From: Natrononativus amylolyticus
GTDB lineage: Archaea; Halobacteriota; Halobacteria; Halobacteriales; Natrialbaceae
Length of the DNA: 64,000 nucleotides
Direction of reading: 5' to 3'
Assembly (NCBI RefSeq): GCF_024362525.1
Contig: NZ_CP101458.1
Span: forward strand, 992,001 to 1,056,000
Position 1 is the first letter of the stretch; each line of letters begins with the position of its first letter. The position numbers and the translations under genes were made by a program. This document shows, one piece after another, positions 1 through 64,000 of this stretch. The notes beneath the pieces were generated by a model that was not told where the DNA came from, did no database searches, and was given only the letters and a program-made list of their open reading frames with translations.

Positions 1-246
1 GACCTCGTCGGCGAGGCCGCCCTGGAGCGGCTGTTCGGGCGGGAGGCCGACCACATCGTCCGACGACGGGTTCCGTCGCTGTCCGTCGAGAGCCTCGGCG
101 AGCGGCCGGTCGAGTACAGCCTCGACGGCGAGATGCTCGAGGCGACGGCGCTCTCCCTCGAGACGGAGCCGAGCACACTGACGGTTATCGTCGGCAAGAG
201 CTACGAGCCGGACCCGGACGCCGCGAGCGACGCCGAACCCTGGTGA
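1..246 (+). CDS. C-terminal end of a probable diacylglycerol/lipid kinase family protein (5' truncated)
   Basis: An open frame runs from base 1 to a TGA at 244-246, giving 81 residues of a C-terminus; the start lies outside the window. The segment ending in VEYSLDGE, then hydrophobic strands (TLTVIVG), resembles the C-terminal beta-sandwich of DAGK/YegS-type lipid kinases, which usually carry a late 'xxxDGE' motif. No catalytic motif is left to see, so the family call is tentative. It ends about 48 bases before the next gene on the same strand. Confidence 0.4.
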   Translation, partial: DLVGEAALERLFGREADHIVRRRVPSLSVESLGERPVEYSLDGEMLEATALSLETEPSTLTVIVGKSYEPDPDAASDAEPW

Positions 247-294
247 ACGCGCGGAGTCGACACTGGTTTGAACGTCCTGACCGACTGTGTGCGT

Positions 295-858
295 ATGAGC
301 ACGCCACAGGACGAGGACCTGCCCCACGAGAACGCCCGGCAGGACGTCGTCGCCGTCGACGAGTCCGACGCCGAACTCGACGTCGTCAACCGCCTCGAGG
401 CCCACACGGGCGAGGGAATCCGCCACCGCGCGTTCACCTCGCTGGTCTTCGACCGCGACGACAACCTCCTGCTGGCTCAGCGGGCGCCCGAGAAGCGCCT
501 CTGGGGCTCCTACTGGGACGGCACCGTCGCCTCCCACCCGGTCCAGGGCCAGAGCCAGGAGGAGGCCACTCGCGAGCGACTCGAGGAGGAACTCGGTGTC
601 ACCCCAGAGCAGTACGACGACCTGCGGGTGACCGACCGCTTCGAGTACAAGCGCTACTTCGAGAACGCGGGCGTCGAACACGAGGTCTGTGCCGTCCTCA
701 AACTCACCCTCGAGGACCGGAGCCTCGAGCCGAACGAGGAGGAGGTCGCCGGCCTGCTGTGGGTTCCCTACGAACGGCTCCACACCCACCCCGAGTGGTA
801 CCGCCAGCTTCGGCTCTGCCCGTGGTTCGAGATCGCGATGCGCCGGGACGTCCGGTAG
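295..858 (+). CDS. idi: Isopentenyl-diphosphate delta-isomerase, type I (Nudix fold), lacking the canonical active-site Cys
   Basis: A 187-residue Nudix-fold protein of the usual length for haloarchaeal type I IDI. It interconverts IPP and DMAPP in the cytoplasm for archaeal isoprenoid lipids and pairs functionally with the HMG-CoA reductase at 49.5-50.8 kb. Seen: HRAFTSLVF (44-52), LLLAQRAPEK (58-67), SHP (80-82), a Nudix-like helix RERLEEELG (93-101) and EHEVCAV (128-134), whose two Glu match the metal/acid pair of E. coli IDI. The Cys of the E. coli VCGHP motif is Ala79 here. The ATG at 295 is preferred over 268 because the protein then begins MSTPQDED and the upstream codons look non-homologous. 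Confidence 0.88.
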   Translation: MSTPQDEDLPHENARQDVVAVDESDAELDVVNRLEAHTGEGIRHRAFTSLVFDRDDNLLLAQRAPEKRLWGSYWDGTVASHPVQGQSQEEATRERLEEELGVTPEQYDDLRVTDRFEYKRYFENAGVEHEVCAVLKLTLEDRSLEPNEEEVAGLLWVPYERLHTHPEWYRQLRLCPWFEIAMRRDVR

Positions 859-981
859 GCCGCCGACCGCCCGCCCTCCGATTTACCTCGCGTTAGGCCC
901 CGTGCTAACACGGGACAAGAGTTATTACTGACAGCTGCCTATCGTCGCTCGAGGGCCGACAGAATCCGGCCCGTGCCCGAA

Positions 982-1290
982 ATGAGTATCCCACCACAGG
1001 AGACGCGAACCCTCGAGATCGACCTCTCGAGAGAGCAGCGGTGGCTCGTCCACTACGTGCTCACTGCACGCGCCGACGACGCGATAGACGACCGATCGGA
1101 GCCGCCGACCTGGCTGCTCGAGGCGTTCGAAACGATCGAGGCGGGCGAGCGAACGCTCACCGTCAGGCAGGCTCGACAGTTACTCGACGCGGTAACGGCG
1201 TACGGACGGAACCCGGAGGCGCCCGCGGACGACGTCGAGTGCGCCTCGGCCGTCGTCGATCGACTCGAGGCCGCACTCGACTCCCTCTAG
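982..1290 (+). CDS. Conserved haloarchaeal small hypothetical protein
   Basis: A 102-residue acidic protein with no membrane segment and no motif I recognise. It looks all-helical, with a central SREQRWLVHYVL helix and a C-terminal segment rich in Asp, Glu and Ala, like the many DUF-type small haloarchaeal proteins. The ATG at 982 (MSIPPQET) is chosen; a GTG at 973 in the same frame would add three residues. Its stop overlaps the convergent membrane-protein gene by four bases. No function can be inferred. Confidence 0.65.
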   Translation: MSIPPQETRTLEIDLSREQRWLVHYVLTARADDAIDDRSEPPTWLLEAFETIEAGERTLTVRQARQLLDAVTAYGRNPEAPADDVECASAVVDRLEAALDSL

Positions 1291-1583
1291 GGGCGCGTCG
1301 TCGCCCAGACGGCCGTCAGCGCCAGGATGACGGCCGGAAACAGCGGCAGAATCAACAGCGCGAACCAGTAGTTGAGGCTGGGCGGCCACAGCAAGATGCC
1401 CAGCGGCGCGACGACGAACGCGAGCACGATCGCCCCGACGAGCACCCAGCCGCGCCAGCCGAACTCGCGGTCGACCGCCTCCGGGTGAACAGGCTCGCGG
1501 AGCCACTCGTCGTCGGACGTCTCGCCGTCCCCGTCGAACGCCGCGGGATCGTGAACGTAGCCGTCGTCGCTCGAGGTCACGCT
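1287..1583 (-). CDS. Small two-helix membrane protein, hypothetical
   Basis: About 98 residues: an acidic cytoplasmic N-terminus (DDGYVHDPAAFDGD), a FGWRGW junction, then two hydrophobic segments (VLVGAIVLAFVVAPLGILLW and WFALLILPLFPAVILALTAVW) ending ATTRP. The start is uncertain: a GTG at 1583 gives VTSSDDGYV, which resembles how such haloarchaeal proteins usually begin, while an ATG at 1616 adds eleven less convincing residues. Convergent with the preceding gene. No function known. Confidence 0.6.
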   Translation of the reverse strand, partial: SVTSSDDGYVHDPAAFDGDGETSDDEWLREPVHPEAVDREFGWRGWVLVGAIVLAFVVAPLGILLWPPSLNYWFALLILPLFPAVILALTAVWATTRP

Positions 1584-1706
1584 CGAGGGTTTCGACCGGG
1601 AGGGCAAAGCCCTCACGGTTCGGTTCGCCGTCTCGGGTGGGAGTGACTCGAGTCCGTGATTTACAACGTATACGTGCTTAGTGAACGTTCATTCATCCTG
1701 GAGCAT

Positions 1707-1830
1707 ACGCCGAGCGAAGCGAGGCGTTTCCCCGCCGAAGCGGACGAAGTCCGCGACGGCGGCTTTTTGGCATCAACGGGTTTTGCCGGGGGCGTCGGCT
1801 GGCGTCTCCGACGCCAGCCTCAACCCCCGG
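1707..1830. repeat. Intergenic block of three consecutive hairpins
   Basis: The roughly 320-base gap between the membrane-protein gene and the dehydrogenase holds no convincing gene but three hairpins in a row. The first (1707-1727) has an ACGCC/GGCGT stem, a tandem GA/GA mismatch, a GC/GC pair and a GAA loop. The second (1732-1762) has CCGCCG/CGGCGG outside and GCGGAC/GTCCGC inside around a GAA loop. The third (1786-1830) has CCGGGGG/CCCCCGG outside and a perfect 10-bp stem inside (1797-1806 with 1810-1819). It could be a decayed mobile-element end, an RNA or a regulatory block. Confidence 0.6.
1732..1768 (+). terminator. Hairpin followed by T5, intrinsic-terminator-like
   Basis: A GC-rich stem (GCGGAC at 1740-1745 with GTCCGC at 1749-1754, flanked by CCGCCG/CGGCGG) is followed after one base by TTTTT at 1764-1768. 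This matches the shape of an intrinsic terminator on the plus strand, although archaeal termination usually needs only the T tract. The only plus-strand gene upstream is the small protein ending at 1290. Confidence 0.3.
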
Positions 1831-1901
1831 TAAAAGAGGTTGCTACACTGAGCGTGTGTTTCACAGCCGTTCCAGTTTGAAAAAAACGTCGCTGATGACT
1901 T

Positions 1902-2945
1902 TCACTCGAGCTCGCTATCGGGCCGCACGACGACCTTACCGAAGCCCTGGCGCTCTTCGAGCATCTCGTGGGCGCGAGCGGACTCGCTCATCGGGAGCAC
2001 GTCCCGGATCGCGGGCTCGAACGTGCCGTCCCAGACGAGTTCCATCACGTCGTCGACCTGGCCGGGCGTCGCCATCGTCGAACCGACGATCGAGAGCTGG
2101 TTCCAGAAGATCCGCGGGATGTCCGTCTCGGGGTTCGGCCCCGCGGTGCCGCCGCAGGTGACCAGTCGGCCGCCCTTCGCGAGGCTCTTGATCGAATCGC
2201 GCCAGGTGCCGGCGCCGATGTAGTCGACGACGACGTCGACGCCGCGCTTGCCGGTCTCCGCGCGGACCCAGTCGGCGAAGTCCTCCTCCTCGTAGTTGAC
2301 GACGTGGTCGGCGCCGTGGTCCTCGGCGTAGGCGAGTTTCTCCTCGCTACTGCCGGTGGCGTACACCTCCGCGCCCGCGTAGTCGGCGATCTGGAGCGCC
2401 GCGTGGCCGACGCCGCCGCTCGCGCCCAGGACGAGGACTTTTTCGCCGGCGGTGAGGTCGGCCCGGTCGATCAGCATCCGCCAGGCGGTCTGGAAGACGA
2501 GGGTGGCGGAGCCGGCGGTCACCCAGTCGACCCCGTCGGGGACGGGGATCAGGTTGTCCTCCGGAACGGCGGCGTACTCGGCGTGAACCCCCGGAACGTG
2601 CTCGCCGATGACGTGGTAGTTGACACAGAGCGGCGCCTGGCCGTCGCGACAGAACTCACACTCCCCGCAGTGGACCCCCGCCGAGAGGGCGACCCGGTCG
2701 CCGACGTCGAAGCGGGTGACGCCCTCGCCGACCTCGGTCACGACGCCCGCGCCGTCGCTCCCGGGGACGTGGGGCATCTCGAGGTCGAGTGTCGGCAGTC
2801 CCCGACGCACCCAGACGTCGAGGTGGTTGAGCGCGCCGGCTTTCACGTCGACCAGCACCTCGCCGGTGCCGACCTCGGGGTCGGGGTACTCGCCGTACTC
2901 GAGGACTGACGGGTCGCCGTGCTCGGTGACTGTGACTGCCTGCAT
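1902..2945 (-). CDS. Zinc-containing MDR-family alcohol dehydrogenase/quinone reductase-like protein
   Basis: 347 residues, the normal size of the medium-chain dehydrogenase family. The N-terminal GroES-like half carries the structural-zinc cluster C93-x2-C96-x2-C99-x7-C107 (CGECEFC...C), and the Rossmann half has the nucleotide loop LGASGGVGHAALQIA near residues 168-182. It probably oxidises or reduces an alcohol, aldehyde or enone with NAD(P)H in the cytoplasm; the substrate cannot be told. Start at 2945 (MQAVTVTEHG), where homology-like sequence begins; an upstream in-frame Met at 3008 only adds a spurious hydrophobic stretch. Confidence 0.85.
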   Translation of the reverse strand: MQAVTVTEHGDPSVLEYGEYPDPEVGTGEVLVDVKAGALNHLDVWVRRGLPTLDLEMPHVPGSDGAGVVTEVGEGVTRFDVGDRVALSAGVHCGECEFCRDGQAPLCVNYHVIGEHVPGVHAEYAAVPEDNLIPVPDGVDWVTAGSATLVFQTAWRMLIDRADLTAGEKVLVLGASGGVGHAALQIADYAGAEVYATGSSEEKLAYAEDHGADHVVNYEEEDFADWVRAETGKRGVDVVVDYIGAGTWRDSIKSLAKGGRLVTCGGTAGPNPETDIPRIFWNQLSIVGSTMATPGQVDDVMELVWDGTFEPAIRDVLPMSESARAHEMLEERQGFGKVVVRPDSELE

Positions 2946-3052
2946 ACGCGGGCCAACGGCGAGACACACCAAAACGATGGTGATACGGACGAAGACGCGA
3001 GCGGGCAACTGACGGGTGAGCGTTTTACCGTCCGCGAGGCGAAACGCCGGTC

Positions 3053-3586
3053 ATGGTCGACGCGACGGACGAAGACGAAACCGAAACTGCGGACCGATCG
3101 GTGCCGGTCGCGGTCGTCCGGATCGGATCGGAGGGGCCGCTCGAGGACGACGAGGTCGCCCAGGCGATCATCTCGTCGCTCGAGGCGGGCGGCCACGAGA
3201 TCGCGCTGCGCGAGCTGATCGCCGGCAACTACGACAACGTCCAGGGGAAGGTCTCCCGGCTCGTCGACCGGGACGACGTCGGCCTCGTGGTGACGGCGGG
3301 CGGCACCGGCGTCACGCCCGACGACGCGGCCCTCGAGGCCGTCGAACCGCTCCTCGACAAGGAGCTGCCGGCGTTTCTCGACCTCTTTCACTCGCTTTCC
3401 TACGAGGAACTCGGGGTCCGCGTCGTGAGCAGCCGGGCGCTGGCGGGTGTCACGGACGGCGTACCGATATTCTGTCTCCCGGACGATACGAACGCGACGA
3501 TCATCGCCGTCGAGGAGATCATCTCCCCGGAGGCCGGTCGGCTCACGACGCTCGCCAGCGGCTCCAGTGACGGGCCAGTGCCGTGA
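3053..3586 (+). CDS. moaB: Molybdenum cofactor biosynthesis protein MoaB/Mog family
   Basis: 177 residues with the MoaB/MogA fold. The signature TAGGTGVTPDD (residues 81-91) is the molybdopterin-binding loop, and VRVVSSRALAGV corresponds to the usual SRxxAGV loop. Family members adenylylate molybdopterin before molybdenum insertion. The first ~15 residues (DEDETETAD) are an acidic haloarchaeal extension. It diverges from the dehydrogenase gene, and the 3052/2945 gap is the shared promoter region. Enzymatic assignment as MoaB rather than MogA is by usual archaeal annotation. Confidence 0.88.
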   Translation: MVDATDEDETETADRSVPVAVVRIGSEGPLEDDEVAQAIISSLEAGGHEIALRELIAGNYDNVQGKVSRLVDRDDVGLVVTAGGTGVTPDDAALEAVEPLLDKELPAFLDLFHSLSYEELGVRVVSSRALAGVTDGVPIFCLPDDTNATIIAVEEIISPEAGRLTTLASGSSDGPVP

Positions 3587-3638
3587 CGATTCGCCCTTAC
3601 GATCGGCGGAGACGGCTCTCGAGTCGGGCCCGCCCCCC

Positions 3639-3812
3639 TCAGACCGCTTGCGAAACGCTGAACGCCAGCCAGGAGATACTCACCGCCATGACGGCGCCGC
3701 CGGCGATGGCGGTCGCGGTCAGTCCCCCCTGGAAGATCCCGACGACGAGAATCACCATGCCAACGGCGAGGCCGGCCAGCGGTGCGCCGAATCCGATCAC
3801 CTCGCGATCCAT
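3639..3812 (-). CDS. Small two-helix membrane protein
   Basis: 57 residues starting MDREVIGFGAPLAG, with two hydrophobic segments (LAVGMVILVVGIF and the ATAIAGGAVMAVSISWLAF stretch) and a short cytoplasmic start. An in-frame ATG at 3899 would add 29 unlikely residues with Cys and His; the Met at 3812 is taken because such haloarchaeal miniproteins begin close to the first helix. Function unknown. Confidence 0.6.
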   Translation of the reverse strand: MDREVIGFGAPLAGLAVGMVILVVGIFQGGLTATAIAGGAVMAVSISWLAFSVSQAV

Positions 3813-3930
3813 AGCCGACTCTCCCCCTCGTGTTCGCATAAGTATGACACGTGTACAGTGACAGCCGGCCGTACTGTCATCGAAATCACACCTGGACACC
3901 CCTTATTGCCGTCGGAGGACTGTGAGACGT

Positions 3931-4431
3931 ATGACCGTTCCACCGGGCGATCACCACGGCACTCGGGATCGACCACGAACCGACTCGCGGTACGGTATTC
4001 CCAGCGACCGCGAGGGGCTGCTCCCCTGGTCGACGGTGGCCGACCGAATGCGCACGGAGCGGACCGTCTGGGTAACGACAACCCGGCCGGACGGACGGCC
4101 CCACGCTCGTCCCGTCTGGGGCGTCTGGCTCGAGAACACGTTTCACTGCGGCGGCGGCGACCGGACGCGCTGGGTTCGCAACCTCGCGTCGAACCCCGCG
4201 ATCACCGTCCACACCGAGGACGGCGAGTCGGTGGTGATCATCGAGGGCGTCGCCGAGAAACTCACAGATGAGACGGCCGACGAGGCGCGCCTCGAGCGGA
4301 TCGACGACCGCTACGAGGAGACGTACGGCGTTCGACACGGGACTCCGGTGTTCGCCGCTCGGCCGACCACCGTTCTCGCCTGGACCGACTACCCGACCGA
4401 CGCAACGCGCTGGCGCTTCGACGCGAGGTAA
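3931..4431 (+). CDS. Pyridoxamine 5'-phosphate oxidase-like FMN/F420-binding protein
   Basis: 166 residues with the split-barrel flavin-binding pattern: LLPWSTVADRMRTERTVWVTTTRPDGRPHARPVWGVWL, then HCGGGDRTRWVRNLASNPAITVHTEDG and VVIIEGVAEKL. Proteins of this family bind FMN, F420 or haem and reduce small organic substrates; the physiological role here is unknown. The ATG at 3931 is used, with a GTG nine bases upstream as the alternative. The first ~35 residues are a charged extension ahead of the barrel. Confidence 0.8.
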   Translation: MTVPPGDHHGTRDRPRTDSRYGIPSDREGLLPWSTVADRMRTERTVWVTTTRPDGRPHARPVWGVWLENTFHCGGGDRTRWVRNLASNPAITVHTEDGESVVIIEGVAEKLTDETADEARLERIDDRYEETYGVRHGTPVFAARPTTVLAWTDYPTDATRWRFDAR

Positions 4432-4463
4432 ACCCTGAACTTCGCCCGGGTCGAAGCCGTCCC

Positions 4464-5162
4464 ATGGACAAACAGGACCTGCGCGAGCGCGTGTGGGACG
4501 ACCTCGAGGAGTCGGGCGTCGCCCGGTTTCCGTTTCCGCCCCACGGCCGCATCCCAAACTTCGCCGGCGCCAGCGAGGCCGCCGATCGGCTGGCCGACCA
4601 GCCCGAGTGGCGGGCCGCGGAGACGATCAAGGCGAACCCGGACGCCCCGCAGCTCCCCGTTCGGCGGCGAGCGATGCGCGAGGGGAAGACGGTGTACGTG
4701 GCGGTGCCCCGGCTCCGCGATCCGGAGTGTTTTCTCAGACTCGATCCCGACGACGTAGCGGACGTCGACGAGGCGACGACGGTGTCGGGCTCGTCGAAAC
4801 ACGGCGTTCAGGTCGGTCCCGACGCCGTCGAGGAGATCGACCTGATCGCCTCCGGCAGCGTCGCCGTCGGCGAGAACGGCGGTCGAATCGGAAAAGGGGA
4901 GGGGTACAGCGACCTCGAGTACGCGATCCTGCGGGACCTCGAACTGATCGACGAGGGGACACCCGTCGTCACGACGGTTCACGAGCGACAGGTCGTCGAC
5001 GCGGTCGAAACCGACGCCCACGACGTCCCGATGGACCTCGTGGTGACGCCGGAGCGCGTCGTTCGCCCCGAAGCGGGGACTCGACCGACCGGCCTGGACT
5101 GGTCGCTGCTCGAGGACGACCGTCTCGCGGAGATTCCGGTGTTAGAAACGCTGCGGCCGTGA
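4464..5162 (+). CDS. 5-formyltetrahydrofolate cyclo-ligase family protein
   Basis: 232 residues of the MTHFS family, which converts 5-formyl-THF to 5,10-methenyl-THF with ATP. Visible features are the N-terminal [26 protein letters not shown] region, a glycine-rich loop [17 protein letters not shown] that matches the family's phosphate-binding GxGxGYYDR-like motif, and the C-terminal [10 protein letters not shown]...[11 protein letters not shown] typical of archaeal members. Function rests on the family motif. It is the last gene before the structured RNA candidate. Confidence 0.85.
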
Positions 5163-5232
5163 GAATCCGGCGCTCTCGAGAGCGGGTGCTTGGGGACGAG
5201 CATCGAAACCAAAACCGACCCAGGGAGGGTGA

Positions 5233-5415
5233 GGCCCCGGGTCGTATCGCGACGGTGGTGTGAGCCGGTGCAGTGGGCCCACATCACCTGGGTGCGCGAT
5301 GTGGCAATGGTGGGGGAAGGGTGCTGTGGTGGGGTTGCTGGAAGTCACGGGATCGACAAGGCGTGGGGTGCCTGACGGTGGTAAGCCCGTCGACCTCCAC
5401 CCATTGCTACCGGGG
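5233..5415 (+). ncRNA. Candidate structured non-coding RNA
   Basis: The ~400-base gap between the cyclo-ligase and the next gene has no plausible ORF but nested complementarity. CCCCGG (5235-5240) pairs with CCGGGG (5410-5415). 5254-5266 pairs with 5276-5288 over 13 positions with one G-U and one A-C mismatch. 5301-5310 pairs fully with 5401-5410 including one G-U. Inside that, GUGGGGU (5363-5369) pairs with ACC/CCAC (5393-5400) and GACGG (5374-5378) with CCGTC (5387-5391). The G-U pairs favour the plus strand. No RNase P or SRP signature is present. A TATA-like GGGTTAAAC on the minus strand at 5480-5489 leaves the strand open. Confidence 0.45.
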
Positions 5416-5567
5416 GGAACTACTTGAAGCGAGGCGACGCTACACTCTCTTATTCCGGATTCCGTTTCACTTTACTCCAGTTTAACCCGCCACAAAACCG
5501 GCGTAGAACGTTCATAGATGGATCTCACCGAGAAGTGGCGATAAACATAAAAGCGATCCGACACCGA

Positions 5568-5891
5568 TCAGCCGGTCAGCTCCTCGGCGACCACGCTCGC
5601 GTCGACCAGGCGCGGGTCGATCGCGAGGTCGAGCTGGCCGCGAACGAACTCGGGAACCGTGTCGCGTGCGTAGACGACGGTCCGGAGTTCGTCGGTGAGA
5701 TCGCGGGCGATCGGGATGGTCGTGGCCTCCGCGACGTCGGTGAGGACGTACAGGTCCGCCTCGAGGATTCCCGCCTCCTCGAGGGTGGGCCGCGAGAGAA
5801 CGCCCGTGAGCCGGGTGACGTCGACGCCTCGCTCCTCGAGCGCGTCGGCGATGCCGTCCTCGTCGGGGCCGGCGACGATCGCTCGAGTCAT
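5568..5891 (-). CDS. Small Rossmann-like protein in the pyrG-guaAb operon
   Basis: 107 residues with alternating strands and helices: [42 protein letters not shown] and [25 protein letters not shown]. It looks like a single TrkA-N/CheY-like Rossmann domain without a clear GxGxxG. Its ATG overlaps the guaAb stop as ATGA, so it is translated as the third gene of pyrG-guaAb and may be linked to nucleotide metabolism. This order is common in haloarchaea; the biochemical role is unknown. Confidence 0.75.
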
Positions 5892-6805
5892 TCGTACTCG
5901 ATCGTCGCGGGCGGTTTGTGGGTGACGTCGTAGACGACCCGCGCGACGGTGTCGTTCTGGCCCGTGATGCGCGACTGGATGCGCTGGAGGGTCTCCCAGT
6001 CGATCTCCTGGGCGCGGGCGGTCATTCCGTCCCGGGAGTCGACCGAGCGGACCGAGACGACCCAGCCGTGGACGCGGTTGTCGCCCTTCACGCCCGTTGC
6101 CTTGCCGATAACCGCGGCCAGCGCCTGCCAGGGGTCGTATTCCTCGAGTTCCTCCTCGACGACGTGGCAGGCCTCGCGGGCGACCTCGAGTTTCTCCTCG
6201 GTGACTTCGCCAATCACTCGAACCGCCAGACCGGGGCCGGGGAACGGCATTCGCTCGGCGACGAGTTCGTCGAGACCGAGGTGGCGCGCGACCTCCCGGA
6301 CTTCGTCTTTGTAGAGGTCGCGGACGGGTTCGACGATCCCCTCGAAGTCGACGACGTCCGGGAGACCGCCGACGTTGTGGTGGGACTTGATCCCGCCCTC
6401 GCTCTCGATTCGGTCGGGGTAAATCGTCCCTTGAACGAGGTAATCCGCTCCAGCGTCCGTGGCCTCGCGCTCGAACTCGCGGATGAACTGTTCGCCGATC
6501 ACCGCCCGCTTCTCCTCGGGGTCGGTGACGCCGGCGAGAGCCTCGAGAAAACGCTCTTTCGCGTCGATCACCCGCAGGGACTCCATGTAGTCGAACGTCT
6601 CGCGGATCTGGGCCGTCTCGCCCTTTCGCATCAGGCCGGTGTCGACGTAGACGGGCGTCAGGCGGTCGCCGATGGCCTCGTAGGCCAGCGCGGCGGCCAC
6701 CGAGGAGTCGACGCCCCCCGACAACGCGATGACGGCGTTGGCGTCGCCGATTTCGTCTTCGATCTCTTCGACTGCGTCCGGAACGAACGTGTTCGTCGTA
6801 ACCAT
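5888..6805 (-). CDS. guaAb: GMP synthase subunit B (ATP pyrophosphatase, glutamine-hydrolysing complex)
   Basis: 305 residues. GuaAb is the XMP-aminating half of the archaeal split GMP synthetase; its glutamine amidotransferase partner GuaAa is not encoded in this window. Seen: the N-type ATP-pyrophosphatase P-loop LSGGVDSS (residues 28-35), [22 protein letters not shown], and the C-terminal dimerisation region with [16 protein letters not shown] and [16 protein letters not shown]. Its ATG overlaps the pyrG stop (ATGA) and its stop overlaps the following ATG, so all three are translationally coupled. Confidence 0.95.
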
Positions 6806-8478
6806 CAGTAGGTAACCTCGGTTTCTTCGTGTTCTGCGTGGGGGTTCTGGGCCGCGTCGGTTCGATCGAGAACGGTCTCGAGCAGGCCCACGAACGGCGG
6901 ACTCGGCCGGCCGGGCCGGGAGCGGTACTCGGGGTGGAACTGCGTGCCGAAGAAGAACGGGTGATCCTCGAGTTCGAGGATCTCCATCCGGTTGCCGGCG
7001 GTGCCCGAGAACACCATCGACTCCTCGGCGAAGGCGTCGAAGTACTCGGGGTTGACCTCGTAGCGGTGGCGGTGGCGCTCCGTACACGACGTCGCGCCGT
7101 AGAGTTCGTGGGCGAGCGTTCCCGGCTCGATTTCCGTGTCGTGAGCGCCCAACCGCATCGTTCCGCCCATGTTCTCGACCTCGTACTGTTCGGGCAAAAT
7201 GTCGATCACCGGGTGCGGGGAGTCGGGTTCCATCTCCGCGGAGTGGGCGCCCTCGAGTCCCAGCACGTTTCGTGCATATTCGACGACCGCCATCTGGAAG
7301 CCCAGACACAGCCCCAGGAACGGAACGTCGTTCTCGCGGGCGTAGCGCACCGCGTCGATCTTCCCCTGGGTGCCCCGCATCCCGAACCCACCGGGGACGA
7401 TGATCCCGTCGGCGGCCTCGAGTCGCGCCTCGTGATCGGCGTTCATCTCGTCGGCGTCGACCCAGCGGACGTCGACGTCGACGCCGAGTTCGAAGCCGGC
7501 GTGTTTCAGCGACTCGTGGATCGACATGTAGGCGTCCTCTAAGTCGTACTTGCCGACGAGGGCGATATCGACGCACCCCTGCTTTTCGGAAGTGATGACC
7601 TCGCGCCACTCGTTGGCCCGCTCGCCGGCGGGCAGCGCCTCGTCTTCGAGGGCGAAGCGCTCGAGGACGTACTGGTCTAACCCCTCCTCCTCGACGACGA
7701 GCGGCACGTGGTAGACGTCCTCGACGTCGGGGTTCGAGAAGACGGCCTCGGTGGGGATGTCACAGAACAGCGCGATCTTTTCTTTGGTAGCGGGCTCGAG
7801 TTCGTCGTCACAGCGGCCGACGATCACGTCGGGCTGGAGGCCGATCGAACGGACCTCCTTGACGCTGTGCTGGGTCGGTTTCGTCTTCTGCTCGCCGTTT
7901 TTCGAGTACGGGACCAGCGTGACGTGGACGAACAGCACGTTCTCCTCGGGTTCCTCGTGGGCGAACTGGCGCAGCGCCTCGAGGTAGGGCATCCCCTCGA
8001 TGTCGCCCACCGTTCCGCCGACTTCGACGATGCAGACGTCGGTTCCCGCGGCGGCCTCCCGAATGCGCCGCTTGATATCGTCGGTGATGTGGGGGATGAT
8101 CTGGACGGTCTTGCCGAGATAGTCGCCCGCCCGCTCCTGTTCGATGACGTGCTGGTAGGTCTTCCCCGTGGTGACGTTGTGGTCCGAGGTCATGTCGATG
8201 TCGAGGAACCGCTCGTAGTTCCCCAGGTCGAGGTCGACCTCGCCGCCGTCTTTCAGCACGTACACCTCCCCGTGCTGGTAGGGGTTCATCGTCCCCGCGT
8301 CGACGTTGAGGTACGGGTCGATCTTCACCGCGGTCACGTCGAACCCGGCGTTCTTGAGGAGCCGGCCGGTGCTCGCGGCCGTGATCCCCTTGCCCAGGCC
8401 AGACATGACCCCGCCGGTGACGAAGATGAACTTGTTCCCCAGCGAGGGATCATAATGAGTGTCCGATTCCGTCGGCAT
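6805..8478 (-). CDS. pyrG: CTP synthase (glutamine-hydrolysing)
   Basis: 557 residues, full length. It converts UTP to CTP using ATP and glutamine. The N-terminal amidoligase domain shows [17 protein letters not shown] (P-loop) and [10 protein letters not shown]. The C-terminal class I glutaminase shows the nucleophile elbow [13 protein letters not shown] and the His-Glu pair in [10 protein letters not shown]. First gene of the pyrG-guaAb operon. The start at 8478 gives [17 protein letters not shown], and the 147-base space to the divergent gene at 8626 can hold both promoters. Confidence 0.97.
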
Positions 8479-8625
8479 ACCGACTGTCCGCGTGACCGGT
8501 TGAAAACCATTTCGGAGCGGTCGGCGTTCGACACGGGCTGTCAGTGTCGGCGGTTCGAGCCCGACCCGCGACCCGGCGGATACGTCACCCAGACAACTTT
8601 TACCCCGCGACGCGTACCGGCGCGT

Positions 8626-9546
8626 ATGTCACTCGAGTACCGCGGGACGACCGTCGACGTCGAGCCGCCGGACATCGGCTTCCAGGCCGCGTTCGGCTTC
8701 TATCTCGGCCTCACCGTCGGCGGGAGCGTCGTCCTCGCGGGCGTGCTCGCCGGCGCGACGACGGCAACGCTGCTCGGGGCGTTTCCAACGGTCGTCACTG
8801 CGGTGACCATCGCCGGTCACCTCCTCGCCAGGCGAGCCCGCGGCCTCCCCGAACGGATCGGTCGCGCCCGTCGGTGGCGGTTCGGCTGTTACCTGCCGGC
8901 GATTGCCTTCGCGGCGGCCGCGCTCGCGCCTCGCGTCATCTCGCTCGAGGCCACGAGCAGGTACTACCTCGCGGCCGTCGGCTTCGCGGTCGTCCTCGGC
9001 GTCGCGGCGCTCGGCCTCGAGCGGCTGTGTCGAAACCGGTTCGTCGAGGCGGTCACGGCGGACGAGCCGGCCGCCGTCTGGACGTACCGACCGGCGGGCC
9101 TCCTCGCCCGCGGCGTCGTCTGGTTTCCGCTGGCCGTTTTCGTACTCGCCGGCGGCGCCGCGAGCGTCGCCGCCGGAAGCCCGGTCGGCCTGCTCTGGAT
9201 CGCGATAGGCGTCCTCGTGGTCGCCTGGATCTGGTTCGACGTCGAGGGGAGCGCCCGCGGGAAGAAGTATGGCGGCAAGCGGTACTCGGCCGACACGAGC
9301 AGCGCGTCGGACGCGCAGTGGGGCGAGCTGCGCGCCCACGAGCGCGGCATCCGGTACGACAGGGGGCGTGCGAGCAAACTCGTTCCCTGGGAGAGCGTTT
9401 CGGGGGTCGAACTCATCGACGACGAACTCGTCCTGCAGCGTCGGTTTCGCACCCTCCGCTGTGACCGCGAGGCGATCGACGACCCCGAGGCCGCCCTCGA
9501 GGCGATCCAGCGGCTCCGGGCGCGGGCCCGAGCCGCGGAGATTTAA
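8626..9546 (+). CDS. Membrane protein with C-terminal PH-like (bPH) domain, hypothetical
   Basis: 306 residues. Several hydrophobic segments lie between residues ~20 and 205 ([108 protein letters not shown]). The soluble tail has a strand pattern, [36 protein letters not shown], typical of bacterial PH-like domains. CTTTTA at 8597-8602 is a likely leaderless promoter 26 bases upstream. The role is unknown; such proteins often sit at the membrane. Confidence 0.7.
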
Positions 9547-10148
9547 CGGTCGGCGGACTCGAGGTGCGCCTCGAAAAACCCGCTCACCGTCGCCGCGACC
9601 TTGTCGTGCTGGCCGACGAAGAAGTGATCCGCCGGGAGCGCGTGGACCGCGAGGCCGAGCTCCCGCGCCCGCGAGACCACCGGCTCCCAGTTCACCGTCG
9701 AGTCCCGCTCGCCGTAGCAGACCTGAACGGGACAGGCGAGGCGGTCGAGCGCCGGCACGACCTCGAGGTCGGGAGCGAGCCGGTCGGGCGGTGCGAGCGC
9801 CGAAACCGCCCGAACGTCGCGGTCGACGGTCGCACCCGCCAGGATCGCCTGCGCGGAGCCGAAACTGAAGCCGAAGACGCCGACGCGGTCGTAGCGGTCG
9901 GCCGCCCAGCGGATCGCGTTTCGGGCGTCCTCGCGCTCGCCGTACCCCTCGTCCCACTCGCCGTAGTCGAAGCGCAGACAGGCGACCCCGCGTTCGGACA
10001 GCGTGTCGGCGACGGCGACGAGCCGACGGTCGCCGCGGTGGCCGCCCTGCCGGGGGTGGGGCGGGCAGGCGACGACGATCGAATCGCTATCGGGGTCCGC
10101 GAGACTCCCGCGGACGTCGCGCGCACCGGGAACTGCTACGTCGGTCAT
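9543..10148 (-). CDS. Alpha/beta hydrolase family protein (dienelactone-hydrolase-like)
   Basis: 201 residues with the fold's landmarks: VVACPPHPRQGG near the N-terminus (oxyanion loop), the nucleophile elbow GFSFGSAQ (Ser in GxSxG), an Asp/Glu in YGERDSTVNWEP and the catalytic His in ALPADHFFVGQ. It probably hydrolyses a small ester or thioester in the cytoplasm; the substrate is unknown. The ATG at 10148 (MTDVAVPG) is preferred over 10175. Convergent with and overlapping the previous gene by four bases. Confidence 0.82.
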   Translation of the reverse strand: MTDVAVPGARDVRGSLADPDSDSIVVACPPHPRQGGHRGDRRLVAVADTLSERGVACLRFDYGEWDEGYGEREDARNAIRWAADRYDRVGVFGFSFGSAQAILAGATVDRDVRAVSALAPPDRLAPDLEVVPALDRLACPVQVCYGERDSTVNWEPVVSRARELGLAVHALPADHFFVGQHDKVAATVSGFFEAHLESADR

Positions 10149-10235
10149 GTCCCACACTCGCCGCCCCGACTCCATTAATCGTCCGCGTCGACCGCGAACC
10201 GCCCCGCCGTCTCCCGGACTGTTGAGGAAGTGATG

Positions 10236-10243
10236 TTTTTAAG
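10236..10243 (+). promoter_or_regulatory. TATA box of pspA
   Basis: TTTTTAAG lies 25-32 bases before the pspA ATG, the distance expected for a leaderless haloarchaeal transcript. Confidence 0.7.
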
Positions 10244-10267
10244 GGGTACGAACGACACGTACATAGT

Positions 10268-11089
10268 ATGGGTATCCTCTCTCGGACGTCGTACGTCATC
10301 CGGTCGAAGATCAATTCGATCTTGAACCGGGCCGAGGATCCGACGCAGACGCTCGATTACTCCTACGAGCAGATGCGCGATCAGCTCCAGCAGGTCAAAC
10401 GCGGCATCGCCGACCTCACCACGCAGAAAAAGCGCCTCGAGATGCAAAAGCGCCGCCTCGAGGAGAACGTCGAGAAACACAACGGCCAGGCCCGCACCGC
10501 GGTCCAGCAGGGCCGGGAGGATCTCGCGCGCAAGGCCCTCGAGAAGAAGAAGACGAAGATGAACCAGATCGAAGATCTGGAGCGCCAGATCTCCGACCTG
10601 CAGAACCAGCAGGATCGGTTGATCGAGCAGAAAGACGAACTCCAGAGCCGCATCGAGGAGTTCCGGACCAAGAAGGAGACGATGAAGGCCCGGTACGAGG
10701 CCGCGGAAGCGAGTTCCACCGTGTCGGAGGCGATGACCGCGACCGGCGAGGAGTTCGAGGACGTCGGCCGCGCCATCGAGCGCGCGGAGGAGCGCACCGA
10801 GGACATGGAGGCGCGCGCGGCCGCGCTCGACGAACTCCACGAATCCGGCGCGTTCGAGGACGTGCTGTCGGACAAGGACACGATCGACCGCGAACTCGAG
10901 GAGCTGTCGACCGACAGCGGCGTCGAAGCCGAACTCGAGACGCTGAAGTCCGAGATGGGAGTCGAGGCGGACGCCGACGTCGAGGAGACCGAGGAGGTTG
11001 AGGCCGATCTCGAGGACCTCGAGGAAGAGGTCGACGACGAGGACGTCGAGGCGGAACTCGCGGAGCTGCAGGAAGAGGAGAACACGTAA
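10268..11089 (+). CDS. PspA/IM30 family membrane-stress protein
   Basis: 273 residues, almost entirely coiled coil. The N-terminus (MGILSRTSYVIRSKINSILN) is the amphipathic membrane-binding helix, followed by DPTQTLDYSYEQMRDQLQQVKRGIADL and long heptad helices. This is the ESCRT-III-like PspA/Vipp1 fold that coats and repairs stressed membranes from the cytoplasmic face. The last ~70 residues form an extra very acidic tail with repeated EE and ED pairs, a halophile addition. It is monocistronic: its own TATA box lies upstream and a T6 tract downstream. Confidence 0.9.
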   Translation: MGILSRTSYVIRSKINSILNRAEDPTQTLDYSYEQMRDQLQQVKRGIADLTTQKKRLEMQKRRLEENVEKHNGQARTAVQQGREDLARKALEKKKTKMNQIEDLERQISDLQNQQDRLIEQKDELQSRIEEFRTKKETMKARYEAAEASSTVSEAMTATGEEFEDVGRAIERAEERTEDMEARAAALDELHESGAFEDVLSDKDTIDRELEELSTDSGVEAELETLKSEMGVEADADVEETEEVEADLEDLEEEVDDEDVEAELAELQEEENT

Positions 11090-11118
11090 CCGTCCCGGAG
11101 CGTGCGAACTCGTACCGG

Positions 11119-11124
11119 TTTTTT
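11119..11124 (+). terminator. T-tract terminator after pspA
   Basis: TTTTTT begins 30 bases after the pspA stop in a GC-rich context (accgg-T6-cggcc). Oligo-T is the archaeal termination signal, and the next gene is on the other strand. Confidence 0.55.
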
Positions 11125-11219
11125 CGGCCCGTGAACGGACGGCTGGCGGAACGTTTCTCCCGATCGGAAGACGGGCCGCCTCTCGAAGACGGGCGCGCCA
11201 TACGGCGTCGAGTCACCGG

Positions 11220-11813
11220 TTACTCCTCCCTGGCGTCCCGCGGTTTGAACCCGTAGCGCTCGGCGAGCGTCGAGATCACTCGATCGTGGAAGTACCACAG
11301 GATGGCGACGGCGACGACGATGATAAGGGCGTCCTCGAGGCCGCCCATCAGCCCGAGCGCGATGATCAGCGTCGTCGCACACGCGGCGGCGTGGTTCGTC
11401 TTCGTTAGCAGCATCGTGGTCGTGGTCAGCATCATCGCGAGCGTCGCGCTCGCCGAGAGGTAAATGAGCTCCCAGCTGAACGCGATATCGGGCCGGTCGA
11501 ACACGACGTACGCGCTGACCTCGTTGCCGACGAGCGCGTAGGCGATCAGCCCGGCGGCGACCGCCACCGCGTGGCCGCCGATGACGTGGTACGCCCCCTC
11601 GGCTCTGGGCTGCTCGCCGGTCGCCATCAGGTACGCCGACGGTCCCAGGCTCGGAAACAGGAACGGGCGGCCGGTTACGAGCGTAATCAGTCCGAGAATC
11701 GAGAAGTGCAGAAAAACGTTGACCGTCGCACTGTATTCGTCTCTAAGGTCGAAATCGCGGCCGGAGTCCGCGGTGGTCTCGTCGGAGTCTCGCACGCGTG
11801 GTACGAGCGACAC
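11220..11813 (-). CDS. HPP family membrane protein
   Basis: 197 residues. After a ~30-residue acidic cytoplasmic N-terminus come four hydrophobic stretches. The family hallmark is FPSLGPSAYLMATG, the SLGPSA form of the name-giving HPP motif, plus NHAAACATTLIIALG later. HPP proteins in plants and cyanobacteria transport nitrite; in archaea the substrate is not established. It ends FKPRDAREE. Confidence 0.82.
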   Translation of the reverse strand: MSLVPRVRDSDETTADSGRDFDLRDEYSATVNVFLHFSILGLITLVTGRPFLFPSLGPSAYLMATGEQPRAEGAYHVIGGHAVAVAAGLIAYALVGNEVSAYVVFDRPDIAFSWELIYLSASATLAMMLTTTTMLLTKTNHAAACATTLIIALGLMGGLEDALIIVVAVAILWYFHDRVISTLAERYGFKPRDAREE

Positions 11814-11947
11814 CGCGTACCGACAAAAGCGCTCCTACTGCTGTTGATTCTCGGCCGGGTGGTCAGAACGGATCCGTCGGAGCCGGTTGGCGAGCGGTCG
11901 AACCCGGTACCGCGTTCTTTTTCGGGGGGACCACGAAGGGATACTCG

Positions 11948-12520
11948 ATGAACGAGCGACGGAAGACGCGGCGGCGATTGCTAGTCGCCAGCGGCACGCT
12001 CCTCACGACCGGGCTCGCCGGCTGCATCGGCGAGGATCCCGGCGCGGACGACCCCTATTTAGGCGACCCGGAGCCTTACGTCGAAGTTCGACTCGAGGGT
12101 CCCGGAACCGATGCGAGTGTCGATCCGCCCGTCGTCCACCTCGTCGACGGCGGCACGGTCGAGTGGGTCGCCGACGGCGAGACGCACGACGCAACCGCGT
12201 ACCACCCGGATACCCACGGCGACCAGCAGCGGATTCCAGACGGAGCCGATCCGTGGGAAAGCGGTCCGCTCTCCTCGGAAGACTCGTTCGACCTCGTCTT
12301 GGACGTCGAGGGCGTCTACGACTACGTCTGTACGCGACACGAGGGAGACGGGATGGTCGGCAGCATCGTCGTCGGCTGGCCGGATCCGAACGAGGCGCTG
12401 GCGCTCGAGCCCCCGGACGACGACCGTCCCGAGGCAGCGATCGCGGCGCTCGAGGAGCGCAACGAGCGGGTGCGTTCGATGCTGGAGGAAGAACACGACG
12501 ATTCCGTGACCCTCCCCTGA
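11948..12520 (+). CDS. Halocyanin-like blue-copper lipoprotein (Tat-exported)
   Basis: 190 residues. The N-terminus has a Tat motif (TRRRLL), a hydrophobic core and a lipobox LAGC with Cys26 as the lipid-modified residue, so it is anchored outside the cell. The mature cupredoxin domain (~residues 44-142) has probable copper ligands His80 or His86, Cys128, His131 and Met136 (YVCTRHEGDGM). It should carry single electrons to or from respiratory partners. A charged helical tail (~150-190) follows the fold. TTCTTTTTC ending 26 bases upstream may be its promoter. Confidence 0.85.
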   Translation: MNERRKTRRRLLVASGTLLTTGLAGCIGEDPGADDPYLGDPEPYVEVRLEGPGTDASVDPPVVHLVDGGTVEWVADGETHDATAYHPDTHGDQQRIPDGADPWESGPLSSEDSFDLVLDVEGVYDYVCTRHEGDGMVGSIVVGWPDPNEALALEPPDDDRPEAAIAALEERNERVRSMLEEEHDDSVTLP

Positions 12521-12566
12521 GAGCCGACCGTCGCGTTCGGCTCCGGGTCGGAAACGGAGTGAGTGG

Positions 12567-13064
12567 TCAGGCCGGCGTGCCGAGGACGGCGATCTCGTAG
12601 CGATCGATCTCGGCCGGGGACTCGAGGAGGACGACCTCGAACGCCCAGCGATCGCCCGCGTCGAGGTCGCCGCCGACGTCCAGGTACCGACCCAGGAGTT
12701 CGCCGTCGTCGTTGTACACCCGGACGCGGACCTCGAGCAGCTGGATCCGGTCGTCGCCGACGTTTTCGACGGTTCCCTGGACGGTCGGCCCCCGAAAGTC
12801 GTCCTCGATGACGAACTCGTGATCGACGAGCGAGAGCGCGTCGAGTTCGGTGATACCCTCGTTCACCTCCTGTTCGGCGAGCGCCTCGGCTGCGACCATC
12901 TCTTCGGGCGATCGTTCCTCGTCGCCGGCATCCTCGACGGTTCCCTCGACGTACGTCGGCGCGTTATCTCCGACGACGTCGCTGCAGCCTGCGAAAACCG
13001 CCGCCGCGCTCGTGCCGAGCAACCCGAGGACGTACCGACGACTCGACGGTTCGGTTCGTCTCAT
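12567..13064 (-). CDS. FxLYD domain-containing Tat lipoprotein
   Basis: 165 residues. The start MRRTEPSSRRYVLGLLG shows a Tat-type twin arginine, and FAGC (Cys27) is the lipobox. The mature part begins with an acidic linker (GDEERSPEEM) and then a beta-rich domain: GPTVQGTVENVGDDRIQLLEVRVRVYNDDGELLGRYLDVGGDLDAGDRWAFEV matches the FxLYD pattern (VRVRVYNDDG in the place of the motif). Such domains are extracellular; the partner is unknown. Convergent with the halocyanin gene, 46 bases apart. Confidence 0.8.
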   Translation of the reverse strand: MRRTEPSSRRYVLGLLGTSAAAVFAGCSDVVGDNAPTYVEGTVEDAGDEERSPEEMVAAEALAEQEVNEGITELDALSLVDHEFVIEDDFRGPTVQGTVENVGDDRIQLLEVRVRVYNDDGELLGRYLDVGGDLDAGDRWAFEVVLLESPAEIDRYEIAVLGTPA

Positions 13065-13167
13065 TTTGACCGGCAGTGTAGACGAGGGTAATTATCAGTA
13101 CCGACCATACGTAGATCCACGAGACGAGCGCATATCAGTCTGAACCCTGCCGTATCCGGCGGGCGAC

Positions 13168-13198
13168 GTATGCAATGCCTGACCTTATTGCGGCATAC
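13168..13198. promoter_or_regulatory. Inverted repeat overlapping the probable TATA region of the 13213 gene
   Basis: GTATGC (13168-13173) and GCATAC (13193-13198) are perfect complements 19 bases apart, with a weaker AAT/ATT pair inside. CTTATT at about 13184-13189 between the arms lies 24-29 bases before the ATG at 13213, so a protein bound here would cover the promoter. Confidence 0.35.
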
Positions 13199-13212
13199 CT
13201 CGAAGCTGGAAT

Positions 13213-14289
13213 ATGGGGTCGTCCGGAGAAGACGATAGTCTGACATCGTTCGGTGCGAACGTCGGGAGACAGCCGAGCCTGCTGTCCCGGAGTCAGGACT
13301 GGATACTGGTCAAAGCCGACCGGCTCTTCGTCGCGGCCGTCATCTCGGTCGCGACGTTCTTCCTCTTTCTCGGGCTGGGTGAATTGGGCGTTATCTCCTT
13401 CGTCAACGACGATTCGATCACCCGCCTGGCCGGCGGGATGATCGCCGGCACGTTCTCGCTGGTAACCCTCGTCGTCTCGATCAACCAGCTCATCCTCTCG
13501 CGGGAATTCACCGCCGCGGGCGAGGCCAGAGAACAACTCGAGGGGGTGCTCTCCTTCCGCGAAGAGGTGGCGGAGGTCTCGTCGGTTCCGGCGAGCCCGG
13601 CCTCGCCGACGCGGCTACTCGAGCTCCTCGTGGCGGCGATCTACGACCGGGCCACCGACCTGGAAGAAGTCGCCGAGGATCACGACGACGACGTCAGAGA
13701 GGTGATCCAGCAGTACGTCGAGGACGTCACGGAGAGCACCGAACACATCGACAGGGTGCTGAAAGAGTCGACGTTCGGAACGTTCAGCACCGTCTCGGCG
13801 ACGATCAGCTACGACGAGTCCTGGCACCTGTACGTCGCCGAGCACCTCCGGGAGCGCCACAGCGACGAGCTGTCCGAGGAGGCGCACGAATCGCTCGAGA
13901 ATCTTATCGAGGCGTTCAAAATGCTGGACATCGCCCGAGAACACTTCAAAACGACGTACCTGCAGCGAGAGCTCACCCGGTTTTCCCAGCTCACGATCTA
14001 CTGTGGCGTCCCGGCGATCCTCGCGGCGATGCTCATCGGGTTCGTCTACGGCGACATCACCGGTCCCTCGATCAGCGTCGTCTATCTTCCGTTCGTCGTC
14101 AGCGGACTCATCGCGGTCGTCGTCTCGCCGCTGGCGTTGCTGACCGCGTTCATCCTCCGGACGGCGACGCTGACGCGCCGAACGGCGTCGACCGGCCCCA
14201 TGGTCCCACAGAAGAACCCAGAGGAAGGGCCGTTCGACGTCGAGTACGGCGACGACGACTCGCGGCCAGCGTCGGCCCACTCGGAGTAG
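13213..14289 (+). CDS. Four-helix membrane protein, tandem paralogue 1
   Basis: 358 residues. Two transmembrane helices near the N-terminus (FVAAVISVATFFLFLGLGELGV and MIAGTFSLVTLVVSINQLILS), a long charged central domain (~100-245), then two more helices (FVVSGLIAVVVSPLALLTAFIL among them) and an acidic tail. The blocks TLVVSINQLILSREF, AREHFKTTYLQREL and the RTATLTRRT end recur in the next gene, so the two are paralogues. I do not recognise a function; the topology would suit a sensor or channel-like assembly. Confidence 0.75.
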   Translation: MGSSGEDDSLTSFGANVGRQPSLLSRSQDWILVKADRLFVAAVISVATFFLFLGLGELGVISFVNDDSITRLAGGMIAGTFSLVTLVVSINQLILSREFTAAGEAREQLEGVLSFREEVAEVSSVPASPASPTRLLELLVAAIYDRATDLEEVAEDHDDDVREVIQQYVEDVTESTEHIDRVLKESTFGTFSTVSATISYDESWHLYVAEHLRERHSDELSEEAHESLENLIEAFKMLDIAREHFKTTYLQRELTRFSQLTIYCGVPAILAAMLIGFVYGDITGPSISVVYLPFVVSGLIAVVVSPLALLTAFILRTATLTRRTASTGPMVPQKNPEEGPFDVEYGDDDSRPASAHSE

Positions 14290-14420
14290 CCCCGTCGCGG
14301 TCAGGCTACACCGCTGAACGAGGGCGGGAGTCGGCAGGTTTGCGCCTACCCGCACGCCGTCGGTGACGATCGCCGGGCGGGGATACTTCACGCACAGTAC
14401 CATACCGTCGAACGAACCCG

Positions 14421-15458
14421 ATGAGCAGCGACAGTTCACAGCCCGGCGACACGATGGCCGAGCGAAGCCAGGATTCGGCGTGGAAGCACTGGTTCCTCCT
14501 CAACGCGAACCGGTGGCTCGTTACCGCTCTCCTCGTGGCCTTCGTCTTCGTGGGCTTGCTGATTCTCAGCCAGGTGAGCCCCGTCTCGCTGCGGGCCCTC
14601 ATGGGCGAAAAGGAGCCGGTTCACTTCCTCTTCCAGGCGCTCGTGACCGCCCTGATCACCGGCGTCACGCTCGTGCTGACGATCAACCAGCTCGTGCTCT
14701 CCCAGGAACTCGGCGCCGTCGACGACCAGCGCGAGCGCCTCGAGGGCTCGCTCGAGTTCCACGACGACGTCGAGGACGTGATCGACGCGCCGATCAGTCC
14801 GCCGGAGCCGGCGGCGTTCGTGCGAGCGATCATCAGCGCCTCCCAGGACCGCGCGGACGAGTTTCGCGACGCCGTCGACGACAGCCGTGACGAGGAGTTC
14901 GAAGAGCGCGTCGACGACTTCGTCGACAACCTCACCACTCACGCCGACGAGATCCGAGACGACCTCGAGGACGCCCAGTTCGGCACCTACGACGTCGTCA
15001 AGGCGGCGCTCGACTACAACTACTCCTGGAAGATCTTCCGCGCCCGGCGGATCAGAAACGCGCACGCCGACTCGTTCACCGACGAAGCCAAGGACGCCTA
15101 CGACGGGCTGCTCGAGTCCCTGAAGCTGTTCGGACTCGCCCGCGAGCACTTCAAGACGCTCTACTTCCAGTGGGAGCTGATCAACCTCTCGCGGGCGATG
15201 ATGTACGTCTCGGTGCCCGCACTGATCGTGGCGATCTCGATGCTGCTGTTCTTCGACGCGGAGGCCGTCACCGGGACGGTACTTGGCGTCGACACCGTCG
15301 TCTGGGTCTCCGTTGCGACCGCGACGATCGCCGTGATCCCGTTTCTGCTCCTGATCGCGTTCGTCCTTCGGATCGCCACGATGGCGAAGCGCACCCTGGC
15401 GATCGGCCCGTTCATCCTCCGAGACTCGAGCCGCGGCGAGGAGATCGAGTGGGACTGA
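14421..15458 (+). CDS. Four-helix membrane protein, tandem paralogue 2
   Basis: 345 residues with the same plan as its upstream neighbour: VTALLVAFVFVGLLILSQVSP and LVTALITGVTLVLTINQLVLSQEL, a cytoplasmic domain of ~130 acidic residues, AREHFKTLYFQWEL, two further helices (MYVSVPALIVAISMLLFF, VATATIAVIPFLLLIAFVLRIATMAKRT), and a short tail. The ATG at 14421 is the first of two; MAERSQDS at 14454 is possible. 132 bases separate the pair. Function unknown. Confidence 0.75.
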   Translation: MSSDSSQPGDTMAERSQDSAWKHWFLLNANRWLVTALLVAFVFVGLLILSQVSPVSLRALMGEKEPVHFLFQALVTALITGVTLVLTINQLVLSQELGAVDDQRERLEGSLEFHDDVEDVIDAPISPPEPAAFVRAIISASQDRADEFRDAVDDSRDEEFEERVDDFVDNLTTHADEIRDDLEDAQFGTYDVVKAALDYNYSWKIFRARRIRNAHADSFTDEAKDAYDGLLESLKLFGLAREHFKTLYFQWELINLSRAMMYVSVPALIVAISMLLFFDAEAVTGTVLGVDTVVWVSVATATIAVIPFLLLIAFVLRIATMAKRTLAIGPFILRDSSRGEEIEWD

Positions 15459-15478
15459 GCCGCGGCGAGGGAGGTCCC

Positions 15479-16519
15479 CTACTCGGGGACCGCGCCAGTG
15501 CCGTTTCGCTCGAGGCTCGCCAGGTCGATCCGGCCGCCGGGCATCCCGACGCCGTCGTAGACGTCCTCGGCGAGCAACAGCGAGCCGTCGAGGTCGGCGT
15601 AGTCGAGCAGCGGGGCGAGGTGGGCCGCGCCGGCGATCGAGGCGTTCGATTCGGACATACAGCCGCACATCACCTGCAGGCCGTGGGCGCGGGCCGTGTG
15701 GATCATCCGCAGCGCCTCCCGCAGCCCCCCGCACTTCATCAGTTTCAAGTTCGCGATGTCACAGCGGTCTGCGATCTGGGGGATGTCCTCGAGCGTGATG
15801 CAGGACTCGTCGGCGGCGATCGGGAGCGCCGCGCGCTCGTAGACGTATCGCAGCCCCTCGGGGTTCTCGGCGGCGACGGGCTGTTCGACGAACTCGAGGT
15901 CGTACTCGACGAGCGAGTCGATCATCGAGACGGCCTCTCGCGGCGTCCACGCCTCGTTGGCGTCGACGTAGAGGCGGACGTCCGGGGCGACCTCGCGGAT
16001 GGTGCGAACGATCTCCTCGTCGCGGTCGGTGCCGAGTTTGACCTTCAGGGTGCCGTACCCCCGCTCGACGGCCTCCTCGGTCTTCTCGCGCATCGTCTCG
16101 GTGTCGTCGATCCCGATCGTGTAGGATGACTCGACGGTGTCGGTCGGATCGAGCCCCCAGTAGCGGTACAGCGGTACCTCGAGCTGTTTCGCCGCCAGGT
16201 CGTGGAGCGCGATGCTCACCGCACAGCGGGCGGCCGGGTTGCGCTCGATCGTGTGTCGCATTCGCCGCTCGATCCGCTCGAGGGCGTGGGGATCGCCGAC
16301 CTCCTCGACGACGGCAAGCAGGTCGGGCAGGACGGCCTCGACGGTCGCCGCCGTCTCGCCGTAGTGAGCCGAGGGACCGGCACCGCCGATCCCGACGTTT
16401 CCGGCGTCGTCTTCGATCTCGACGGTGACGAGCTCCGCCGCCGTCTGGGTCCCCCGGGAGATCGTAAACGGGTACTCGAGAGGCAGCGAGACGCGCTCGA
16501 AGGAGGTCTCGAGGCTCAT
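15479..16519 (-). CDS. dgcA: N-acyl-D-glutamate racemase/dipeptide epimerase (enolase superfamily)
   Basis: 346 residues of the muconate-lactonising subgroup of the enolase superfamily. Catalytic KxK is Lys159-Val-Lys161; metal ligands are Asp186 (YVDANEAW), Glu212 (EQPV) and Asp237 (ADES); the opposite-face lysine is in NLKLMKCGG (257-265). Alone it would be called an L-Ala-D/L-Glu-type epimerase. Because its ATG overlaps the stop of a DUF1611 gene, the DgcA role is more likely: it racemises the N-acylated D-glutamate made by DgcN. Confidence 0.8.
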   Translation of the reverse strand: MSLETSFERVSLPLEYPFTISRGTQTAAELVTVEIEDDAGNVGIGGAGPSAHYGETAATVEAVLPDLLAVVEEVGDPHALERIERRMRHTIERNPAARCAVSIALHDLAAKQLEVPLYRYWGLDPTDTVESSYTIGIDDTETMREKTEEAVERGYGTLKVKLGTDRDEEIVRTIREVAPDVRLYVDANEAWTPREAVSMIDSLVEYDLEFVEQPVAAENPEGLRYVYERAALPIAADESCITLEDIPQIADRCDIANLKLMKCGGLREALRMIHTARAHGLQVMCGCMSESNASIAGAAHLAPLLDYADLDGSLLLAEDVYDGVGMPGGRIDLASLERNGTGAVPE

Positions 16520-17526
16520 AGAACCGCCTCCAGGATCTCGGCGGCGTCGAAGCGGACGGGGTCGGTCGCGGGAGCGCCGAGTTCCGCCTCGAACGCCTCG
16601 ACGGCCGCCCGGGCTTCCTCGTCGTCCATCCCGTAGGTGTTGAGCGCGCCCGCGTAGACGCGGGCGGGGTGGACCGGTTCGGCGAGTCCCTCGTAGAGGT
16701 CGACGCAGGTCTCCATCGGCGGCACCGGAACCGACTCGTAGGCGTTGATTCGCTCTTTGCCGGCCTTGTGACAGAGAACGAGTGAGTCTGGCATCGCCCC
16801 GTGAAGGATGCCGCAGGTCACGCCGGAGTAAGCGGGGTGGACGATGCTTCCCTGGCCCTCGACGAAGAGGTAGTCGTGCTCGTCGCCCTTCTCGAGGATC
16901 ATCTCCTCGACCGCGCCCGCGGTGAAGTCGCTGACGACGCGGTCGATCGGGTTCCCCCACCCCTCGATCATGATGCCGGTCTGGCCGGTCGGGATCACGA
17001 TCGCGTCGTGGCCCGCCTCCCTCGCGGTGCGAGCGAGTTCCATCGAGACGGTCATCTTGCCGACCGAACAGTCGGTGCCGACGGTGAGGATCACCTCGGC
17101 GTCGACCTCGTTCGCGATTCCCTGGCTCACCGACAGGTCGTCGTGGGGTTTGCGGACGTCCCAGAGCTCGCAGTCGTTCTCGGCGGCGAGAGCGGCGAAC
17201 TCCTCGTCGTCTTCGAGGAAGTAGTGCAGCCCCGAGATGACGTCGCAGCCGCGCTCGAGGGCGGTCCGAACGTCCTCGCGCCAGCTCTCCTCGAACGCGC
17301 CGCCGATCGGGGAGATGCCGATTAACAGCGCGTCCACCTCGCCGACGTCGTCCATGCCGGCGACGATCGGGGCGTCCTGTACGTCCGGGACGAACTCCGA
17401 GACGCGGCCGCCCGCGTTCTCGCGGTCGAGGACCGCTTCGACGTCGTAGTCGCCGTACCTGAGGACGCCGATGCCGGTTTTGGCGGCGTCGGGAAACAGT
17501 TCGTGCGCGAGGATCGCGATGCTCAT
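16516..17526 (-). CDS. dgcN: DUF1611 P-loop protein, D-glutamate N-acyltransferase DgcN
   Basis: 336 residues. An N-terminal Rossmann-like domain (to ~residue 130) is followed by a P-loop domain with GTDCSVGKMT (150-159), then PTGQTGIMIEGWGNPIDRVVSDF and FVEGQGSIVHPAYSG. DUF1611 proteins were named DgcN after work on bacterial D-glutamate catabolism, where they N-acetylate D-Glu before DgcA racemises it; that this holds in a haloarchaeon is inference from the overlap with dgcA (ATGA). The gene leads the two-gene operon. Confidence 0.78.
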   Translation of the reverse strand: MSIAILAHELFPDAAKTGIGVLRYGDYDVEAVLDRENAGGRVSEFVPDVQDAPIVAGMDDVGEVDALLIGISPIGGAFEESWREDVRTALERGCDVISGLHYFLEDDEEFAALAAENDCELWDVRKPHDDLSVSQGIANEVDAEVILTVGTDCSVGKMTVSMELARTAREAGHDAIVIPTGQTGIMIEGWGNPIDRVVSDFTAGAVEEMILEKGDEHDYLFVEGQGSIVHPAYSGVTCGILHGAMPDSLVLCHKAGKERINAYESVPVPPMETCVDLYEGLAEPVHPARVYAGALNTYGMDDEEARAAVEAFEAELGAPATDPVRFDAAEILEAVL

Positions 17527-17589
17527 AGCTTGCCAAAAGGAGAGCGGCTACTTAAGGGTAAACGCACCGGCAGCGTCGACCAGAACGGG

Positions 17590-18483
17590 TCAGAGCACGT
17601 AAAGGTCGGTCCGCCAGAACGACCGGACCGCGTCCTCGAGTGCCGACTTCGGTGCGCCCGTCGCGTCGACGGCGGCCGTCGCCAGGGGGTCGACGTCCGC
17701 AGCGAGGGTGTCGACGACCCCGCGCTGGCCGACGAGGTACAGCCGTTCGCCCCCGTACTCGTCGATCGCCGCCCGGCAGCGGTCGAGATGGTCGTCGATC
17801 TGGTCGTCGCGGATGCGCTCGAAGCGAGCCTGGGAGAAGCCGCCCTTGGAGTGGTTTCCCTTCACGTCGCTCTCGAACCCGCGGTAGTCGACGCGCTCGT
17901 CGCCGTCGTACACCCCGAGCGCGAACAGGTCGGCGCGGACGAGCGCGACCGCGTGTCGCCCCGCCGGCGCGAACCACTCCCGCTCGAGTTCGAACCGGTC
18001 GCTCCAGGTCGCCTCGAGGTCCGGCGACAGCGGCGGCTCGAGGGCGACGGAGACGAGCCCCGCATCGTCGGCACAGACCAGACAGGCGTCGAGATCGGCG
18101 AGCAGCCGCGCCCGCTCCCCGAGCGCCTCCGAGAGGTCGTCCGGAACCGCCCCGGAGACGCTCGCCGTCAGCGCGCCCTCGGGGCCGGTTCGGAACGACT
18201 CGAGCCGGTCGAGGACCTCCTCGAGTCGGCCGCCCCGCAGGCGCTCGTGACGGCGGAACTCGAGTTCGCCGTCGTCGTCCTCCCGGCGCTCGAGTTCGCC
18301 CTCGAGCTGGGCGATGCGGTCTTCGAGGCGGTTCTGGCGCTCCTCAGCTTCCTGTCTGGCAGTTACCGCGTCGGATCGGCGCTCGGACTCCGCCTCGTAC
18401 CGGTTTCGCAACCGCTCGTTCTCGTCTTCGAGGTCGGCGATTCGCTCCTTGAGCGAGGCGCGGCCGAGCAGCTCGTCTATCAT
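17590..18483 (-). CDS. Vms1/Ankzf1-type (VLRF1) peptidyl-tRNA hydrolase-like protein
   Basis: 297 residues. Residues ~1-80 form a coiled coil (ERIADLEDENERLRNRYEAESE...). The C-terminal half is an eRF1-domain-2-like module with the signature HSKGGFSQARFERIRDDQI (~residues 211-229), matching the loop of Vms1/VLRF1 that enters the ribosomal active site. Family members cleave nascent chains off stalled 60S/50S subunits. Here the protein is cytoplasmic and should act in ribosome rescue; the exact chemistry is inferred. It begins five bases from nothing recognisable upstream except a 28-base gap to the next gene. Confidence 0.78.
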   Translation of the reverse strand: MIDELLGRASLKERIADLEDENERLRNRYEAESERRSDAVTARQEAEERQNRLEDRIAQLEGELERREDDDGELEFRRHERLRGGRLEEVLDRLESFRTGPEGALTASVSGAVPDDLSEALGERARLLADLDACLVCADDAGLVSVALEPPLSPDLEATWSDRFELEREWFAPAGRHAVALVRADLFALGVYDGDERVDYRGFESDVKGNHSKGGFSQARFERIRDDQIDDHLDRCRAAIDEYGGERLYLVGQRGVVDTLAADVDPLATAAVDATGAPKSALEDAVRSFWRTDLYVL

Positions 18484-18511
18484 CGACCGGAAACGTGAAG
18501 CGGGGCTACTT

Positions 18512-18886
18512 TTACGTTCCGGCGTTGGGGAACTCGTCGTCGCCGTGGCCGACCCCGGCGAACTCGAGGAGCTGTCGTGCGCGCTCCCGGCGTGCGAGGA
18601 ACACCTCGCGGAGCGTCGGCGGGTTTCGAATCCGGGTTCCCTCGAGGAGGGATTCGGGGAGCGCGAGCGTGTTCGCGGGGACCGAGTCGTCGCCGTGGAC
18701 CGCGAAGTGACCCGACTCGAGTTTCATGACCAGGGGTTCGTCGAGCCGTTCGATGCCCGAGCCGGTGGCGTACACTTCCTCGTTGATGCGCTCGTGCTGT
18801 TCGCGCTGCATCACGGCGTGGGGACCGGTCGTGGGAGTCACGTAGAGTCGTCCGAGATAGTAGCTGTTCGAAAATCGTTCGAACAT
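18512..18886 (-). CDS. Conserved haloarchaeal protein, probably DUF5802
   Basis: 124 residues. Seen: MFERFSNSYYLGRLYVTP, QREQHERINEEVYATG, PLVMKLESGHFAVHGDD, PANTLALPESLL, and a C-terminal TLREVFLARRERARQLLEFAG. I recognise the pattern as a haloarchaea-only family without a known job (DUF5802, from memory). No membrane segment. It reads from its own leaderless promoter (AGTTATAC on the minus strand). Confidence 0.75.
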   Translation of the reverse strand: MFERFSNSYYLGRLYVTPTTGPHAVMQREQHERINEEVYATGSGIERLDEPLVMKLESGHFAVHGDDSVPANTLALPESLLEGTRIRNPPTLREVFLARRERARQLLEFAGVGHGDDEFPNAGT

Positions 18887-18912
18887 GGTACGTCAACTCA
18901 CGTCACACACCG

Positions 18913-18920
18913 GTATAACT
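18913..18920 (-). promoter_or_regulatory. TATA box of the 18886 gene
   Basis: GTATAACT on the plus strand reads AGTTATAC on the minus strand, 27-34 bases before the ATG at 18886. This is the leaderless geometry. Confidence 0.55.
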
Positions 18921-19222
18921 ATTCTGCCCCTGTCACCCCTCGACGGGTTGTGATAGCGTGATCCGGCCGGCCGGCGTCAACGGACACCCTAACCACGAAA
19001 TTATCACGTTCGAAACCGACTGTTTCGTCGTCTATACGACCCCCAACCTCGCTCCGGACGAGTGTGTGACTGTTCGTGTCCGTTCGCACACCCGCCGTTT
19101 CCGAGGCGGGTCGCCCCCGTCTCGAGAACGGACAAACCGAGAGACGGTGGTGGGGTGTGAACGCTCCAAACGGATCTGAACGGTCGCGCCCGACAGGTAA
19201 ACGATCCGAACGAAGGTCCGCC
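18921..19222. other. Gene-poor intergenic region with nested inverted repeats
   Basis: About 300 bases separate two divergent promoters. A 73-codon frame (18958-19179) has no recognisable protein character. The visible structure is an 8-bp inverted repeat GTCCGTTC (19078-19085) / GAACGGAC (19126-19133) enclosing a CCCGCC (19091-19096) / GGCGGG (19105-19110) hairpin. A run of CCGGCCGG palindrome lies at about 18962-18971. I see no tRNA or known RNA here. Confidence 0.5.
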
Positions 19223-19230
19223 TTTTTAAG
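19223..19230 (+). promoter_or_regulatory. TATA box of the 19255 gene
   Basis: TTTTTAAG lies 25-32 bases before the ATG at 19255, consistent with a leaderless transcript. Confidence 0.7.
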
Positions 19231-19254
19231 CTATTCGCCGGTAGCCGGTAGGTA

Positions 19255-20010
19255 ATGAGTACATTCCGTGCCACGGCGTTCGTCGTGGTCGTCGCTGTCC
19301 TCGGGCTCACCGTCGCCCCGATCGCCAGCGCGGCGGTCGTGACGGGCGTCACCGACGAGCCGAGCGACAACGACAGCGACGAACCGCGGGAGACGTCGAT
19401 GGGAACCGAGATCTCCGAGTTCATGCAGACCAGCGCCGCCGGCGCCGACCACGCCGTCGACACGCGGATGTTCGACGCGGCCTACGAGAACGCGCCGGAG
19501 GACCGCCGCGGCGAGATCGTCTCGGACCGCACCTCACACCTCGAGCAGCGCCTCACCTCGCTCGAGCGCGAGTACGCCGAGATCGAAGAGCGCGAAGAGG
19601 AGATGAACCCCGCAGCGTACGAAGCGCGGCTGACCCGGCTCGCGGTCCAGATCTCCGCCCTCGAGAACGCGATCGACCAGGCCGAGCCGCGGGCGAACGA
19701 GTCCGGCGTCGGAACGGACGCCATCGTCGACCTCCGGACGAACGCGATGTCCCTCGCTACCAGCGAGATCACCACGCGGGCCGGCGACCTGATCGGCATC
19801 GAGTTCTCGCTCGGCCAGGGTGACGCCGCGCCCGGACAGGGAGACACCCCGCCCGGACAGTCGGGCGACACCGACGCCGGCGGCGGTGGCGGCGAAACGG
19901 TAGACGGAGACGGCGTCGACGGCGATAGCGGCGGGACGGTAGACGGCGAGCTAGACGTCGAGGAAAGCGACGCCGTCGAGAGCGAGAACGATTCCGCCGA
20001 GAGCGAGTGA
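19255..20010 (+). CDS. Secreted helical protein with acidic Gly/Asp-rich tail, hypothetical
   Basis: 251 residues. A Sec-type signal peptide (VVVVAVLGLTV, cleavage likely after ASA at ~26) is followed by a helical domain with heptad-like SHLEQRLTSLEREYAEIEEREEEM and YEARLTRLAVQISALENAIDQ (~100-165). The tail carries a short tandem repeat (GQGDAAPGQGDTPPGQSGD) and acidic DGD/SEND runs, so it should be extracellular and very soluble. It may be related to other haloarchaeal DUF709x secreted proteins. Function unknown. The next gene (regulator) starts 61 bases downstream. Confidence 0.72.
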   Translation: MSTFRATAFVVVVAVLGLTVAPIASAAVVTGVTDEPSDNDSDEPRETSMGTEISEFMQTSAAGADHAVDTRMFDAAYENAPEDRRGEIVSDRTSHLEQRLTSLEREYAEIEEREEEMNPAAYEARLTRLAVQISALENAIDQAEPRANESGVGTDAIVDLRTNAMSLATSEITTRAGDLIGIEFSLGQGDAAPGQGDTPPGQSGDTDAGGGGGETVDGDGVDGDSGGTVDGELDVEESDAVESENDSAESE

Positions 20011-20071
20011 GCCGCGCTCTGCGGAACGCCGAGAGACACCCTTTTCAGCACTCATCGCCAACGTCGGATAG

Positions 20072-20731
20072 ATGGACTCCGCTGCGTTGCTGGATCTGCT
20101 CGGAAACGAAAACCGGCGACGAATCCTGCGGTTACTGGCGCGGAAGCCCTGTTACGTCACCGAGATCTCCGAGTACCTCGGCGTCAGTCCGAAAGCCGTC
20201 ATCGAGCACCTCAGGAAGCTCGAGGACGCCGGCTTAGTCGAGAGCCACACCGACGACCAGCGGCGCAAGTACTTCCACATCGCGCGGAACGTTCGCCTCG
20301 AGGTGAACGTCTCGCCGTACGGCTTCGCGAGCAAGAGCGCCTATCCGTCGAACAACAGCTTCGACATCACCACCTGTCGGCACCTCTCGCTCGACATCAG
20401 CTACGACGAGACGGACGAACTCGACGAGCTGTTGAGCACGCTCAAGCGGATGGAACAGCTCGAGAACGAGCTCTCGCTGGCCCAGCGGTGGGTCCAGGGG
20501 CGACTGTGTGACGTACTCGATCGGATCTCAGAAACGGTCGGAACCGGCCCGGAGAGCCGAATCTACGCCGACTTGCTTGCGAAGATCCGCGAAGAACCAC
20601 AGGGAGTGACGGCGCTCAGCCAGGAGATCGACGCCCCCCGGGAGGTCGTCGCCGACCTGCTCGAGACGATGGCCGACGAGGGGATCGTCACCCGGACCGA
20701 GCGGGGCTGGGAGCTCGCGACGAGCGAGTGA
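20072..20731 (+). CDS. ArsR-family winged-helix transcriptional regulator with second C-terminal wHTH
   Basis: 219 residues. The N-terminal winged helix is clear: LLDLLGNENRRRILRLLARKPCYVTEISEYLGVSPKAVIEHLRKLEDAGLVESH (~5-60), recognition helix SPKAVIEHLRKL. The middle (~75-150) has NVSPYGFASKSAYPSN and a helical dimerisation region (LLSTLKRMEQLENELSLAQRW). A second HTH-like segment (GVTALSQEIDAPREVVADLLETMADEGIVTRTERG) closes the protein. It may regulate the secreted protein upstream or the divergent membrane gene; no metal-binding Cys pair is evident. Confidence 0.85.
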   Translation: MDSAALLDLLGNENRRRILRLLARKPCYVTEISEYLGVSPKAVIEHLRKLEDAGLVESHTDDQRRKYFHIARNVRLEVNVSPYGFASKSAYPSNNSFDITTCRHLSLDISYDETDELDELLSTLKRMEQLENELSLAQRWVQGRLCDVLDRISETVGTGPESRIYADLLAKIREEPQGVTALSQEIDAPREVVADLLETMADEGIVTRTERGWELATSE

Positions 20732-20740
20732 GTCGGAAGG

Positions 20741-21331
20741 TCAGATCTCCCGCGAGAGGCCGTCTCGCAGGTCGCGGCCGAAGTAGTACCCCGCCAGCGC
20801 GGCCACGATCCCGACGACCGCGCCGACGGCGAAAACGGCCTGCCAGGAGCCGGCGACCGCCGGTATCGGGTGACTGAACAGCGTCGAGAGCCCGCCGGCC
20901 GCAACGCCGGCGAGTGCGACCTCGAGATACCGCCGTCTCGAGGTGAGCAGCCCGACGAGAAACGCGACCGCGAGCGCGCCGAGCAGGCCGCCAGCGAAGG
21001 GAACGACGAGGTCGCCGACGAACAGACCGACGCCGAGGACGCCGGCCAGCGCGAGAAACGCCTTCGGGGAGAAGTAGTACCCGAGAGAACGCCGTGACGA
21101 CCCCGTCCGTGTGGGGAGTCGCGACCGAACGCGCGCGCCGAGGCCGGTCGACTCGGCCGTGTCGGCGGCCGAGTCGCCAGTCGCGTCCCCGGGTGGGGAC
21201 GTCGCGGTCGACCGCGACTGCGGCTCCGCGCCCGACTCCGGACCAGACAGCAGCCGGTCGGTTTCCTCGAGGAGATCGTCGGTCGAACCCGGCTCCCGGG
21301 TCGTCGTGACCTCGTCCGAGCGGTCGCTCAT
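20741..21331 (-). CDS. Membrane protein with long acidic N-terminal tail, hypothetical
   Basis: 196 residues. The first ~85 are a disordered Ser/Thr/Asp/Glu-rich tail. The rest has several short hydrophobic stretches (AFLALAGVLGVGLFVGDLV, FAGGLLGALAVAFLVGLLTS, VALAGVAAGGLSTLFS, VFAVGAVVGIVAALAGYYFG) rich in Gly, ending GRDLRDGLSREI. The Gly-rich packing resembles DUF456-type proteins but the match is weak. Start at 21331 (MSDRSDEV); frame Mets further upstream read into low-complexity sequence. Function unknown. Confidence 0.65.
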   Translation of the reverse strand: MSDRSDEVTTTREPGSTDDLLEETDRLLSGPESGAEPQSRSTATSPPGDATGDSAADTAESTGLGARVRSRLPTRTGSSRRSLGYYFSPKAFLALAGVLGVGLFVGDLVVPFAGGLLGALAVAFLVGLLTSRRRYLEVALAGVAAGGLSTLFSHPIPAVAGSWQAVFAVGAVVGIVAALAGYYFGRDLRDGLSREI

Positions 21332-21453
21332 ACGTGACTCGATGGGGGCGACACCCATGGTCCTTTCGGCATACCAACTGGATCGTCGCGCGAGCCGGCC
21401 GGTCCTCGTCGGAACCACCGTCGCTTTTTTGCGCTCGTCGCGTACGCACCTCA

Positions 21454-21654
21454 ATGAACGTCGGAACGGTCGCAGTCGGCGCCGGCGTCGTCGCTCTCGG
21501 CGTGGGGATCCTCTACGGGGCCAAACGACTCCTGCCCCGGACCGAGATGCCCGACGAAATCGCCACCTACGTTCGGCTGCTCACCGCCCTGTTCGCGGGC
21601 GTCGTGATCACACTCGGGCTCCTCGTCACCCTCTTCGGGTTCTTCGGGGCCTGA
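21454..21654 (+). CDS. Small two-helix membrane protein
   Basis: 66 residues: MNVGTVAVGAGVVALGVGILYGAKRLL, a short loop PRTEMPDEIATYVR, then LLTALFAGVVITLGLLVTLFGFFGA. Two tightly packed Gly-rich helices with no catalytic residue. A T6 tract at 21425-21430 lies at the promoter distance. It sits 51 bases before gatD on the same strand and could be cotranscribed, though no link in function is evident. Confidence 0.65.
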   Translation: MNVGTVAVGAGVVALGVGILYGAKRLLPRTEMPDEIATYVRLLTALFAGVVITLGLLVTLFGFFGA

Positions 21655-21705
21655 TCGGCGGTTCGAAAGCGTGCTTTCAAGTCCGACCGCGCGCAACCGA
21701 AACGC

Positions 21706-23007
21706 ATGACAGCGAACCCCGGAGATCGCGTCCGGCTCGAGGGCGCAGACGGGTCCTACGAGGGCGTGTTGCTCCCCTCGACCACCGACGACCACCTCGT
21801 GGTGAAACTCGAGGGCGGGTACAACGTCGGCGTCGACCGCGAGGAAGTCTCCCTCGAGGTGCTCGAGGAGAACGTCTACCGGATCGAGAGCGGCCAGAGC
21901 GACGAGAGCGGCTCTGCGGTCGAGTTCGACGACGACCTCCCCACGATCGCGCTCATCTCGACCGGCGGGACGATCGCGTCGACGGTCGACTACCGAACCG
22001 GCGCGGTGACGGCGCAGTTCGACGCGGAAGACGTCCTCCGCGCGGTGCCCGATCTCGCCGGCCGGGCGAACTACCGCGGGCGGGTCGTCGCAAACATCCT
22101 TTCTGAGAACATGGAACCGCCGATCTGGCGGGAGCTCGCCGACGCGGTCGCGGCGGAGATCGACGCCGGCGCCGACGGCGTCGTCGTCATGCACGGCACC
22201 GACACGATGCAGTACTCGGCGGCGGCGCTCTCCTTCATGCTCGAGACGCCGGTTCCGATCGTCTTCACCGGCAGCCAGCGCTCGGCCGACCGGCCCTCCT
22301 CGGACAACGTCATGAACGCGGTTTGCGCCGTCGAGGCCGCCAAGAGCGACTGCGCGGAGGTGCTCGTCTGTATGCACGCCACGGAGTCCGACGACGTCTG
22401 CGCGCTCCACCGGGGCACTCGAGTCCGCAAGAACCACACCTCTCGGCGGGACGCCTTCGAGACCGTCGGCGCCGAGCCGCTGGGCGAGGTCGACTACGAG
22501 GCATGCGAGGCCCAGAGGGCCTCGAAAAGTCGAGCGGCGGCGAGCCGCGAGACCGAGGCGGTGTCCTTCCGCCGAGAATACCGCGAACGCGACTCTGTCG
22601 AACTCTCCGTCGAACCCGACCTCGAGGCGGACGTCGAACTCCTGAAGTTCACGCCCGGGATGGACCCCGCGTTCCTCGACGCCGCCGAAGGGAAGGCGGG
22701 GCTGGTGCTCGAGGGAACCGGCCTCGGCCACGTCCACACCGACCTGATTCCGCAGGTTGCGGAGCTGATCGACGGCGGGACGACGGTCGTGATGACCAGC
22801 CAGTGTCTCGAGGGGCGGGTCTGTGACCGGGTGTACGACACGGGTCGCGACCTGCTCGAGGCGGGCGTCCTCGAGGGCGAGGACACCCTGCCCGGAACCG
22901 CGAAGGTCAAGCTGATGTGGGCGCTCGCGAACGCCGACGACGTCGAGGAGGCGATGGCGACGTCGCTGGCCGGCGAGATCCAGGAGCGCTCGCGGCCCTG
23001 GGAGTGA
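21706..23007 (+). CDS. gatD: Glu-tRNA(Gln) amidotransferase subunit D
   Basis: 433 residues. GatD is the asparaginase-like ammonia donor of the archaeal GatDE complex that turns Glu-tRNA(Gln) into Gln-tRNA(Gln). The N-terminal barrel (to ~75) is followed by the asparaginase nucleophile motif STGGTIAS (85-92), MHGTDTMQYSA (~165) with the second Thr/Asp pair, GSQRSADRPSSDN, and the late STTV/TSQCLEG region. GatE is not in this window. Odd point: residues ~267-283 are an Ala/Arg/Ser-rich insertion coded by a double-hairpin DNA element (22506-22553). The GNAT gene starts one base after its stop. Confidence 0.95.
   Translation: MTANPGDRVRLEGADGSYEGVLLPSTTDDHLVVKLEGGYNVGVDREEVSLEVLEENVYRIESGQSDESGSAVEFDDDLPTIALISTGGTIASTVDYRTGAVTAQFDAEDVLRAVPDLAGRANYRGRVVANILSENMEPPIWRELADAVAAEIDAGADGVVVMHGTDTMQYSAAALSFMLETPVPIVFTGSQRSADRPSSDNVMNAVCAVEAAKSDCAEVLVCMHATESDDVCALHRGTRVRKNHTSRRDAFETVGAEPLGEVDYEACEAQRASKSRAAASRETEAVSFRREYRERDSVELSVEPDLEADVELLKFTPGMDPAFLDAAEGKAGLVLEGTGLGHVHTDLIPQVAELIDGGTTVVMTSQCLEGRVCDRVYDTGRDLLEAGVLEGEDTLPGTAKVKLMWALANADDVEEAMATSLAGEIQERSRPWE
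22506..22553 (+). repeat. In-frame double-hairpin palindromic element within gatD
   Basis: 48 bases: a perfect 8-bp stem CGAGGCCC (22506-22513) / GGGCCTCG (22517-22524) with a 3-base loop, an AAAA spacer, then a second stem GTC/GAC with tandem GA/GA mismatches and GCGGC (22534-22538) / GCCGC (22544-22548). Length is a multiple of three and it codes for an AQRASKSRAAASR-type insert. The nucleoside phosphorylase gene carries the same layout at 33641-33687. Confidence 0.6.
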
Positions 23008-23008
23008 G

Positions 23009-23923
23009 ATGGCCGCCGGACTCGAGATCCGTCGGGCGACCCACGACGACTACGAGGCGGTCAAATCCGTCTCCGAAACCGTCTGGCCCGACCACGGCGG
23101 CGACTACCTCCACCGCGTCTACCACGACTGGCTCGAGGACGCCGACGACGACACCAAGCGGACGTTCGTCGCCGACGCCGGCGACGAACTCGCGGGGATC
23201 GTCCAGGCCGTGATGCTCTCGCCCGAGGAGGCCTGGTTCCAGGGGATGCGCGTCAACGCCGACTACCGCCGCCAGGGGGTAAGCACGCGGCTCAACGACG
23301 CCTGCTTCGAGTGGGCCCGCGATCAGGGGGCGACCGTCGGCCGGATCATGACCTACTCGTGGAACGTCGCGGCCCTGGGGGCGGCTCGAGCCGGCGGCTT
23401 CGAGCCCGTCACCGAGTTTCGGTGGGCGCAGCCCGACCCCGATCCCGACGCGGACGGCCCGCTCCCGGTTTCGAACGACCCCGCGGCCGCGTGGCGCTAC
23501 TGGGCCGACAGCCCCGCCCGCGACCACCTCCGGGGGGTCGCGCTCTCGCCCGAGGAGAGCTGGGCGGTCTGTGAACTCACCCGCGAAATCCTCGCGACGG
23601 TCGGCGAGGAGACCGCGGTGTTCGCGGTCCACGGCGACGACGGCGTCGCCGGGGCGAGCTACCGGACCCGCGAGTACGAGCGCCGAACCGACGACGGCGC
23701 GATCGTCACCTGGGTCGAGTACGGCGTCGGCGCCTGGGACGGCCTCGAGGCCGCCCGCTCGCTGTTCGCGGCGATCGCTCGGGACGCGGCGACGCTCGGC
23801 GCCGACCGGGTTCGTGTGTTGATCCCCGAGACCGTCGGCTTCGTCAGCGACGCCTCGCTGGTCGCCGAGGGGATCTCGGAGGAGCCAGATTTCGTCCTCG
23901 GCATCGACCTCACCGAGGCCTGA
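23009..23923 (+). CDS. GNAT family N-acetyltransferase (double-length)
   Basis: 304 residues, about twice a single GNAT domain. Domain 1 (~5-145) has EIRRATHDDYEAVKSV and the acetyl-CoA loop VNADYRRQGVSTRLNDACFEWA (Q/RxxGxx). Domain 2 (~165-300) has a second, weaker GNAT-like half (AVCELTREILATVGEETAVFAV, RSLFAAIARDAATLGADRVRVLIP). The acceptor is unknown. The ATG follows the gatD TGA by one base, so the pair is probably cotranscribed. Confidence 0.8.
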   Translation: MAAGLEIRRATHDDYEAVKSVSETVWPDHGGDYLHRVYHDWLEDADDDTKRTFVADAGDELAGIVQAVMLSPEEAWFQGMRVNADYRRQGVSTRLNDACFEWARDQGATVGRIMTYSWNVAALGAARAGGFEPVTEFRWAQPDPDPDADGPLPVSNDPAAAWRYWADSPARDHLRGVALSPEESWAVCELTREILATVGEETAVFAVHGDDGVAGASYRTREYERRTDDGAIVTWVEYGVGAWDGLEAARSLFAAIARDAATLGADRVRVLIPETVGFVSDASLVAEGISEEPDFVLGIDLTEA

Positions 23924-24057
23924 CACGGCCTGCTGTGATTCTGTACCGGTGATCGCCGCCCCGGTCAAGCGATCACCGGGAGCACGTTACAAGATCCGTA
24001 TGACCGAGCACCGCCGGCTGGCGAACAGTTACCTCCGACCGGTGCGGAGACGGTCGT

Positions 24058-25122
24058 ATGCGCGCAGCGATTCTCGAGTCCTACGGCGAACCGCTCTCGA
24101 TCGAAGAGGTCGAATCACCCGAACCCGCCCCCGACGGCGCGGTGATCGAGGTCGAGGCCTGCGGCGTCTGCCGGAGCGACTGGCACGCCTGGCAGGGCCA
24201 CGGCGAGTGGGCCGACGACCGGGTCCCGCTGGGACAGATCCTCGGCCACGAACCCGCCGGACGGGTGCTCGAAGTGGGCGAGCGAGTGGACGAAACCCGT
24301 CTCGCGCCCGGCGACCGGGTCGCGGTGCCGTTCAACCTCGGCGACGGCACCTGCCACCAGTGTCGAAACGGCCACGGAAACGTCTGCACCGACGGTTACG
24401 CCCTCGGATTCGAGCCCGCGGTTCCCGGCGCCTTCGCAGAACGGGTCCACGTCCCCCACGCCGAGTTCAACGCGGTCCACCTCCCCGACGGCGTCGAACC
24501 GGAGGCCGTCGCCGCGCTCGGCTGTCGGTACGTGACGGCGTTTCACGCGCTCGCCCACCGCGCCGACCTCGCCGGCGGCGACTGGGTCGCCGTCCACGGC
24601 TGTGGCGGCCTCGGCCTGGCGGCGGTCCAGATCGCGAGCGCGCTCGGTGCCCGCGTGATCGCGGTCGACATCCGGGAGGAGCCCCTCGAGCTGGCCGCCG
24701 CCGTCGGGGCCGAAGCGACGGTGAACGGCGCCGACGAGGACGTGCCGGCCGCCATCGAGTCGAGTACGGACGGCGGCGCGCACGTCTCTCTCGACTGTCT
24801 CGGCCGGGCCGAGACCTGTCGAAACAGTGTCGACTGCCTGCGCCCCCGCGGCACCCACGTACAGGTGGGGCTGACGACCGACGCCGAGCGCGGCGAGGTC
24901 GCCCTCCCGGTCGACGAGATCACCCGCTGGGACGTCTCCGTTCTCGGCTCGCGCGGAATGCCGCCCTCGCGCTACGACGAACTCCTGGGGATGCTCGAGT
25001 CCGGCGCCCTCGACCCGGGCGCGCTCGTCACCCGTCGCGTGACGCTCGAGGAAGTCTCCGACCGGCTGGCGGCGATGAGCGAGTACGACACTCGAGGGTT
25101 CGAAGTCGTCACCCGGTTCTAA
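24058..25122 (+). CDS. Zinc-dependent alcohol dehydrogenase (MDR family)
   Basis: 354 residues. Catalytic zinc ligands are Cys38 and the His-Glu of GHE (63-65). The structural-zinc loop is CHQCRNGHGNVC (Cys99, 102, 110), only three Cys where the family usually has four. The Rossmann half has GCGGLGLAAVQIA and the NAD-type acidic residue VDIREEP. It should oxidise an alcohol or aldehyde with NAD(H). The ATG at 24058 directly starts MRAAILESYG. The stop overlaps the convergent SAMP-like gene. Confidence 0.85.
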   Translation: MRAAILESYGEPLSIEEVESPEPAPDGAVIEVEACGVCRSDWHAWQGHGEWADDRVPLGQILGHEPAGRVLEVGERVDETRLAPGDRVAVPFNLGDGTCHQCRNGHGNVCTDGYALGFEPAVPGAFAERVHVPHAEFNAVHLPDGVEPEAVAALGCRYVTAFHALAHRADLAGGDWVAVHGCGGLGLAAVQIASALGARVIAVDIREEPLELAAAVGAEATVNGADEDVPAAIESSTDGGAHVSLDCLGRAETCRNSVDCLRPRGTHVQVGLTTDAERGEVALPVDEITRWDVSVLGSRGMPPSRYDELLGMLESGALDPGALVTRRVTLEEVSDRLAAMSEYDTRGFEVVTRF

Positions 25123-25397
25123 CCGCCGCTGACCGGCGGAAACAGCGCCAGTTCGTCGCCCGCCTCGAGTTCCGTCTCGAGGCCCGCCTCCTGGCTCCGG
25201 ACGTCCTTGCCGTTGCGGAGCACGTTGATCTGTGAGCGCAACGCCCCCTCCTCGTCGAGGACGCGGTCTTCGAGGGCGGGTCGGTCCTCGAGCAGCGCCT
25301 CGAGCGCGTCTCCGACCGTCTCGCCATGCTCGACGTCGACGGTGACGTGGCGGCCGTCGGCGTGTTCGGCGAGGTCGGCGAACAGCTTCCACTCCAT
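25119..25397 (-). CDS. Ubiquitin-like small archaeal modifier protein (MoaD/SAMP family)
   Basis: 92 residues with a beta-grasp fold: MEWKLFADLAEHADGRHVTVDV, LEALLEDRPALEDRVLDEEGALRSQINVLRNGKDV and a C-terminus ending PPVSGG. The exposed diglycine is the mark of MoaD/SAMP proteins, which either carry sulfur for molybdopterin and tRNA thiolation or are conjugated to lysines by an E1-like UbaA. The start at 25397 (MEWKLF) is used; earlier frame sequence is low-complexity. With moaB at 3 kb, the molybdenum-cofactor link is plausible. Confidence 0.88.
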   Translation of the reverse strand: MEWKLFADLAEHADGRHVTVDVEHGETVGDALEALLEDRPALEDRVLDEEGALRSQINVLRNGKDVRSQEAGLETELEAGDELALFPPVSGG

Positions 25398-25428
25398 AGG
25401 CGGCGCTACCCGCGCCGACGGCAAGTAG

Positions 25429-26607
25429 CTACCGCTCTCGCCCCTCGAAGGCGTCCGGGCGACCGAGGACGAACGCGACGTCGCCCGACTCGAGGCGGTG
25501 GTCGGCGGCCGGGAGCGCAACGGCGTCGCCGGCGCGGTCGATCGCGAGCACGAGCCCCGGAACCCCCGCGACCGTCTCGCCGGCCAGCGAGCCGTCGACC
25601 GTCACCGCCGCGACCGCCTCGTCCGCAGCCCGGAGGAGCGAGACGAACTCTCGGCCGCCCCCGCGCGAGCCGGGGCGGGTGACGAGGCGGTACGGCGCCG
25701 ACTCCCCCGGCTCTGTCGCGTCCGCCCCCGGTCGCTCGAGCGCCTCGACGGCCGCCGCGTCGAGGGCGACGGTCGCGACGTCGCCCGCCGCCGCCCGCAG
25801 TTCGGCCGTCGTCAACCGGACGGGGCGCCGACCGCCCGCGGGGTGTGACCACACCTCCACCGCGTCGCCGGGGCTGGCGTCGGGAGCCGGGTCGGCCTCG
25901 AGCGCGACCGCCACGGTCCCCGGCGCGAGCGTCGGACCGATCCCGGCGGGCTTGCTGCCGACGGCGAGGCGCTCGACCGTTCCGTCGGCCGCGAGGTCGA
26001 CCGCGACGTGGTCGATCCCGTAGTCGCGCTCGAGGCGCGCCACCAGCCGCTGTCGGCGCTCCTCGTCGGTGAGCCGCCGCGGGAACAGCAGCGTCTTGCC
26101 CGCGAGCGTCACCCGCGTCGACTCGTCGACGGGGTCGTAGCCGTCGGCGTCGTCGATCGTCGCCGGCAGTTCGACGGCGACGACGCGTCCGGCCGAGCGG
26201 ACGAGCTGGCTCACGTCGTCGACCGTCCGCGGCGCGCTTCCGGCGACGAGGTCGACGGCGAGGGCGTTTCCGAGGCGGCGGCCGCCGTCTGCGGCGATGG
26301 CGCTGGCCGCGAACGCGGTAACGGTGTACACCGCCGTTCCGGGGTCGAGCAGCGGCGTGTCGCCGATGATCGCGTCCCCGAGGGCGCTCTTCGTGTTCAA
26401 CCAGAGGGCGACCGTCGAGATACCGAGCAGCACCGCGACCCCCTCCGGGATCTCCTCGGCGCTGTACCAGCGGTAGGCGACCGCCGCGCCCGCGGCCGTT
26501 CCACCGGCGAGTGCGCCGAAGCCGACGATGCGGACGACCGCGTCGAGCAGCAGCGACGTCGAGACCTGCGCGAGGGTCGACGGCGCCGCCGCGGCGACGG
26601 CCGTCAT
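25429..26607 (-). CDS. Membrane protein with TrkA-C (RCK) domain
   Basis: 392 residues. Three hydrophobic segments lie in the first ~100 residues (GFGALAGGTAAGAAVAYRW, GVAVLLGISTVALWL, AVYTVTAFAASAIAA), then a ~290-residue cytoplasmic part with DGTVERLAVGSKPAGIGPTLAPGTVAVAL and a typical TrkA-C ending (DHRLESGDVAFVLGRPDAFEG). It overlaps the next gene by ATGA and the two diverge from a K+ channel gene, so it probably regulates or forms part of a potassium transporter. The Met at 26607 (MTAVAAAAP) is chosen because the upstream Arg-rich stretch is shadow sequence. Confidence 0.72.
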   Translation of the reverse strand: MTAVAAAAPSTLAQVSTSLLLDAVVRIVGFGALAGGTAAGAAVAYRWYSAEEIPEGVAVLLGISTVALWLNTKSALGDAIIGDTPLLDPGTAVYTVTAFAASAIAADGGRRLGNALAVDLVAGSAPRTVDDVSQLVRSAGRVVAVELPATIDDADGYDPVDESTRVTLAGKTLLFPRRLTDEERRQRLVARLERDYGIDHVAVDLAADGTVERLAVGSKPAGIGPTLAPGTVAVALEADPAPDASPGDAVEVWSHPAGGRRPVRLTTAELRAAAGDVATVALDAAAVEALERPGADATEPGESAPYRLVTRPGSRGGGREFVSLLRAADEAVAAVTVDGSLAGETVAGVPGLVLAIDRAGDAVALPAADHRLESGDVAFVLGRPDAFEGRER

Positions 26608-27821
26608 CGGCCCCACCTCTCGGCGGCCGCCTCGAGGGCCGTCGGACGTCCCGCGACGACGAGTTCGTCCCCCGCCTCGAGACCGGCTTCGACGTCGCGG
26701 CCGAACGCCCACTCGGGACTCGAGCCGTCGGCCGCGTCCCGCCGCCGGCGAGCGAGGACGGTCACGCCGTCGCTCGCGTCGACGGCGGCTCCGTCACCGA
26801 CCGTCAGGCGACGAACGCTCCGGCCGCCGCGTTTCAGCAGCGAGAGCGCCCGAAGCTCCGGGCTCGTCCCCCTCGACTGGACGACGACCCGATCGATGCC
26901 CGCCTCGAGCAGTCGTTCGACGTCGCCGTCGGGCACGACGATCGTCAGCCGACCGGCCCCGCCGTCGCTCGCGTTCGCGCCGGTCGCGCTCCGGACCGCC
27001 GGGTGGTCGCTCTCCGGGGCGGCCTCGACCGGTTCGACGGGCGGCGCGGCCGTCGGTTCGTCGGCCGCCCCGTGCGCGCTGAGTACCGTTCCGTCGATCG
27101 TGCCGACGTCTGCGCGAACGGTAACTTCGTCGCCGGAAGCGAGTCCCGTCGGGACCAGCGTCTCGAGGGAAACCGCTCGATACCCCCCGGAAATCCGCCG
27201 CGAGAGCCCGCCCGACGGTGGCGCGGCGGCGATCGTCGCCCGACCCCGCTCGTCGATCGAGACCGAGACGTCGGCGAGGTCGTACGCCGTTCGCAGCCGC
27301 TCGGCGAGTCGGACCTCGAGTTCCGACAGCGGGAGGTCGGCGGGCAGCCGCCAGGAGTCTTCGCGGATGCTCGCCCGGAGCGCCGACGGGAGCGGCGGAT
27401 ACCCTTCGACGTCGCGGATCTCCCCGAGGGGGCGAACCGTCACCTGGCCGATACCGCCGACGGTTTCGACGACGTCCGCCGAAAGCGTCCGCCTGCGGAT
27501 CTCCGTCAGCGAGACCCGCCGCGGGAGTTCGCCACCCAGCCTGTCGCCCTGGCTGTGGGCGTACAGCGCGAGCATGAGAACGACGAGGACGGCGACGAGC
27601 AGCCGCGGCGACTGGGTGATCGTCGGTTCGACGAGGCCGAGCAGCCCACCCTGAACGCTGGCGATCGAGAGCGCGAGGACGACCACACCGAAGCCGGGTA
27701 GCGAGACGCCGGTGACGTAGCGGACGAGAAAGCCGAGCGTCCCGGCGACGAGCGCCGGGACGATGCCGGTCAACAGCCCGAGGTAGATGCCGAGGAGCAC
27801 CTCGACCGGAAGCGAGGTCAT
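26604..27821 (-). CDS. Membrane protein with TrkA-C (RCK) domains
   Basis: 405 residues with three N-terminal helices (VEVLLGIYLGLLTGIVPALVA, FLVRYVTGVSLPGFGVVVL, LLVAVLVVLMLALYAH), then a cytoplasmic region of ~300 residues with ERLRTAYDLADVSVSIDERGRA, RLTIVVPDGDVERLLEAGIDRVVV and a C-terminal TrkA-C domain (VTVLARRRRD...EAGDELVVAGRP). It is the leading gene of a pair translated through an ATGA overlap. Same architecture as its partner, so the two may be diverged paralogues. Confidence 0.72.
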   Translation of the reverse strand: MTSLPVEVLLGIYLGLLTGIVPALVAGTLGFLVRYVTGVSLPGFGVVVLALSIASVQGGLLGLVEPTITQSPRLLVAVLVVLMLALYAHSQGDRLGGELPRRVSLTEIRRRTLSADVVETVGGIGQVTVRPLGEIRDVEGYPPLPSALRASIREDSWRLPADLPLSELEVRLAERLRTAYDLADVSVSIDERGRATIAAAPPSGGLSRRISGGYRAVSLETLVPTGLASGDEVTVRADVGTIDGTVLSAHGAADEPTAAPPVEPVEAAPESDHPAVRSATGANASDGGAGRLTIVVPDGDVERLLEAGIDRVVVQSRGTSPELRALSLLKRGGRSVRRLTVGDGAAVDASDGVTVLARRRRDAADGSSPEWAFGRDVEAGLEAGDELVVAGRPTALEAAAERWGR

Positions 27822-27951
27822 TGTGGGTCGGTCGCAGGCGATCGGTAAACCAGTACCGACCGAAGCGCCGGGCTCGAACGCCCCTCGAGACGCCGTCACA
27901 CGGGCTGTCGGAGGCGAAGGCGTTTACTACCGGCCTGTCGGAGTCGTGGGT

Positions 27952-29133
27952 ATGGTCGGCGAACGGGTGATCGAGCGACTGCCCGAAAACTGGCGGTGGG
28001 TCGTCACGACCCGCGCAGCCGTCGGGCTGGCGCTGCTCGTCGCGCTCCTGTCGGTCGCGACGGGCGTCCTCAACATCGAGCAGGAGGCCGCCGACTTCGG
28101 GCCCATCGCACCCCACGTCCCCCTGGCCGTCCAGGAGGCGGTCGGGTTCACCGGCGCGCTGACCGGCTTCCTGATGGTCGGCAGCGCGCTCGCGCTCAGG
28201 CGGGGACTGCGAGCCGGCTGGTGGGCGACGTTCCTGCTGTTGCCGCTGACGGCGGTTCAGGGGCTGTTGCAGGCGAGCCAGTACTCGCTACCGCTGGTCG
28301 TCCTCTCGCTGATCTCGCTGCCGACGCTCCTGCTCTCGCGCAGGCGCTTCGACCGACAGCTCTCGCTGTCGACGACCCAGCTCGCCGCCGGCGGCGCGCT
28401 GGTCGGCGTCCAGGCCTACGGCACCTTCGGCGCGTTCGCGCTGCGCGAGCAGTTCGACGGCATCGACCACCTGCTCGACGCCTTTTACTTCACGCTGATC
28501 ACCTCGAGCACCGTCGGCTACGGCGACATCGGACCGGAGACCGAGCAGGCGCAGCTGTTCACCATGTCCGTCGTCGTCCTCGGGGTGGCGAGCTTCGGTA
28601 TCGCCATCGGGGCGCTCGTCGGCCCGGCGATCCAAGCGCGGATCTCGAAAACACTCGGAATGATGACCGACTCAGAACTCGAACTCTTAGACGACCACGT
28701 CCTCGTCCTCGGCTACGGGGATCTCACCGAACCGATCGTGAACGAACTCGACACCGCCGACATCCCGTTTCTGGTCGTCACCCGAGACGAGACCGCGGGA
28801 TCGGAACTCAGAGACCGAAGTGTCAGCGTCCTGAACGCGAACCCCAGCGACGAGGAGCCGCTCCGTCGCGGCAAGATCGCGACCGCGCGGGCCGTCCTCG
28901 TCGCGACGGACGACGACGCCCAGGACGCCCTCGCGGTGTTGACGGCTCGAGAGCTCCGCCCGGACGTCCGCATCGTCACGGCGGCGACCGACCGCGAGAA
29001 CACCCGCAAGCTCGAGCGCGCGGGCGCCGACGACGTGGTCAGCCTCTCGGAACTGGGCGGACACCTGCTCGTGCAGTCGGCGCTCGGCGCGGACGAGTCG
29101 CCGGTCGTCTCGAGTCTTCTGAAAGACGAGTAG
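27952..29133 (+). CDS. Potassium channel with TrkA-N (RCK) domain
   Basis: 393 residues. The selectivity filter is TVGYGD (187-192), within a pore helix TLITSSTVGYGD and a following helix. Extra hydrophobic stretches precede it (RAAVGLALLVALLSVATGVL, AVGFTGALTGFLMVGSALAL, WWATFLLLPLTAVQGLL, LPLVVLSLISLPTLLLS), more than a two-helix channel. The C-terminal RCK domain starts at HVLVLGYGDLTEPI (249-262; the third Gly of GxGxxG is replaced) and ends with a TrkA-N-like helix set. Divergent from the TrkA-C pair, with GGCGTTTACTACC at 27917-27929 in its upstream region. Confidence 0.88.
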   Translation: MVGERVIERLPENWRWVVTTRAAVGLALLVALLSVATGVLNIEQEAADFGPIAPHVPLAVQEAVGFTGALTGFLMVGSALALRRGLRAGWWATFLLLPLTAVQGLLQASQYSLPLVVLSLISLPTLLLSRRRFDRQLSLSTTQLAAGGALVGVQAYGTFGAFALREQFDGIDHLLDAFYFTLITSSTVGYGDIGPETEQAQLFTMSVVVLGVASFGIAIGALVGPAIQARISKTLGMMTDSELELLDDHVLVLGYGDLTEPIVNELDTADIPFLVVTRDETAGSELRDRSVSVLNANPSDEEPLRRGKIATARAVLVATDDDAQDALAVLTARELRPDVRIVTAATDRENTRKLERAGADDVVSLSELGGHLLVQSALGADESPVVSSLLKDE

Positions 29134-29135
29134 CG

Positions 29136-29771
29136 TTACTCGGGAGCGCCCTCGAGGATCTCGACGCCGCTCGAGGCGCCGATTCGCTCGGCGCCCGCGT
29201 CGATCATCTCGAGTGCGTCCGCGTAGCTGCCGACGCCGCCGCTGGCCTTCACGGGGAGGTACTCGCTCATCAGGGAAACGTCCTCGAGGGTCGCGCCCCC
29301 GTCGGCGAACCCGGTCGAGGTCTTCACCATCGCCGCGTCGGCGGCGAGCGCGGCCTCGCACGCACGGTGTTTCTCGTCGTCGGAGAGCAGTGCGGTCTCG
29401 ATGATCACCTTCACCGGGATCGGCACCGCGGCGACGAGCTCCTCGAGTTCGGCAGCGACGGCCTCGTCCTCTCCCGCCCGAAGCCGGCCGACGTTGATCA
29501 CGACGTCGAGTTCGTCCGCGCCGGCTTTCCAGGCGAGGACGCCCTCGCGGCGCTTGACGTCGTGGTCGTTCTGGCCGTGGGGGAAGCCGACCACGGTCGC
29601 GATCGTCACCTCGGGGGCGGACGTGACGGCCTCCTCGAGGTAACACGGCGGGATGCAGGCGTTCATGCCGTACTCGGCGGCGGCGTCCAGTACCTCGTGT
29701 ACGTCCTCGAGCGTGGTCTCCGGGCCGAGGACGGTGTGATCGATCATCGGGGCGAGCTCCTGTCGGTGCAT
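29136..29771 (-). CDS. deoC: Deoxyribose-phosphate aldolase
   Basis: 211 residues, class I TIM-barrel aldolase splitting 2-deoxyribose 5-phosphate to glyceraldehyde 3-phosphate and acetaldehyde. Schiff-base Lys150 lies in VKTSTGF; Asp89 (ELDVVINVG) and Lys175 (PVKASGGV) are the other active-site residues. It fits the nucleoside-sugar cluster that follows. It is convergent with the K+ channel gene, with only two bases between the stops. The start is the first Met ([13 protein letters not shown]). Confidence 0.92.
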
Positions 29772-29843
29772 GTCGCTGTCGTCTCACCGGACGGGTAAAA
29801 ACCCGTCCGGTTGCTTTTAGGCCCTGGTGACGAACCCTCGGGT

Positions 29844-30821
29844 ATGACCGACGACCAGCCCGCGATCACACCCGACGTTCGGGCGACGGCGACGGACATC
29901 GCCGAGATGGAGGTTCGCGGTGCGGCGACGATCGCGAGCGCGGCCGCCGGGGCGCTCGCGACCCAGGCGACCGAGAGCGAGGCCGAGACGCCCGCGGCGT
30001 TCCGGGCGGAGCTTCGCGCGGCCGCCGCGGAGCTGTACGAAACCCGGCCGACGGCGGTGAGCTTGCCAAACGCGCTCCGGTACGTTCTGCGCGGAATGGA
30101 CGGGGAGACCGTCGCCGCCCTGCGGTCGTCGACGATCGCGCAGGCCGAGCGGTTCCAGCGGGATCTGGAGCAGGCCCAGGAAACCCTCGGCGAGGTCGGC
30201 GCGAATCGCCTCCGCGACGGCGACGTGGTGATGACTCACTGTCACTCGACGGACGCCCTCTCTTGCGTCGAGGCCGCCCTCGCAGACGGCAAACACATCG
30301 AGGCGATCGTCAAGGAGACCCGGCCGCGAAAGCAGGGCCACATCACGGCCGAACAGCTCCGCGAGATGGGCGTCCCGGTCACCCTCGTCGTCGACAACGC
30401 CGCCCGGCGCTACCTGGACGAGGCGAACCACGTCCTCGTCGGCGCAGACAGCATCGCGGCCGACGGCAGCGTCATCAACAAGATCGGCACCAGCGGGCTC
30501 GCCGTCAACGCCCGCGAGCGCGGCGTGCCGGTGATGGTCGCCGCCCAGACGATCAAGCTCCACCCCGACACGATGACCGGCCACACCGTCGAGATCGAGA
30601 TGCGCGACGAGCGGGAGGTACTCTCCGAGAGCGAGCGCGCCGAGATCGCCGCCGGCGACCCCGACGACGCGCTCGTCGTCGAGAACCCCGCATTCGACGT
30701 CACGCCGCCCCGACACGTCGACGCGATCGTCACCGAGCGGGGACAGTACCCCCCGGAGAGCATCGTGATGCTCATGCGCGAACTGTTCGGGGAGACGACG
30801 GCCGAGCCCTGGGAGCGCTGA
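29844..30821 (+). CDS. Ribose 1,5-bisphosphate isomerase
   Basis: 325 residues of the eIF2B-alpha-like family. It isomerises ribose 1,5-bisphosphate to ribulose 1,5-bisphosphate. Cys133 (THCHSTDALS) and Asp202 (VLVGADSIA) occupy the positions of the catalytic pair described for the Thermococcus enzyme. INKIGTSGLAVNARERGVPV follows. In haloarchaea this enzyme works without Rubisco, in a pathway turning the guanosine ribose into DHAP and ethylene glycol. Start at ATG 29844; the next gene begins 136 bases on. Divergent from deoC. Confidence 0.9.
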   Translation: MTDDQPAITPDVRATATDIAEMEVRGAATIASAAAGALATQATESEAETPAAFRAELRAAAAELYETRPTAVSLPNALRYVLRGMDGETVAALRSSTIAQAERFQRDLEQAQETLGEVGANRLRDGDVVMTHCHSTDALSCVEAALADGKHIEAIVKETRPRKQGHITAEQLREMGVPVTLVVDNAARRYLDEANHVLVGADSIAADGSVINKIGTSGLAVNARERGVPVMVAAQTIKLHPDTMTGHTVEIEMRDEREVLSESERAEIAAGDPDDALVVENPAFDVTPPRHVDAIVTERGQYPPESIVMLMRELFGETTAEPWER

Positions 30822-30957
30822 GCGCGACGGCGGCGGTGCACGCCGGACCGGCGGGCGACCGGGCGGGCGACGCACCGATGCGGCCGTCCGCGCCGGCGGC
30901 GAACCGGGGCGAAAGCAACCGGAAACGGTTAGTCACTGCTCTGAGCCATTTCGGCCT

Positions 30958-31779
30958 ATGGTGTTACCTGATGGGTTCCTCCTCCCGCCGTGGTACGTGC
31001 TCGTACCGCTGGTGCTCGTACTGATCGGGGTCGTGGCGCTGCTGTGGGTGCTCGAGCCGCCGGTGACCGACCGAACCGTCATCGCCTTCGCCCCCTGGAT
31101 GATGCTCGGCTCGGCGTTACACGTCCTCTACCGCCTCGAGGCCTATCCCTCGCACCTCGCGGAGCTGTTCGGCTCCCCGACGGTGTACCTGACGACGGCG
31201 GTCGTCGCGGGGATCGTCTGGATCCTCGCCTGTTTTCTCTACGCCGCGGGGCTCCAGCGCTCGATCGAGCGCGTCGTGGGGATCGTCGGCACCGGCTTTT
31301 TCTCCGTGTTCGCGATGTTTACGCTGTTTATCGGCTGGGAGCTGGGTTCGTTCACGCCGTTCTGGCCGGTGATCTCGGTCGTCGTCGCCGGGATCCTCAC
31401 CGCGCTGGTCTGGATCGCACTCGGTCTCTGGGCGACCGAGGTCGCCGCCGTCACCGGCCTCACAGGCGCGCTCGTCGTCTTCGGACAGGCGCTCGACGGC
31501 GTCTCGACGGGGATCGGCTACGACCTCCTCGGCGCCGCCGAGGAGGTGCCGGCCTCCCGGATGATCCTCGAGGCCGCCGAGGCGCTCCCGACCTACGAGT
31601 ACGTCGGCGCCGGCTGGCTGTTCGCCCTCCTCAAGGTCGCCCTCGCCGTGTTCGTCGTCTGGCTGTTCACCGACTTCGTGCGCGAGGAGCCCCGACGGGC
31701 CCGCGTAGTGCTCGCGCTGGTCGCCGCCGTCGGCCTCGGCCCCGGCACCCACAACGTCCTCCTGTTCACCGTAACGTAG
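30958..31779 (+). CDS. DUF63 family membrane protein
   Basis: 273 residues with about eight hydrophobic segments, beginning at VLVPLVLVLIGVVALLWVLEPP. The pattern FAPWMMLGSALHVLYR, FGSPTVYLTTAVVAGIVW and FGQALDGVSTGIGYDLLG is typical of the archaeal DUF63 proteins. The fold and partner are unknown; it sits inside the nucleoside-catabolism cluster in many genomes only by neighbourhood. No charged catalytic motif stands out. It follows the isomerase on the same strand. Confidence 0.75.
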   Translation: MVLPDGFLLPPWYVLVPLVLVLIGVVALLWVLEPPVTDRTVIAFAPWMMLGSALHVLYRLEAYPSHLAELFGSPTVYLTTAVVAGIVWILACFLYAAGLQRSIERVVGIVGTGFFSVFAMFTLFIGWELGSFTPFWPVISVVVAGILTALVWIALGLWATEVAAVTGLTGALVVFGQALDGVSTGIGYDLLGAAEEVPASRMILEAAEALPTYEYVGAGWLFALLKVALAVFVVWLFTDFVREEPRRARVVLALVAAVGLGPGTHNVLLFTVT

Positions 31780-31825
31780 ACGTCAGGGTTTTGCTTCCGG
31801 GGGTCGTCGACTCGACGTATCGCCG

Positions 31826-32707
31826 ATGGTTACCGTGCTCACCGCGGGACACGTCAACTGGGACGTGACCCTCCGCGTCGACAGGTTGCCCGAGCCCGAT
31901 GGGGAAGCGTCGATCCGCTCACAGCGCCAGTCCGGCGGCGGGAGCGCCGCCAACGTCGCCGTCGCCCTCGCCGGTCTCTCCCGTGACACCGGCCTGATCG
32001 GGAGCGTCGGCGACGACGACAACGGCCTGCTTGCCAGGCGCGAACTCGAGGCCGCGGGCGTCTCCCTCGAGGGGCTCCGGGTGGTCGAGAACGCCGACAC
32101 CGCGGTCAAGTACCTGCTCGTCGACGACGACGGCGAGGTGTCGGTACTCGGCAACGACGGCGTCAACGAGGCGGTCGAGCCCCACCACGTCGACGGCGAC
32201 CGGATCCGGTCGGCCGACCACGTCCACCTGACAAGCCAGCGCCCCGACACCGCGGCCGAAATCGCCCGCACCGCCAGCGACGCGGGCGTCACCGTCAGCT
32301 TCGACCCGGGTCGCCGGCTGGGCGAGCGCGACTACGGCGAGGCGCTCGCGTGCGCCGACGTGATCTTCGCGAACAGCCTCGAGGTCGAGGCGATGCTCGA
32401 GGAGGAGTACGCCGACTCCGACTTCAGCAACCGGATCGTCGTGATCAAACACGGCGGCGACGGTGCGGAGATCCACACGCCCGACGGCTCGTACAGCCAC
32501 CCCGGCTTCGACGTCGAGGCCGTCGACACGACGGGCGCCGGCGACGCCTTTGCGGCCGGCTTCATCGCCACGACGCTGCGGACCGACGACCTCGAGCGCG
32601 CCCTCGAGTACGCCAACGCCTGCGGCGCGCTCGCAGCGGCCCGGAAGGGGGCACGGAGCGCGCCGTCGACCGCGCGCGTCCGGGAGTTCCTCGAGACCCA
32701 GTGCTGA
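31826..32707 (+). CDS. PfkB-family carbohydrate kinase (probable ribose-1-phosphate kinase)
   Basis: 293 residues. PfkB signatures: SGGGSAANVAVALAGL near residues 36-51 (substrate/Gly-Gly lid region), and the C-terminal catalytic motif DTTGAGDAFAAGF (~232-244), whose Asp of GAGD is the base. Haloarchaeal R1P kinase phosphorylates ribose 1-phosphate at C5 with ATP to make ribose 1,5-bisphosphate; the cluster with the isomerase and the phosphorylase makes this the best guess. Other PfkB substrates are possible. An alternative start is not evident; MVTVLTAGHVNWD is typical. Confidence 0.78.
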   Translation: MVTVLTAGHVNWDVTLRVDRLPEPDGEASIRSQRQSGGGSAANVAVALAGLSRDTGLIGSVGDDDNGLLARRELEAAGVSLEGLRVVENADTAVKYLLVDDDGEVSVLGNDGVNEAVEPHHVDGDRIRSADHVHLTSQRPDTAAEIARTASDAGVTVSFDPGRRLGERDYGEALACADVIFANSLEVEAMLEEEYADSDFSNRIVVIKHGGDGAEIHTPDGSYSHPGFDVEAVDTTGAGDAFAAGFIATTLRTDDLERALEYANACGALAAARKGARSAPSTARVREFLETQC

Positions 32708-32848
32708 TCGGCAGTCGGTCGTGATCGATCGGGACAGATACGCCGTCTACCGGCCGTCTCGTTCTCATCGGGTGTCGTCTGACGGTAGATATATGGGCGA
32801 CGCCGTTGGTACTCAGAATAGAAAGTCACGGAAACGTGACGGAGAGCC

Positions 32849-33157
32849 ATGAACAAGCAAGCTACCGGCGGATTCGACATCGAAGACGGGGGGTTCCGTA
32901 AGCGCGTCCGATACGAACGAGACGAGAACGAACCACCGAGCGTCGCCGTCGCCACCGCGGTCGCTCAGTTCCGTGGTAACGACGTGACGGCCGCGACCAC
33001 GCGGCTGTACGACTACATCGATCCCGAGGCGCTCGACGCCCTGTTCGCCGACAGGTACGACGGACAGGGCCGGCCCGGCGGTCGGATCCGGTTCGAGGTC
33101 GACGGGCTCACCGTCGTCGTCCGAAACGAGAGCGTTCAGGTGTACCCGAACGCCTGA
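32849..33157 (+). CDS. HalOD1 output domain protein
   Basis: 102 residues: PPSVAVATAVAQFRGNDV, TTRLYDYIDPEALDALFADRY, GRIRFEVDGLTVVVRNESVQVYPNA. This matches the HalOD1 domain of haloarchaeal signalling proteins, here as a free-standing protein. It may be a signal output or adaptor. AGATATATG at 32788-32796 is a likely TATA box with a ~30-base leader. It lies between the kinase and the nucleoside phosphorylase without an obvious biochemical link. Confidence 0.75.
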   Translation: MNKQATGGFDIEDGGFRKRVRYERDENEPPSVAVATAVAQFRGNDVTAATTRLYDYIDPEALDALFADRYDGQGRPGGRIRFEVDGLTVVVRNESVQVYPNA

Positions 33158-33212
33158 TCGGTCCACGGCGGCGAACGGACCTTTTTTCCCACCGCCCGCA
33201 AAAGCCGCGCAC

Positions 33213-33989
33213 ATGGCAACCCAGCCCCACCTGCTGGTCGACGACGGTGACGTCCACGACATCGCACTCATCCCCGGCGACCCCGGCCGAGTCGATCGGA
33301 TCGCCGGCCACTGCGACGACGCCGAAACGATCGCTCAGAACCGCGAGTACAAGGTCGTTAACGCCACCTACGGCGATCGGGAGCTGACGGTCTGTTCGAC
33401 TGGGATCGGCTGTCCCTCCGCGGCCATCGCCGTCGAGGAGCTCTCGAACGTCGGCGTCGAGACGTTCGTCCGCGTCGGCACCACCGGTGCGCTCCAGGCG
33501 GACGTCGAGATCGGCGACATGGTCGTCGCGACCGGTGCCGCGAAGAACGAGGGGACCTCGAAGCGCTACGAGGCCGTCGAGTACCCCGCCGTCCCCGACT
33601 ACGAGGTGCTCTCGGCGCTCGTGGACGCTGCGGAGAGACACGCGGCCCAACGGGCCGCGGAAAGCGCGAACGGCGAAGCCGTGAGCGGCGACGAGGAGGT
33701 CCACGTCGGTCCCATCGCGAGCGACGACGCCTACTACGCCGAGAGCGACGACGCCGTCGCCGACTGGGAGGCCGCGGGCTTGCTCTCGGTGGAGATGGAG
33801 GCCGCAGCGGTGTTCTCACTGACCCGCCGCAAGGGCCTTCGCGCCGGCGCGATCTGTACCGTCGACGGCAACCTCGTGAAGGGGACCCAGAAGGGGACTG
33901 ACACCGAGGACGACGAACTCCCCGAGAAGGCGAAGAACAACGTCGGCCGGGCGATCGACATCACGCTCGAGGCCGCGACCCGGCTCTAG
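33213..33989 (+). CDS. Nucleoside phosphorylase (uridine/guanosine phosphorylase family)
   Basis: 258 residues of the NP-I family: PGDPGRVDRIAGHCD, STGIGCPSAAIAVEEL, RVGTTGALQADVEIGDMVV, SVEMEAAAVFSL (catalytic Glu-Met-Glu region) and AICTVDGNLVKG. It cleaves a nucleoside with phosphate to free base and ribose 1-phosphate, feeding the kinase upstream. By cluster logic it is the guanosine phosphorylase of the haloarchaeal pentose bisphosphate pathway, though sequence alone fits uridine phosphorylase too. Residues ~143-159 are an inserted AQRAAESANGEAVSG stretch coded by a double-hairpin element (33641-33687). Confidence 0.88.
   Translation: MATQPHLLVDDGDVHDIALIPGDPGRVDRIAGHCDDAETIAQNREYKVVNATYGDRELTVCSTGIGCPSAAIAVEELSNVGVETFVRVGTTGALQADVEIGDMVVATGAAKNEGTSKRYEAVEYPAVPDYEVLSALVDAAERHAAQRAAESANGEAVSGDEEVHVGPIASDDAYYAESDDAVADWEAAGLLSVEMEAAAVFSLTRRKGLRAGAICTVDGNLVKGTQKGTDTEDDELPEKAKNNVGRAIDITLEAATRL
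33641..33687 (+). repeat. In-frame double-hairpin palindromic element within the nucleoside phosphorylase gene
   Basis: 47 bases with the layout of the gatD element: perfect 8-bp stem CGCGGCCC (33641-33648) / GGGCCGCG (33652-33659) with a 3-base loop, a GAAAG spacer, then CGC/GCG arms with tandem GA/GA mismatches around ACGGC (33670-33674) / GCCGT (33678-33682) and a GAA loop. It is read in the same phase as the gatD copy, giving AQRA...S in both proteins. Confidence 0.6.
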
Positions 33990-34156
33990 CACACGCAGCG
34001 ATAACGACGCGAAAGAGGCAGCTCGCTCCCGCCGGTCGCGGTCAGCTGCAGGCGATCCTCGCCGACGATCTGATACTCGTAGCGGGCGCCCTCGTGCTCG
34101 GCTTCGATCCACGGCGGGTCGTCGTCGGGCTCGTGGCGCGTTACGTCGACCGACAT
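33986..34156 (-). CDS. Small conserved haloarchaeal protein
   Basis: 56 residues from ATG at 34156 to TAG at 33986: starts MSVDVTRHEPDDDPPWIEAEHEG, continues YEYQIVGEDRLQLTATGGSELP and ends LSRRYRCVC. A small all-beta fold seems likely; the C-terminal Cys-Val-Cys could bind a metal in a dimer. The stop overlaps that of the phosphorylase (convergent). Codon use is the same as its neighbours, which supports a true gene. Confidence 0.55.
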   Translation of the reverse strand: MSVDVTRHEPDDDPPWIEAEHEGARYEYQIVGEDRLQLTATGGSELPLSRRYRCVC

Positions 34157-34243
34157 GGCCGGACCGGCCACGGGGACGGCAGAAAGCGGTCGGCTTGCAG
34201 TCGCCACGCGTAGCCTCAGCCTCACCCCCGCCGTAGTGACCGT

Positions 34244-34813
34244 ATGGCCGACGAGCACACGCTGTTCGAACTCGAGGCGACGCACGACCGAGCGGAACTG
34301 GCGGCCCTTCTCGCGGAGCTGTCGACGGCGCTCGAGACCGGCCGTCCCGCCCGTCTCGCCGTCGACGACCGGACTGCGTCGATCTCGTTTCCCGACCGGA
34401 TCGAGGTCGACCTCGAGGCCGAAACGACCGCGGGCTCGCCGGGGGAGACCGAACTCGAACTCGAACTCGAGTGGGCGGAGCCGGCGGCCGACTCGAGCGT
34501 CCGGGTCGACGAGGGGCCCGGCGTCGACGAGTCGGCGGAGACGGCTGACGCGACGCCGGATGCGGCCGCTGCAGCGATGCCGGCCGAGTCGACGACCGCG
34601 GGGCGGGAAGCGCGAGCGAGCGGCGAGCGAACGGCGCGGTTCGAGGTGTACCGCGACCGGGCCGAGGAGTGGCGCTGGCGACTCGTTCACTGGAACGGTA
34701 ACATCGTCGCCGACAGCGGTGAGGGGTACGTCTCGCGGTACAACGCGACGCGGGCCGCCAGGAGCGTTAGCAAGAGCGCAGCCACGGCGCGGATCGAACA
34801 GGTCGAGGAGTGA
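34244..34813 (+). CDS. Amphi-Trp domain protein fused to an HVO_2922/DUF1508 (YegP-type) domain
   Basis: 189 residues. The N-terminus (~1-80: MADEHTLFELEATHDRAELAALL, SISFPDRIEVDLEAE, ELELELEWAE) is the amphi-Trp repeat domain. A ~50-residue Asp/Ala/Glu-rich linker follows, then a YegP-like unit (FEVYRDRAEEWRWRLVHWNGNIVADSGEGYVSRYNATRAARSV, ~134-176) as in HVO_2922. Two known haloarchaeal modules in one chain; the DUF1508 module is stress-associated in bacteria. Function not established. Confidence 0.78.
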   Translation: MADEHTLFELEATHDRAELAALLAELSTALETGRPARLAVDDRTASISFPDRIEVDLEAETTAGSPGETELELELEWAEPAADSSVRVDEGPGVDESAETADATPDAAAAAMPAESTTAGREARASGERTARFEVYRDRAEEWRWRLVHWNGNIVADSGEGYVSRYNATRAARSVSKSAATARIEQVEE

Positions 34814-34837
34814 TCGACCCCTCGAGGGGGCACCCGC

Positions 34838-35548
34838 TCACCCTCGAAAATCGCCGACGTCGGCCGACCAGTCGTACTCGTCGTACTCGAGTGAGGGCGT
34901 GACTCCCTCGGGAACGGCCCCGTAGCGCTCGAGGAAGTCGACGATACCGCGTTTGCCGCCGAAGTCGCCCCGATACCAGAGGAACAATCGGGGAACCGTC
35001 GCGACCTCGGTCAACGGATCGTAGGAGACGTTCTCCTCTAGGTACCACTCGATCGCGACGTCGAGTTCTGCCTCGACGTCCTGGGGGCTGTAGACTGCGA
35101 TCGGCGGACAGCTCTCGGACCCACAGCTCAGCGCGAAGTGGATCCGGGGGTCGGCGCGCTCGAGGCGGAACGCCCGCTCGAACGAGGAGGGGAACGGTCG
35201 CGGCAGGTATCCCATCCCCCAGGGGTGTTTCGAACTCCGAAGCATGCCGTGTTCGATGTCGTCGAGGCTCAGCCAGACACCGGCGATGGGGATCCGATCC
35301 CTGGCGAAGAACTTCCACCTGTCCAGAACCCCGCCCTCGAGGGGCGTCGCCTCGAGGAGCAGTTGGGCGTAGGCGTTGTAGCAGTTGAGCCAGAACGACA
35401 GCCGCTGGGCGTGCCCCGACAGCGCCCGCGTTAGTTGGGGGCGATCGAACGCTGCAAGGTACTCTCGCAACTCGGTTGTAGCACCCTCCGTTTTGACCGT
35501 ATAGAGGAGATCAGCGGAAACCGAGAGGGGGTCGAGTTGCGTCGACAT
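34838..35548 (-). CDS. DUF547 domain-containing protein
   Basis: 236 residues. The DUF547 core is visible: LSFWLNCYNAYAQLLL, WKFFARDRIPIAGVWLSLDDIEHGML, DPRIHFALSCGSESCPPIAVYSP and LFLWYRGDFG. The Cys-His-Ser-rich core (HFALSCGSESCPP) recalls a papain-like/transglutaminase fold, but no activity is proven. No signal peptide, so cytoplasmic. Convergent with the amphi-Trp gene and divergent from the AI-2E gene. Confidence 0.82.
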   Translation of the reverse strand: MSTQLDPLSVSADLLYTVKTEGATTELREYLAAFDRPQLTRALSGHAQRLSFWLNCYNAYAQLLLEATPLEGGVLDRWKFFARDRIPIAGVWLSLDDIEHGMLRSSKHPWGMGYLPRPFPSSFERAFRLERADPRIHFALSCGSESCPPIAVYSPQDVEAELDVAIEWYLEENVSYDPLTEVATVPRLFLWYRGDFGGKRGIVDFLERYGAVPEGVTPSLEYDEYDWSADVGDFRG

Positions 35549-35649
35549 TCAGTGGGCTACTTGGCGAACCAGTGACTTGAACCCGTGGGACGGCTGAACC
35601 GACTGTCGTCGCCGGAAACAGATCGGTCCGTCTCACGCAACGTCCGGAC

Positions 35650-35656
35650 TTATACG
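35650..35656 (+). promoter_or_regulatory. TATA box of the AI-2E-family gene
   Basis: TTATACG lies 22-28 bases before the ATG at 35678, supporting the shorter start and a leaderless transcript. Confidence 0.55.
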
Positions 35657-35677
35657 GCGATCCGTCGAACAGCGTGT

Positions 35678-36700
35678 ATGAATCTCAGCAAAGGGTACCT
35701 CCTCGTTCTGGTAGGGCTCTTCGCCGTTCTCTCGCTGTTGCTGGTCCTCCCTTTTCTCCAGTACGTCCTCGCGGCGGTGTTGCTCGCCTACATCCTCTTT
35801 CCGCTCCACAGGCGGCTGGCTCCCCGCACCTCGCCGACGATCTCGGCGTTCGCCATGGTGGTGCTGGCGATCGCCGGCTTCCTGATCCCCTTCGTCGTGG
35901 TTATCGCCGTTATCGCCGAGGACGCCGTCCAGTTGCTCCAGGAGTTCGACGCCGACGCGATCGGACTCGCCGACATAGAGAGTCAACTCGAGGAGCGCAC
36001 CGGCCTCGAGGTCGATCTCGCGTCGACGGCCGCCGACGCCGGCCAGGAGGCGGGCATGTTCGTCCTCGAGCGGACGACCGAGATCGTGAGCACGCTCACC
36101 CACGTTCTGATCGGCCTCGGACTCGCGCTGTTCCTCATCTACTACCTGCTCAAGGACGGGAGGGAGCTGATGGGGTGGATCAGGGAGACGACGCCGCTTC
36201 CGTCGGACGTTCAGGACGACCTGTACGGCGAACTCGACGAGGTGACGCGGGCGGTCCTGCTGGGGCACGTGCTGATCGCGATCATCGAGGGCGTCATCGC
36301 GGGGTTGGGACTGTTCGCGACCGGCATCCCGAACGCCGCCTTCTGGACGTTCATCATGATCATCCTGTCGCTGGTGCCGCTGATCGGGGCGTTCCTCGTG
36401 TGGGGTCCCGCGGTCGTCTACCTCTTCGTGACCGGCGAACCCGTGCTCGCAGTGGCGCTGTTCGTCTACAGCGCGGTCGTCGTCGGCGTCGCAGACGACT
36501 ACCTGCGTCCGATCGTCGTCGACCGCTACGCTGAACTCAGTCCCGCAGTGATCATCCTCGGGGTTCTCGGCGGCATCTACGCCTTCGGCATCATGGGGCT
36601 GTTCTTCGGTCCCGTCGTCCTCGGTGCGTTCAAGGCCGTCCTCTCGGTCGTCGACGACCATTACCACCGGCTCGAGGACGGCTCGGATGCCGCCGGCTGA
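35678..36700 (+). CDS. AI-2E family transporter
   Basis: 340 residues with about eight helices: VLVGLFAVLSLLLVLPFLQYVLAAVLLAYILFPL, ISAFAMVVLAIAGFLIPFVVVI, a large loop (~95-150), VLIGLGLALFLIYYLLKDG, then VLIAIIEGVIAGLGLFATGIPNAAFWTFIMIILSLVPLIGAFLVWGP and FGIMGLFFGPVVLGA. The GIPNAAFW and SLVPLIGAFLVWGP blocks are characteristic of the AI-2E exporter family (PerM/YdiK-like). Its substrate in archaea is unknown; some members are Na+/H+ antiporters. Start from the TATA position. Confidence 0.85.
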   Translation: MNLSKGYLLVLVGLFAVLSLLLVLPFLQYVLAAVLLAYILFPLHRRLAPRTSPTISAFAMVVLAIAGFLIPFVVVIAVIAEDAVQLLQEFDADAIGLADIESQLEERTGLEVDLASTAADAGQEAGMFVLERTTEIVSTLTHVLIGLGLALFLIYYLLKDGRELMGWIRETTPLPSDVQDDLYGELDEVTRAVLLGHVLIAIIEGVIAGLGLFATGIPNAAFWTFIMIILSLVPLIGAFLVWGPAVVYLFVTGEPVLAVALFVYSAVVVGVADDYLRPIVVDRYAELSPAVIILGVLGGIYAFGIMGLFFGPVVLGAFKAVLSVVDDHYHRLEDGSDAAG

Positions 36701-36773
36701 ACGCCGAAGCCGGTTCGCTCCGCGGCGGAATCCGTCGCGCTTTTCCCGACCGGGCCCCACGAAACGGTAGGCG

Positions 36774-38027
36774 ATGGCCCGGTATCACATCGAAACCTAC
36801 GGCTGTACGTCGAACCGCGGCGAGAGCCGCGAGATCGAGCGACGGCTCCGTGACGCTGGCCACTACCGGGTCGACGGTCCCCAGGAGGCGGACGTGGCGA
36901 TTCTCAACACCTGCACCGTCGTCGAGAAGACCGAACGGAACATGCTCCGTCGGGCCGAGGAGCTGAGCGAGGAGACCGCGGACCTGTACGTCACCGGCTG
37001 TATGGCCCTCGCCCAGGGTGAGGAGTTCGCGGCCGCCGACGTGGACGCCGAGGTGCTCCACTGGGACGAGGTTCCGGAAGCGGTGACGAACGGCGAGTGT
37101 CCGACGACGACGCCCGACGCCCGGCCGGTGCTCGACGGCGTCGTCGGCATCCTCCCCATCGCGCGGGGCTGTATGTCCGACTGCTCGTACTGCATCACGA
37201 AACACGCCACGGGGAAGATCGACTCCCCGCCGGTCGAAGAAAACGTCGAGAAGGCCCGAGCGCTCGTCCACGCCGGCGCGAAGGAGATCCGCATCACCGG
37301 CCAGGACACCGGCGTCTACGGCTGGGAGCAGGGCGAGCGGAAGCTGCCGGAACTGCTCGAGCGCATCTGCGCCATCGACGGCGAGTTCCGCGTGCGGGTT
37401 GGGATGGCGAACCCGAAGGGCGTCCACGGCATCCGCGAGGAGCTAGCGCGGGTGTTCGCGGAAAACGAGAAGCTGTACGACTTCCTCCACGCCCCCGTCC
37501 AGTCCGGTTCGGACGACGTGCTCGGGGACATGCGCCGCCAGCACCAGGTGAGCGAGTACCTCGAGGTGATCGAAACCTTCGATGCAGCCCTCGAGTACTG
37601 GACGCTGTCGACGGACTTCATCGTCGGCTTTCCCACCGAAACCGACCACGACCACGCCCAGTCGATGGCCCTGCTCCGTGAAACGCGCCCGGAGAAGCTC
37701 AACGTTACCCGCTTCTCGAAGCGGCCGGGCACCGACGCGGCGAAGATGAAGGGCCTCGGCGGGACGATCAAGAAGGAGCGCTCGCGGGAGATGAGCGAAC
37801 TCAAGCGCGAGATCGTCGGTCAGGCGTACGCCGAGATGGTCGGCGACGTTCGGGAACACTGTCTGGTAGTCGAGGAGGGAACCGCCGACTCCGTGAAGTG
37901 CCGGGACTCGGCCTACCGCCAGATTATCGTCCGGAACGCGAGCGAGCACGGCCTCGAGCCGGGCGAGTTCGTCGATTGCGAGGTCACGGCTCACGAGACG
38001 ATGTACGCCTTCGGCGAGCCGGTCTGA
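36774..38027 (+). CDS. tRNA t6A37 methylthiotransferase (MtaB/CDKAL1 type, radical SAM)
   Basis: 417 residues. Methylthiotransferase N-domain cysteines are C11 (TYGCTSNRGES), C47 (NTCTV) and C76 (TGCMA). The radical-SAM cluster is C133-x3-C137-x2-C140 (RGCMSDCSYC). The C-terminal TRAM-like domain has VVEEGTADSVKCRDSAYRQIIV. It adds a methylthio group to threonylcarbamoyl-A37 in ANN-decoding tRNAs. The ATG at 36774 follows the transporter by 73 bases. Confidence 0.92.
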   Translation: MARYHIETYGCTSNRGESREIERRLRDAGHYRVDGPQEADVAILNTCTVVEKTERNMLRRAEELSEETADLYVTGCMALAQGEEFAAADVDAEVLHWDEVPEAVTNGECPTTTPDARPVLDGVVGILPIARGCMSDCSYCITKHATGKIDSPPVEENVEKARALVHAGAKEIRITGQDTGVYGWEQGERKLPELLERICAIDGEFRVRVGMANPKGVHGIREELARVFAENEKLYDFLHAPVQSGSDDVLGDMRRQHQVSEYLEVIETFDAALEYWTLSTDFIVGFPTETDHDHAQSMALLRETRPEKLNVTRFSKRPGTDAAKMKGLGGTIKKERSREMSELKREIVGQAYAEMVGDVREHCLVVEEGTADSVKCRDSAYRQIIVRNASEHGLEPGEFVDCEVTAHETMYAFGEPV

Positions 38028-38038
38028 TCCGAACGCGA

Positions 38039-38902
38039 TCACCGCACCGGACCGTCCTCGGTGCGCGGAATTACCTCGAGTCCGCCCCGCAGTTCCTGTG
38101 TCGCGGGTGCACCGAGATCGATCCCGCGCTCGTCGAATCGCTCGAGAACCCGGCGGGCGTATGCGGAACGAATTTTCGCGAACGACTGTCTGCTCGGGTC
38201 TGCGATCCAGAATCTGGCCGAGAGACGAATCGCCCCCTCGAGATCCGTGACGAACACCTGCGGCTCCGGCTCCTCGAGGATGTCGGGATGGGCGGCCGCG
38301 ACGTCCGCCAGTACGCGGACGGCAGTCTCGAGATCGTCGTCGTAGTCGATTTCGACCGGGACCTCGAGACGGATGTGGTCGTTCAACACGGCGTTCGTGA
38401 CGGCCGTCGTGGTCAACGTCGAGTTAGGGACCATCACGACTTCGTTGTCGAAGGTCCGAACGCGAGTGGTCCGAAAGCTGATGTCCTCGATGATCCCCTC
38501 CTGGTCGTCCCACCGGATCCAGTCGCCGATGTTGTACTTCGGATCGGTGACGATGAAGGCGCCGCTGACGACGTTTCCGACGACGTTCTGGGCGGCGAAC
38601 CCGAGCGCCACCGTCAGCGCGGCGACGATGATCGCCGAGCGCTGGAGCAGGTAGTCGAACTCGGCCACCGACAGCGCGATCAGGGCCGCGAGGACCACGA
38701 CACCGATGGCGACCGCCTGCTGAAGTCCGCGCCGGAGCGTCGGGTCGGTGCCCCGGACGTCCATCACCCACTGTGCGAGCGGCTCGAGGAGGTAGCGCCC
38801 GGCGAGGTAGACGAGGACGAACGTGACGACGAGAACCGTCAGACTCTCGAGTATCGCGGCGTACTCGACCAGCAACTCCTCGAGACGGGCTGTGACCGGC
38901 AT
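38039..38902 (-). CDS. MscS-family mechanosensitive ion channel
   Basis: 287 residues. Helices: LTVLVVTFVLVYLAGRYLLEPL, VAIGVVVLAALIALSVAEFDYLL, IIVAALTVALGFAAQNVVGNVVSGAFI (the last with the pore-lining MscS TM3, AAQNVVGNVVSG). The beta domain follows (DPKYNIGDWIRWDDQEGIIEDISFRTTRVRTFDNEVVMVPNSTLTT). It protects the cell from hypo-osmotic shock. The Met at 38902 (MPVTARLEE) is chosen over MVAPVMP at 38917. Convergent with the methylthiotransferase gene, 11 bases apart. Confidence 0.9.
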   Translation of the reverse strand: MPVTARLEELLVEYAAILESLTVLVVTFVLVYLAGRYLLEPLAQWVMDVRGTDPTLRRGLQQAVAIGVVVLAALIALSVAEFDYLLQRSAIIVAALTVALGFAAQNVVGNVVSGAFIVTDPKYNIGDWIRWDDQEGIIEDISFRTTRVRTFDNEVVMVPNSTLTTTAVTNAVLNDHIRLEVPVEIDYDDDLETAVRVLADVAAAHPDILEEPEPQVFVTDLEGAIRLSARFWIADPSRQSFAKIRSAYARRVLERFDERGIDLGAPATQELRGGLEVIPRTEDGPVR

Positions 38903-38988
38903 CACCGGGGCTACCACCCAGAATCGTACAAAAGTTCACCCGGCAGGCGCGTCGAAGCGGCGACCCCGCGAGCGGGTGAGGGGAGCGA

Positions 38989-39537
38989 TCACGGGGCGTC
39001 GAACCGGACCGAACTTCGGTCGTCCGGAACGGTGGCTCCCTCCTGTGCGGCGAACGCCTCGTGTAACTGGTCGTAGGTCTCCTCGAGCGCCTCGACGATC
39101 ACCGTCGTGTCGCTGACGATGGGCATGAAGTTCGTGTCGCCCTGCCAGCGCGGGACGACGTGGGTATGGAGGTGGTCGTCGATCGAGCCGCCCGCGGCAC
39201 CACCGCCGAGGTTCAACCCTGCGTTGAATCCCGCGGGCTCGAATGCGGCCTCGAGCGCCTCGAGGGTCCGCTGTTTCAGCCGTGCGTGACCCAACAGTTC
39301 CTCGTCGGTCAGGTCGGTGTAGTCGCCCGTGTGGTGGAAGGGGATCACCATGGCGTGGCCAGGGTTGTACGGTGCGTTGTTCAGCAGGACGAAGGCGTGG
39401 TCGTTTCGGGCGACCAGCAGGTTCTCTCGGTCGTTCTCCCAGTTCGGAAGCTCACAGAAGACGCACTCCTCGACCTTCGGATTCTTCTTCTCGCGCCTGA
39501 TCCACTCGATGCGCCACGGGGCGAACACCTGCTCCAT
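38989..39537 (-). CDS. HIT family hydrolase
   Basis: 182 residues. The histidine triad is His122-Leu-His124-Thr-His126 (DHLHTHVVPRW). CVFCEL (Cys25, Cys28) with a late His forms the zinc site of Ap4A-phosphorylase-like HIT proteins. NPGHAMVIPFHH and GLNLGGGAAGGSIDDH are typical. It hydrolyses nucleotide conjugates such as Ap4A. The start at 39537 (MEQVFAPWRIEW) is the classical one; frame Mets above it run into intergenic DNA. Confidence 0.9.
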   Translation of the reverse strand: MEQVFAPWRIEWIRREKKNPKVEECVFCELPNWENDRENLLVARNDHAFVLLNNAPYNPGHAMVIPFHHTGDYTDLTDEELLGHARLKQRTLEALEAAFEPAGFNAGLNLGGGAAGGSIDDHLHTHVVPRWQGDTNFMPIVSDTTVIVEALEETYDQLHEAFAAQEGATVPDDRSSVRFDAP

Positions 39538-39647
39538 ACCGGATGGACTCGAGGGGACCTCAAAAGCGTGTGTACTCGAGCCCTCGTACTCCCCTTCAGA
39601 GCCGCCGATCCGTGCACTCGCGTCCCTCGGTGAATAAATGAAGGGTA

Positions 39648-39655
39648 GATTTAAG
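39648..39655 (+). promoter_or_regulatory. TATA box of the zinc-ribbon gene at 39682
   Basis: GATTTAAG lies 27-34 bases before the ATG at 39682. Confidence 0.6.
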
Positions 39656-39681
39656 GTACTGATAGAAAGAATGTATCGGCA

Positions 39682-39882
39682 ATGGCAACAACCGACAACT
39701 CGTTCAACGGCCTCACAGAACGCTGTGAGGAGTGCGACCTCGACACCCTCCACGAGGTGACGGTGCAGATCCGAACCGAGAGCGTAAAAGAGGAGAACGC
39801 ACAGTTCTCCCGGGAGCCCTACCGCGTCGCCGAGTGCCAGCGCTGTGGCACCCGGCACAGCCAGCGGATGAACAACGCCTGA
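39682..39882 (+). CDS. Small zinc-ribbon protein
   Basis: 66 residues with two CxxC knuckles, Cys15-x2-Cys18 (CEECD) and Cys52-x2-Cys55 (CQRCG), forming a zinc ribbon. The middle is basic and acidic mixed (VQIRTESVKEENAQFSREPYR). It resembles haloarchaeal miniproteins (DUF7835-like, from memory) and could bind nucleic acid or protein. Its strong TATA box and short leader suggest high expression. Function unknown. Confidence 0.78.
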   Translation: MATTDNSFNGLTERCEECDLDTLHEVTVQIRTESVKEENAQFSREPYRVAECQRCGTRHSQRMNNA

Positions 39883-39943
39883 GCGGACGAACCTCGCGCG
39901 CTTCGAAACCGGCCCACCGAGGGCTCACTGTTTGTCCCCGCGG

Positions 39944-40840
39944 TCAGGCGGTCGTCACTTCACAGCCGTCGGGGGTGACGATGACGGTGTGTTCTTTCTG
40001 GCTCACGAGGAAGCCGTCGCCCTCCTTGAGCACCGGGTAGCCGTGGACGATGTTCTGGCGTTTGAGCCGGCGCAGCGCCACCTCCGGGCGGTCGGTCTCG
40101 AGCCAGCGGGTCGCGAACGGTAGCGTGCGAAATTCCTCGGTGATCTGAGAGAGCGCCTCCCGAGCCTGCCGGTTGCGGACCGACCCCTCGCGCTCGAGGG
40201 AGTAGATCTCCTCGCTGGCGCCCTCGGTGACCTTGCCGCCGCCGTCGGTCGCGAACGGCTCGATGGCGACCACGTCGCCGACCTCGAGGGTCGTCCCCTG
40301 CGAGACGGCCCGGTTCGGGATGTTCGGGCTCGTGTGCTGTTCCCAGTGTCCCAGTCCGTGACCCGTGAGGTTGACGACGGGGTTGAAGCCGTATCCCTTG
40401 ATCACGTCCTCGATCTCCGCGCCGATGTCGCCGGTGTCGACGCCGGGTTCGATGACGTCGATCGCGGCCTCGAGGGCCTGTTCGGGCGCCTCCGCGAGCT
40501 CCGGGTTACCCGAGAGGTCGACCGTGATCGCGGTGTCGGCGAGCCAGCCGTCGATGTGGACGCCGATGTCCAAGTTGATCATCTCCTCGCCGAACGTCGA
40601 CTCGTCGTCGATCGACGGCGTCGCGTGGGCGGCCTCCTCGTCGATCGAGATGTTGACCGGAAACGCGGGTTTACCGCCGAGTTCCCGGATGCGGTCTTCG
40701 GCGTACTCGGCGACCTCGAGGTGGCTCGCGCCGACCTCGACGCGATCGGCCGTCTCCTCGCGGACCTGTGCGAGGATCGCCCCCGCCTCGCGGTGTTTCT
40801 CGTACTTCTCTGCCTCGAGGTCGACCTCGGTGTCAGCCAT
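39944..40840 (-). CDS. map: Methionine aminopeptidase, type II
   Basis: 298 residues. Removes the N-terminal Met from nascent proteins. Dinuclear metal ligands: Asp91 and Asp102 (LDIGVHIDGWLADTA), His161 (TGHGLGHWEQH), Glu194 (VAIEPFA) and a late Glu. His72 (EAAHATPS) is the family substrate residue. The C-terminal ~60-residue helical insertion (REALSQITEEFRTLPFATRW) marks type II. The start is the sole upstream Met (MADTEVDLEA). Confidence 0.93.
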   Translation of the reverse strand: MADTEVDLEAEKYEKHREAGAILAQVREETADRVEVGASHLEVAEYAEDRIRELGGKPAFPVNISIDEEAAHATPSIDDESTFGEEMINLDIGVHIDGWLADTAITVDLSGNPELAEAPEQALEAAIDVIEPGVDTGDIGAEIEDVIKGYGFNPVVNLTGHGLGHWEQHTSPNIPNRAVSQGTTLEVGDVVAIEPFATDGGGKVTEGASEEIYSLEREGSVRNRQAREALSQITEEFRTLPFATRWLETDRPEVALRRLKRQNIVHGYPVLKEGDGFLVSQKEHTVIVTPDGCEVTTA

Positions 40841-40927
40841 ACCGCGGGGTTCTCCCGGTCGATAAAAAGAGGTTGCGCCTCCGGTCGCTCGAGTCGTTCG
40901 GCGGTCCTCCGTCAGAATCGGACGACG

Positions 40928-41050
40928 CTAGCGGTCGCCCTCGGGTGCAGTCCACGCGCACTCGGGGCAGGCGTCGACGCCCTGAACGTTCGAGAGCGTT
41001 TCGCGGCAGTTCGGGCACCGTCGTTCGGGATGCTGCGGCTGTCTGAGCAT
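40928..41050 (-). CDS. CPxC zinc-finger microprotein (40 aa)
   Basis: Reads [19 protein letters not shown]...[15 protein letters not shown] to a TAG at 40928-40930. Two CPxC knuckles (Cys12/15 and Cys28/31) would hold one zinc. Haloarchaea have a well-known class of such microproteins acting in metabolism and swarming. The TATA-like TTTATTAT on the minus strand at 41072-41079 sits at the leaderless distance. It is too short for most gene finders. Confidence 0.72.
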
Positions 41051-41071
41051 GGGCAGTCATTGGGTTCGACG

Positions 41072-41079
41072 ATAATAAA
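41072..41079 (-). promoter_or_regulatory. TATA box of the zinc-finger microprotein gene
   Basis: ATAATAAA on the plus strand reads TTTATTAT on the minus strand, 22-29 bases before the ATG at 41050. This supports the microprotein. Confidence 0.55.
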
Positions 41080-41396
41080 TCACTACCACGACGATCGTCG
41101 AAACACCGCGGGTCGCCTGCTCGAGTCACAGCGACGCCGCTCCCGGCCTCGAGCGGGATCGTTACCAGAGAAACGAGTCGTAGAGTTCGCAAACGGCGTG
41201 AAACGGCTGGCGAGGTTTATACGGCTCTCGGCTCTCTGTTGAGTCGGCGTGAGAGACGCCACTGCTGAGCGATCCGAGCACGGCGCCACCGAACGCCATC
41301 CGCCCACGGCGGGGCAACGATAGCACACCGGTACGAGCCGCGAGAGCGAGCGACGCGGCGGGTGCTCTCGCGGTTCGTTTCGGACGAGCGTCGACG
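41080..41396. other. Intergenic region with an orphan plus-strand promoter
   Basis: About 320 bases without a believable protein gene. A perfect TATA-like TTTATACGG lies at 41217-41225; the transcript would start near 41245, at a 5-bp hairpin GGCGT (41246-41250) / ACGCC (41256-41260), and run into the asparaginase 3' end on the other strand. A small RNA is possible. I see no tRNA-like arms. Confidence 0.35.
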
Positions 41397-42311
41397 CTAC
41401 TTCTCGGCGCGAGCGGTCTGCATCATCGCGCTGTTGTACGACGAGCCGAGCGTCCCGCGGGCGTCGATCGCGATGACGCCCGCCGTCGAGCCGGTCAGCT
41501 CCGCGAACTCCTCGATCGCGAGATCCGTCGCCGCCTGCGCGGAGAGGCCGCGTTCGACGTGGCGGGCGACGCGCCTCGAGAGCGTGACGCGGGCGATGTC
41601 CTCGCCGGCGCCGGTCGCGCTGACGCCGGCGGCCGGCGAGCAGTAGTAGCCCGAGCCGACCTGCGGGACGTCGCCGACGCGGCCGGCCAGCGCGAGCCAG
41701 CGGCCGCCGGTCGAGGTCGCCGCAGCAAGCGCCTCGCCGTCGAACGCGACGGCGCCGACCGTGTCGTGATCCATTTCGTCGCCGACGCCCGGCGTCGCGG
41801 CCGATTCCCCGGAACGGCCGCCCGGGTCCGTTCGCCCGAACTCCTCGCGGATCCACTCGAGTTGGCTCCGGGGGCCGCCCGCCGGCGGCTCCAGGGCGTC
41901 CCACTTCTCGCGGGTTCGTTCCGACCAGAGGTCGACGTCCGTCTCGACCCCGTAACTTTCGGCGAGCGCGACCGCGCGTTCGCCCGCGAGGAACACGTGC
42001 GGCGTCTCCTCCATGACGACGCGCGCCGCGCTGACCGCGTGCTCGACGCCCGGCATCGAACAGACCGCGCCGACCGACCGGTCGTCGGTCATGATTCCCG
42101 CGTCCGTTCGGATCACGCCGTCACTCTGAACCGCTCCGCCGACGCCCGCGTTGAACCGGGGCGAGGACTCGAGTACCGTGACCGCGGCCTCGACGGCGTC
42201 GACCGGGGTCGATTCGCCCGCGCCGACGTTCGCGGCCTCCTCGAGCACGTCCAGTCTTGCCTCCGGCTCCTCGGGCTCGCCACCGGCACCGCCGTGAACG
42301 ATTACCTGCAT
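41397..42311 (-). CDS. Isoaspartyl peptidase/L-asparaginase (Ntn hydrolase)
   Basis: 304 residues. Motifs: VHGGAG (5-10), SSPRFNAGVGGAVQSDG (49-65), and the autocleavage/nucleophile Thr184 in MDHDTVGAVAF, then STGGRWLALAGRVGD and GEDIARVTLSRRVA. It self-cleaves between Asp183 and Thr184 and hydrolyses asparagine or isoaspartyl peptides. The ~30-residue segment before Thr184 (DPGGRSGESAATPG) is a flexible loop as in family members. The ATG at 42311 is the classical MQVIVHGGAG start. Confidence 0.9.
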   Translation of the reverse strand: MQVIVHGGAGGEPEEPEARLDVLEEAANVGAGESTPVDAVEAAVTVLESSPRFNAGVGGAVQSDGVIRTDAGIMTDDRSVGAVCSMPGVEHAVSAARVVMEETPHVFLAGERAVALAESYGVETDVDLWSERTREKWDALEPPAGGPRSQLEWIREEFGRTDPGGRSGESAATPGVGDEMDHDTVGAVAFDGEALAAATSTGGRWLALAGRVGDVPQVGSGYYCSPAAGVSATGAGEDIARVTLSRRVARHVERGLSAQAATDLAIEEFAELTGSTAGVIAIDARGTLGSSYNSAMMQTARAEK

Positions 42312-42419
42312 GAGAGACGGCTTCTCCCGGGCCGGGATAATCGTCCCGGTTCGACTCGAGACCCGCGACGGTGGCAAACCCCTACACTTACCACGCGGGG
42401 TTGTGTACCGGTGACGACG

Positions 42420-42677
42420 ATGACGCCGGTCGTCCTGCTCGCGGGATTCTGCGCGATCATGGCAGCGGTCGCCGTCTCTCGAGTCCTCCTCGCCGACGGG
42501 GAGACGATCGACGCCGGAACCGCGCTGGTCGTCGTCGCGGTCGCCGTCCTCACGCTCGCCTGGGCGACCGTGAGCACCGGCGTCACCGGCTCGCCCGTTC
42601 TCATCGCGTCCGCCCTCGGCGCCCTCGCGCTGGTCGTCGGCTGTGCCGGCATCGTCCTGATCGCTCGAGGTTGGTGA
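42420..42677 (+). CDS. Small three-helix membrane protein
   Basis: 85 residues: MTPVVLLAGFCAIMAAVAVSRVLL, ALVVVAVAVLTLAWATVST and PVLIASALGALALVVGCAGIVLIARGW. No charged or catalytic motif. A GTG at 42411 could add three residues (VTT). It lies between the divergent asparaginase and the icd gene and looks like the haloarchaeal DUF7521-type minimembrane proteins. Function unknown. Confidence 0.6.
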   Translation: MTPVVLLAGFCAIMAAVAVSRVLLADGETIDAGTALVVVAVAVLTLAWATVSTGVTGSPVLIASALGALALVVGCAGIVLIARGW

Positions 42678-42758
42678 CCGTCGTCTCGAGCGCCGAAACC
42701 GCCGGAAGCACGGTCGGGGACGGCAATATATGCCACCACCGGACGGAAATGAGAGCCC

Positions 42759-42766
42759 TTTTAGGC
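42759..42766 (+). promoter_or_regulatory. TATA-like element of icd
   Basis: CTTTTAGG lies 25-32 bases before the icd ATG. A second AT-rich site AATATATG at 42725-42732 would give a leader of about 37 bases. Confidence 0.5.
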
Positions 42767-42790
42767 CCCACTGAGAACCCTACAGACGAG

Positions 42791-44059
<1,269 letters not shown>

Positions 44060-44324
44060 AGAGTTTCCCGTCCTCTGGAGGTTTCACCGCCAGAATATCG
44101 AGAAATTGGCGTAACCAGCGTTCCCGACAGTCAGACCGCGGAGCGATCTGACGCTCTCGAGACGGTGTAGAGAACCACTTTTCGTTCGATTTCGGTGCCA
44201 CAACAGAAGTGTCAAGCCACCGTCGTAGACCGTTCTCGGTCGACCGTTGTGGCCGTCGTTCGAGTACTGGAGCGTCGTTCGCGGTGTCCGGGGCCGGACG
44301 TGACTCGAGGCGGTACGCGTGTTA

Positions 44325-45056
44325 ATGGCACAAATGGCCGATGCGCAGTACTCAAGGTCGTTCCCACCGTGGCTATCGACAGTGATCGAGGAACTCTTCG
44401 GCGTCGTGGCCGGCGATCCCTTCGCCGTGATGAACACGGTCGGGCTGGTCGCCTTCGCGTTAGTCGGGGCGACCAAGGCGATCCGCGAGGAGTTCGACCT
44501 GTTCGGCGTCGCGGTCGTCGGGCTCGCGACGGCGTTCGCCGGCGGCGTGACCCGCGATATTCTCGTCGGTCGCGTCCCGCTGGCGCTCAGATCTGCAGAC
44601 GAGATCACCCTCGGACTGCTCGGCGTCGGTCTGGCGCTCGGGGTGAGCGCGCTCCTCGCAAACGCGGACGAACACCCGATCGCGCAGGTCTCCGACGCCG
44701 TCGGGCTCGCGGCGTTCGCCACGGCGGGCGCGATCGTCGCGGTCGAAACCGGCGTCTCGGGATTCGGCGTCGTCGCCATCGCGACCATCAACGCGGTCGG
44801 CGGGGGCGCGGTGGCGGACGTCCTGTTGAACCGCTCGCCGTTCGTCCTGCTCGAGGACGTCTACGCGAGCTGTGCGGTGCTGGGCGGCGCCGCCTACTGG
44901 CTGGCGGTAACCGCAGGCACGACGGGGAGCGCCGCCGCCGCGGCGTGTGCAGCGGTGACGGTCGGGACGCGGCTCGCGGCGGTCTCTCGCGGCTGGTCGC
45001 TGCCGACGGCACAGGCCCTGGGGCTCGCGCGAAAGCGGGTCGACGACACCCGGTAG
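44325..45056 (+). CDS. TRIC/UPF0126 family membrane channel protein
   Basis: 243 residues with about seven helices: NTVGLVAFALVGATKAIREEFDLFGVAVVGLATAFAGGVTRDILVG is the first UPF0126 repeat, and SDAVGLAAFATAGAIVAVETGVSGFGVVAIATINAVGGGAVADVLLN the second. GG(V/A)TRD-like and the duplicated repeats mark the trimeric intracellular cation channel family. Substrate may be K+. Starts: ATG 44325 (MAQMADAQ), with ATG 44334 as alternative. The 265-base gap before it holds the icd hairpin and an echo of the icd end. Confidence 0.82.
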   Translation: MAQMADAQYSRSFPPWLSTVIEELFGVVAGDPFAVMNTVGLVAFALVGATKAIREEFDLFGVAVVGLATAFAGGVTRDILVGRVPLALRSADEITLGLLGVGLALGVSALLANADEHPIAQVSDAVGLAAFATAGAIVAVETGVSGFGVVAIATINAVGGGAVADVLLNRSPFVLLEDVYASCAVLGGAAYWLAVTAGTTGSAAAAACAAVTVGTRLAAVSRGWSLPTAQALGLARKRVDDTR

Positions 45057-45130
45057 CTCTCTCGAGTCGCGACCGCTCGAGTACCCCGACGGCTCGTCGT
45101 TTCGCGGTTTCTGCGGGTTCGAACGTCCGC

Positions 45131-45994
45131 TTACGACGGCACGCGTCGCCGCCCCGTACGCCGGCGCCACCCGCCGGCGAGCAGCCCCGAGATCACGACG
45201 CCGACGAACGAGAAGGCGAGGACCGTCGTGAGGACGTCCGGATCCACGAAGCTGGTCGTCGCGATGAACAGCGCGATCGCCGCGTTTCTGACGGCGGTCG
45301 TGGTCGCGAGAACCTCGCGCGTCTCCCGGCCAGCACCTCCGAGGGAGTATCCCAACAGTAACGCCGCCACGGTAACGATCACCGAGACGAACAGTGCTCC
45401 CGTGCCGACGAGCGAGAGCATCTCTCCGTGGTAGACTGCCAGCAGGAGAACGAGCAAGAAGACGAAGGTGACGTCCGAGACGCGACGCGCGACCGGGAGG
45501 AGCCGGTCGGCAAGGCGCGACGTTCGGGCCTCGAGTCCGAGTCCAACGAGCAGCGGAACGAGCTGGACGGCGACGACCAGCTGTGCGATCCCGAGGGGAT
45601 CGACGCTCACGCCGCCGGGCATGAGCAGCGCCATCGTCACCGGAATCGTCACCACGGAAACGATTCCCAGCACGGCCATCAGCCCGCTCGCGTACGCGAG
45701 ATCGCTGTCCGAGATTTCGGCGAGCTTGGGGCCGAACGGCGCGCCCGGCGCCACGGCGAGTAGCAGTATTCCCACCGCGTACCCGGTCTCCATCGGAACG
45801 GCGAGGACGAGCGCGTACGCCACCAGCGGGACGAGGACGAGGTTCGCCAACAGTGACCTCGCCATGAGCCCGCGCCGACCGAGAGCGCGACGCAGCTGCC
45901 CGGCCGACAGCTCGAGACCCATCGCGAGCATCGTCGAGAGCACGAAGACGGTCGTCGCGAGATCGACCAGCGCATCGACTGTGACGTCCACCAT
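45131..45994 (-). CDS. Bile acid:sodium symporter family protein
   Basis: 287 residues, about nine helices: VDLATTVFVLSTMLAMGLELS, LLANLVLVPLVAYALVLAVP, GILLLAVAPGAPFGPKL (the substrate-site AxAPGxP-like motif), LVVAVQLVPLLVGLGL, VFLLVLLLAVYH, VTVAALLLGYSLGG, ALFIATTSF. The family imports organic anions with Na+; in bacteria some members carry arsenite or pantoate-like acids. No arsenic gene is near, so the substrate is open. Convergent with the TRIC gene. Confidence 0.82.
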   Translation of the reverse strand: MVDVTVDALVDLATTVFVLSTMLAMGLELSAGQLRRALGRRGLMARSLLANLVLVPLVAYALVLAVPMETGYAVGILLLAVAPGAPFGPKLAEISDSDLAYASGLMAVLGIVSVVTIPVTMALLMPGGVSVDPLGIAQLVVAVQLVPLLVGLGLEARTSRLADRLLPVARRVSDVTFVFLLVLLLAVYHGEMLSLVGTGALFVSVIVTVAALLLGYSLGGAGRETREVLATTTAVRNAAIALFIATTSFVDPDVLTTVLAFSFVGVVISGLLAGGWRRRTGRRRVPS

Positions 45995-46188
45995 CTACCG
46001 TTCTCTCGGAGCAGCGAACAGAAATAGGCGGTGACTCCCCGGCGGTTGCCGGTACTCGGGACCGGCCCGTCGTGCGACGAGCGTGATCTCGAGGACGACC
46101 GAACGCCGCCACCGCGCGAGTCTCGAACCGCGAACGGTGATCAGGCTCGAGAGGTCGTTCGAGCGTGTGGCTCACGTCCCTCCAACGT

Positions 46189-46638
46189 TCATTCGGGCGG
46201 TGCGTCCAGCAACCCGTACTTGAGCCGGTAGAGGATCGTCGCCGCGGAGCTACCGAGGGTGTAGCTGAACGACGCCTCCCTGTCGGAGAGGCCGAACGCC
46301 ACGCCGCCGACGGAGAGGGCGCCGCCGACGAGCGCGCGGCGCAGCCACGACCGGCGAATCGACCAGACGTCGCGGTCGTAGAGAGCGCGGTAGCAGACGG
46401 CGGCCGCCGCACCCACGACGACCCACCGCGCCGAGAGCCGCGTGTTACCGACGGCGACGCCGCTTCCGGATGCGGTGTCTCGGTCCTCGCCCGCGCCGGA
46501 GAGCGACGGCGCCGACTCGAGGCGGCCGGTCTCGCTCCGGTCTGCACGAGCGGCCGCTCGCTCCGCGGCGATCAGACCGACGAGGGCGAGGAGGCTGACG
46601 ACCAAATCGAGCAGCGCACGGGATCGACGGGACACCAT
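46189..46638 (-). CDS. Small membrane protein, hypothetical
   Basis: 149 residues. One hydrophobic N-terminal helix (ALLDLVVSLLALVGLIAA), a Ser/Gly-rich linker, WVVVGAAAAVCYRALY, then RALVGGALSVGGVAFGLSD and TLGSSAATILYRLKYGLLDAPPE. No known motif. It neighbours a winged-helix regulator in the same orientation but 124 bases apart. Function unknown. Confidence 0.55.
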   Translation of the reverse strand: MVSRRSRALLDLVVSLLALVGLIAAERAAARADRSETGRLESAPSLSGAGEDRDTASGSGVAVGNTRLSARWVVVGAAAAVCYRALYDRDVWSIRRSWLRRALVGGALSVGGVAFGLSDREASFSYTLGSSAATILYRLKYGLLDAPPE

Positions 46639-46762
46639 GCTCGTTTCGCAACAGGTGTTCGGCCGTCGTATCTGTTTCGACGGGAGTGCCGCGATGTCTT
46701 CGGTCTGCGGTTGCGTCTCCGTCTCGAGCGGTCACGCGTACGGGATCAGTACGTCGGGGTCG

Positions 46763-47155
46763 TCACCCGCCGTACTCCTCGAGGGACTCCCACTCCCGCC
46801 GGAGCAGTTCGCGGATACCGTGTTCGAGGATCGCTTCGCCCATGGCGCTCGCCCGGTAGTAGGAGTACAGGCCGCGGCTGTCGGTCGTCTTCCGCTTCCG
46901 ATTCTCGACGAGGCCCACGTCGACCAGTTCCTCGAGGTGGTAGTGGAGCGTGTTCCCCCGCAGGTCGAGCGCCTCCCGGAGTTCGGTCGCGCTCATGTCG
47001 CCCCCCTCGACGAGCGCGTTCAGGATGCGAAACCGGTGTTCGTTCCCGATGGACCGTTGCATCTCGAGGTAGGCCTCGAGCGGGAGGATGCTGTGGTCGG
47101 GAAGCAGCGACCGCTCCTCGCGGCGACCGGCGTCGCTGTCGGGTGCGCCTGCCAT
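46763..47155 (-). CDS. ArsR-type winged-helix transcriptional regulator
   Basis: 130 residues. The wHTH is clear: LEMQRSIGNEHRFRILNALVEGGDMSATELREALDLRGNTLHYHLEELVDVGLVENRKR (~30-88). The wing residues TTDSRGLYSYYRASAMGEAILEHGI follow. It probably represses or activates one or both neighbours; no ligand site is visible. The divergent space to the next gene (95 bases) contains CAATTTAAATA at 47218-47228. Confidence 0.85.
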   Translation of the reverse strand: MAGAPDSDAGRREERSLLPDHSILPLEAYLEMQRSIGNEHRFRILNALVEGGDMSATELREALDLRGNTLHYHLEELVDVGLVENRKRKTTDSRGLYSYYRASAMGEAILEHGIRELLRREWESLEEYGG

Positions 47156-47220
47156 GCGAGAGGTTACGGCCGGCAGCGGCTTAGTCGTTATTGACTCAAT
47201 GATCGCTGAAAGGGCTACAA

Positions 47221-47228
47221 TTTAAATA
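47221..47228 (+). promoter_or_regulatory. TATA box of the 47251 gene
   Basis: TTTAAATA lies 23-30 bases before the ATG at 47251, an almost perfect consensus for a leaderless gene. Confidence 0.75.
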
Positions 47229-47250
47229 CCAGCCGTCCGTGACTCGCCGT

Positions 47251-47784
47251 ATGCGCGACCGGTTGCTCGACGAACTCGCCCCCGTCCCCCGCCACGAGTT
47301 CCTCGTCTACGTCATGGGACCGTACAAGTCGACCGGCCCCGACGAGAACGAGGCGCTGTTCGACCTCCTCGTGACGGTTCGCGACCGTTTGCGGACCGAA
47401 TCCGGCGTCAACGCCTTCCTCGCGGTCGACCCGGAGATCCCGCTCGAGGAGGTCGACGCCGCCACCCAGAGCATCGCGTTCGCCCGCGCGAGCAACGCGG
47501 TCGTCTTCGTGTTGCCCTTCGACGGCGACAATCTGGGCGTCGGCGTCGAGGTCGGCTCGGTGCTCGAGGACATCTACCAGTCCGACGACACGAACCGCGC
47601 CGAGCGAATCGTGCTGATCCACGAGGAGGGGGTCCGAAGCGCGATGCTCGGGGGCGTGACCCGGCGCTGGGACGCGACGGTGTACGCGTACGCGGACGCG
47701 GACGAACTCCTCCTGCGAGCGAAGGAGTTCGTCGGGAACGTCGTCAGTCGGGAGTCGACCGGCGACCTACCCCGACTCGAGTAG
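47251..47784 (+). CDS. DUF7509-like protein with nucleoside 2-deoxyribosyltransferase-type fold features
   Basis: 177 residues. Strand-helix order begins LVYVMGPYKSTGPDENEALFDLL (GPYKS like the NDT/TIR-like N-terminal loop), goes through VNAFLAVDPEIPLEEVDAATQSIAFARASNAVVFVLPFDGDNLGVGVEVGSVLE (Glu in VGVEVG in the place of the catalytic Glu of deoxyribosyltransferases) and ends with ADELLLRAKEFVG. It may act on nucleotides or NAD; this is inference from local motifs. Common in haloarchaea, function untested. Confidence 0.65.
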   Translation: MRDRLLDELAPVPRHEFLVYVMGPYKSTGPDENEALFDLLVTVRDRLRTESGVNAFLAVDPEIPLEEVDAATQSIAFARASNAVVFVLPFDGDNLGVGVEVGSVLEDIYQSDDTNRAERIVLIHEEGVRSAMLGGVTRRWDATVYAYADADELLLRAKEFVGNVVSRESTGDLPRLE

Positions 47785-47824
47785 CGATAGTAGTCGTGAC
47801 CGGGTGTGCACTGACCCCCAACGA

Positions 47825-48163
47825 CTACTCCTGCCAGCTCGGATTCTCCCGCGGCGGGCTGAAGATGTCCACGCCGCGTACAACCTCGTCGCCGCGGTTC
47901 TCCGCCGCGTGGGGCTGATCACCCGGGAGTCCGTACGAATCGCCGGGGCCGCAGACGATTTCTTCGCCGTCCGTGAGGAAGGTCAGTTCCCCCTCGTAGA
48001 TGAACCCGGTCTGCTCGTGGGGGTGGCTGTGCTCGTCGACCCGCGCGCCCGGTTCGATCTCGAAGTGCTGGACGTTCATCGATTCGGTTCCCGCCATCAG
48101 GGCCAGGTGGACGCCGTCGGCGGCTTCCGAGGGCTCGAGATCCTCGAGTGCGATCCGTTCCAT
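47825..48163 (-). CDS. Cupin domain protein
   Basis: 112 residues. Cupin motif 1 is HPHEQTGFIYEGELTFLTDGE (His-x-His ... Glu ... Gly) and motif 2 is GPGDSYGLPGDQPHAAENRGDEV with the late His. A mononuclear metal site is likely. The protein is too small for a specific enzyme call. The Met at 48163 (MERIALEDL) is used; the ATG at 48187 adds eight residues. Confidence 0.82.
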   Translation of the reverse strand: MERIALEDLEPSEAADGVHLALMAGTESMNVQHFEIEPGARVDEHSHPHEQTGFIYEGELTFLTDGEEIVCGPGDSYGLPGDQPHAAENRGDEVVRGVDIFSPPRENPSWQE

Positions 48164-48321
48164 GGGTCGTGAACGCAGCCGACACACCTAAGAATTGGTG
48201 CGGTGGCAACCCCTGCGGTACGTCGGGGCGAGAGACCCACCAGAACTCGGGGTCCCGACCGCCCGACCAGTTCCGGTCCGGTTGCCGAAGGTTAAACTAC
48301 GAACCGCGCCCAGAGACGGGT

Positions 48322-48846
48322 ATGTACGCAGTCGTCGGCTGCTCTGACTGTGCGAACCTCTGGCTCATCGAGGGGCGCTCCGCGACCACCCAGTGTCCCC
48401 GCTGTGGCTCGCGTAGGGCCTATGAGAAGCGAAAGAAGTTCGTCGAGACCGACGACGCCGACCACGCCCGCGAGGTCCGCGCCTCGATGCTCGCCAACCG
48501 CCAGGGCCACGGCGATGCGTTCGCGAAGGTGGACTCGTTCGCCGAGCTCGAGTCGCAGGTCGAAGACGGCGTCGTCGACGACGCGGAGTACCTCGAGGCG
48601 TCGGGCCTCGACGTCGAGAAAGTCGACGCCGCCGCCGAGCGCGACCCCCGCCAGCCGACCCGGAGCGGGAGCAAGCGGGAGATCGTCGAGGCGGCGCTCG
48701 CGGACCTCGAGCGACCCACCGAGGCCGAGGTCGTCGAGTACGCCGGCGAGCGGGGCGTCGACGCGGGCTACGCCGAGGCGGCGCTCGAAAAGCTCGTTCG
48801 AAGCGGCGAGGTCAGCGAGAGCGGCGGGCGGTACCGGCGACTGTGA
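48322..48846 (+). CDS. Zinc-ribbon plus winged-helix protein (DUF5817-like)
   Basis: 174 residues. An N-terminal zinc ribbon (YAVVGCSDCANLWLIEG...TTQCPRCGSRRAYEKR; Cys7, Cys10, Cys26, Cys29) is followed by an acidic linker and a C-terminal winged-helix-like unit (KREIVEAALADLERPTEAEVVEYAGERGVDAGYAEAALEKLVRSGEVSESGGRYRRL). Typical of haloarchaeal nucleic-acid-binding proteins; exact function unknown. Start at ATG 48322, just before the ribbon. Confidence 0.75.
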   Translation: MYAVVGCSDCANLWLIEGRSATTQCPRCGSRRAYEKRKKFVETDDADHAREVRASMLANRQGHGDAFAKVDSFAELESQVEDGVVDDAEYLEASGLDVEKVDAAAERDPRQPTRSGSKREIVEAALADLERPTEAEVVEYAGERGVDAGYAEAALEKLVRSGEVSESGGRYRRL

Positions 48847-48917
48847 GCGGCCGGCCGGCGACGCGCCCAGCGCCGACAGCGGCACAGTTTTCACCCGGCG
48901 ACCGAAACATCATTCAG

Positions 48918-49274
48918 ATGGACGAAACGGTGGACGTACAGGGAACGGCGATCGGCCTCGGCGGCCTGCTCGCGCTCGGAGCGTTGCTCTACGGCTCGTT
49001 CGTCAGCGAGACGGTGTTCGGCCTCGAGGCGACCACGGCGGCGACGTGGGTGTTCGCCGCCACGTTCCTCGCCGTGGCGCTCCTCCACGGCGCGTACGGC
49101 CGCCGCGACCTCGGAGTGGCCCACGGCGGTGCCGCACTCGGCCTCGTGCTCGTCCTCCAGGACACCCCCCTCCTGATGGTGTTCGGACTCGTCGTCCTCG
49201 TCGCGGCCGGCTCGTACATCGCGGTCGCCACGCTCAGAGCGCGCGACGCCGATGCGCCGGCACGGGCGGACTAG
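48918..49274 (+). CDS. Four-helix membrane protein, hypothetical
   Basis: 118 residues: GTAIGLGGLLALGALLYGSFV, TAATWVFAATFLAVALLHGAY, GGAALGLVLVLQ, LMVFGLVVLVAAGSYIAVATL, and a charged tail. Very short loops. No motif I recognise. Start at ATG 48918 (MDETVDVQ). Its stop overlaps the stop of a 42-residue minus-strand protein. Confidence 0.6.
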   Translation: MDETVDVQGTAIGLGGLLALGALLYGSFVSETVFGLEATTAATWVFAATFLAVALLHGAYGRRDLGVAHGGAALGLVLVLQDTPLLMVFGLVVLVAAGSYIAVATLRARDADAPARAD

Positions 49275-49399
49275 ACGAGCCCCGCCGCGGCCGCGATCGA
49301 CAGCGCCAGCGTACAGATCGTCAGCAGTAACTCGACCAGCAGCAGGTACTGGTACGCGCGATGCGACTCGAGCGAGGGGTCGGGGCAATCGGACGACAT
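49271..49399 (-). CDS. Single-helix membrane microprotein (42 aa)
   Basis: Reads MSSDCPDPSLESHRAYQYLL, then a hydrophobic helix LVELLLTICTLALSIAAAAG and ends LV, with TAG at 49271-49273. It follows the normal haloarchaeal codon pattern and has a well-placed start. A single transmembrane segment with a Cys and His in the exposed part. It could be a membrane regulator or nothing; short ORFs of this length arise by chance in GC-rich DNA. Confidence 0.45.
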   Translation of the reverse strand: MSSDCPDPSLESHRAYQYLLLVELLLTICTLALSIAAAAGLV

Positions 49400-49508
49400 G
49401 GGATGGCGCGTCCGCCGGTGCTCGCCGAACGGACGCACCAATGGCTACCGGCCACCGGGTCAAATACCATTGCCAACACCGCGGAGTGAAAGTGAAAGTG
49501 GTCGCGCG

Positions 49509-50813
49509 CTACCGGCCGAGGTCCTCGTGGGCGCTCGCGAGGTGTCTCGAGGCCAGTGCGGCCAGAAGCGAGAGTTCGCCGGCGAGCGCGCCGACGGCGA
49601 TCACTTCCGCCAGCGCGTCGGCGTTGCTCCCCGCGGGGTCGCCGCCGCCGCGAAGGCCGAGCACCTCGAGCGCCTCGGACTGGGTCGGCAGTTTGGTGCC
49701 GCCGCCGACGGTGCCGACCTCGAGTGAGGCCAGCGAGACGCTCGCGTAGAGGTCGCCGGAGCCCGATTCGGCCCCGCCCTCGTCGTCGCCCGCCCCGTCG
49801 CGCGGGCGGACGTCCATCGTCGTGATCGCGTTGGCCCCCTCGACGACCTGGGCCTCGTCCTGGCCGGTCGCGAGGAAGGCCGCGCCGACGACGTTCGCGG
49901 CGTGGGCGTTGAATCCCAGGCTCCCCGCCTTGGCGCTGCCGATTAGGTTCTTTCGCGTGTTGGCCTCGGCGATCGCCGCCGCGGTCGTGTGGAGGCGCTC
50001 CTCGACGATCTCGCCGGGGATCATGACGTCCGCGGTCACCGACCGGCCGCGACCCTCGACGGCGTTGATCGCGGCGGGTTTCTTGTCCGAACAGAGGTTC
50101 CCCGAGAGGGCGACCAGGTCCGCGGGCGTCTCGCTCTCGACGACCTCGCAGGCTTTCCCGGTGGCGATGGTGGCCATGTTCATCCCCATCGCGTCCTTGG
50201 TGTCGTAGGCGAACCGGAGGTAGACCGAATCGCCGACGACGTAGGGCTCGACGCCCAGCAGTTCGCCGTGGCTCGTCGTTTCCTCTGCGGCCTCGCGCAG
50301 GCTCTCGAGGTTCGACTCGACCCACTCGACGGTCTCCGCCGCTTCGGCAACCCCCTGAACGCGGAAGACGGGGGCGCGGGTCATCCCCGACTTCGTGACC
50401 CTGGCGTCGGCCCCGCCGGCCGAGCGGATCACCGACAGCCCACGGTTGACGGAGGCGAGCAGGGCACCCTCGGTGGTCGCAAGCGGAAGGTAGTACTCGC
50501 CGCTGGCGGCCCCGCCAGCGTTCGCGTCGTCGCCGTCCGCGCCGTCATCCCCGCGTCCGCCGTCGTTGACGACGACCGGCCCGACGACGCCCATCGGCAC
50601 CTGAGCGGCGCCGATCATGTTCTCGATGGCCGACTCGGCTTCGACGGCGTCGAAGGCGTAGTCGCCGACGGTCTCGAGGCCGGCGTCGGTCTCGTCCTCG
50701 AGCAGCCGGCGGCGGGCCGTCGCGGCCGTGTCGTGGTCGGCGTGCTCCTCGAGTTCGTGCAGGCGTAACTCGCCGTCTCGTACCCGGTCGACGAGGGCGT
50801 CGGCGTCAGTCAT
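49509..50813 (-). CDS. hmgA: 3-hydroxy-3-methylglutaryl-CoA reductase
   Basis: 434 residues, class I. It makes mevalonate for isoprenoid lipids (with idi at 0.3 kb). Seen: ENMIGAAQVPMGVVGPV (CoA), TTEGALLASVNRG, RFAYDTKDAMGMNMATIATGKA, LSGNLCSDKKPAAIN (catalytic Lys) and EVGTVGGGTKLP, with the C-terminal His in LASAHEDLGR. Two Asp/Gly-rich insertions (after VVVND and after DVRPRD) are haloarchaeal; the first overlies a perfect 9-bp inverted repeat (50511-50530). Start at 50813 (MTDADALVDR). Confidence 0.94.
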   Translation of the reverse strand: MTDADALVDRVRDGELRLHELEEHADHDTAATARRRLLEDETDAGLETVGDYAFDAVEAESAIENMIGAAQVPMGVVGPVVVNDGGRGDDGADGDDANAGGAASGEYYLPLATTEGALLASVNRGLSVIRSAGGADARVTKSGMTRAPVFRVQGVAEAAETVEWVESNLESLREAAEETTSHGELLGVEPYVVGDSVYLRFAYDTKDAMGMNMATIATGKACEVVESETPADLVALSGNLCSDKKPAAINAVEGRGRSVTADVMIPGEIVEERLHTTAAAIAEANTRKNLIGSAKAGSLGFNAHAANVVGAAFLATGQDEAQVVEGANAITTMDVRPRDGAGDDEGGAESGSGDLYASVSLASLEVGTVGGGTKLPTQSEALEVLGLRGGGDPAGSNADALAEVIAVGALAGELSLLAALASRHLASAHEDLGR

Positions 50814-50910
50814 ACTCGTGCGGTCACAGCGGCGGTTCCTAAGGGTTGCTGATTCGTGCGCCGGGATCTCGATCCGGTAACGAGCCCGCGGTAACAAACC
50901 TATCAGGGTG

Positions 50911-50918
50911 TTATAAGG
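50911..50918 (+). promoter_or_regulatory. TATA box of the 50941 gene
   Basis: TTATAAGG lies 23-30 bases before the ATG at 50941. Confidence 0.7.
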
Positions 50919-50940
50919 TTTCGGAGACAGTACGGGTCGC

Positions 50941-51126
50941 ATGGACTACAAGGACCTGGTCGTCGTCGGCGCCGCGGCGCTGGGCGCGTACGCCGGTGCG
51001 GCCGTCGGCGGGCTGGTCGGACTGCTCGCGGGACTGGTCGTCGGCGCCGGCGTCAGCGCCGTGTGGGCCTACGAGTCCGACGTTCGAGAGTACGAGCGAC
51101 GACTCGAGAGCACAGAGCGCGAGTGA
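50941..51126 (+). CDS. Glycine-zipper membrane protein (61 aa)
   Basis: Starts MDYKDLVVVGAAALGAYAGA, followed by AVGGLVGLLAGLVVGAGVSAVWAY and a charged end (ESDVREYERRLESTERE). The Gly-x3-Gly pattern packs helices closely, as in glycine-zipper proteins. A good TATA box supports it. It may stabilise a membrane complex; no partner is known. Confidence 0.62.
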   Translation: MDYKDLVVVGAAALGAYAGAAVGGLVGLLAGLVVGAGVSAVWAYESDVREYERRLESTERE

Positions 51127-51241
51127 GTCGGCCGCGGTCACGCGGCGCGGACGGCACGCCGTACTCGAATCCGCAGGCCAGCACCGCCACCGCCGACCCG
51201 CTTTCCCAACGATTTTGGCGCTCGCCCGCGCGCTCTCTCGC

Positions 51242-52804
51242 ATGACCGAAGCCGCCGACCGCCTGCTCGTAAACGCGGAGGTCCACACGCTCGCCGATCC
51301 GGACGATACCGCCGAAGCCGTCGCCGTCCGCGACGGCGAGATCGTCCGCGTCGACCGCGACTACGAGATCGAGTTCCTCGAGGGCGTCGAGACCGACGTC
51401 ATCGACTGTGAGGGACGGGTCGTCCTGCCGGGCTTTATCGACGCCCACACGCACATGGAGAACCTGGGGCAGTACCTCGTCCACGCGGACCTCTCGAGCG
51501 TCGACGGGCCCGAGGGGGCCGTCGACGCTCTCCGCGAACAAGCCGAAAGCGATCGCGAGTGGCTCCTCGGGTTCGGCTACGACGAGAGCGAGTGGGACGA
51601 AAATCGGTATCTGACCCGCGAAGATCTCGACCGTGTGAGCGAGGACCGGCCCGTGGTCGCCATGCGCGTCGACATGCACACCGCCTCGCTGAACTCGGTC
51701 GCACTCGAGCGCCTGCTCGAGGCGATGCCGGATCACGACGTCGAAACGGCGGGCGGCGAGCCGACTGGCGTGGTCGTCGAGGAGGCGACCGAGGCGGTCT
51801 GGAACGCCGTCGAACCCGACTACGCGGAAACCCGCGAACTCGTCACCGCGGCGATCGACCACGCGACGAGTCTGGGGGTGACGGGCGTCCACGACAAGGT
51901 CCGCGAGTCCCACGCCCCGCGGGTGTACCGCGACCTCGAGGCCGAGGGCGACCTCGATATTCGAGTGCGGCTGGATTACTGGGCGGACCACCTCGAGAGC
52001 GTCCTCGACGTCGGTCTCGCGACCGATGCCGGCAGCGAGTTCGTCCGAACGGGGGCGATCAAGTCCTTCACCGACGGGAGCTTCGGCGGCCGGACGGCGA
52101 AGCTGTTCGAGGCGTACGCGGACGCCCCGCAGGCCGCGGACGGCGGAGACAACGGAGGCGACGACGGCCGCGGTCAGTGGGTCGTCGACCCCGACGAACT
52201 CGCCGAGATCGCGGGGACGGCGACCGCGGCGGACTTGCAGCTCACGGTCCACGCCATCGGCGACGAAGCGATCGAGGAGACGGTCGCCGTCTTCGAGGAG
52301 ACGCCGAACCTCGAGTCCGCGCGCCACCGGGTCGAACACGCCGAACTCGCGACCGACGAGGGGATCGAGCGGATGGCCGAGGGCGGGATCGTCGCCTCAG
52401 TGCAGCCGAACTTCCACCAGTGGGCCCAGGAGGGGGGCCTCTACGACCAGCGCCTCGGAACCGAGCGCAGCGCGCGGACGAACCGGCTGCGGACGCTGCT
52501 CGAGGCGGGCGTCCCGCTCGCGTTCGGCTCGGACTGCATGCCGCTGGACCCGCTGCTCGGGATTCACTACGCCGTCACCGCGCCAACCGAGGCCCAGCGG
52601 CTCTCGGTGACGGAGGCGCTCCGGGCCTACACGCACGGGGCGGCCTACGCCGGCTTCGACGAGGATCGGCTGGGCACCGTCGAAGTGGGGAAGAAGGCGG
52701 ATCTGGTGGTGCTCGAGGAGTCGCCCTGGGAGGCGGATCGAATCGACGAGATCGACGTCGCGCTGACGCTGGTCGACGGTGAAGTCGTCTACGACGGCCG
52801 ATAG
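51242..52804 (+). CDS. Amidohydrolase (YtcJ-like, amidohydrolase_3 family)
   Basis: 520 residues. Metal-dependent hydrolase: DAHTHMENLG (His-x-His at ~62-64) is the first metal motif; later LTVHAIGDEAIEE, RVEHAELATDEG, VQPNFHQWA and FGSDCMPLDPLLGI (Asp) complete the site. YtcJ-like proteins hydrolyse N-substituted formamides or cyclic amides; substrate unknown. Acidic linker residues DGGDNGGDDGRG near 300 are an insertion. It is the last gene before the scar at 52.8 kb. Confidence 0.85.
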   Translation: MTEAADRLLVNAEVHTLADPDDTAEAVAVRDGEIVRVDRDYEIEFLEGVETDVIDCEGRVVLPGFIDAHTHMENLGQYLVHADLSSVDGPEGAVDALREQAESDREWLLGFGYDESEWDENRYLTREDLDRVSEDRPVVAMRVDMHTASLNSVALERLLEAMPDHDVETAGGEPTGVVVEEATEAVWNAVEPDYAETRELVTAAIDHATSLGVTGVHDKVRESHAPRVYRDLEAEGDLDIRVRLDYWADHLESVLDVGLATDAGSEFVRTGAIKSFTDGSFGGRTAKLFEAYADAPQAADGGDNGGDDGRGQWVVDPDELAEIAGTATAADLQLTVHAIGDEAIEETVAVFEETPNLESARHRVEHAELATDEGIERMAEGGIVASVQPNFHQWAQEGGLYDQRLGTERSARTNRLRTLLEAGVPLAFGSDCMPLDPLLGIHYAVTAPTEAQRLSVTEALRAYTHGAAYAGFDEDRLGTVEVGKKADLVVLEESPWEADRIDEIDVALTLVDGEVVYDGR

Positions 52805-52814
52805 TCGCCCGACA

Positions 52815-53107
52815 GGCTTTGTTGAACTGGTTGTAGATTGGTAGGAAAGTTGTGCTGAATACTGCGGATGGGTCTTGTTTAGACAGTCGAGTTCGGAAAG
52901 GGTGACGCCTCTGAATCTAGTGTCGGGTCATGAAATCCGCGGTCCGAAACATCGAACGGGCCATCGAGGATTCAACCCCCTGAATTCAGGCGTCTAAGCA
53001 GGGCCCTGAGGATGAATGCAGCAAACGGACTTCGTCTGTTCCAGTTGAACTGCGCTGAATCAACCGAGCAGCAGACCTGCATATTAACGAGTGGGCGGTC
53101 AACTGGG
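52815..53107. mobile_element. Lower-GC gene-free scar with inverted repeats, possible IS remnant
   Basis: No gene is supported in this ~300-base stretch, and its left ~90 bases are distinctly AT-richer than the surroundings. GTTGAACTGG (52821-52830) recurs inverted at 53041-53050 with one mismatch, and GACGCCT plus GAAT (52904-52916) pairs with ATTC plus AGGCGTC (52984-52994). The GGCTTTGTTGAA start (52815-52826) resembles a terminal repeat of haloarchaeal transposons by eye only. A 17-codon frame starting MKSAV (52930-52983) is not convincing. Confidence 0.4.
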
Positions 53108-53476
53108 TCAACTCTCGTGGAGCTGTGCGGGAATCTCGTGGGTCGACGCCCACTCGAGCAGCGGTTCCAATACAGCCTGGAGTTCGTGCCCGCGGTCGGT
53201 GAGTTCGTACTCGACGCGCTGGGGCACCTCGTCGTACTGCGTTCTCGTCGCCAGCCCCTCGTCGACGAGTTCGTGTAGTCTGTTCGAGAGCGTCGAACTG
53301 CTCGCCTCGGGGAGGTGGGCCTCGAGGGTCGCAAACCGCATCGGGCCGTGAGAGTCGATGACGCTGATCGTTTCGAGCGCGTACTTGTTCGCGAGGAGTT
53401 CGAGCGTGCCGATGAGCGGCTCGTAGTAGGTGATTTCCGGCTCGTCACAGCCACACCCGCATCCAGTAGAGTCCAT
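53108..53476 (-). CDS. HxlR-family transcriptional regulator with Cys-rich N-terminus
   Basis: 122 residues. MDSTGCGCGCDEPEI shows a Cys-x-Cys-x-Cys cluster ahead of the wHTH: LIGTLELLANKYALETISVIDSHGPMRFATLEAHLPEASSSTLSNRLHELVDEGLATRTQYDEVPQRVEYELT, the HxlR/DUF24 pattern. The N-terminal Cys cluster could sense a metal or thiol-reactive ligand. It is divergent from the chromate transporter with ~138 bases between them, so it probably controls that gene. Start at ATG 53476. Confidence 0.8.
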   Translation of the reverse strand: MDSTGCGCGCDEPEITYYEPLIGTLELLANKYALETISVIDSHGPMRFATLEAHLPEASSSTLSNRLHELVDEGLATRTQYDEVPQRVEYELTDRGHELQAVLEPLLEWASTHEIPAQLHES

Positions 53477-53582
53477 ACAGTGATTCAGAGCGGCCGGAAG
53501 TATACCTGTTTTCCACCCGTCGCTTTGGCAACGCGAAGCGGCTGTCGGCTCCCGAACCGACTGTCGACCGGAGGACTCGATC

Positions 53583-53590
53583 CTATAACC
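53583..53590 (+). promoter_or_regulatory. TATA box of chrA
   Basis: CTATAACC lies 25-32 bases before the ATG at 53615, so the transporter is read without a leader. A bound regulator would cover this spot. Confidence 0.65.
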
Positions 53591-53614
53591 CGGTCCGCAG
53601 TCGATCAGCAGTGG

Positions 53615-55135
53615 ATGACAGACGATTCGGTTCACTCGAACGAACCGACTGAGACGAGCCCGTCGAACGAGGACGCCATCTCGGGCCCGAATCACGACGT
53701 GTCGTTCCGCGAGGCGTTCTGGGTCTGGGTACAGGTCGCCGCCTACAGCTTCGGCGGTCCCGCCGGACAGATCGGCGTGATGCACAAACTGCTCGTCTCA
53801 CAGAAGCGCTGGATCAGCGAACGTCGCTTCCTCCACGCGATGAACTACACGATGTTGCTCCCAGGACCGGAAGCACAACAGCTCGCGACGTACATCGGCT
53901 GGCTGTTGCACAAAACAAAAGGCGGGATCGTCGCTGGAACGCTGTTTATCCTCCCCGGATTCGTCTCGATCCTCGTACTCAGCATCCTCTACGCGGAGTT
54001 CAGGGAGGTGACGACTGTCGAGGCAATCTTTTTCGGTCTTCAGGCTGCCGTCCTCGCAATCGTCGTCGAGGCCCTGCTCAGAATTGGCTCTCGAGCGCTG
54101 GCAAACGCGGCGATGGTCGCCATCGCCGCGGGGGCGTTCATCGGAATCTTCGTCTTCGACATCCTGTTCCCGATCATCATTCTCGCCGCGGGGCTCGTCG
54201 GTTTCTTCGGTCATCGGTACGCCCCGGAGGTGTTCACCGTCATCACGGGCCACGGCTCCAATGATGACGAGGATTACGAAGGAGCAGAAGCGGTTGAAAC
54301 GCTCGACAAGGAGAGTGAATCGATCCTGGACGATCAGGGCGAACCAGTCGCCAGCGACGAGAGCGAAACCGAGACCGTCATCTCGGACGAAATCGTCGCA
54401 GACCACGAACGACCCTCGACGTGGCGGGCCGTTCGCGTCGCCGCCTTCTGGGGGTCGCTCTGGTTCGGCCCGTTGGTGGGCCTCTACCTCGTCCTTGGCG
54501 CCGGCCACATCTTCACGCAGGAAGGGATCTTCTTCAGCCAGGTGGCGGTCGTCACCTTCGGCGGCGCGTACGCCGTGCTCGCCTATATCGCACAGGAGGC
54601 CGTCGCGACCTACGGCTGGCTCGAGCCGGGCGAGATGATCGACGGCCTGGGGATGGCCGAGACGACGCCCGGCCCGCTCGTGCAGGTCGTCCAGTTCGTC
54701 GGCTTCATGGGTGCCTACAGAAATCCGGGGATGCTCGATCCGCTCGTCGCCGGCATCCTGGGTTCGGTCGTCGTCACCTGGGTGACGTTCGTTCCCTGCT
54801 TCCTCTTCATCTTCCTCGGCGCGCCGTATATCGAGTATCTCCGCGGAAAAGAATCACTAACGGCAGCCCTGTCGGGGATCACCGCCGCCGTCGTCGGTAT
54901 TATTCTCAACCTCGCCGCCTGGTTCGGCCTGCACGTCCTCTTCGAGGATCACTGGACGTACGACGGGTACGGGATGGACCTCCTCGTTCCCTTCTTCGAG
55001 ACGCTCGACGTCGCTGCACTGGTAATCGTCGTCGGCTCGTTCGTACTGATCTTTCGGTTCAAGCAGGGAATGCTCCGAACGCTCGCCATGGCGATGGCCG
55101 CTGGGCTGTTCTACCATCTCGTGTTGCTCGCGTGA
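53615..55135 (+). CDS. chrA: Chromate transporter, long-chain ChrA family
   Basis: 506 residues: two homologous CHR halves of ~180 each joined by a charged linker (~205-275: SNDDEDYEGAEAVETL). Half 1 has VQVAAYSFGGPAGQIGVMHKLLV and TMLLPGPEAQQLATYIGWLLHKTKGGIVAG; half 2 has FSQVAVVTFGGAYAVLAYIAQEAV and GMAETTPGPLVQVVQFVGF. The FGGP/FGGA and PGP motifs define the family, which expels chromate. Proof of chromate function is lacking. The linker and an N-terminal Asn/Ser-rich tail are halophile features. Confidence 0.88.
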   Translation: MTDDSVHSNEPTETSPSNEDAISGPNHDVSFREAFWVWVQVAAYSFGGPAGQIGVMHKLLVSQKRWISERRFLHAMNYTMLLPGPEAQQLATYIGWLLHKTKGGIVAGTLFILPGFVSILVLSILYAEFREVTTVEAIFFGLQAAVLAIVVEALLRIGSRALANAAMVAIAAGAFIGIFVFDILFPIIILAAGLVGFFGHRYAPEVFTVITGHGSNDDEDYEGAEAVETLDKESESILDDQGEPVASDESETETVISDEIVADHERPSTWRAVRVAAFWGSLWFGPLVGLYLVLGAGHIFTQEGIFFSQVAVVTFGGAYAVLAYIAQEAVATYGWLEPGEMIDGLGMAETTPGPLVQVVQFVGFMGAYRNPGMLDPLVAGILGSVVVTWVTFVPCFLFIFLGAPYIEYLRGKESLTAALSGITAAVVGIILNLAAWFGLHVLFEDHWTYDGYGMDLLVPFFETLDVAALVIVVGSFVLIFRFKQGMLRTLAMAMAAGLFYHLVLLA

Positions 55136-55256
55136 TCGGACGTCTCCCCCGGACTCACGGGATTTCCCGTCTGCGCTCGTACGATCGGTCTCCCTCTCCG
55201 CGTGTAACCGATCGATTCCCACTTCCCGCTCGAGCGAGCCAGTGTCTGTATCGACA

Positions 55257-55934
55257 ATGACACCGACTCCAACACTCGAGACGCGAACTCTCGGGCGAGT
55301 CGTCGACGGCGACCGCATCCTCGAGGACGTCTCAGTGTCGATCCCCGAATCGACCGTTCTGGTCGTCGTCGGTCCGTCGGGAGCCGGGAAGTCGTCGTTC
55401 CTCAGGCTGCTCAACCGCCTCGACGAGCCCACCGAGGGGACGGTGTTGCTCGATGGGGAGGACTACCGGGACTTGCCCCCGAGAGATCTCCGTAAACGCG
55501 TCGGGCTCGTTCCGCAGGACCCCGCGCTCGTCCCTGGAACCGTCTTCGAGAACGTCGCTCGCGGCCCGCTGCTCAGAGACGAGGCGATCGACGAGACGCA
55601 CCTCGCGGAACTGCTCGAGCGCCTCGGACTTACCGGCTACGAGGGCCGCGACGTCGAAGAGCTCTCGGGCGGCGAGAAACAGCGCGTCGCGATCGCCCGT
55701 ACCCTGCTGAACGACCCCGACGTCCTCTTACTCGACGAACCGACCTCCCACCTCGATTCGACGGCGGAAGCGCGCGTAGAGGCGCTTCTCGTCGAGCTCA
55801 TTCGTGAGCTCGATCTCACCGTCGTGATGGTCACTCACGACGAGGATCAGGCGCGACGGATGGGTGACCGCGTTCTGGTCCTTCGGGACGGGCGCGTCGA
55901 CCGCGTCGGTCCGGTCGACGAGGTGTTGGCCTGA
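55257..55934 (+). CDS. fetA: ABC transporter ATP-binding protein (FetA-like)
   Basis: 225 residues, a single nucleotide-binding domain: Walker A GPSGAGKSS (39-47), Q-loop LVPQDPALVPGTV, signature LSGGEKQRVAIAR, Walker B DVLLLDEPTSHLD and H-loop VTHDEDQARRMGDR. The short chain and the overlapping UPF0014 permease identify it as the ATPase of the FetAB (YbbL-YbbM) exporter, implicated in iron efflux and oxidative-stress resistance in E. coli. The ATG at 55257 is used. TGATG links it to the permease gene. Confidence 0.85.
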   Translation: MTPTPTLETRTLGRVVDGDRILEDVSVSIPESTVLVVVGPSGAGKSSFLRLLNRLDEPTEGTVLLDGEDYRDLPPRDLRKRVGLVPQDPALVPGTVFENVARGPLLRDEAIDETHLAELLERLGLTGYEGRDVEELSGGEKQRVAIARTLLNDPDVLLLDEPTSHLDSTAEARVEALLVELIRELDLTVVMVTHDEDQARRMGDRVLVLRDGRVDRVGPVDEVLA

Positions 55935-56752
55935 TGGATGCCGTCCTCGCGGAGTTCCTCGAGCAGTTCGCCGATCCCGTGCTCCTCACGGGGCTCGCAC
56001 AGGTCGCCGTCGCGGCCGTCCTCGCCGCGCTCGTGGTCGGCCTCTCTCACCTTCGCGGGCTGACCCTCGAGCGCGAACTCGGCGTCGCCCTCGTCCGGGG
56101 GTTGGTCCAGATCGTCGCCATGGGATCGATCGTCGGCGTGTTGCTGACGGTGGACTTCGTCTGGAGCGGCGTCATTCTGCTGGGCATGATGATCGGCGCG
56201 ACGTGGATTTCGAAGAACCGCGGCGAAGGGTTGCCGGGCGTCGTCCGGGTGTCGTTCTTTGCGATCGTCTTCGGATCGGGGCTCGTGATCGTCACGATGA
56301 CGCTCGCCGGCGCGATCGAGGCGACGGTTCGAAACCTCGTCCCCGTCGGAAGTATGATCATCGCGAACGCGATGCAGATCAACTCGCTCGCCCTGGATCG
56401 GTTCAAAAGCGAAATCGCATCGAACCGGGCGGAGATCGAAGCGGGACTGGCGCTCGGTGCACCGCCAACGGCCGTCATCTCTCGGCACGTCGAGACGGGG
56501 GTCCAGGCGTCGCTTATCCCGGTGATCGACTCACTGAAGAGTCTGGGATGGGTCTGGATTCCGGGGATCATGGCCGGGATGATCCTCGCGGGCGAAAACC
56601 CGATCTACGCTGCACTCTATCAGTTCGTCATCATGGCGATGATCTTCGCCGCCGGCGGGTTGACGAGTATGACCAGCAGCCTGTTAATCGGGAAGTACGT
56701 CTTCACCGACGCCGAACAGTTGCGCCGCGTCGAGACGGACTCGAGTAGTTGA
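55934..56752 (+). CDS. fetB: UPF0014 family permease (FetB-like)
   Basis: 272 residues with about seven helices. Landmarks: LARG/LVRGLVQIVAMGSIVGVLL, WSGVILLGMMIGATWISKNRGEG, IANAMQINSLALDRFKSEI, LGAPPTAVISRHVETGVQASLIPVIDSLKSLGWVWIPGIMAGMILAGENP and FAAGGLTSMTSSLL. This is the standard pattern of YbbM/FetB. Translationally coupled to the ATPase. No iron-responsive site could be picked upstream. Confidence 0.85.
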   Translation: MDAVLAEFLEQFADPVLLTGLAQVAVAAVLAALVVGLSHLRGLTLERELGVALVRGLVQIVAMGSIVGVLLTVDFVWSGVILLGMMIGATWISKNRGEGLPGVVRVSFFAIVFGSGLVIVTMTLAGAIEATVRNLVPVGSMIIANAMQINSLALDRFKSEIASNRAEIEAGLALGAPPTAVISRHVETGVQASLIPVIDSLKSLGWVWIPGIMAGMILAGENPIYAALYQFVIMAMIFAAGGLTSMTSSLLIGKYVFTDAEQLRRVETDSSS

Positions 56753-56925
56753 CCCTCTGTCACAGGTGACGTGTGACATCGCTCTCCTGTACTGAACGTT
56801 CGGCCCACCGCGTTGATTGCGCTCAGACTCGTGCCACATTCGCGCTTTCTATTCCGCACGGTCACAGACACATGTTACCAATCTATTATTTCCAACAGTA
56901 CCGCCCGACTCGAGTCCCCCTCGGC

Positions 56926-57690
56926 TCAAACAGCCTCTCGCTCCGACTCGATCCGCTCGACGTACGCCTCGGTAATTTTCTCGAGGATCGCCTCCCCCGC
57001 CTCGGCGGTCCCCTCCCGCGGATCGCCGAGCACGCCGTTCTCCGAGATCGCGTCGAAGCCGTCGCTGAGCAGCCGCGTCACCGAGACCGGTCCCTCGTGG
57101 CCGACCTCGAGTTCGTCGGTGCGGACGAGCCCCTCGTTCACCGCGAGAACGATCGCCGTCTCGACGGCCCCCGCGTGGACCACCGGCTCCTCGTACTCCA
57201 CGCCGGCTTCGGCCATCGCCTCGTTCATCAGCCCCATCTTCTCCTCTAAGTCGGTGAGTGCGATCACGGTCGCGTCGATCTCGCGGGCGATTTCGGGGAC
57301 CACGGTGTCGACCGGTGCGAAGTTCCCGCCGTGAGTCGGCACGAGGACGATGTGCTCGAAGCCGTGTTCGTCGAGGGATCGACAGTAGGCGCGAATCAGG
57401 TCCATCAGCGTCTCGGCGGGAATCGTGATCGTCCCGGGAAAGGCCATGTGGTGGCCCGAACAACCGGGCCGGATCGTCGGCGCGGCCACCGCGTCGCCGA
57501 GTTCTGCGGCGATCCGGCGGGCGAGCTCGTCGCCCGCGAGGGTGTCCATGATCAGCGGGAGGTGGGGGCCGTGCTGTTCGACCGAGCCGACGCCGACGAC
57601 CGCCGTTTTCGTCCCCTCTTCGAGGGCCGCCTCGACCTCCGGCCAGGTGTACGTCTCGAGTTCCACGTTCTCCGGGTTCGAGTTCGCCAT
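56926..57690 (-). CDS. Creatininase family protein
   Basis: 254 residues: VVGVGSVEQHGPHLPLIMDTLAGDELARRIA (EQHGPHLP metal motif), GCSGHHMAFPGTITI (HHMAFPGT), LVPTHGGNFAPVDT and VVHAGAVETAIVLA (HAGxxET) are the standard binuclear-metal motifs. Such enzymes include creatininases and, in F420/FAD pathways, FAPy deformylases (ArfB/MptE-like roles). The substrate is open. It is monocistronic; the next gene diverges. Confidence 0.87.
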   Translation of the reverse strand: MANSNPENVELETYTWPEVEAALEEGTKTAVVGVGSVEQHGPHLPLIMDTLAGDELARRIAAELGDAVAAPTIRPGCSGHHMAFPGTITIPAETLMDLIRAYCRSLDEHGFEHIVLVPTHGGNFAPVDTVVPEIAREIDATVIALTDLEEKMGLMNEAMAEAGVEYEEPVVHAGAVETAIVLAVNEGLVRTDELEVGHEGPVSVTRLLSDGFDAISENGVLGDPREGTAEAGEAILEKITEAYVERIESEREAV

Positions 57691-57785
57691 ACCCCGTGGT
57701 CTCGCTCCCGCTCAAAGGCGTTTATGCTCGCGGCCATCCCCTCGAGCGAACCAACGACTTTGACCCGGGCGGCCGTACCCGGTGT

Positions 57786-58007
57786 ATGACCTGTCCGTAC
57801 CTCGAGTACCGCGACGCCGGCGACGGGAAGACCTTCGACGTCGCCCGGGCCTACTGTACCGCCGCCGGGGAGTTCGTCCAGCCGATGCGCGCCGACATCT
57901 GCAACGACCGGTTCGCCCTCGAGCACACCCGAGACTGTGAAATCTACCTGGCCCACGAGGGCGGGAGGGCGGAAGCCGACGGCCGGGGCGACGGCGGGGG
58001 AGCGTAG
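57786..58007 (+). CDS. Small Cys-rich haloarchaeal protein (73 aa)
   Basis: Starts MTCPYLEYRD and contains four Cys (positions 3, 24, 39, 51) and the segment RAYCTAAGEFVQPMRADICNDRF. The Cys count would suit a zinc or iron-sulfur site. A Gly/Asp-rich tail ends GDGGGA. The TAG stop is followed immediately by the ATG of the next gene (zero gap), which suggests coupling. Function unknown. Confidence 0.7.
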   Translation: MTCPYLEYRDAGDGKTFDVARAYCTAAGEFVQPMRADICNDRFALEHTRDCEIYLAHEGGRAEADGRGDGGGA

Positions 58008-58850
58008 ATGGCCTACGAGGACTACCTCGCCGGTGAGCCCGTCATCATCACCGCGGCGCTCACCGGCGGCGTTCACGGGAAAGAGGCGAACCCAAACCTG
58101 CCGGAGACGCCGACGGAGATCGGTCGGGCCGCCGCGAAGGCCGAGGCCGCTGGCGCCGCCGTCGTCCACCTCCATGCTCGGAAAGACACCGGCGAGCGCG
58201 CCTTCTCGACCGAGCGGTTCCAGGAGGTCACCGACGCGGTCCGCGACCGCACCGACGACGTGATAATCCAGCACTCGACCGGCGGGACGGGGGCGCCGCT
58301 CGAGGCCCGCCGCCACCCCCTCTACACCGACCCCGCGCCGGAGATGGCCTCGCTGGATATGGGGCCGCTCAACCGCTACGACCACCTGACGAGCGAAAAC
58401 ACACGCGGGATGGTTGATGACCTGTACGACGAAATGGTGGAGCGGGGGATCAAACCCGAACTCGAGGTGTTCAACGACGGCCACCTGAACGAAGTGCTGG
58501 GACTGCTCGACCGGCGCGACCTCGCCGATCCGGTCTACGCGACGCTGATCTTCGGCGGCGGCACGCTCTCGCCGTCACACCCGCGGAACCTGCTCAACGC
58601 GGTCGAGAACCTGCCCGAGAACGCGCTTTTCAACACCCTTGGGTTCGGTCCGCATCAGCTGCCGCTGACGACGATAGGGCTGGTATTGGGCGGCCACGTC
58701 CGTGTAGGCCTCGAAGACAACGTCTACTACCGGCGGGGTGAACCCGCCGAAAGCAACGCCCAGCTCGTCGAGCGGACGGCCCGGATTGCGGCGGAACTCG
58801 GTCGGGAGGTGGCAGCGCCGTCGCAGGCCAGGGAGATCCTCGGCCTGTGA
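58008..58850 (+). CDS. BKACE family protein (3-keto-5-aminohexanoate cleavage enzyme-like, DUF849)
   Basis: 280 residues: VIITAALTGGVHGKEANPNLPETPTEI is the N-terminal metal/substrate block, VVHLHARKDTGERAFS (His-x-His), IIQHSTGGTGAP, then NGxR-type region TLIFGGGTLSPSHPRNLLNAV and LTTIGLVLGGHVRVGLEDNVYYRRGEPAESNAQLVERTARIAAELGR. BKACE enzymes condense beta-keto acids with acetyl-CoA. The substrate is unknown. The preceding Cys-rich protein abuts it. Confidence 0.85.
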   Translation: MAYEDYLAGEPVIITAALTGGVHGKEANPNLPETPTEIGRAAAKAEAAGAAVVHLHARKDTGERAFSTERFQEVTDAVRDRTDDVIIQHSTGGTGAPLEARRHPLYTDPAPEMASLDMGPLNRYDHLTSENTRGMVDDLYDEMVERGIKPELEVFNDGHLNEVLGLLDRRDLADPVYATLIFGGGTLSPSHPRNLLNAVENLPENALFNTLGFGPHQLPLTTIGLVLGGHVRVGLEDNVYYRRGEPAESNAQLVERTARIAAELGREVAAPSQAREILGL

Positions 58851-58851
58851 G

Positions 58852-59922
58852 TCACTCGAGGGCGACCCGTTCTCCACTCTCGGCGGACTCGTAGGCGGCC
58901 TCGATAGCGCGAAGATCGGTGACGCCGTCTTCGCCGTCGGGTTCCGGTTCGGTGTCGGTCAGCACGCAGTAGCCGAAGTAATCGAACTCCTCACGCACTT
59001 CGTCGGTCGGCGCGCCGGTGTACTCCATGCGCATGTCGCCGCTCTCGATCACCATGTCGTGGGGGACGACCCCGCCGAACGGCGAGGCGATCCGGATCAT
59101 CCCGTCGGTGCCGACGAGTTCGAGCTGGCTGTTCGCGTGGGCGTCGAAACTCGCCGTACACGAAGCGGTCGCGCCGGTCGGGTACTCGAGTTGGAAGGCG
59201 ACGTGTTCGTCGACGCGGTCGAACGGCGGGCCGCTCGAGTGCGTCCCAGCGTACACCGAAACCGAATCGCACTCGAGTAAGAACCGAATCGTGTTCAGCG
59301 GGTAGACGCCGAGGTCGACCAGCGCACCGCCGCCGGCGAGATCGGGGTCGAGACGCCACGAGTCGGCGTCGGCGTACTCGAGCAGCGGATTCGAAAAGCC
59401 ACCGTGGACCTGAACGACGTCACCGATCAGCCCGTCTTGAACCATCTCGCGGGTCCGGCGTACCGTCGGCTCCGTCTGCAGCCGGTAGGCGGTCATCAGC
59501 GTGACGCCGGCGTCCTCGCAGGCGTCGATCACCTCCCGTGCCCGGTCGACGGTGATCTCGAGGGGTTTCTCGCAGATGACGTGTTTTCCCCGGCCGGCCG
59601 CGTTCGTGGCGTATCTTCCGTGGAGAGCATTGGGTGCGGCGATGTACACCGCATCGTAGCAATCGCCGCACTCTCCATCGAGAAAGGCGTCGTAGTCGAT
59701 GACGTAGTCGACGTCGAACGTCGCGGCGGTCCGGTTCGCTCGTTCGGGAGAGCCGCTGACCAGCACGGTCGTCTCGCAGTACGACCCCGCCCGAATGCCG
59801 GGGAGCGCTCGATCACGGGCGAAGCCGCCGACGCCGACGACGGCGAGTCGGATCCGCTCGTCGATCGACTCCCGCTGCCAGTCTCGCCGTGTGAAGTTCC
59901 TGAAGTAGTCCTCGAGTGCCAT
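58852..59922 (-). CDS. Gfo/Idh/MocA family oxidoreductase (Gfo6/D-xylose dehydrogenase-like)
   Basis: 356 residues. Rossmann motif GVGGFAR (~30-36), then DAVYIAAPNALHGRYATNAAGRGKHVICEKPLEITVD (EKP, the family catalytic Lys) and the C-terminal half with SWRLDPDLAGGGALVDLGVYPLNTIRFLL (DLGVYP, a His-like/substrate region). The first ~25 residues (MALEDYFRNFTRRDW) are the extension seen in haloarchaeal gfo6-type D-xylose dehydrogenases. Sugar substrate is only inferred. Convergent with BKACE. Confidence 0.85.
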   Translation of the reverse strand: MALEDYFRNFTRRDWQRESIDERIRLAVVGVGGFARDRALPGIRAGSYCETTVLVSGSPERANRTAATFDVDYVIDYDAFLDGECGDCYDAVYIAAPNALHGRYATNAAGRGKHVICEKPLEITVDRAREVIDACEDAGVTLMTAYRLQTEPTVRRTREMVQDGLIGDVVQVHGGFSNPLLEYADADSWRLDPDLAGGGALVDLGVYPLNTIRFLLECDSVSVYAGTHSSGPPFDRVDEHVAFQLEYPTGATASCTASFDAHANSQLELVGTDGMIRIASPFGGVVPHDMVIESGDMRMEYTGAPTDEVREEFDYFGYCVLTDTEPEPDGEDGVTDLRAIEAAYESAESGERVALE

Positions 59923-60000
59923 GTGCGTTCTACGACAGGAACTGGCTAAGTTCCCCGTTCGGTCGTTTCGGACGATCAGCCTGCCGTGAAGATCGGGGAA

Positions 60001-60026
60001 GTCATCGGACGGCGTCCGAAGTCATC
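60001..60026. promoter_or_regulatory. Palindrome and direct repeat upstream of nadA
   Basis: TCGGACG (60005-60011) and CGTCCGA (60013-60019) are perfect complements around one G, flanked by GTCATC at 60001-60006 and again at 60021-60026. It lies about 90 bases upstream of the nadA ATG, a possible operator for NAD-biosynthesis control. Confidence 0.35.
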
Positions 60027-60082
60027 CGGCGAACCAGCTCAAGGAGTGAAGATAAAATCTTTTCAATGATTGGTAGTGAACG

Positions 60083-60090
60083 TATACTAT
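60083..60090 (+). promoter_or_regulatory. TATA box of the nadABC operon
   Basis: TATACTAT lies 24-31 bases before the ATG at 60114, which favours this start over ATGs at 60066 and 60105. Confidence 0.6.
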
Positions 60091-60113
60091 CACAGGTATC
60101 GGAAATGGTCAAG

Positions 60114-61238
60114 ATGGAAACTTCGGAGCTGGAAACCGATCTGAGTCTGTTCAAGTACGACCACCTCGAGCAGTTACCACCGAGGTATCGGGAACTCGAT
60201 GAAGCCGAGCGAACGGAACGCATCGAGACCGCGCTCGAGGAACTGGGCGACGACGTGGTGATCCTGGGTCACAACTACCAGCGTCGGGAAATCGTCGAGC
60301 ACGCGGATTTCGTCGGTGACTCCTACCAGCTCTCGAAAGAGGCTGCGAACGCCGAGGCCGAGTACGTGATCTTCGGCGGCGTGACGTTCATGGCCGAGTC
60401 CGCGGACATCATCACGGACGACGACCAGACCGTGATCCTCCCGAGTATGGAGGCGTCGTGTCCGATGGCGGGGATGGCCGAGGCCTTACAGGTCGACGCC
60501 GCCTGGGCGGAGATCACCGCGGCCGCACCCGATGCCGAGATCATCCCGATCACGTACATGAACTCCTACGCCGACCTGAAGGCGTTCTGCGCCGAACAGG
60601 GCGGGCTGGTCTGTACCTCCTCGAACGCCCACCGCGCCTTCGAGTGGGCGTTCGAGCGCGGCGACAAAGTGCTCTTTTTGCCCGACAAACACCTCGGCGA
60701 GAACACCGCCCACCGGCTGGGAATGGACGACCGGATCGCGACGTGGGACCCGTGGGATCCCGACGGGAAGGATCCCGAGGCAGTCGCCGAGAGCGACATC
60801 ATCCTCTGGGACGGCTACTGCCAGGTCCACGAGCGGTTCCGGGTCGACCACGTCAAGGCGGTTCGCGAGGAGAATCCGGACGCGAAGGTGATCGTCCACC
60901 CAGAGTGTCGCCGCGAGGTCGTCGAAGCCGCCGACAGGGCGGGCTCGACCGCCGACATCTGCCGGACGGTAGAGGAGGCAGCCCCCGGCGAGACCTGGGC
61001 GATCGGCACCGAGATCCACCTCACCGAGCACCTCGCGCGCTGGCACCCCGAGGTGAACGTGCTTCCCCTCTGTGGGGACGCCTGCATGGACTGTAACGCG
61101 ATGCGCCAGATCGACCCGAACTACCTCACCTGGGTGCTCGAGGAACTCGCCGCCGGCCGCGAGCGCAACGTCATCGAGGTCGCCCCCGGCGAGAAGGAAC
61201 TCGCGAAAGTCGCCCTCGAGCGGATGCTGGAGGTCTGA
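60114..61238 (+). CDS. nadA: Quinolinate synthase A
   Basis: 374 residues. Condenses iminoaspartate with DHAP to quinolinate using a [4Fe-4S] cluster. Candidate cluster and conserved Cys are in PSMEASCPMAGMA, HPECRREV and CGDACMDCN. LGHNYQRREIVEHADFVGDSYQLS is the signature near the N-terminus, and NSYADLKAFC and VCTSSNA follow. The start METSELETD is chosen from the TATA spacing. Leads an operon with nadB (1-base gap) and nadC. Confidence 0.93.
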   Translation: METSELETDLSLFKYDHLEQLPPRYRELDEAERTERIETALEELGDDVVILGHNYQRREIVEHADFVGDSYQLSKEAANAEAEYVIFGGVTFMAESADIITDDDQTVILPSMEASCPMAGMAEALQVDAAWAEITAAAPDAEIIPITYMNSYADLKAFCAEQGGLVCTSSNAHRAFEWAFERGDKVLFLPDKHLGENTAHRLGMDDRIATWDPWDPDGKDPEAVAESDIILWDGYCQVHERFRVDHVKAVREENPDAKVIVHPECRREVVEAADRAGSTADICRTVEEAAPGETWAIGTEIHLTEHLARWHPEVNVLPLCGDACMDCNAMRQIDPNYLTWVLEELAAGRERNVIEVAPGEKELAKVALERMLEV

Positions 61239-61239
61239 G

Positions 61240-62811
61240 ATGGTCGGCGACGACACCACAACTACACCAGAGGACGGGGAAACCGCCGACGTGCTCGTCG
61301 TCGGCTCGGGTATCGCCGGCTGTGCGGCGGCCCTGGCGGCCGCCCGCGGGGGTTCGGACGTGCTCGTGCTCACCAAGGCCGCCCGGCCCGACGGCGCGAG
61401 CACCGACTGGGCCCAGGGCGGCATCTCGACCACACGAGACGACCCGGCTTCGCTGAAACGGGACGTCCTCGCGGCCAGCGATCACACCGCAGACCCCGAG
61501 GCCGTCGACACCCTCGTCGAAAACGCCGACGAGGCGGTCGAAGACGTGCTGCTCGAGACCCTCGAGATCGGCTTCGACGCCGACGGCGACGAGTTCGACT
61601 ACGCCAGGGAAGCCGCCCACTCCGAGTCGCGAATCCTCCACGTCGACGCGGCGACGGGCACGCACATTCTGCGCCCGTTCCTCAGCCATCTCGACGCCCA
61701 CGAGCGCGTCGAAATCCGTGAGGACACGGCCGCACTCGAGCTACTCACTCACGAGGGGCGCGTCCACGGCGTTCTCACTGACGAGACCGCCGGCGGCCAC
61801 CCGATCTACGCGGGCGCGACGGTGCTCGCGACCGGCGGCATCGGCGGGCTCTACAGCCGCTCGACGAACCCCGAGGGCGCGACCGGCGACGGCATCGCGA
61901 TGGCTGCGCTGGCCGGCGCGGACGTGGCCGACCTCGAGTACGTGCAGTTTCACCCGACGGCCTACGCAGGGAGCGACGCCCGGGGTGACAAATCCCCGGC
62001 GCGGGACGAGACGTTCTTGCTCTCGGAGGCGCTGCGCGGTGAGGGCGCGTTGCTTCGAAACGCCCGCGGCGAGCGGTTCATGCCCAACTACCACGCGGAC
62101 GCCGAACTCGCACCGCGGGACGTCGTCGCCCGCGCCGTAAGCGACGAACGCGAGGCCACCGGCGAGGTCGTCCTCGACGTGCGCCCGATCGCGTTCGAAG
62201 ACGAGTTCCCCGCGCTCGCCGAGAAATGTCGCGACCGTGGGCTCGAGGGCGACGAAATTCCGGTCGCACCCTGTGAACACTTCCTCTGTGGCGGCGTCGC
62301 CGTCGACGACCGGGGGCGGACGAGCCTGGACCGGCTGTACGCCGTCGGCGAGTGCTCTCGAACGGGGGTCCACGGCGCGAACCGGTTGGCGAGTACGAGC
62401 TTGCTCGAGGGACTCGTCTGGGGGCTCCGGGCGGGCGAGGACGCCGCGAGCGCCGGCGAACCGGACCCCGTCGAGACGCCCGGCCTGCTGAACAGCGATC
62501 CGGACCTGCCCGCGCGCTTCGCCGCGGAGAAGTTCGTCCGGCTTCGACGGACCATGGACGAGTACCTCGGACTCCGGCGCGACCCCGACGACGTCGCCCG
62601 CGCCGGGGCCGTCCTCCGGCGGCTCAAAGGCGAGGTCGACGCCTACACCCGGACTCGCACGTCCCGTAGCCTCTACGAGCTCCGAAACGCCTGCGTGACG
62701 GCGCTGCTGATCGCTCGCGCGGCGAGCGAGAACCCCGACTCGAGGGGCTGTCACTACGTCGTCGCGGAGGACCGCACCCCAACCGAGGCAGAGCCGAGGG
62801 CCGACGACTGA
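61240..62811 (+). CDS. nadB: L-aspartate oxidase
   Basis: 523 residues. FAD-dependent; makes iminoaspartate for NadA. The dinucleotide motif GSGIAGCAAALAAARGG lies at ~22-38. Later SRILHVDAATGTHIL, VLATGGIGGLYSRSTNP, EYVQFHPTAY, GERFMPNYH and PCEHFLCGGVAVDDRGRTSLDRLYAVGECSRTGVHGANRLASTSLLEGLVWG are standard. The Arg-Gly-rich tail is usual. The stop overlaps the nadC ATG (TGATG). Confidence 0.94.
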   Translation: MVGDDTTTTPEDGETADVLVVGSGIAGCAAALAAARGGSDVLVLTKAARPDGASTDWAQGGISTTRDDPASLKRDVLAASDHTADPEAVDTLVENADEAVEDVLLETLEIGFDADGDEFDYAREAAHSESRILHVDAATGTHILRPFLSHLDAHERVEIREDTAALELLTHEGRVHGVLTDETAGGHPIYAGATVLATGGIGGLYSRSTNPEGATGDGIAMAALAGADVADLEYVQFHPTAYAGSDARGDKSPARDETFLLSEALRGEGALLRNARGERFMPNYHADAELAPRDVVARAVSDEREATGEVVLDVRPIAFEDEFPALAEKCRDRGLEGDEIPVAPCEHFLCGGVAVDDRGRTSLDRLYAVGECSRTGVHGANRLASTSLLEGLVWGLRAGEDAASAGEPDPVETPGLLNSDPDLPARFAAEKFVRLRRTMDEYLGLRRDPDDVARAGAVLRRLKGEVDAYTRTRTSRSLYELRNACVTALLIARAASENPDSRGCHYVVAEDRTPTEAEPRADD

Positions 62812-63635
62812 TGCTCACGACCACCCAGATCGAGCGCTGGCTGTCCGAGGACGTCGGTCACCACGACGTGACGAACCAGGTGCCCGGCGAGACGACCGGC
62901 CGCCTCGTCGCAAAGGAGACAGGAACCGCGGCGGGTCTCGAGGCCGCAACAGCCGTCTTCGACTACCTCGGAGCCGACGTACTCGAGGCGGTCGACGGCG
63001 GCACCCGCGTCGACCCCGGCGACGAACTACTCGTCCTCGAGGGGCCCGCACGCACCCTTCTGCGCGGGGAACGCGTCGCCGTCAATCTCGTCGGCCACGC
63101 CTCGGGGGTCGCAACGAGTACCGCCGAGGCCGTCGCGGCCGCCCGCGCGGAGCGCGACGAGGTGCGGATCGCAGCAACGCGAAAGACCACGCCCGGCCTG
63201 CGGGGCATAGAGAAACGCGCCGTCGTCGCGGGCGGCGGCGACACCCACCGGCTCGATCTCTCACACATGGTGATGGTGAAGGACAACCACGTCGCCGAGA
63301 TGGGTCTCGAGGGGGCGATCTCGCACTTCCGCGAGCGGGTTTCCTTCGCGACGAAGATCGAAGTCGAGGTGGAGTCCGTCGCGGACGCGCCGCAGGCCGC
63401 AGCGGCGGGGGCCGATATCGTCATGCTCGACAACATGGCGCCCGCGGCGGTTCGGGAAGCCGTGGCGGCGCTCGAGGAAGCGGGCCACGAGGACGTGTTA
63501 ACGGAAGCGAGTGGGGGGATCGGGCTCGAGGCGGTTCCGGAGTACGCGGCGACGGGCGTCGACGTCATCTCGATGGGATCGCTCACCCACTCGGCGCCGT
63601 CGCTCGACGTTTCGCTGTACACGGGCGAGCCCTAA
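62811..63635 (+). CDS. nadC: Nicotinate-nucleotide pyrophosphorylase (carboxylating)
   Basis: 274 residues. Converts quinolinate and PRPP to NaMN. Seen: HHDVTNQVPGE at the N-terminus, TLLRGERVAVNLVGHASGVATSTA, ATRKTTPGLRGIEKRAVVAGGGDTHRLDLSHMVMVKDNH (KTTPGLR and RLDLSHMVMVKDNH are the core) and EASGGI near the C-terminus. Last gene of nadABC. Convergent with the truncated GNAT gene. Confidence 0.95.
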   Translation: MLTTTQIERWLSEDVGHHDVTNQVPGETTGRLVAKETGTAAGLEAATAVFDYLGADVLEAVDGGTRVDPGDELLVLEGPARTLLRGERVAVNLVGHASGVATSTAEAVAAARAERDEVRIAATRKTTPGLRGIEKRAVVAGGGDTHRLDLSHMVMVKDNHVAEMGLEGAISHFRERVSFATKIEVEVESVADAPQAAAAGADIVMLDNMAPAAVREAVAALEEAGHEDVLTEASGGIGLEAVPEYAATGVDVISMGSLTHSAPSLDVSLYTGEP

Positions 63636-63653
63636 GCCGACTCGAGAGCGGAG

Positions 63654-64000
63654 TTACAGCGGTTTCTCCATCGAGACGAAATCGTACGGCCGTTCCGGCC
63701 GCTCGTGGCGTTTCGTCCGCTCGTACCCCCGCTGTTCGTACCACTCGAGCAGGAACGGGTGGTCGTCGAACGTCGTGAGCTGAATACAGTCGTACTCCTT
63801 CTCGCGGGCGACCGCTTCGATTCGATCCATCAACCGCCTGCCGACGCCCGATCCCTGCCTGTCGGGGTCGACCGCCAGCCGCTCGAGGTACGGCTCATCG
63901 CGCTCGTAAAGCAGGCGAACCGTCCCGATCAGCCGCTCGTCGTCGAGGGCGACGAGCGTCGTCGAGTCGTTCGCGAGCCACTCTCCGACCGTTTCCGCGT
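63654..64000 (-). CDS. GNAT family N-acetyltransferase (N-terminus outside the window)
   Basis: 114 codons before the stop are visible; the start is beyond base 64000. Seen: ALDDERLIGTVRLLYER, YLERLAVDPDRQGSGVGRRL (the Q/RxxGxG acetyl-CoA loop), DCIQLTTFDDHPFLLEWY and the end DFVSMEKPL. A small single-domain GNAT; acceptor unknown. Confidence 0.82.
   Translation of the reverse strand, partial: AETVGEWLANDSTTLVALDDERLIGTVRLLYERDEPYLERLAVDPDRQGSGVGRRLMDRIEAVAREKEYDCIQLTTFDDHPFLLEWYEQRGYERTKRHERPERPYDFVSMEKPL

Follow-up and report, generated by a model that had tools for sequence, protein, structure and literature searches.

The interval at positions 5163-5567 of the window (the whole stretch of 64,000 nucleotides of Natrononativus amylolyticus DNA that was analysed) carries no evident gene, as had been noticed from the sequence itself, and this raises the question of whether it encodes an RNA and, if so, from which strand and with which function. 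The first-pass annotation had proposed a new haloarchaeal structured ncRNA, read from the plus strand. The RNA itself is backed by conservation, covariation, and the lack of an Rfam match, whereas the strand was wrong and most of the helices drawn were wrong or due to chance. Based on comparison with related genomes, the interval very probably contains a single-copy, independently transcribed, structured ncRNA gene of about 190 nt on the minus strand, which occurs with this strand and architecture in most Natrialbaceae. The strand, helices P1 to P4, the promoter elements, and the genomic place are established by sequence comparison; transcription would begin with the first P1 base and stop at a terminator-like hairpin (Table 1).

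Table 1. Features of the RNA locus and its neighbours, in window positions
Feature	Position	Strand	Basis
ncRNA gene, inferred transcript of ~190 nt	5208..5398	-	Model R1 match 5296-5399; fold z -3.05; covariation in relatives
Conserved upstream element	5448..5517	-	Base frequencies in 67 loci; TTAAAYTCGG-type repeats
TATA-like element CTTCAAGTAG, family consensus GTTSAAGTRG	5420..5429	-	Fixed spacing; TTSAAGT near-invariant
-10 'WW' element (TA)	5408..5409	-	A/T in 96% and 99% of 67 loci
Helix P1, 5' strand TGGAGGTCGACGGG	5386..5399	-	99% of cells paired, 73 sequences
Asymmetric internal loop L1	5374..5385	-	Alignment; CCCCACC-rich in relatives
Hairpin P2, AGGC...GCCT	5359..5373	-	87% of cells paired; 4/4 pairs changed on both sides
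Helix P1, 3' strand CCCGTGACTTCCA	5339..5351	-	73-sequence alignment
Linker, unpaired, C-rich, nearly invariant GCAACCCCACCACAGCACCCTTCCCCCACCAT	5307..5338	-	Alignment columns mostly invariant or nearly so; mostly unpaired in fold
Domain P3/P4: closing helix P3 around hairpin P4 (5255-5265 with 5277-5287)	5245..5306	-	Covariation
Terminator-like hairpin GACCCGGGG...CCTGGGTC, then GGTTTTGG	5209..5243	-	In MFE fold
Neighbour: small protein gene downstream of guaAb	5568..5891	-	ORF; adjoins RNA in nearly all loci
Neighbour: 5-formyltetrahydrofolate cyclo-ligase-like gene (named in the first-pass annotation)	4464..5162	+, convergent	ORF; adjoins RNA in most loci

A first line of evidence consists of the distribution of the RNA among genomes. 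A DNA search with positions 5215-5435 matched 30 of 61 genomes, that of the window included, all of them from the same family, the Natrialbaceae. A minus-strand covariance model of the RNA core (R1) was searched in a sample of 293 genomes, encompassing 63 Natrialbaceae and about 230 genomes of other families; it matched 58 of the former, with one match per genome, and none of the latter. Similarly, an exact-pattern scan of named genomes retrieved 46 stretches, all assigned by title to Natrialbaceae genera or MAGs (Natrinema, Natrialba, Natronococcus, Natronorubrum, Haloterrigena, Halostagnicola, Halovivax, and others). The RNA nearly always occupies the gap that separates guaAb/DUF7126 from the convergent cyclo-ligase gene, the order guaAb, small gene (which we take to be DUF7126), RNA, cyclo-ligase gene being near-constant, and it is kept even in loci with just one of the two neighbours detected in the flank. 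Relatives outside the family were also sought through the promoter pattern. A first scan yielded five outside matches. Two of these were the same sequence in two families, another two lay in front of a repeated gene that they share and that resembles a transposase, and one was situated in an apparent coding sequence; a later scan yielded four, of which two preceded similar protein genes and two preceded tRNA genes. None of these matches was a relative of the RNA. Two stretches, L127 and L130, belong to genomes from different families and look the same along all of the ~850 bases inspected; they are probably shared through a mobile element or plasmid. Furthermore, the stretch from promoter to P1 is present twice in one genome (G110:C14:41315-41349 and 41456-41490), in identical copies spaced 141 bp apart, which may represent a tandem duplication. 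Concerning known families, Rfam 15 gave no match in the window at the gathering cut-off and only weak chance matches on positions 5160-5560 (E 3-5), in line with the novelty that had been claimed. As had also been claimed, the RNA is neither RNase P RNA nor SRP RNA; archaeal models of both (RF00373 and RF01857) found no match in the window, and the genome's own genes are located at C1:2755103-2755495 and C1:361764-362075, respectively, which strengthens this exclusion. A coding origin was rejected as well, as the distances from the start of P1 to the linker differ modulo 3, so that there is no shared reading frame.

A second line of evidence comes from compensatory changes, which support all four helices in the sequences compared. 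P1 is a conserved 13-bp helix (5386-5399 with 5339-5351) around a short hairpin (5359-5373), an arrangement that replaces the two-part hairpin drawn earlier at 5363-5400. Among 73 sequences, one P1 pair is UA or CG and another is GU, GC, or AU; most P1 pairs are invariant, so this helix rests on few changes. In the alignment of P1 and P2, also of 73 sequences, five pairs changed on both sides, and none of 500 shuffles reached the observed values. In the P3/P4 domain, 93.6% of the cells were paired and 18 of 20 pairs had changed on both sides (49 distinct sequences), versus 3-7 in slid controls; again, 0/500 shuffles reached the observed values. Covariation in related genomes, as looked for at the outset, was thus found in both parts of the RNA. 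P4 corresponds to the 13-position hairpin of the first-pass annotation (5254-5266 with 5276-5288), the nine core pairs of which have all changed on both sides in relatives. The underlying alignments (A3 and A5) had been fitted to this structure and so favour it somewhat. In the copy of the window, P3 has diverged; the 3'-domain model R2 gives 21.7 bits, and another helix appears in its stead in the MFE fold. The P4 hairpin seems to be duplicated in L019, L023, L115, and L184, with a CTGCACC loop in every copy. Two other helices drawn earlier are due to chance. A 10-bp long-range helix (5301-5310 with 5401-5410) is not conserved in relatives, as the longest run of pairs was 3-6 in 59 of 67 sequences and just one of the eight longer runs fell below p 0.05 upon shuffling; the arm at 5401-5410 is part of the promoter, ahead of the presumed start of the RNA. 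Similarly, one arm of an outer CCCCGG/CCGGGG pair is promoter DNA, and the other (5235-5243) pairs within the terminator-like hairpin (5217-5243).

The RNA is assigned to the minus strand because its G-U pairs fit that strand. Indeed, 96.3 and 93.5% of the cells in two alignments were paired when read as minus-strand RNA, versus 87.3 and 87.1% as plus-strand RNA, and one P1 pair is G-U in 73/73 sequences, where the plus strand would have an A-C mismatch. The wobble argument that had been put forward for the plus strand is thereby reversed, the conserved G-U pairs being on the minus strand. Folding agrees with this. The trimmed region 5208-5398 had a z-score of -3.05 as minus strand (0/200 shuffles as good) versus +0.94 as plus strand, and the mean over 40 loci (185 nt from P1, 40 shuffles each) was -3.83 versus -0.33; the plus-strand fold of 5220-5430 was no better than shuffles (z -0.77). 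A plus-strand RNA would be compatible with hairpin P4, which is able to form on either strand, but both the share of paired cells and the fold z-scores favour the minus strand, making this explanation extremely improbable.

A third line of evidence concerns transcription, as elements at fixed spacing suggest that the RNA has its own promoter. In 64 of 65 loci, the sequence GTTSAAGTRG precedes P1 by exactly 30 nt. The 20 nt between this TATA-like element and P1 show little conservation, except that positions -10 and -9, relative to the first P1 base, are nearly always A or T. Haloarchaeal TATA boxes with a WW -10 element have this arrangement (PMC4983044), although the word differs here from the canonical TTWT. 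Given the 30-nt spacing and the -10 element, the RNA should begin with the first bases of P1, around 5398; a start at GTTSAAGTRG, with TAAGA as the TATA box, was dropped on the same grounds. TATA-like words that look alike by eye precede the genes for SRP RNA and for RNase P RNA in the same genome. Inspection by eye also showed the pattern GTTSAAGT...WA...TGGAG ahead of tRNA genes of two genomes from other families (L234 and L237). Three genomes of a single genus that were missed by R1 (G008, G036, and G281) have the promoter elements of the RNA gene at the corresponding place, with TGGAGACCACG...CGTGGTCTCC instead of P1, an inner hairpin, and a tail rich in C; nothing alike was found at that place in G289, a fourth genome of this genus. 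Another divergent version was recognized by eye in G026 (L064), and in the divergent loci L064, L072, L075, and L076 the spacing of the TATA-like element is unchanged. Further upstream, the conserved element contains five invariant or near-invariant A's at -83, -73, -62, -52, and -42, with a period of about 10.3 bp. This helical period suggests protein binding or DNA bending, and the conservation of the element suggests that transcription of the RNA may itself be regulated. Phased repeats of the GTTCA/GAATTCGG type also occur in G008, G036, and G281 upstream of a gene for a predicted lipoprotein (L103, L104, and L105), presumably resembling DUF4382, which suggests a shared regulator for the two genes.

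The 3' end of the RNA, around 5208, would be formed by the terminator-like hairpin, at the place of which most relatives have GC-rich inverted repeats (by eye); no conserved T-run following the hairpin at 5209-5243 was shown, nor did the terminator scan list this hairpin. The scan did indicate a terminator-like site at 5575-5558, overlapping the 3' end of the preceding gene. This site bears on the alternative that the conserved block represents regulatory DNA or the 3' untranslated region of the guaAb/DUF7126 operon instead of an independent RNA. Such an explanation would account for the position of the block behind that operon on the same strand and for the resemblance of the upstream element to protein-binding DNA. 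It does not sit well with the terminator-like site at the DUF7126 stop, the covariation of the helices, G-U pairs included, the separate TATA-like and -10 elements at fixed spacing, and the absence of any same-strand gene downstream of the RNA within the window, and is therefore considered improbable.

As to the function of an independently transcribed RNA, its two structured arms may hold up the unpaired, nearly invariant C-rich linker, which would serve as a contact surface for a protein or RNA partner. The RNA would then work as a stable small RNP or as a trans-acting regulator. This mode of action, derived from the conserved architecture, is put forward tentatively, with somewhat less than even confidence, and the linker could be conserved as DNA instead. 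A special case of the regulator would be a base-pairing sRNA, with the C-rich linker pairing with G-rich sites on mRNAs. The length, unpaired state, and near-invariance of the linker fit this idea, as does the action on mRNAs of haloarchaeal sRNAs such as sRNA132 (PMC6560208). However, complements of the linker core (14 nt, one mismatch allowed) were not enriched over a reversed control pattern in 10 genomes, nor was a recurring target place seen in these genomes besides the RNA gene itself; mRNA pairing is regarded as rather unlikely. The possibility of an H/ACA or C/D guide for rRNA modification was weighed too, given that the RNA is a structured and presumably stable archaeal RNA and that a study of H. 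volcanii identified no H/ACA RNA (PMC2584109). Within a non-exhaustive search for a guide pocket, pairing of the linker with 16S and 23S rRNA was not clearly beyond chance, as 16/60 and 3/60 dinucleotide shuffles, respectively, were as good, and the longest perfect match of 8 nt was also the commonest value in shuffles. An earlier test with mononucleotide shuffles, performed without 16S rRNA, had looked stronger for 23S rRNA and is superseded by these results. In addition, no Rfam guide family matched at the cut-off, and neither an ANA box beside the basal stem nor C/D boxes were seen by eye; a guide function is considered very unlikely. Returning to the stable RNP, a more specific version would be an undescribed family of Natrialbaceae RNAs, the linker of which would bind either a dedicated RNA-binding protein or the translation machinery so as to titrate or recruit it, with the helically phased upstream element as control; this version is regarded as rather doubtful.

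To our knowledge, few haloarchaeal small RNAs are conserved beyond one genus, and a literature search found no paper describing the RNA of the Natrialbaceae. Since it occurs across a family, has helices that covary, a predicted promoter and predicted ends, and offers a clear candidate binding surface, it can be tested directly in cultivable hosts such as Natrinema and would be a candidate new Rfam family. Among known systems, it shares a structured, single-copy nature with RNase P RNA, and it resembles SRP RNA in being a single-copy, probably stable RNA with a similar TATA-like element in this genome. The archaeal H/ACA and C/D guide RNAs are likewise small stable RNAs with hairpins, but the present RNA differs from them in that no family match was obtained, no guide boxes were seen, and its complementarity to rRNA was not clearly beyond chance. 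Finally, sRNA132 is a 138-nt RNA of the phosphate regulon, confined to Haloferax (PMC6560208). Compared by description and not base by base, both RNAs are lineage-restricted and intergenic, with their own promoter and a conserved place, whereas the RNA described here is longer and extends over many genera of another family.

Follow-up and report, generated by a model that had tools for sequence, protein, structure and literature searches.

A two-hairpin element inserted in frame in gatD of Natrononativus amylolyticus and its relatives in haloarchaeal genes and spacers

Two-hairpin elements in gatD and a nucleoside phosphorylase gene

The window, by which we mean the whole stretch of 64,000 nucleotides of Natrononativus amylolyticus DNA that was analyzed, contains gatD and a nucleoside phosphorylase gene. 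Each of these genes carries a short element made of two hairpins. The features are listed below in window coordinates.

21706..23007, + strand: gatD, Glu-tRNA(Gln) amidotransferase subunit D, 433 aa (NF003217, E 2.3e-179; NCBIfam PRK04183 / gatD_arch; PDB 2d6f, 1zq1)
22498..22548, + strand: gatD insertion, 51 nt in frame (22501-22551 is an equal placement), peptide EACEAQRASKSRAAASR (~105 haloarchaeal GatD aligned; gap in 2d6f and 1zq1)
22503..22554, + strand: gatD element as delimited by covariance models (R1 22503-22553, R2 22503-22554)
22506..22524, + strand: gatD hairpin 1, 8 bp, CGAGGCCC-AGA-GGGCCTCG, 3-base loop (arms 22506-22513 and 22517-22524)
22525..22530, + strand: gatD A-rich spacer, AAAAGT (read from the sequence)
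22531..22551, + strand: gatD hairpin 2, C-GA-GCGGC-GGCGA-GCCGC-GA-G, tandem G.A pairs under a 5-bp stem (sequence, layout search and R2 match)
33213..33989, + strand: nucleoside phosphorylase (PNP_UDP_1) gene hosting the second copy
33638..33688, + strand: second copy; 16-aa insertion at about residues 142-157, HAAQRAAESANGEAVS (most Natrialbaceae homologues lack it)
33641..33659, + strand: second-copy hairpin 1, CGCGGCCC AAC GGGCCGCG
33667..33685, + strand: second-copy hairpin 2, C-GA-ACGGC-GAA-GCCGT-GA-G

In hairpin 2 of the gatD copy, the arms (22534-22538 and 22544-22548) are flanked by GA at 22532-22533 and 22549-22550, and the closing pair is C22531-G22551. RNA folding of the region 22490-22570 gave a z-score of -2.6. 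The two copies share a codon phase across hairpin 1 and into the beginning of the spacer; at hairpin 2 their registers differ because the gatD spacer is 1 nt shorter than that of the phosphorylase copy. The first-pass annotation had placed both copies in the same phase, which held for hairpin 1 only. Its description of the gatD insert as 48 nt coding for residues ~267-283 was also slightly off. A different GA-hairpin, ACGCC-GA-GC-GAA-GC-GA-GGCGT, was seen at window position 1712; it belongs to a wider GCGAAGC palindrome type that occurs in several haloarchaeal loci.

The copies within genes are insertions

In an alignment of ~105 haloarchaeal GatD proteins, the 17 additional residues directly follow the conserved GEVDY. 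Most of the homologues have no residues at this site and a few have short, unrelated additions, so that loop length ranges from +0 to +17 among haloarchaea. Both solved archaeal GatD structures, 2d6f and 1zq1, have a gap at the insert position. The insertion is bordered by GAG at both edges; hence there are two equivalent placements, and its 17 codons are residues 265-281 or 266-282 depending on the GAG chosen. The GAG on both sides can be explained by the element's own end. None of 80 gatD loci from named genomes carried the element, and the gatD site of genome G021 is empty. It had been stated beforehand that an insertion would be refuted if homologues from distant genera had these residues but no hairpins, and this was not the case. 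The AlphaFold model of GatD, made with 22 homologues, was poor (mean pLDDT 49), and exposure of the insert was therefore judged solely from the alignment gap to 2d6f and 1zq1. The GatD of Halovivax asiaticus (L047, 3001-4296) has an independent and unrelated addition of 17 residues at exactly the same site, without such hairpins.

Apart from GatD and the nucleoside phosphorylase, copies in the source genome were found in the genes for PheT, Hel308, TrpB, aspartate aminotransferase (AspAT), an eIF2B-like isomerase, MTAP, ribosomal protein S4e (at its C-terminal end), MoeA, NrdJ, IleS and a Dna2-like helicase. Empty orthologous sites were identified for eight of these hosts: PheT, TrpB, AspAT, MTAP, MoeA, NrdJ, IleS and the Dna2-like helicase. 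The aligned empty sites differ from the filled ones by whole codons, and in PheT and TrpB the insertions are clean, with exactly 51 nt between conserved residues. No target duplication was evident at the PheT or TrpB empty sites. The gatD copy and the other intragenic copies compared in this way are thus insertions relative to empty orthologous sites.

Many insertion sites are lineage-specific. The PheT, S4e and Dna2-like inserts are common to the source genome and G021, where gatD is empty, which indicates that not all insertions are equally old. Genomes G019 and G068 also have the phosphorylase insert, and G011 has a related one. Sites in the thioredoxin, AspAT and phosphorylase genes are common to distant genera, and at such shared sites old inheritance with losses, or gene transfer, could not be separated from repeated insertion. 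One locus in G035 (L257) and two on Halorussus plasmids (L411, L414) apparently hold the same thioredoxin-family gene; although the loci belong to different haloarchaeal families, the copy occupies the same site in each. Recurrent insertion, an old insertion or gene transfer are each possible there.

The element is a structured family found by covariance models

A strict two-hairpin layout with GA flanks occurred at three sites in 464 kb of the source genome, including both window copies, compared with 0-2 sites per 464 kb in Markov controls of order 1 and order 4. Covariance model R1 includes both window copies. Because it does, a second model, R2, was built from 14 copies in other genes only. 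R2 matched the phosphorylase copy with an E value of 1.2e-11 and the gatD copy with 6.1e-10; the next best match in the window was 0.036. The two-hairpin element in gatD and the phosphorylase gene is therefore real and beyond chance, and the claim, made from sequence alone, that the phosphorylase gene holds a second copy was confirmed.

No second copy of the gatD element was found by DNA similarity alone, and the simple pattern CGAAAAGTCGAG matched only unrelated sites apart from gatD. Plain sequence and pattern searches fail because the copies are too diverged, and structure is required. When one coding core was searched for with a near-exact pattern, 3 of 125 genomes matched, so identical coding copies of recent origin are rare; the coding core had no match in phages. 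No gathering-threshold match to Rfam was obtained at three loci with copies. An intein was rejected as the identity of the insert, which is far too short, and a CRISPR repeat was also considered and rejected.

R1 found 19 copies in the source genome at E<=0.01 and copies in all 121 Natrialbaceae genomes searched. In a phylum-wide sample it matched 21 of 148 genomes, all 21 of them haloarchaea of the source's own order. At E<=0.001, R1 had no match outside this order in the 148-genome sample, which is not known to include Methanocaldococcus. The element is about 48-53 nt long and consists of an 8-bp hairpin, a spacer of 6-8 nt and a hairpin with tandem G.A pairs. The consensus of the coding copies is nnGCGAGGCGCnACGCGCCTCGGAnnnnGCGAGCGGCGAnGAGCCGCGAGCnG, and intergenic copies tend to CGCGGCGC-GCGCCGCG and GCGAACGGCGAAGCCGTGAGC. 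Intergenic and intragenic copies coexist in the same genomes, with the intragenic share being roughly half in the two catalogued genomes, and many of the host genes have housekeeping roles. One 47-nt core is identical in two genera although it lies in a different gene in each, which speaks for dispersal. The proposed covariance-model scan thus revealed a family larger than the first-pass annotation had suggested.

Intergenic copies vary in register, and only 36 of 81 are open in the coding frame. This could mean that coding and non-coding copies are distinct subfamilies. Some of the intergenic copies of G021 are near-identical repeats, with 5-6 copies per subtype. At several G021 loci (L381-L384, L388, L390-L399, L404) near-identical intergenic two-hairpin units lie inside larger multi-hairpin repeats, and in one group a unit lies within the hairpin-2 loop of another, a nested insertion. 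Intergenic copies at apparently orthologous places were seen at L197 (1501-1550; C1:131576 in the source genome), L194-L199, L203 and L354-L356. Several such copies have a conserved tail, such as GGAACGGAAGGAGGAGTGCTTTTGGTCCAGC, and may be a structured RNA or 3' region absent from Rfam. At L235 (1501-1559; C1:2654166 in the source genome), a copy lies directly downstream of the apparent 3' end of a tRNA gene.

Intragenic copies keep one strand and one frame

Gene calls were made with a codon-usage gene finder trained on the source genome. Forty-seven of 128 classified copies lay wholly inside genes; all 47 were in the sense orientation and 45 were in one codon phase. Stop codons do not explain this bias, since four to six of the six frames are open in each of these copies (log10 P about -32 for a uniform choice among open frames). 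The G021 catalogue, which holds 59 copies down to E 1e-3, has 25 intragenic copies, all sense and 24 in the same phase. Over all data there are 71 distinct intragenic copies, with 71 sense and 68 in one frame, and three to six of the six frames open. The three off-phase copies are at L242, L300 and L394. RefSeq annotation, which is independent of our gene finder, agrees: each of the five Halorussus plasmid copies examined falls within an annotated CDS, again in the sense orientation and in the family's phase (translations of three were made). The restriction of intragenic copies in strand and frame is thus established, and the idea of a palindromic family inserted with the reading frame kept was supported by these data, by the homologues that lack the residues and by the genome-wide and haloarchaea-wide distribution.

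The typical encoded peptide is 16-17 polar residues, SEAxRASExASGDEPRA. Its mean net charge is -0.6 in the used frame and +2.5 to +4.4 in the others, so that only the used frame falls below zero, and peptides of the sense frames are more hydrophilic than those of the antisense frames. In 37 of 68 contexts, a Glu or Asp codon immediately precedes the insert. The peptide of the gatD copy is basic (+3), contrary to the family average. Given how the frames differ in charge and hydrophilicity, the bias requires no more than purifying selection, which would weed out basic or hydrophobic inserts from the acidic proteome of a salt-in cell. Selection as its cause is inferred, and an insertion bias is not excluded.

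Another possible explanation is that the peptide is never made, the insert being spliced out like a bulge-helix-bulge intron or skipped by the ribosome as a translational bypassing element. The byp hairpins of Magnusiomyces mitochondria are translational bypassing elements. The size of ~50 nt, the strong hairpins and the essential, conserved host genes would fit such a scheme. Against it, a removed or skipped insert requires no open frame, no length divisible by three and no fixed frame, and 68 of 71 copies share one frame. The peptide is also polar with a constrained composition, and empty sites differ by whole codons. The frame argument is indirect; still, we consider this explanation very unlikely.

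The stems covary

In 14 coding copies, 99.5 percent of the paired cells were complementary, with both-sided changes at seven pairs. There were 15 both-sided compensated cells in this set compared with 2.2 in shuffles, and slid controls were near zero. Three exact compensatory double changes were found between orthologous copies: G-C to C-G in S4e, C-G to T-A in the phosphorylase and A-T to G-C in a gene of G131 and G021. Matches to R1 are biased toward structure by construction, so the evidence for covariation is taken from the orthologue pairs and from the 14 coding copies, although these few copies had also been picked from among R1 matches. The stems covary across copies. Between orthologous copies, third codon positions were only mildly enriched in substitutions (16 of 29), which counts against the coding reading.

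These results bear on one alternative, an ordinary in-frame indel or a hypervariable surface loop. On this view, residues 265-281 are low-complexity Ala/Arg/Ser sequence that was gained at a turn able to accept it, and GC-rich codons produced the hairpins as a side effect. In its favor, the length of the GatD loop does vary from +0 to +17, the upper value being matched by the unrelated Halovivax asiaticus addition. However, R2, which lacks the window copies, matches both of them (E 6e-10 and 1e-11), the same structure occurs in a dozen unrelated genes of the source genome and in intergenic DNA, and the stems covary. An ordinary indel is all but ruled out.

A structured element repeatedly recruited for a function in mRNA stability, processing or protein binding, and kept for its RNA structure or its peptide, is harder to dismiss. 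It would account for the compensatory changes between orthologous coding copies, for intergenic copies at apparently orthologous places and for insertions common to several genera, such as those in PheT, S4e and the Dna2-like gene (source genome and G021). However, the host genes are unrelated, most relatives lack the insert and numerous sites are confined to single lineages. Template-switch correction offers another way to maintain pairing, and it is possible that such intrastrand correction keeps the arms complementary without any function. We regard functional recruitment as unlikely.

Comparison with known palindromic repeats

Rickettsia palindromic elements (RPEs) are about 105-150 bp long and form one long stem-loop (Ogata 2000, 2002; PMC10969869, PMC2229807). 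Like RPEs, the haloarchaeal element forms a family of short palindromic repeats that occupy both intergenic DNA and, in frame, conserved genes unrelated to one another, whose proteins tolerate them. It meets the RPE traits of multiple inter- and intragenic copies and of in-frame copies absent from homologues. It departs from RPEs in length and in their single stem: it is 48-53 nt long, has two hairpins that include tandem G.A pairs and encodes 16-17 residues, and, unlike in RPEs, its strand and frame preference is almost absolute. The resemblance to RPEs, which had been noted at the outset, therefore holds for behavior; the element is not an RPE.

Coding palindromes have also been described in one methanogen, Methanocaldococcus jannaschii (cited in PMC2229807, PMC2996958), and these are likewise archaeal palindromes lying in frame in protein genes. 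The protein-coding palindromic repeats of Wolbachia, a bacterial endosymbiont, similarly lie within housekeeping genes (Ogata 2005, cited in PMC2996958). REP sequences, which are associated with RAYT/IS200-type transposases, are mainly extragenic and have GTAG or CGTC tags at the hairpin foot (PMC3733652, PMC6006769). They share with our element short, imperfect hairpins in many copies, and such hairpins are recognized as single-stranded DNA. They differ from it in that a large share of the haloarchaeal copies is intragenic and in frame; no GTAG or CGTC tag is present in the coding-copy consensus. A MITE would be marked by terminal inverted repeats and a target-site duplication tied to an autonomous transposon; the PheT and TrpB empty sites gave no clear duplication, and no parent transposon came to light. 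Among the PATEs and small mobile repeats of Haloquadratum, PATEs have near-terminal palindromes of IS605-type transposons, and 52-bp forms consisting of the termini alone are known (PMC3119063). PATEs are also haloarchaeal and palindromic, and they have neither a transposase nor a target duplication, features that were not evident for our element either, but they are not described in that paper as in-frame coding inserts. We found no description of haloarchaeal coding palindromes in the open-access literature searched. Most subscription papers were outside the scope of this search, and a prior description is possible.

Origin and maintenance of the element

The gatD insert very likely belongs to a palindromic insertion element that is dispersed through haloarchaea and enters protein-coding sequence, behaving like an RPE without being one; that it is translated is inferred. 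In this model, the element would spread as nucleic acid and also land in protein genes, where it would be translated as a polar peptide of 16-17 residues. Insertion itself would take no account of frame or strand. Purifying selection would then spare only the insertions that lie in exposed loops and use the hydrophilic, not strongly basic frame, whose peptide would suit the acidic proteins of salt-in cells. Pairing of the stems may be maintained for spread, at the RNA level or through intrastrand template-switch correction. Movement may depend on a trans-acting enzyme that recognizes the hairpins in single-stranded DNA, in the manner of IS200/IS605-type or REP-associated HUH transposases. Such HUH-type mobilization is our best guess, one that we hold with rather less than even confidence; it has not been shown, and neither a transposase nor a target duplication nor a strain-level gain was demonstrated. 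Tolerance of the insert in surface loops and mobilization as single-stranded DNA both remain inferences.

A bolder reading, which we hold to be rather unlikely, is that a pan-haloarchaeal element is tuned both for paired nucleic-acid structure, which its spread would require, and, in a single strand and frame only, for an acidic or polar peptide compatible with salt. The sense bias would then come from the insertion process and not from selection alone, and its absolute character might arise via transcribed or single-stranded non-template DNA. If true, this would be an element able to colonize essential genes and spacers alike.

Protein-coding palindromes were previously known mainly from intracellular bacteria and one methanogen. 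The family described here supplies many in-frame insertions made by nature, for which empty sites serve as controls, in aminoacyl-tRNA synthetases, a ribosomal protein, ribonucleotide reductase and DNA helicases, and the origin of new protein segments from selfish DNA becomes testable in genetically tractable haloarchaea. It also accounts for unusual inserts in housekeeping proteins of haloarchaea, which one would otherwise take for functional loops.
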